Part shown: positions 1 to 11,872 of the stretch, one piece after another
How the letters are laid out: the number at the start of each line of letters is the position of its first letter
Numbering within the stretch: position 1 is the stretch's first letter
Assembly: GCA_030529205.1 (NCBI GenBank)
Contig: JAUMXJ010000016.1
Coordinates: forward strand, 1 to 11,872
Direction of reading: 5' to 3'
Source of the DNA: Bacillota bacterium
Lineage (GTDB): Bacteria; Bacillota; Clostridia; Peptostreptococcales; Acidaminobacteraceae
Length of the DNA: 11,872 nucleotides
The notes under the pieces: generated by a model
What the model saw: only the letters and a program-made list of their open reading frames with translations
What the model was told of the DNA's origin: nothing
The model's database searches: none
Program-made: the position numbers and the translations under genes

Positions 1-2
1 AC

Positions 3-620
3 ATCTCTCCCGGGCATTATGCCGCAAAGGGCAAGATCAGAGTTGAAAAAGACTATTCGCAGGCGGCGTTCTGGATTGTCGCGGAACTGCTCAGGCAGTT
101 GAATGGAGGAGATTTCCGGCAGATTTTGCTCCCGGGAATGAATCCGCACTCATTACAGGGGGATCGTGTGATTTTGGATATTCTCGGGGTCAGAATCGAG
201 CCGAGCGGCAGGATTACGAGGGTTCGGGAACCGAGAAGTCAAGCGGATTTGACACATTGTCCGGATTTGTTTCCGATTTTGTCCGTTTTTTATGCCCTGT
301 ATGAGAAAGGAGGCACCATAACGGGCGCCGATCGGGTTTCGTACAAGGAGAGCGATCGATATGAAGCGATGAGGCTGGAACTGACGAAGCTCGGCTGCCG
401 AGCAGTGCGGGAAGGCGGAAAATTCCGCATCTATCCGGGGCGGCTGAAGGGGAACATCTGCAGTGCGCATGATGATCATCGCGTGGCGATGGCTCTCCTG
501 ATACTGAGTTTGTTTGTCGACAATGTGCGGCTTGACAGCAGGGAGTGCATCGGAAAATCCTATCCGATGTTTTTGGAAGATTTAAAAAAAGTTATGGCAA
601 TGAACAATAAAAAGCAATGA
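3..620 (+). CDS. aroA: EPSP synthase (3-phosphoshikimate 1-carboxyvinyltransferase), C-terminal part; 5' end outside window
   Basis: The enzyme transfers the enolpyruvyl group of PEP to shikimate-3-phosphate, the sixth step of the shikimate pathway, in the cytoplasm. The frame is open from base 3, giving about 205 residues, roughly half of the usual 420-430, so the gene starts upstream. Reading from base 3 shows VEKDYSQAAFW, which matches the family's 'gD.SqAaf' segment. Catalytic-region motifs follow: KESDR at bases 345-359 (equivalent to Lys340/Glu341/Arg344 of the E. coli enzyme), DHR at 474-482 (His385/Arg386 region) and GKSYP near the end (Lys411 region). All key residues visible in this half are kept, so the enzyme looks functional. 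The TTG at 99 is internal and is not a start. The stop is 13 bases before glsA, consistent with co-transcription with glsA and aroC. Confidence 0.95.
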   Translation: MSPGHYAAKGKIRVEKDYSQAAFWIVAELLRQLNGGDFRQILLPGMNPHSLQGDRVILDILGVRIEPSGRITRVREPRSQADLTHCPDLFPILSVFYALYEKGGTITGADRVSYKESDRYEAMRLELTKLGCRAVREGGKFRIYPGRLKGNICSAHDDHRVAMALLILSLFVDNVRLDSRECIGKSYPMFLEDLKKVMAMNNKKQ

Positions 621-633
621 AACAGAGGTATCC

Positions 634-1560
634 TTGAATTTAGATCAAGTATTGGAAAGAGCTTACGAGTACGGAACGCGCTACATTCACAAGGGAAAGG
701 TGGCGGAATATATTCCGGAACTCGCAAAAGAAGACAAGGGCAGGGCATCTGCCGTCATATTCGACCGGGAAGGAAGAATTTTTCAAGTCGGAGACAGCAC
801 ATACCGCTTCTCCATGCAGAGCATCGTCAAGGTGGTCATCTACCTGTCGGTTCTCGAGAATTATGAGTTTTCTCATATCAAGAAATATGTGGGGGTCAAA
901 CCTTCTTCCAAGCCGTTTAACAGCATTCTGGAGCTGGAGCTCAGCAACAAGAGTATCCCGGTGAACCCCTTCATCAATGCGGGTGCGATTGTCGCCACCT
1001 CCCTGCTGTTTCAAAAGTACGGGGAGCGCTCCTTTGATATGATTCTCGACAAGGTTCGCCTGCTTCTCGGCGACCCGCAGGCGAGCCTGAGCGAATCGAT
1101 TTATCGGTCCGAGAAGAGTTCGGCATTTGCCAACAGAGCGCTGACTTATATGATGCTCAGCCACAAGATCATTCCCGCCGAACTGAATGTGGAGCATCTC
1201 CTCGACGTCTATTTTAAAAGCTGCTCGATTATGGTCGACACCGTCGGTCTCGGAAGACTCAGTCAGGTGCTGTCGAGAGACGGAATGAGCATAGAAGGAG
1301 CACGCCTGATTGCACCGGAACACGCGAAGATTTTGCGCACCGTGATGGCGAGTTGCGGGACATATGATTATTCCGGAGATTTCGCGATTCGCATAGGAAT
1401 TCCCGCGAAAAGCGGAGTAGGCGGAGGCATTGTGACCGCATCCAAGGCGGGGTACGGAATCGCGGTTTACTGCCCGGGATTGGACACACATGGAAACTCC
1501 TATGTGGGAACCAGAATGCTTCAGAGCATTTCAAGAGATTTGGAACTCTCGATTTACTAG
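634..1560 (+). CDS. glsA: Glutaminase (serine-type, GlsA family)
   Basis: This cytoplasmic enzyme hydrolyses L-glutamine to glutamate and ammonia. The 308-residue length is the normal single-domain bacterial size. Family landmarks are GKVAEYIPELAK (about 21-32), the catalytic SxxK motif in MQSIVKV (Ser63, Lys66), FNSI and the NPFINAGAI block (about 112-120), and a glycine-rich GIPAKSGVGGGI segment near the C-terminus. The start is a TTG at 634, supported by AGAGG at 624-628 and by the alignment of the N-terminus. It lies 13 bases after aroA and 73 bases before aroC, on the same strand, so it appears to be part of the aro operon. That position is unusual. A role in supplying ammonia or glutamate for chorismate-derived amino acids is possible but is only inference. 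The 73-base gap to aroC contains a 6-bp GC-rich hairpin (1570-1587) without a T tract. Confidence 0.93.
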   Translation: MNLDQVLERAYEYGTRYIHKGKVAEYIPELAKEDKGRASAVIFDREGRIFQVGDSTYRFSMQSIVKVVIYLSVLENYEFSHIKKYVGVKPSSKPFNSILELELSNKSIPVNPFINAGAIVATSLLFQKYGERSFDMILDKVRLLLGDPQASLSESIYRSEKSSAFANRALTYMMLSHKIIPAELNVEHLLDVYFKSCSIMVDTVGLGRLSQVLSRDGMSIEGARLIAPEHAKILRTVMASCGTYDYSGDFAIRIGIPAKSGVGGGIVTASKAGYGIAVYCPGLDTHGNSYVGTRMLQSISRDLELSIY

Positions 1561-1633
1561 AAAGCGCAGCCGCCGTATCGCCGGCGGAAGAGGGGAAGCA
1601 TTCTTCAGTAAAGAAATTTGAATCGGAGAGATT

Positions 1634-2740
1634 ATGTCATCGATATACGGAAACAGGATAAAGGTATCTCTCTTCGGAGAGTCGCACGGGGCGGCGGTGG
1701 GCTGTGTTCTGGACGGACTGCCCGCCGGTCTCGCACTCGATATGCCCTTTATTCGAACCAGACTTTCACAGCGACAGCACGGTGCATTTTCGATACGTTC
1801 ATATGCTGAGATGTCAAAGGGTTTGGAGGAAGAGGATGCTCTTCTCGAGATTTCGTCCGCGGTCACTGCCCGCAGCGAAAGTTTGGATTTTCACGTTCTC
1901 AGCGGATTGTCGGACGAGGGGATTTGTCAGGGCTCCCCTTTTATGGCGTATTTTCAGAATCGTGATATCAGGAGAGGAGATTACCGGCAACAAGAGCGAC
2001 ACTACCGTCCGGGCCATGCGGATTATGTCTCCGCAATGCGTTCAAACGGTCATGCCGATTTGAGCGGCGGCGGACATTTTTCCGGGCGTTTGACCGCACC
2101 GCTGGTTCTTGCGGGAGCGATTTGCGAGCAGATCCTCTCCCGGAGAGGAATCGGCTTCTCGGCGCATGTAGAGAATGTAGGCGGATGCAAAAGTTTCGCT
2201 GAAATAAACGATTTTTTGGAAAGCCTCGAGCGGGACGGGGATTCTGCGGGGAGTGAAATCAAGATTCGAATTGACGGGATGCCCTTGGGTGTGGGATCTC
2301 CTTTTTTTGACACTTTGGAAGGCGAGATTTCCAAACTTGTCTTCTCCGTGCCTGCCGTAAAGGGAATCGCATTCGGAGCCGGATTCGATTTTGTGGAGAA
2401 AAGAGGATCCGAAGTCGTGGACGCCTTCATTCTTGCCGAATCCGATCAGGGCAGCGGAACACATGTCGTCACGGATCACAATTACAACGGCGGGATCAAC
2501 GGCGGGATTTCCAACGGCATGCCGGTGGAATTTCGTGTCGCGGTAAAACCGACTTCCAGCATACGTGTTCCGGTCAGGACATTGAATTTCGAGACCATGT
2601 CGCAAGAGTTGTTGGTGACGGGAGGAAGACATGACAAATGTATCGGATTCAGAGCAATGGTCGCAATCGTTGCCGCAACGGCGATTGCGCTTGTGAATTT
2701 TACGGAAGGCTCGGAATCTTTTGATGAGAGCGTGAAATAA
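1634..2740 (+). CDS. aroC: Chorismate synthase
   Basis: It converts EPSP to chorismate using reduced FMN, the last step of the shikimate pathway. The 368-residue protein begins SSIYGNRIKVSLFGESHG, which is signature 1 with the first active-site histidine (His18). RPGHADY holds the second histidine (His128). GGGHFSGRLTAPL replaces the GGRSSARETA form, as in many clostridial enzymes. TGGRHDKC near the C-terminus matches the third signature. The ATG at 1634 is supported by GGAGAG at 1625-1630. Compared with the usual order, the expected RRxPG loop reads RQHG (47-50), and about 20 extra residues separate it from the T-x-R-x-E motif (TARSE, about 78-82). The enzyme is therefore divergent in this substrate-binding loop but otherwise complete. 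It probably shares a transcript with aroA and glsA. Confidence 0.95.
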   Translation: MSSIYGNRIKVSLFGESHGAAVGCVLDGLPAGLALDMPFIRTRLSQRQHGAFSIRSYAEMSKGLEEEDALLEISSAVTARSESLDFHVLSGLSDEGICQGSPFMAYFQNRDIRRGDYRQQERHYRPGHADYVSAMRSNGHADLSGGGHFSGRLTAPLVLAGAICEQILSRRGIGFSAHVENVGGCKSFAEINDFLESLERDGDSAGSEIKIRIDGMPLGVGSPFFDTLEGEISKLVFSVPAVKGIAFGAGFDFVEKRGSEVVDAFILAESDQGSGTHVVTDHNYNGGINGGISNGMPVEFRVAVKPTSSIRVPVRTLNFETMSQELLVTGGRHDKCIGFRAMVAIVAATAIALVNFTEGSESFDESVK

Positions 2741-2773
2741 AAAGGAATAGAAGATTTTTGGAGTGATAACGGT

Positions 2774-3397
2774 ATGAATCGATCGATTTTTTTATATCGC
2801 GTCCTGCTCTTTGCAGCCGGGATTGCCGGAATTGTATTGCAGGTCTTGGACGACGGTGCGGGCATGTTTATGTACTACACCATTCTTTCCAATTTGCTGG
2901 TCGTGTTGTTCTTGGGGTACATGCTGGTGAAAAAAGGACGGCTCAGTGATCCCGATATCAGATCGAAAGACGGAGTCGCCATGGCAATCCTCATCACATG
3001 TGTGGTATATCATTTTATGCTCGCTCCGACGGCGAAGGCGAAAGACTATTACAATATAGAAAACTTTATATGTCACTACATTCTTCCGCTGGGCTTCATT
3101 GTGGATTCCCTCTTTTTCGATCGGGTTGCGACAAAGAAGACGGATCCTGTAAGCTGGTCGGTATTTCCTGTCGCATACTTTATATTTGCCTTGATGAACG
3201 GTCTTTTTCTGCATATTCCGATTCCGGGAAGGAAAAACTTTTATCCGTATTTTTTCGTCGATGTCGACAGGATGGGATTGATGAAAGTTCTGATGTTTTG
3301 TATGGTCATACTGATTGTATATATCGTGACGGGATATCTGTACTCGGCTCTAAAGTCCTTGATCCACAGCAGGATAACACGCAAAATTTCAAATTAA
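2774..3397 (+). CDS. Pr6Pr-type integral membrane protein, function unknown
   Basis: This 207-residue hydrophobic protein has about six predicted membrane helices (roughly residues 5-23, 33-52, 66-85, 97-114, 127-146 and 170-193). The spacing of features resembles the Pr6Pr / FAR-17a-AIG1-like membrane family: YYTILSNLLVV in helix 2, a threonine/tyrosine-rich helix 3 (LITCVVYHFML), HYILPLGFIVDSLFF in helix 4 and a YPYFFVDVDRMG loop before the last helix. In bacteria these proteins have no established function. The ATG at 2774 has GGAG at 2760-2763, about 10 bases upstream. It follows aroC by 33 bases on the same strand and probably ends the aro transcript. The family call rests on pattern memory of the YPY/F and T-SN motifs, so it is moderate. 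That it is a multi-pass membrane protein is clear. Confidence 0.8.
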   Translation: MNRSIFLYRVLLFAAGIAGIVLQVLDDGAGMFMYYTILSNLLVVLFLGYMLVKKGRLSDPDIRSKDGVAMAILITCVVYHFMLAPTAKAKDYYNIENFICHYILPLGFIVDSLFFDRVATKKTDPVSWSVFPVAYFIFALMNGLFLHIPIPGRKNFYPYFFVDVDRMGLMKVLMFCMVILIVYIVTGYLYSALKSLIHSRITRKISN

Positions 3398-3411
3398 TTC
3401 AAATTTTAAAC

Positions 3412-3439
3412 TAAAGTTTTGGAAAAAATACTGCGATAA
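3412..3439 (+). promoter_or_regulatory. Candidate sigma-28 (FliA/SigD) promoter of the H-NOX chemoreceptor gene
   Basis: TAAAGTTT at 3412-3419 is identical to the classical sigma-28 -35 octamer. TGCGATAA at 3432-3439 matches the GCCGATAA -10 octamer at six of eight positions. The spacer is 12 bases (16 from the TAAA core), one longer than the commonest value. The predicted start near 3446 would give a leader of about 36 bases carrying the AGGTGAGG ribosome binding site. Motility sigma factors are known to transcribe chemoreceptor genes, so the match fits the gene behind it. No transcript data are available to confirm it. Confidence 0.6.
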
Positions 3440-3467
3440 TTTGATTATATTGCTTCATATAATCAAC

Positions 3468-3475
3468 AGGTGAGG
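3468..3475 (+). promoter_or_regulatory. Ribosome binding site that fixes the H-NOX chemoreceptor start
   Basis: AGGTGAGG lies six bases before the ATG at 3482. A GTG at 3470 in the same frame falls inside this sequence and so cannot be the start. The ATG at 3482 also gives MKGT, the usual first residues of stand-alone and fused H-NOX domains. Confidence 0.85.
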
Positions 3476-3481
3476 AAAACT

Positions 3482-5275
3482 ATGAAAGGTACGGTAGTAT
3501 CAAGTTGGATGATTTCTTGCCGCCATCTATACGGCGATCGTGTCGTGGATGCGGCGCTTGAAAAATACGGATTCGATCGGAATTATGTCTTCTCTCCGCT
3601 GGAGGATGTTCCGGACACCGCTGCGCGGGGAATGATTGATTTCATCGGCGCCGAAATGGGCGTGGATAAGGCGCAGATCTGGGGAAAGATGGGAGAAGAG
3701 AATATTGTGACATTTTCCCGTAATTACAGCGGATTTTTCAGACAGGAGAATGCATACCGCTTTTTGAAGTCGATGAACGATGTGCATGAAATCGTCATGA
3801 AGCGCTTCAAAGGAGCGACACCGCCTATTCTGGATATGGAGATCATCTCTCCGAGAGAGGCGATGTTCATCTATCGATCCAAGAGGGGAATGGGTGATTA
3901 TTTGGCAGGTCTCCTGAGAGGGGTTGCCAAACATTTCAAAGAGGACATCAAAGTGGAAAAAATCTCGGCGTCCGACAGCGAAATCAGGTTGAAGCTGACA
4001 TTCCCGAGCGAGATTACATTTAAAAAGAAATATCGCCTGAACACCTTGCTCTCATTCGGCATAATCAAAAACAGCGGAGTGAAGTCGGCGATTTTAACAG
4101 CTCTTCTGACCGCCGTTCCGCTTTTTTCTCTCGGAGGATTCAGCTGGCAAACCGGAGTGATTGCCGGGTGTGTTCCGCTGATTGCGGCGCTCAGCAATGC
4201 ACTTTTGGCGCGGCCGTTGAAGATCTTGATGAATGAGATGTCCGATTTGTCGCAGAGGAAGTATTCCGCGAAGCTCGATATCCGAACGGAAGATGAATAC
4301 GAGGATATGATGCGGTATATGGCGGCTTTGAAGTATACGATTCAAAAAGATTTTATCGAGTTTAATTCCACTGCGGATGAGATGTCGACTTTCAATCACT
4401 CCCTGGCACACATCTCGGATGTCATGGAGGGCACATCGGACAGCATCAAAAATTCAATCGAGCATCTTGCAGGCTCGACACATACACAGGCACAAAATAC
4501 CGAGCATCTGGTCGAAGTTCTCAACAAAAGCATACAGAACATTGCGGATATTTCCGCAGAAAGCCAGACGAACAATGACAAGATTACAACCGCAATGCAT
4601 CGCATCGAGAGCAGTTTTGTAGAGGTGGAAAGCACCGCAAATCAGATTGTGGGCGTTATGGAGCAGTTCAAAGAGATCAAGAACAGCGGAAATCAGCTGC
4701 AGAGCAATGCACAGAGTATTACGGAGATTGTCTCCATTGTGTCCGGAATCGCGTCTCAAATCAATCTGCTTGCACTCAATGCATCGATTGAAGCATCCCG
4801 TGCCGGGGATGCGGGCAGAGGTTTCGGAGTGGTGGCGGATGAGGTCAGAAAACTTTCCGTGGAGACGAATCTCGCAGTCGAGCGCATCAACAGCGGCCTG
4901 GGCGGCTTTGTCAGCGATTTGGAGCGCTTGGTGAGCGGAATCGATTCACAGTACGCAGTCCTGGATCAGGGAAGCGTATCGCTCGAAAATGCCGTCTCCA
5001 CATCCGCACAATCCAAGGACAATCTGAAAGAAGTGTCTTCGCTCATGATTGCGACATCGGAACATCTCAAAGCGGAGGCGGGAAGAATTTCCTCCCTGTT
5101 CGATCCGATTCAAAATCTCGCCGCACTCGGAGAAGAAAACTCCGCGTCCACTCAGGAGGCGAGTCAGAGCGTTTCCGACTATGTCGAGCAGATTACGGAG
5201 CTCTCCGGAAAGATCAGTGTGTTCCAAAATCTGATTCAGGACTTCCAGTCCAAGCTTCAGGAATACAAGATATAA
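3482..5275 (+). CDS. H-NOX (haem NO/O2-binding) domain fused to a methyl-accepting chemotaxis protein
   Basis: This 597-residue protein is a haem-based chemoreceptor. Residues 1-185 form an H-NOX domain closely resembling that of Thermoanaerobacter (Tt/Tar4 H-NOX), apparently gap-free through residue 140. His102 (DVHEIV) is the proximal haem ligand, Pro115 lies in GATPP, and Tyr131/Ser133/Arg135 form the YxSxR haem-propionate motif. In the distal pocket Trp9, Asn74, Phe78 and Tyr140 are all present. In the Thermoanaerobacter domain Trp9/Asn74/Tyr140 is the hydrogen-bond network that stabilises bound O2. Two adjacent membrane helices (about 202-220 and 223-243) follow with almost no extracellular loop, then a HAMP-like linker starting RPL (244-246). 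The MCP signalling domain contains the conserved hairpin, with LLALNASIEASRAG and GRGFGVVADEVRKLS around 428-458. No C-terminal NWETF-like pentapeptide is seen. The protein likely signals to CheA/CheW in response to O2 or NO. It is a single-gene unit with its own promoter and terminator. Confidence 0.96.
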   Translation: MKGTVVSSWMISCRHLYGDRVVDAALEKYGFDRNYVFSPLEDVPDTAARGMIDFIGAEMGVDKAQIWGKMGEENIVTFSRNYSGFFRQENAYRFLKSMNDVHEIVMKRFKGATPPILDMEIISPREAMFIYRSKRGMGDYLAGLLRGVAKHFKEDIKVEKISASDSEIRLKLTFPSEITFKKKYRLNTLLSFGIIKNSGVKSAILTALLTAVPLFSLGGFSWQTGVIAGCVPLIAALSNALLARPLKILMNEMSDLSQRKYSAKLDIRTEDEYEDMMRYMAALKYTIQKDFIEFNSTADEMSTFNHSLAHISDVMEGTSDSIKNSIEHLAGSTHTQAQNTEHLVEVLNKSIQNIADISAESQTNNDKITTAMHRIESSFVEVESTANQIVGVMEQFKEIKNSGNQLQSNAQSITEIVSIVSGIASQINLLALNASIEASRAGDAGRGFGVVADEVRKLSVETNLAVERINSGLGGFVSDLERLVSGIDSQYAVLDQGSVSLENAVSTSAQSKDNLKEVSSLMIATSEHLKAEAGRISSLFDPIQNLAALGEENSASTQEASQSVSDYVEQITELSGKISVFQNLIQDFQSKLQEYKI

Positions 5276-5298
5276 TCGATATTCGATACAGTTAATCG

Positions 5299-5341
5299 AT
5301 AGGGCATCAAGGGTCTAACTTGATACCCTATTTTTTATTTT
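5299..5341 (+). terminator. Intrinsic terminator after the H-NOX chemoreceptor
   Basis: Arms ATAGGGCATCAAG (5299-5311) and CTTGATACCCTAT (5319-5331) form a 13-bp stem with one mismatch and a 7-base loop. A T-rich run follows immediately (5331-5341). It lies 24 bases after the stop codon. Confidence 0.9.
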
Positions 5342-5608
5342 TCCGAGAATTAGCATGAGGTCAACAAATAAAATAGATACGGCTATGCAGTAGGCAATAC
5401 TGTTTTTCTCAGCAACAAGAGATATTATTACTATACATAGCAATTAAGCTCATCCAATATCCATTATGAATGGGGACGTTATCTCATACCATCTAAAGTG
5501 CTATTTATAACACCCCAAAGAATTATCAGTATAAAATTGGTAAGCTTATATCACGAATCGATATAATACAGCAGTTGTTTGGTTCAGAATTTAGAAAAGA
5601 AGGAATAT
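5342..5608. other. AT-rich intergenic stretch with possible decayed coding fragments
   Basis: No intact gene, RNA gene or repeat is recognised here. The base composition is visibly richer in A and T than the flanking genes. One frame is open from 5497 through a stop at 5620-5622 and ends with protein-like residues KIGKLISRIDIIQQLFGSEF and then RKEGIYELK. A second plus-strand frame reads YEWGRYLIPSKVLFITPQ from 5465. Together they could be the tail of a frameshifted gene, but no family is recognised. The stretch could also be non-coding. Confidence 0.35.
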
Positions 5609-5805
5609 ATGAACTAAAGTAAGAATTCAGTTAAGAAAAAGAATTGCCGAATCGGGGGTTACCCTGTCGGCAGAGCCGCTTCCTATTATGGTGTACCGGA
5701 CGACGGACAATAACGAAATCGTTTCCAACACAATGGACAATATATCGTAGAGGACCTGAAATCGGCGTGGAAACACTTCTCATTGTGATTGAAAAGGAAA
5801 AATAA
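5609..5805 (+). pseudogene. Possible small frameshifted gene remnant, family unknown
   Basis: An ATG at 5609 with AAGAAGGA a few bases upstream is followed after one codon by a stop. A one-base shift restores a protein-like frame (TKVRIQLRKRIAESGVTLSA, then EPLPIMVYRTTDNNEIVSNT) that runs to a stop at 5748-5750. After a further shift the sequence reads GVETLLIVIEKEK and stops at 5803-5805. Sequence of this quality in changing frames suggests a decayed gene of about 65 residues. No domain is recognised. Chance open frames remain possible. Confidence 0.3.
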
Positions 5806-5818
5806 AGATCTTATTTTT

Positions 5819-5852
5819 AAAGTCCTATGAACCGACAGGCTCATAGGACTTT
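5819..5852. terminator. 12-bp perfect hairpin between convergent units, probable terminator
   Basis: AAAGTCCTATGA-type arms (5819-5830 region and 5841-5852) are perfectly complementary around a 10-base loop. The hairpin sits 28 bases beyond the stop of the DUF454 gene on the minus strand and after the decayed stretch on the plus strand. On the plus strand it is followed by TTTGTCTT, a weak T tract. On the minus strand the following bases are A-rich, so termination there would be inefficient or depend on the hairpin alone. Confidence 0.5.
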
Positions 5853-5879
5853 GTCTTCGGTGCACTCATACACGAGGCA

Positions 5880-6251
5880 TTATTTTTTGTTTTTGACGAC
5901 AAAAATGAAGTAGATGATGTGAAAGAGCCAGATAATGCCGAGCACGGCGAGACCGACGGGGACTCTGCGCATCATGTAGAAGGCGATGCCGAACAGGATG
6001 GTGACGAGGGTGATGACCTTTGTCTTGGTTTGCCTGGTCATTCCCTGTCCGTTCACATAGCTCTCCAGATTGTTCTTATACAGTCTCGTTCCTTTGAACC
6101 AGCGATCGAGTCGTTCCGAACTCTTGGCAAAACAGACGGCCGCGAGCATCAGGAAGGGGAAAGACGGCAAAAACGGCATGACCGCCCCGACTGCTCCCAG
6201 TCCGACTCCGATACAGCCCGTTCCGATTAACAAAATCTTTTTGATTCCCAT
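5880..6251 (-). CDS. DUF454 / YbaN-family small inner-membrane protein
   Basis: This 123-residue protein has a hydrophobic N-terminal half and two further hydrophobic segments near the C-terminus (about 79-95 and 98-118). The core motif G-AVGAVMPFLPSFPFLMLAA followed by CFAKSSERLDRWF (about 19-52) matches the YbaN/DUF454 pattern 'GxxLPxLPTTPFLLLAAxCFARSSxRLxxWL'. The biochemical function of the family is not established. The ATG at 6251 is the only sensible start. The upstream gene ends 6 bases before it, so it is the last gene of the four-gene minus-strand operon. A role as membrane accessory to the ABC transporter upstream is inference from that arrangement. Confidence 0.88.
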   Translation of the reverse strand: MGIKKILLIGTGCIGVGLGAVGAVMPFLPSFPFLMLAAVCFAKSSERLDRWFKGTRLYKNNLESYVNGQGMTRQTKTKVITLVTILFGIAFYMMRRVPVGLAVLGIIWLFHIIYFIFVVKNKK

Positions 6252-6257
6252 ATTTCT

Positions 6258-6695
6258 TTATTCTCTCCTATTTGTTTGCAGTGATTGTTCGCTGTCGGTC
6301 ACCTTGTCGGGATTGGCTCGACTGCGCTTCCATTCCCTTTTTGATTCAATCAGATGGCGTACGACCGTCACGGGGTTCGTGAACAGCAGGTGCGGGCCCG
6401 AAAAGCGCATGACGTTTTTTATCTTTCCCCTCATGTCCGGAGTATAACAGTGCACCTTGCAATTCGAGCAAAATGTTTTTTCCTGCATAAACGGACAGAG
6501 GTCCGCGCGTTTCATCGCATAGCCGAGCAGGGATGCACATTCATCGCACAGCGAGAGTGATATCTCCTTGCCCTGTATACGGATTTTTATGATTTTCTTC
6601 GGAAGTTGTCTGTGCTTTTTCCTGCAGTAGACGGCAATCATCCGAGAGACGAGTTTCTTTTCGTCATTGCGTTTTTTGTTCGTATCCCGATTCAT
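6258..6695 (-). CDS. YgbA-type 'nitrous oxide-stimulated promoter' family protein, cysteine-rich
   Basis: A 145-residue soluble basic protein. Seven cysteines (24, 50, 53, 67, 76, 79, 83) occur in the family's pattern: MIAVYC..KH, LCDECASLLGYA, LCPF..EKTFCSNCKVHCY, then VMRFSGPHLLFTNPVTVVRHL. This is the layout of the YgbA_NO family. In E. coli ygbA is part of the nitric-oxide-responsive NsrR regulon. The molecular function is unsettled, and the cysteines suggest a metal or Fe-S site. The ATG at 6695 has GGGG 9 bases upstream. It lies 27 bases after the CydC-like gene and 6 bases before the DUF454 gene. The last 25 or so residues are polar and outside the conserved domain. Confidence 0.88.
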   Translation of the reverse strand: MNRDTNKKRNDEKKLVSRMIAVYCRKKHRQLPKKIIKIRIQGKEISLSLCDECASLLGYAMKRADLCPFMQEKTFCSNCKVHCYTPDMRGKIKNVMRFSGPHLLFTNPVTVVRHLIESKREWKRSRANPDKVTDSEQSLQTNRRE

Positions 6696-6722
6696 TTTTT
6701 ATATCCCCAACTTGTTGCGTTG

Positions 6723-8438
6723 TCAGCTGTTTCGCGCGGCGGCGGAGATGTCGTGGATGGAGATGATATCATCGCAGATGCGCAGTGTGGATTTTCTGTG
6801 TGAGACGAGGACAATCGTCTTTTCTTTCTTCTTTTCCGCAAGAGATTTCAGAATCATCGCCTCGTTCAAGCTGTCAAGGTTGCTGGTCGGCTCGTCGAGG
6901 AGCATGAGCGGAGCATCGTGCAGAAAAGCTCTCGCCAGCCCGATTCGCTGTCGTTCTCCTCCGGAAAGTGTGTCTCCGAGTTCTCCGACCGGTGTCTCAT
7001 AGCCTTTCGGAAGGCTGATAATAAAGTCGTGAATGGATGCTTTTTTTGCAGCTTCTTCGATTTCTTCCTGCGTTGCATCCAATTTCGCTACGCGGATATT
7101 GCCGGCAATGCTGTCGTGGAAGAGATGAGTGGTCTGCGTGACAAAGCTCTCCATATCTCTGAGATTGTCGGTATTGATCTCGTCGATATTTTTGTTGCTC
7201 TGTGTCTTGGCATCGCGGATATTGATTTCGCCGCTTCCGATTTTCCAGAATCTCATAAACAGACGGAGCAAGGTGGATTTTCCGCTCCCGCTCTTTCCGA
7301 TGATGCCGATTGCGCCGCCCTTCGGTATCTCGATCGAGACATTTTTCAGGACTTCTTCGCCGTCATATGCAAAGCTGAGATTGTCTGTGTGAATTCCGGA
7401 GAAAACGGCTTCTTCTTTTCCGACGATGTCTTCGACAAGGGGTTCTTCATCCAGAATGTCCAGCACTCTGTTGCCCGATGCGAAAGTGCCCTGCAGAGTG
7501 GAACCGAGGGCTGCAAGAGCAAGGGTAGGGCCGAAGGACGATACCAATGCGACAAAGGGGATGATGACGCCCGCCGCGCGGATTTCTCCGTTTTCCCAAA
7601 GATGGACTCCGGAGAGAAGGAAGAGGGCGCTGACAATGGTGATGAAGGCGCTCGTGAGGGAAAAGTTGATTCCGCCGATGGCCTTCATTTTGCGCTCGCT
7701 CTCCGTGAGTGCAAGGGTGCGCGCGTTCATTTCATCGCGTCTTTGTTCCCCCTGTGAATATTGGATGGTCTGTGACAGACCTCTGAGGTTGTCGAGTACG
7801 AAGCTCGCAAGGTTTCCCGTCTTGGTGCGGTGTTCGAGTCCGATGCGGCCGTTCATTTTGGAGATCATGAACGGGAAAACCACGCCGATGATGAAGTAGA
7901 CGGCGAGAGAAAAGAGACCGAGGAGCATATGGAAAGAGCCTATGAAGAGCACCATCACAACCGTGTAAAGCGCCGCAATAGCCGCAGGTGAGATGGTATG
8001 TGCGTAAAAGACTTCCAACAGCTCGACATCGGAGGTGATGACGGAAATCAGGTTGCCCTTGTCCCTTCCTTCGAGTTTTGCAGGGCAAAGTCTGCGCAGG
8101 GAGCGGAACACATTGTCGCGCAACAAAGCCAGCAGTTTGAAAGCGATGTAGTGATTGCAGAGCTGTTCCCCGTAGCGGAACACGCCTCTCAGTAGTCCGA
8201 GGAGCGCAATCACGACAAAGAGAATCGTCAAAGACATTCCCGTCTCGAGGATGCCGAGTGCCGCCAGAACCGCAACCGCACCGAGCACGGTAATGAATGT
8301 CGCCGCCAGATGCCCGAGCAGGCCCTGAAAAATGGCAAGGAACATGTAGCCTGTCAGAGGCTTCACCAGGACAATGAGCCTCGACATGACGCCGATATTG
8401 CTGCGTGTTCTCTCCGCGTTTGCCGCATTATTTCTCAT
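6723..8438 (-). CDS. ABC transporter, fused permease/ATPase half-transporter, CydC-like
   Basis: 571 residues: an N-terminal six-helix exporter-type membrane domain (about 20-320) and a C-terminal nucleotide-binding domain. Walker A GKSGSGKST starts at 381, the signature LSGGERQ at 491, then Walker B LMLLDEPTS and the H-loop VSHR. The membrane domain shows CydC traits such as RYGEQLCNHYIAFKLLALLR and a G-LIS-ITSDVELLE segment. CydDC of E. coli is a heterodimeric exporter of cysteine and glutathione that has also been described as a haem transporter, so the substrate here is uncertain. The frame is open upstream to 8603, but the ATG at 8438 has AGGAGG nine bases ahead and overlaps the partner gene by 11 bases, which favours translational coupling. 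The products probably form a heterodimer. No cytochrome bd genes are nearby, so assignment as true CydC is not justified. Confidence 0.92.
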   Translation of the reverse strand: MRNNAANAERTRSNIGVMSRLIVLVKPLTGYMFLAIFQGLLGHLAATFITVLGAVAVLAALGILETGMSLTILFVVIALLGLLRGVFRYGEQLCNHYIAFKLLALLRDNVFRSLRRLCPAKLEGRDKGNLISVITSDVELLEVFYAHTISPAAIAALYTVVMVLFIGSFHMLLGLFSLAVYFIIGVVFPFMISKMNGRIGLEHRTKTGNLASFVLDNLRGLSQTIQYSQGEQRRDEMNARTLALTESERKMKAIGGINFSLTSAFITIVSALFLLSGVHLWENGEIRAAGVIIPFVALVSSFGPTLALAALGSTLQGTFASGNRVLDILDEEPLVEDIVGKEEAVFSGIHTDNLSFAYDGEEVLKNVSIEIPKGGAIGIIGKSGSGKSTLLRLFMRFWKIGSGEINIRDAKTQSNKNIDEINTDNLRDMESFVTQTTHLFHDSIAGNIRVAKLDATQEEIEEAAKKASIHDFIISLPKGYETPVGELGDTLSGGERQRIGLARAFLHDAPLMLLDEPTSNLDSLNEAMILKSLAEKKKEKTIVLVSHRKSTLRICDDIISIHDISAAARNS

Positions 8439-10251
8439 GAGCGTCGCCCTCCTTTTTGATTCCGAAGTTCTCCAGATTCTGTTGCGCATTCCAGAGTCTT
8501 GCATATGTCGCATTTCGCGCAAGCAGCCCGTCATGGCTGCCGGATTCGACAACTTCGCCGTCCTGCATGACATAGACGGTATCCGATTCCACCACATTGG
8601 CAAGTCGATGTGAAATCAGAATGACGGTCTTTCTGCCTTTGAGCGCCTTTACTTCGTTCATAATGATTTCTTCGCTTTCCATATCGATATTCGACGTCGC
8701 TTCATCGAATATATAGAGCGGGGTGTCGTGGAGAAGCGCTCTTGCGAGTGCAAGCCTTTGGCATTGTCCCCCCGACAGGTTAGCCGCCTTCTCCTGCAAC
8801 ATGGTCTCCAGACCGTTCTCGCTTCGAAGGAAGTCGGCGAGGTTCACTTTCTCAAGGATTTGCCACATTTCTTCATCCGTGGCGTCCTTCTTCGCCATGA
8901 GAAGATTTTCCTTGACGCTGCCTTTGAAAAGGTAAGAATTGAAACTGATGTAGGTGATATTCTTCATCAGGCTGTCTTCGGTGATGTCCGAGAGTTCGGC
9001 ACTTCCCGCCTTGATATTTCCCAGGTAACCCTTATTTTTAAGCGTGAGCAGAGCGGCAATCGTCGTCTTTCCCGACCCGGATTCCCCGACGATGGAGACA
9101 AAAGATCCTTTCGGAATCTCCAGGGAGACATTTTTCAGAACCTGCCTCTCCGGGGTATAGGAGAAATGGACACGATCCAACTTAATATCCGAGTTTGCAG
9201 GGTAGGAAACCGATCTGCCCGTGTCCTCCGGGGTGTCGAGCAGTCTGAAGATTTTTCCGCTCGCAGCCATTCCGTTCATCGCAATGTGGAAGAAGCTTCC
9301 GAGTGCGCGCATCGGGAGAAAGAAATCCGCGGATATCAGGATGGTGAAGATGGCAACCGATGCGCTGATGTTTCCCGCCGCAAGCTGGGCGGCGGAGATG
9401 ATGATGCCGAGCGCAGCCCCTCCGTATGCGACAAGGTCCATAATGATAATGGAATTGAGCTGCATGGTGAGTACTTTCATGGTGATGACGCGGAAGTGTT
9501 CCGCCTCAACATTCATCCGATCATGTCTGTGCGCATCGCTCTTGTAAATTTTAAGCGTGGTCAGGCCTTGCAAATTTTCAAGGAAGGTGTCTCCCAGCGC
9601 CGTGTACTGTCCCCAGTATTTCGAGAGAAGTTTCTTCGCCCAGGTCTGTACCGCGGCAATCGAAACGGGAATAAGCGGCACACAGATAAAGAGAACGAGC
9701 GCGGCGATGAAGTTGAAGGGAGCCAGCACGATAAACAACGTAATCGGAGAGAGCATGGCGATGAAAAATTGCGGAAGATATCCCGCGAAGTATGTCTCCA
9801 GCTGTTCCACTCCTTCTACCGCAAGCTGTACCACTTCCGAAGTTTGAACGTCCTGATTGTAGGACGCGCCGATGCGGAGCAGTTTTTTATAGATTTTGTC
9901 GCGCAGCGTCGTCTTGACCGCTTTTGACGACAAGTAGCTCAGGTGATTGGAAAGGTAGATAATCCCGATTCTGAGTACGACGGCGGTCAACAAAATAATG
10001 CCGAAAATCAGCATCGGATTGTTTCCGAAGATGCCGTGGATGACATTTTCCGTCCTGCTCGGAGTGAAAAAGGGCGAGATTCCTTTTGTTGAAAAAAGGT
10101 GTTCAAAATGAATCAATCCGCCCAATAAAAGAGAAAAACTTGCCATTATGACAATGTTGAGCAGCAGCGATATCCACTGCAGCGCAACACTGATGCCGAT
10201 ATATTTTTTGCATTGGCTGACCGTGCGAATCAGCCGTTTGTTGATCATCAT
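8428..10251 (-). CDS. ABC transporter, fused permease/ATPase half-transporter, CydD-like
   Basis: 607 residues: an exporter-type membrane domain (about 15-330) and an ATPase domain with Walker A GESGSGKTT (389-397), signature LSGGQCQR from 492 (a cysteine where Arg or Lys is more usual), Walker B LYIFDEATS and H-loop ISHR. The segment YFAGYLPQFFIAMLSPITLF with a following VPLIPVSI is typical of CydD. Two ATGs in tandem (10251, 10248) lie 5 and 8 bases after GGAGG (10257-10261), and either could be used. The longer open frame to 10341 runs through the promoter and Fur box and is rejected. It is the first gene of a four-gene operon under a predicted Fur-controlled promoter, so transport of haem, an iron chelator or a thiol is more likely than drug export. 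The substrate is not known. Confidence 0.92.
   Translation of the reverse strand: MMINKRLIRTVSQCKKYIGISVALQWISLLLNIVIMASFSLLLGGLIHFEHLFSTKGISPFFTPSRTENVIHGIFGNNPMLIFGIILLTAVVLRIGIIYLSNHLSYLSSKAVKTTLRDKIYKKLLRIGASYNQDVQTSEVVQLAVEGVEQLETYFAGYLPQFFIAMLSPITLFIVLAPFNFIAALVLFICVPLIPVSIAAVQTWAKKLLSKYWGQYTALGDTFLENLQGLTTLKIYKSDAHRHDRMNVEAEHFRVITMKVLTMQLNSIIIMDLVAYGGAALGIIISAAQLAAGNISASVAIFTILISADFFLPMRALGSFFHIAMNGMAASGKIFRLLDTPEDTGRSVSYPANSDIKLDRVHFSYTPERQVLKNVSLEIPKGSFVSIVGESGSGKTTIAALLTLKNKGYLGNIKAGSAELSDITEDSLMKNITYISFNSYLFKGSVKENLLMAKKDATDEEMWQILEKVNLADFLRSENGLETMLQEKAANLSGGQCQRLALARALLHDTPLYIFDEATSNIDMESEEIIMNEVKALKGRKTVILISHRLANVVESDTVYVMQDGEVVESGSHDGLLARNATYARLWNAQQNLENFGIKKEGDAHEK
8448..8453 (-). 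promoter_or_regulatory. Ribosome binding site that fixes the CydC-like start
   Basis: AGGAGG on the minus strand, inside the end of the CydD-like gene, is nine bases before the ATG at 8438. It rules out the longer in-frame start near 8603, which would overlap the upstream gene by about 175 bases. Confidence 0.85.
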
Positions 10252-10308
10252 GCGTGCCTCCGAAAAGCGTTTCAACACAAAAAACACATTTTGCGTCTCT
10301 AGATGAAT

Positions 10309-10337
10309 ATTATAGTAATTATCATTATCATATACAA
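10309..10337 (-). promoter_or_regulatory. Sigma-A-type promoter of the CydDC-like operon
   Basis: On the minus strand a perfect TATAAT (10309-10314) is preceded at exactly 17 bases by TTGTAT (10332-10337), which matches TTGACA at three of six positions. The predicted start is near 10302, giving a leader of about 50 bases to the ATG. The weak -35 and strong -10 are offset by the AT-rich spacer, which is occupied by the Fur box. Confidence 0.75.
10311..10329 (-). promoter_or_regulatory. Fur box overlapping the promoter
   Basis: GATAATGATAATTACTATA matches the 19-base Fur consensus GATAATGATAATCATTATC at 16 positions, including the first 12 in a row. It also contains overlapping 7-1-7 type half sites (TGATAAT repeated). 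It covers the spacer and part of the -10 of the operon promoter, so Fur bound with Fe2+ would be expected to block transcription. Repression by iron is inferred from position and family knowledge. Confidence 0.8.
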
Positions 10338-10400
10338 GCAATATAAATGAATTATGAAATGAAGGGAAAAAGAAATGGAACTTGCAAATATATTCCGACG

Positions 10401-10424
10401 AAAAAAAAGCTCCCCTGAGGGAGC
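10401..10424 (-). terminator. Intrinsic terminator of the serpin gene
   Basis: On the minus strand GCTCCC (10424-10419), a TCAG loop and GGGAGC (10414-10409) are followed directly by eight T residues. It starts 20 bases beyond the serpin stop codon and separates that gene from the CydDC-like operon promoter downstream. Confidence 0.95.
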
Positions 10425-10443
10425 AAGTGTTGTAATTTGCAGG

Positions 10444-11787
10444 TTATGGAATGTTTCGAACGCTTCCGCAGAACAGGATGTTTCGATCTCTTCCTACAAT
10501 CAGGAAGAGAAACGGACGGTCGACAATGAATTCGTTTTCCGACGCCGTTATGAATGCGGTCATGGAGATTTCGTAAGTGCTGTATGCCGCTCCCGTTATC
10601 CCCTGCTCATCGAACATGACTCTCGCGGCATGTTCCGCATTGCTGATGGCGACATTTGGGGAATCGGTCAATGCGCCGAAATCGGCTCCGAAACTTGCCG
10701 TGACTTCCAAAGCGCCCAGCGATTCCAAAAGTTTTTTCAGATCGATTTTGGAGTCGAGATCAAACTTCGGAATCTTGCACAAGGAAGTCGGGTTTGTTAT
10801 CATTTTGCGAGATTTTTCGTCATCCAGGAGATTCAGAAAGGAGAGCGCGGAATCTTCCGCTTCCTCCAATACGGTATTGAGATGGTACGCCTCGTTCGGA
10901 AGAATGAAGTAACAGACATTCTCTCCGCCGAGCGGGATTTCCACGGCTTTCCAGTGTTCGCTTTTATACTGTGTGAACGGGTGGCTGTTTTGCATCATCT
11001 CCACTTCTCTGTCACTTTCGGTACCGCGGAAAATCTCCTTTTTCGTTTCTTCCGCATCGAATGCGTTTTTCCATGCGGTTTTGTAGTAAATGGTTGAAAT
11101 CAGCCGGATGAGCATTTGCGGATGGATCTCGATTCGGTCCGTATATTTTTTGAGCAATCCTTCCGTCGCACGGTTTATCCAATTTCTAAGCTCTTCCGTA
11201 TATGCCGCATCTTGCGGATCTCCTATAAAAGAGTCGGCATAGTACTCTTTGGAGAGGATATCCAAGACATCTTTCTTCACCGACAAGGTATGATTCAGCC
11301 AAACGGAGTTGGATAGAATGCTCTTATGCTGTTCAAACAGCTCGTAATTGGCGTTCCATGTGTCGCGAACGCATGCGCGCAAATCGGAGATTTTTTCAAA
11401 GCCAAGGATGCGGAGGAGTTCCGCTCGGGTGGTTCCCTCCGTGTATTCCGCCAACATCGCTGTGGCTATGTAGATATTGATCGGAGACAGGATGATGTTT
11501 TCTCCCTTTTCTGCGGTCAGTGCCTTCTTCAGCGTCTGTGCATAGAAAGGTTTGAGTTTGGCACTGTGGCGCAACGAGGCATCGGAACGTTTGCGCATAT
11601 CTTCGTGCCATGCCGAGATTTTCCGTTGCTTTGCGTCGTCCTCTTCGCTTTCCTGATAAGTCATGCGCTCAGGACGTTCGGACAAGTTCTTGAGAACGGA
11701 TTCGGTTTTCGGCGTGTCGCCCGTACAGGATGTGAAAATCAAAGAGATGATGAGCAGGCACGAAACAAGGACTTGCTTTTTGTTCAT
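10444..11787 (-). CDS. Serpin-family lipoprotein (secreted protease-inhibitor fold)
   Basis: 447 residues. The N-terminus (KK, hydrophobic stretch, then SLIFTSC) is a lipoprotein signal with lipid-attachment Cys21; Phe at -3 is tolerated but not ideal. A polar linker (about 22-78) leads to a full serpin domain, with ENIILSPINIYIATAML..YTEGTTRAELLRILG at about 95-130, SNSVWLN, then NWINRATEGLL and LISTIYYKTAWKNAF. The serpin signature FIVDRPFLFLI lies at about 420-430 before the C-terminal NILFCGSV strand. The reactive loop (about 396-422) begins EQG-ITGAAYST, where inhibitory serpins usually have EEG-T-x-AAAAT, so the hinge is atypical at P14, P12 and P9. The protein is likely anchored on the outer face of the membrane. 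Its target is unknown, and inhibition is likely but not certain. The ATG at 11787 has AGGAGG (11793-11798) five bases ahead. No clear promoter was identified in the remaining 74 bases. Confidence 0.93.
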   Translation of the reverse strand: MNKKQVLVSCLLIISLIFTSCTGDTPKTESVLKNLSERPERMTYQESEEDDAKQRKISAWHEDMRKRSDASLRHSAKLKPFYAQTLKKALTAEKGENIILSPINIYIATAMLAEYTEGTTRAELLRILGFEKISDLRACVRDTWNANYELFEQHKSILSNSVWLNHTLSVKKDVLDILSKEYYADSFIGDPQDAAYTEELRNWINRATEGLLKKYTDRIEIHPQMLIRLISTIYYKTAWKNAFDAEETKKEIFRGTESDREVEMMQNSHPFTQYKSEHWKAVEIPLGGENVCYFILPNEAYHLNTVLEEAEDSALSFLNLLDDEKSRKMITNPTSLCKIPKFDLDSKIDLKKLLESLGALEVTASFGADFGALTDSPNVAISNAEHAARVMFDEQGITGAAYSTYEISMTAFITASENEFIVDRPFLFLIVGRDRNILFCGSVRNIP

Positions 11788-11872
11788 ATTCCCCTCCTCA
11801 ATTTGTTTGATAATACCATCATGATAGATTTTTACGGAAATAGCAACTATAATAATGCGGTAAATTGTTCGT

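Follow-up and report, generated by a model that had tools for sequence, protein, structure and literature searches.

What gas a heme-based chemoreceptor reports to a bacterium that appears to live without O2 is the question raised by this locus, and a new question stands behind it: how does an anaerobe seemingly unable to make heme run a heme-based O2 receptor? Positions below refer to the window, the whole stretch of 11,872 nucleotides that was analysed.

Receptor layout and distal pocket

The receptor gene occupies positions 3482–5275 of the plus strand, from an ATG at 3482 to a stop codon at 5273–5275 (included), and encodes a 597-residue protein in which the open reading frame, Pfam matches and an AlphaFold2 model place an H-NOX domain, two transmembrane helices and a methyl-accepting chemotaxis protein (MCP) domain in that order. 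The H-NOX domain (residues 1–186, positions 3482–4039; placed by Pfam, phmmer and fold comparison) contains an HNOB match (PF07700, residues 2–159) of 138.9 bits against a cut-off of 25.5. Two predicted transmembrane helices (residues about 198–216 and 223–242, positions 4073–4207) lie between the H-NOX and MCP domains by hydropathy and by the helices of the model. The MCPsignal match (PF00015, residues 388–522, positions 4643–5047, 96.4 bits) includes the conserved hairpin tip at about residues 430–438 and, together with the predicted helices, identifies a membrane-bound MCP fusion.

A phmmer search of the PDB aligns receptor residues 1–172 with the H-NOX domain of Caldanaerobacter subterraneus subsp. 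tengcongensis (Tt or Cs H-NOX, PDB 1u4h; 118.4 bits, E = 2.9e-33), the closest known system. Over the first 163 residues 62 are identical, and the first gap comes only after residue 167, so that the gap-free Thermoanaerobacter H-NOX numbering used in an earlier note on this DNA holds. That note had read a complete distal pocket of Trp9 (codon at 3506–3508), Asn74 (3701–3703) and Tyr140 (3899–3901), together with His102 and a YxSxR motif. All are in register with 1u4h: W9, N74, H102, P115, Y131, S133, R135 and Y140 have identical numbers in the two proteins, and a misplaced Tyr140 or Asn74 is ruled out by the alignment. His102 (3785–3787) is the putative proximal heme ligand by homology to Tt H-NOX; Pro115 (3824–3826) matches the heme-distorting residue of Tt H-NOX, and Y131-x-S133-x-R135 (3872–3886) is the putative heme propionate motif. 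Tyr140 is by homology a putative hydrogen-bond donor to O2, a role given in the available text of PMC12329717. Elsewhere in the pocket region the receptor has V5 for I5, Y82 for F82, L141 for F141 and L145 for I145 of Tt H-NOX, while I75, F78 and L144 are common to both. Confidence in the AlphaFold2 model drops in the immediate surroundings of His102 and Pro115 (block means 66 and 72). The structure-based comparison proposed earlier comes down on the same side, with both alignment and fold favouring an O2-type H-NOX domain.

NO-type H-NOX proteins of facultative anaerobes (S. oneidensis and V. cholerae) and sGC beta1 have the same fold and Pfam family as the receptor domain. According to the available text of PMC12329717, the distal Tyr is missing from these proteins, and their partners are kinases or c-di-GMP enzymes; the receptor, unlike them, has Tyr140 and an MCP as its output. 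Assignment to the NO-specific class was considered by two marks and rejected by both: a hydrophobic residue in place of the distal Tyr (Tyr140 is present instead), and a kinase or c-di-GMP enzyme in the operon (the protein is an MCP fusion, flanked by genes for a Pr6Pr-type membrane protein and a DUF454 protein).

Spread, neighbourhood and lifestyle

A protein search with the receptor yields 3619 matches, of which the best 120 are listed, one being the window itself. W9, N74, H102 and Y140 are invariant in all 119 listed homologues (P0002–P0120), a set biased to near relatives that includes another H-NOX–MCP protein at 73% (P0006). The same four residues are invariant in all 28 loci compared (27 in other genomes of the set, and L030 in Hathewaya massiliensis), as are P115, Y131, S133 and R135; six loci (L031–L036) that match only the MCP part were left out of this count. 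Among the sequences examined, a complete O2-type pocket is the norm and not the exception, and its invariance among homologues together with the HNOB score rules out a domain that is degenerate or arose by chance. With the H-NOX domain as the sole query, the 17 matches (46–65% identity) were short proteins or fragments and supplied no NO-type control set.

The H-NOX domain is found in 28 of 61 genomes (the bacterium's own and 60 relatives). A midpoint-rooted tree was built from 62 sequences: the window protein, the 28 loci and 33 of the 119 listed homologues. In it the window protein groups with listed proteins, some of them named Anaerocolumna and Velocimicrobium by their sources. Further out lie three copies from a single genus within its family (G006, G024 and G034, 43–44% identical) and then G044, and the window protein stands apart from other copies of the same family at 30–36% identity. 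Transfer or old paralogy could account for this position. The Hathewaya massiliensis H-NOX–MCP protein is 40% identical over residues 1–597 and has the same pocket as the receptor; the 17.8-kb stretch around its gene contains no match to the window's nine other genes.

A conserved H-NOX gene neighbourhood was looked for and rejected. The window's nine other genes are absent beside the 27 other H-NOX loci and L030, the sole exception being a generic ABC protein in L050 (27.6% to CydC); flanks reached up to about 10 kb and were much shorter at contig ends (5.3 kb for L083, for example). A gene for a Pr6Pr-family membrane protein (2774–3397, plus strand) immediately precedes the H-NOX gene, with 84 bases between them; none was found next to the other H-NOX loci fetched. 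Further upstream (634–2737, plus strand) a glutaminase gene is placed between aroA and aroC; the aroC product, chorismate synthase, is 58% identical to its nearest relative among the matches listed. At the other end of the window (10447–11787, minus strand) is a serpin gene (PF00079, 206 bits) whose product has an N-terminus resembling a lipoprotein signal.

The bacterium had been presumed to be an anaerobe, which is backed for the lineage: heme-copper oxidase (COX1) has no match in any of the 61 genomes, and CydA none in 58, the bacterium's own, which is 63% complete, being among those without a match to either. CydA is matched in the other three, and H-NOX and CydA show no association across the 61 genomes (p = 0.59). 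PF00669 (flagellin-type, FlgL included) is found in 41 genomes. H-NOX and PF00669 occur together in 27 genomes, H-NOX alone in one, PF00669 alone in 14 and neither in 19 (Fisher p = 4.9e-6, in a test that ignores genome relatedness). The lone exception, G052 (L003, L067), has an H-NOX–MCP protein and an Ahb-like pair (see below) and no PF00669 match. In the bacterium's own genome the PF00669 match is an FlgL-like protein, clustered with FlgM, FlgN, FlgK, FliW and CsrA (contig C46, L065), and a CheW-domain fragment stands at the start of contig C233. The flagellar cluster, the CheW-domain fragment and the co-occurrence fit a working chemoreceptor.

Heme synthesis and the downstream genes

Ferrochelatase (PF00762) is matched at E ≤ 0.001 in four of the 61 genomes and over the cut-off in one (G051, 34 bits, partial); the other three (G041, G046 and G057, 19–20 bits) were counted as lacking it. 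HemE (TIGR01464) exceeds its 303-bit cut-off in none of the 61, and the weak matches of at most 97 bits in 17 genomes, the bacterium's own included, would be related methyltransferases. Nor is the 500-bit cut-off for AhbD (TIGR04545) reached in any of the 61. Seven genomes (G011, G037, G039, G050, G052, G055 and G057) have a match of 320–362 bits near another of 209–239 bits, pairs that we interpret as AhbD plus AhbC; the strongest TIGR04545 match after these, in any genome, is 119 bits. Six of the seven genomes with such a pair carry H-NOX (both 6, H-NOX only 22, pair only 1, neither 32; p = 0.041, uncorrected). At the levels used, 21 of the 28 H-NOX genomes are without recognisable ferrochelatase, HemE or AhbC/D, and so are 18 of the 25 with a completeness of 90% or more; the bacterium's own genome is among the 21, and at 63% completeness its absences mean little. 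In the Hathewaya massiliensis genome, too, AhbD is matched only weakly (at best 62 bits) and ferrochelatase is unmatched. The invariance of the heme-binding residues across the 28 loci makes it probable that the protein binds heme, which most carriers examined probably acquire rather than make; synthesis by an unrecognised route is possible. NEAT domains were considered as a general uptake route and rejected: they occur in six of the 61 genomes, two of them with H-NOX (G037 and G057) and the bacterium's own not among them, so that they leave supply in most carriers unexplained. They are also absent from 14 control genomes. Among the matches listed, titles and opening lines of abstracts on H-NOX with heme synthesis or ferrochelatase include none on the heme source, and no literature joining heme, IsdE, nitrogenase-like proteins and YgbA was found.

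Downstream of the receptor gene, four genes on the minus strand (5883–10341) stand in a row in a genome (63% complete) that has no CydA match: CydD-like (8431–10341) and CydC-like (6726–8603) ABC transporter genes, a YgbA_NO family gene (6261–6695) and a DUF454 membrane protein gene (5883–6251), the last two named from Pfam and NCBIfam. NCBIfam CydD and CydC are the best-scoring families for the two ABC genes; both scores lie below the cut-off (374 bits against 435, and 321 against 329), and the genes are therefore called CydDC-like. Compared with the 27 other H-NOX loci and L030, the nearness of this group to H-NOX is seen only in the window. YgbA occurs in nine other genomes, where, on contigs that are in some cases short, DUF454 adjoins it in three (G007, G014 and G048) and CydD or CydDC in two (G014 and G037).

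The G037 copy lies in a one-strand run (L062, 9139–19901, minus strand) that begins with an ABC ATPase, truncated where the stretch ends, and two nitrogenase-component-1-like proteins. These are followed by a BilS-like flavodoxin (117 bits, cut-off 155), an IsdE-like binding protein (243 bits, cut-off 299), a NEAT protein (over the Pfam cut-off; IsdC 71 bits, cut-off 156) and a class B sortase (over its cut-off), and the run ends with CydD-like, CydC-like, YgbA and flavodoxin genes. By gene content this is a heme-uptake setting, in which the nitrogenase-component-1-like proteins and the BilS-like flavodoxin could form a reductive heme or bilin enzyme. CydA is not matched in G037, which carries an Ahb-like pair. 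In the available texts, CydCD of E. faecalis is linked to heme uptake (PMC11282960) and CydDC of E. coli is called a heme transporter (PMC10374445). A different setting is found in G013 and G007, two of the nine other YgbA genomes (five of the nine were scanned), where YgbA lies within about 4 kb of hemerythrin-domain genes, which suggests NO or O2 stress. PAS_10 and DUF1858 are also nearby in both (L058, 8998–11778, in G013; L059, 5455–9988, in G007), with a Crp-type regulator in L058. For the four window genes, a role in heme supply, and with it a link to H-NOX, is possible, as a lead and not a result.

Candidate signals of the receptor

We favour, at a probability of about 0.7, a membrane-anchored chemoreceptor of the O2-binding H-NOX class that signals movement away from O2. 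The cytosolic N-terminal H-NOX domain would hold ferrous heme via His102, and Tyr140, with Trp9 and Asn74, would hydrogen-bond bound O2, so that the domain is predicted to bind NO and CO in addition to O2. On binding, a ligand would alter the distortion of the heme and shift the two H-NOX subdomains, and the signal would pass through the transmembrane hairpin and coiled coil to the MCP tip, and from there via CheW/CheA to the flagellar motor, with movement away from O2 as the output. O2 binding, the direction of the signal and avoidance are inferred from sequence, model and co-occurrence, and the basis in hand is the residues, predicted fold, domain order, flagellar genes, CheW-domain fragment and PF00669 co-occurrence. 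The available texts of PMC12329717 and PMC8738867 describe the H-NOX proteins of strict anaerobes as MCP-fused, with a distal Tyr and a stable Fe(II)-O2 complex, and with PMC9814294 they bear out the rule on which the earlier note relied; what is available of PMC9814294 presents the O2-sensor role of Tt-type H-NOX as proposed, its function yet to be demonstrated. The receptor thus extends an already recognised O2-binding H-NOX–MCP class, and the earlier reading stands, without novelty.

Among the points that count against an O2 role, besides the weaker part of the model and the exception G052, are that NO also binds such domains and that PDB 1xbn, with the Tt sequence, carries the title of nitric oxide sensor. 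In a rival view, which the 1xbn title would fit, the receptor binds O2 in vitro while its natural signal is NO, from nitrate-reducing communities or host tissue, and the cell swims away from NO. We think this unlikely. YgbA is an NsrR-regulon gene, and the window has a YgbA_NO family gene about 1 kb downstream of the receptor gene. The literature, in the portions available, mentions YgbA together with NsrR and nitrosative stress, the hemerythrin settings of YgbA point the same way, and E. coli is NO-sensitive on loss of CydDC (available text of PMC4785604). However, the stretches that surround the 27 other H-NOX loci contain no YgbA gene, YgbA and H-NOX do not co-occur significantly (both 6, H-NOX only 22, YgbA only 4, neither 29; p = 0.49, 61 genomes), and the distal Tyr missing from NO-specific H-NOX (PMC12329717, as available) is invariant here. 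It is also conceivable, at long odds, that where heme is scarce the domain mostly carries none, and that the receptor then senses the supply of heme or the redox state instead of a gas. The 21 carriers without recognisable heme synthesis would fit, as would V. cholerae H-NOX, which responds to oxidation without heme (available text of PMC7108781); yet that response uses Cys residues, of which the receptor domain has one, Cys13, and the heme-binding residues are invariant even in carriers without recognisable heme synthesis.

If the receptor is an O2-avoidance receptor, a further and tentative proposal concerns its supply. In most clostridial carriers, which would be unable to make heme, it might be loaded only with outside heme, so that it would drive O2 avoidance only where heme is at hand (in a host, in blood or beside heme-making neighbours), and the CydDC–YgbA–DUF454 genes might here form a unit for heme uptake or handling that is no longer tied to cytochrome bd assembly. 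If heme is scavenged in this way, many anaerobes would rely on surrounding heme for O2 avoidance, and CydDC-like transporters would have a testable role in bacteria that lack cytochrome bd.
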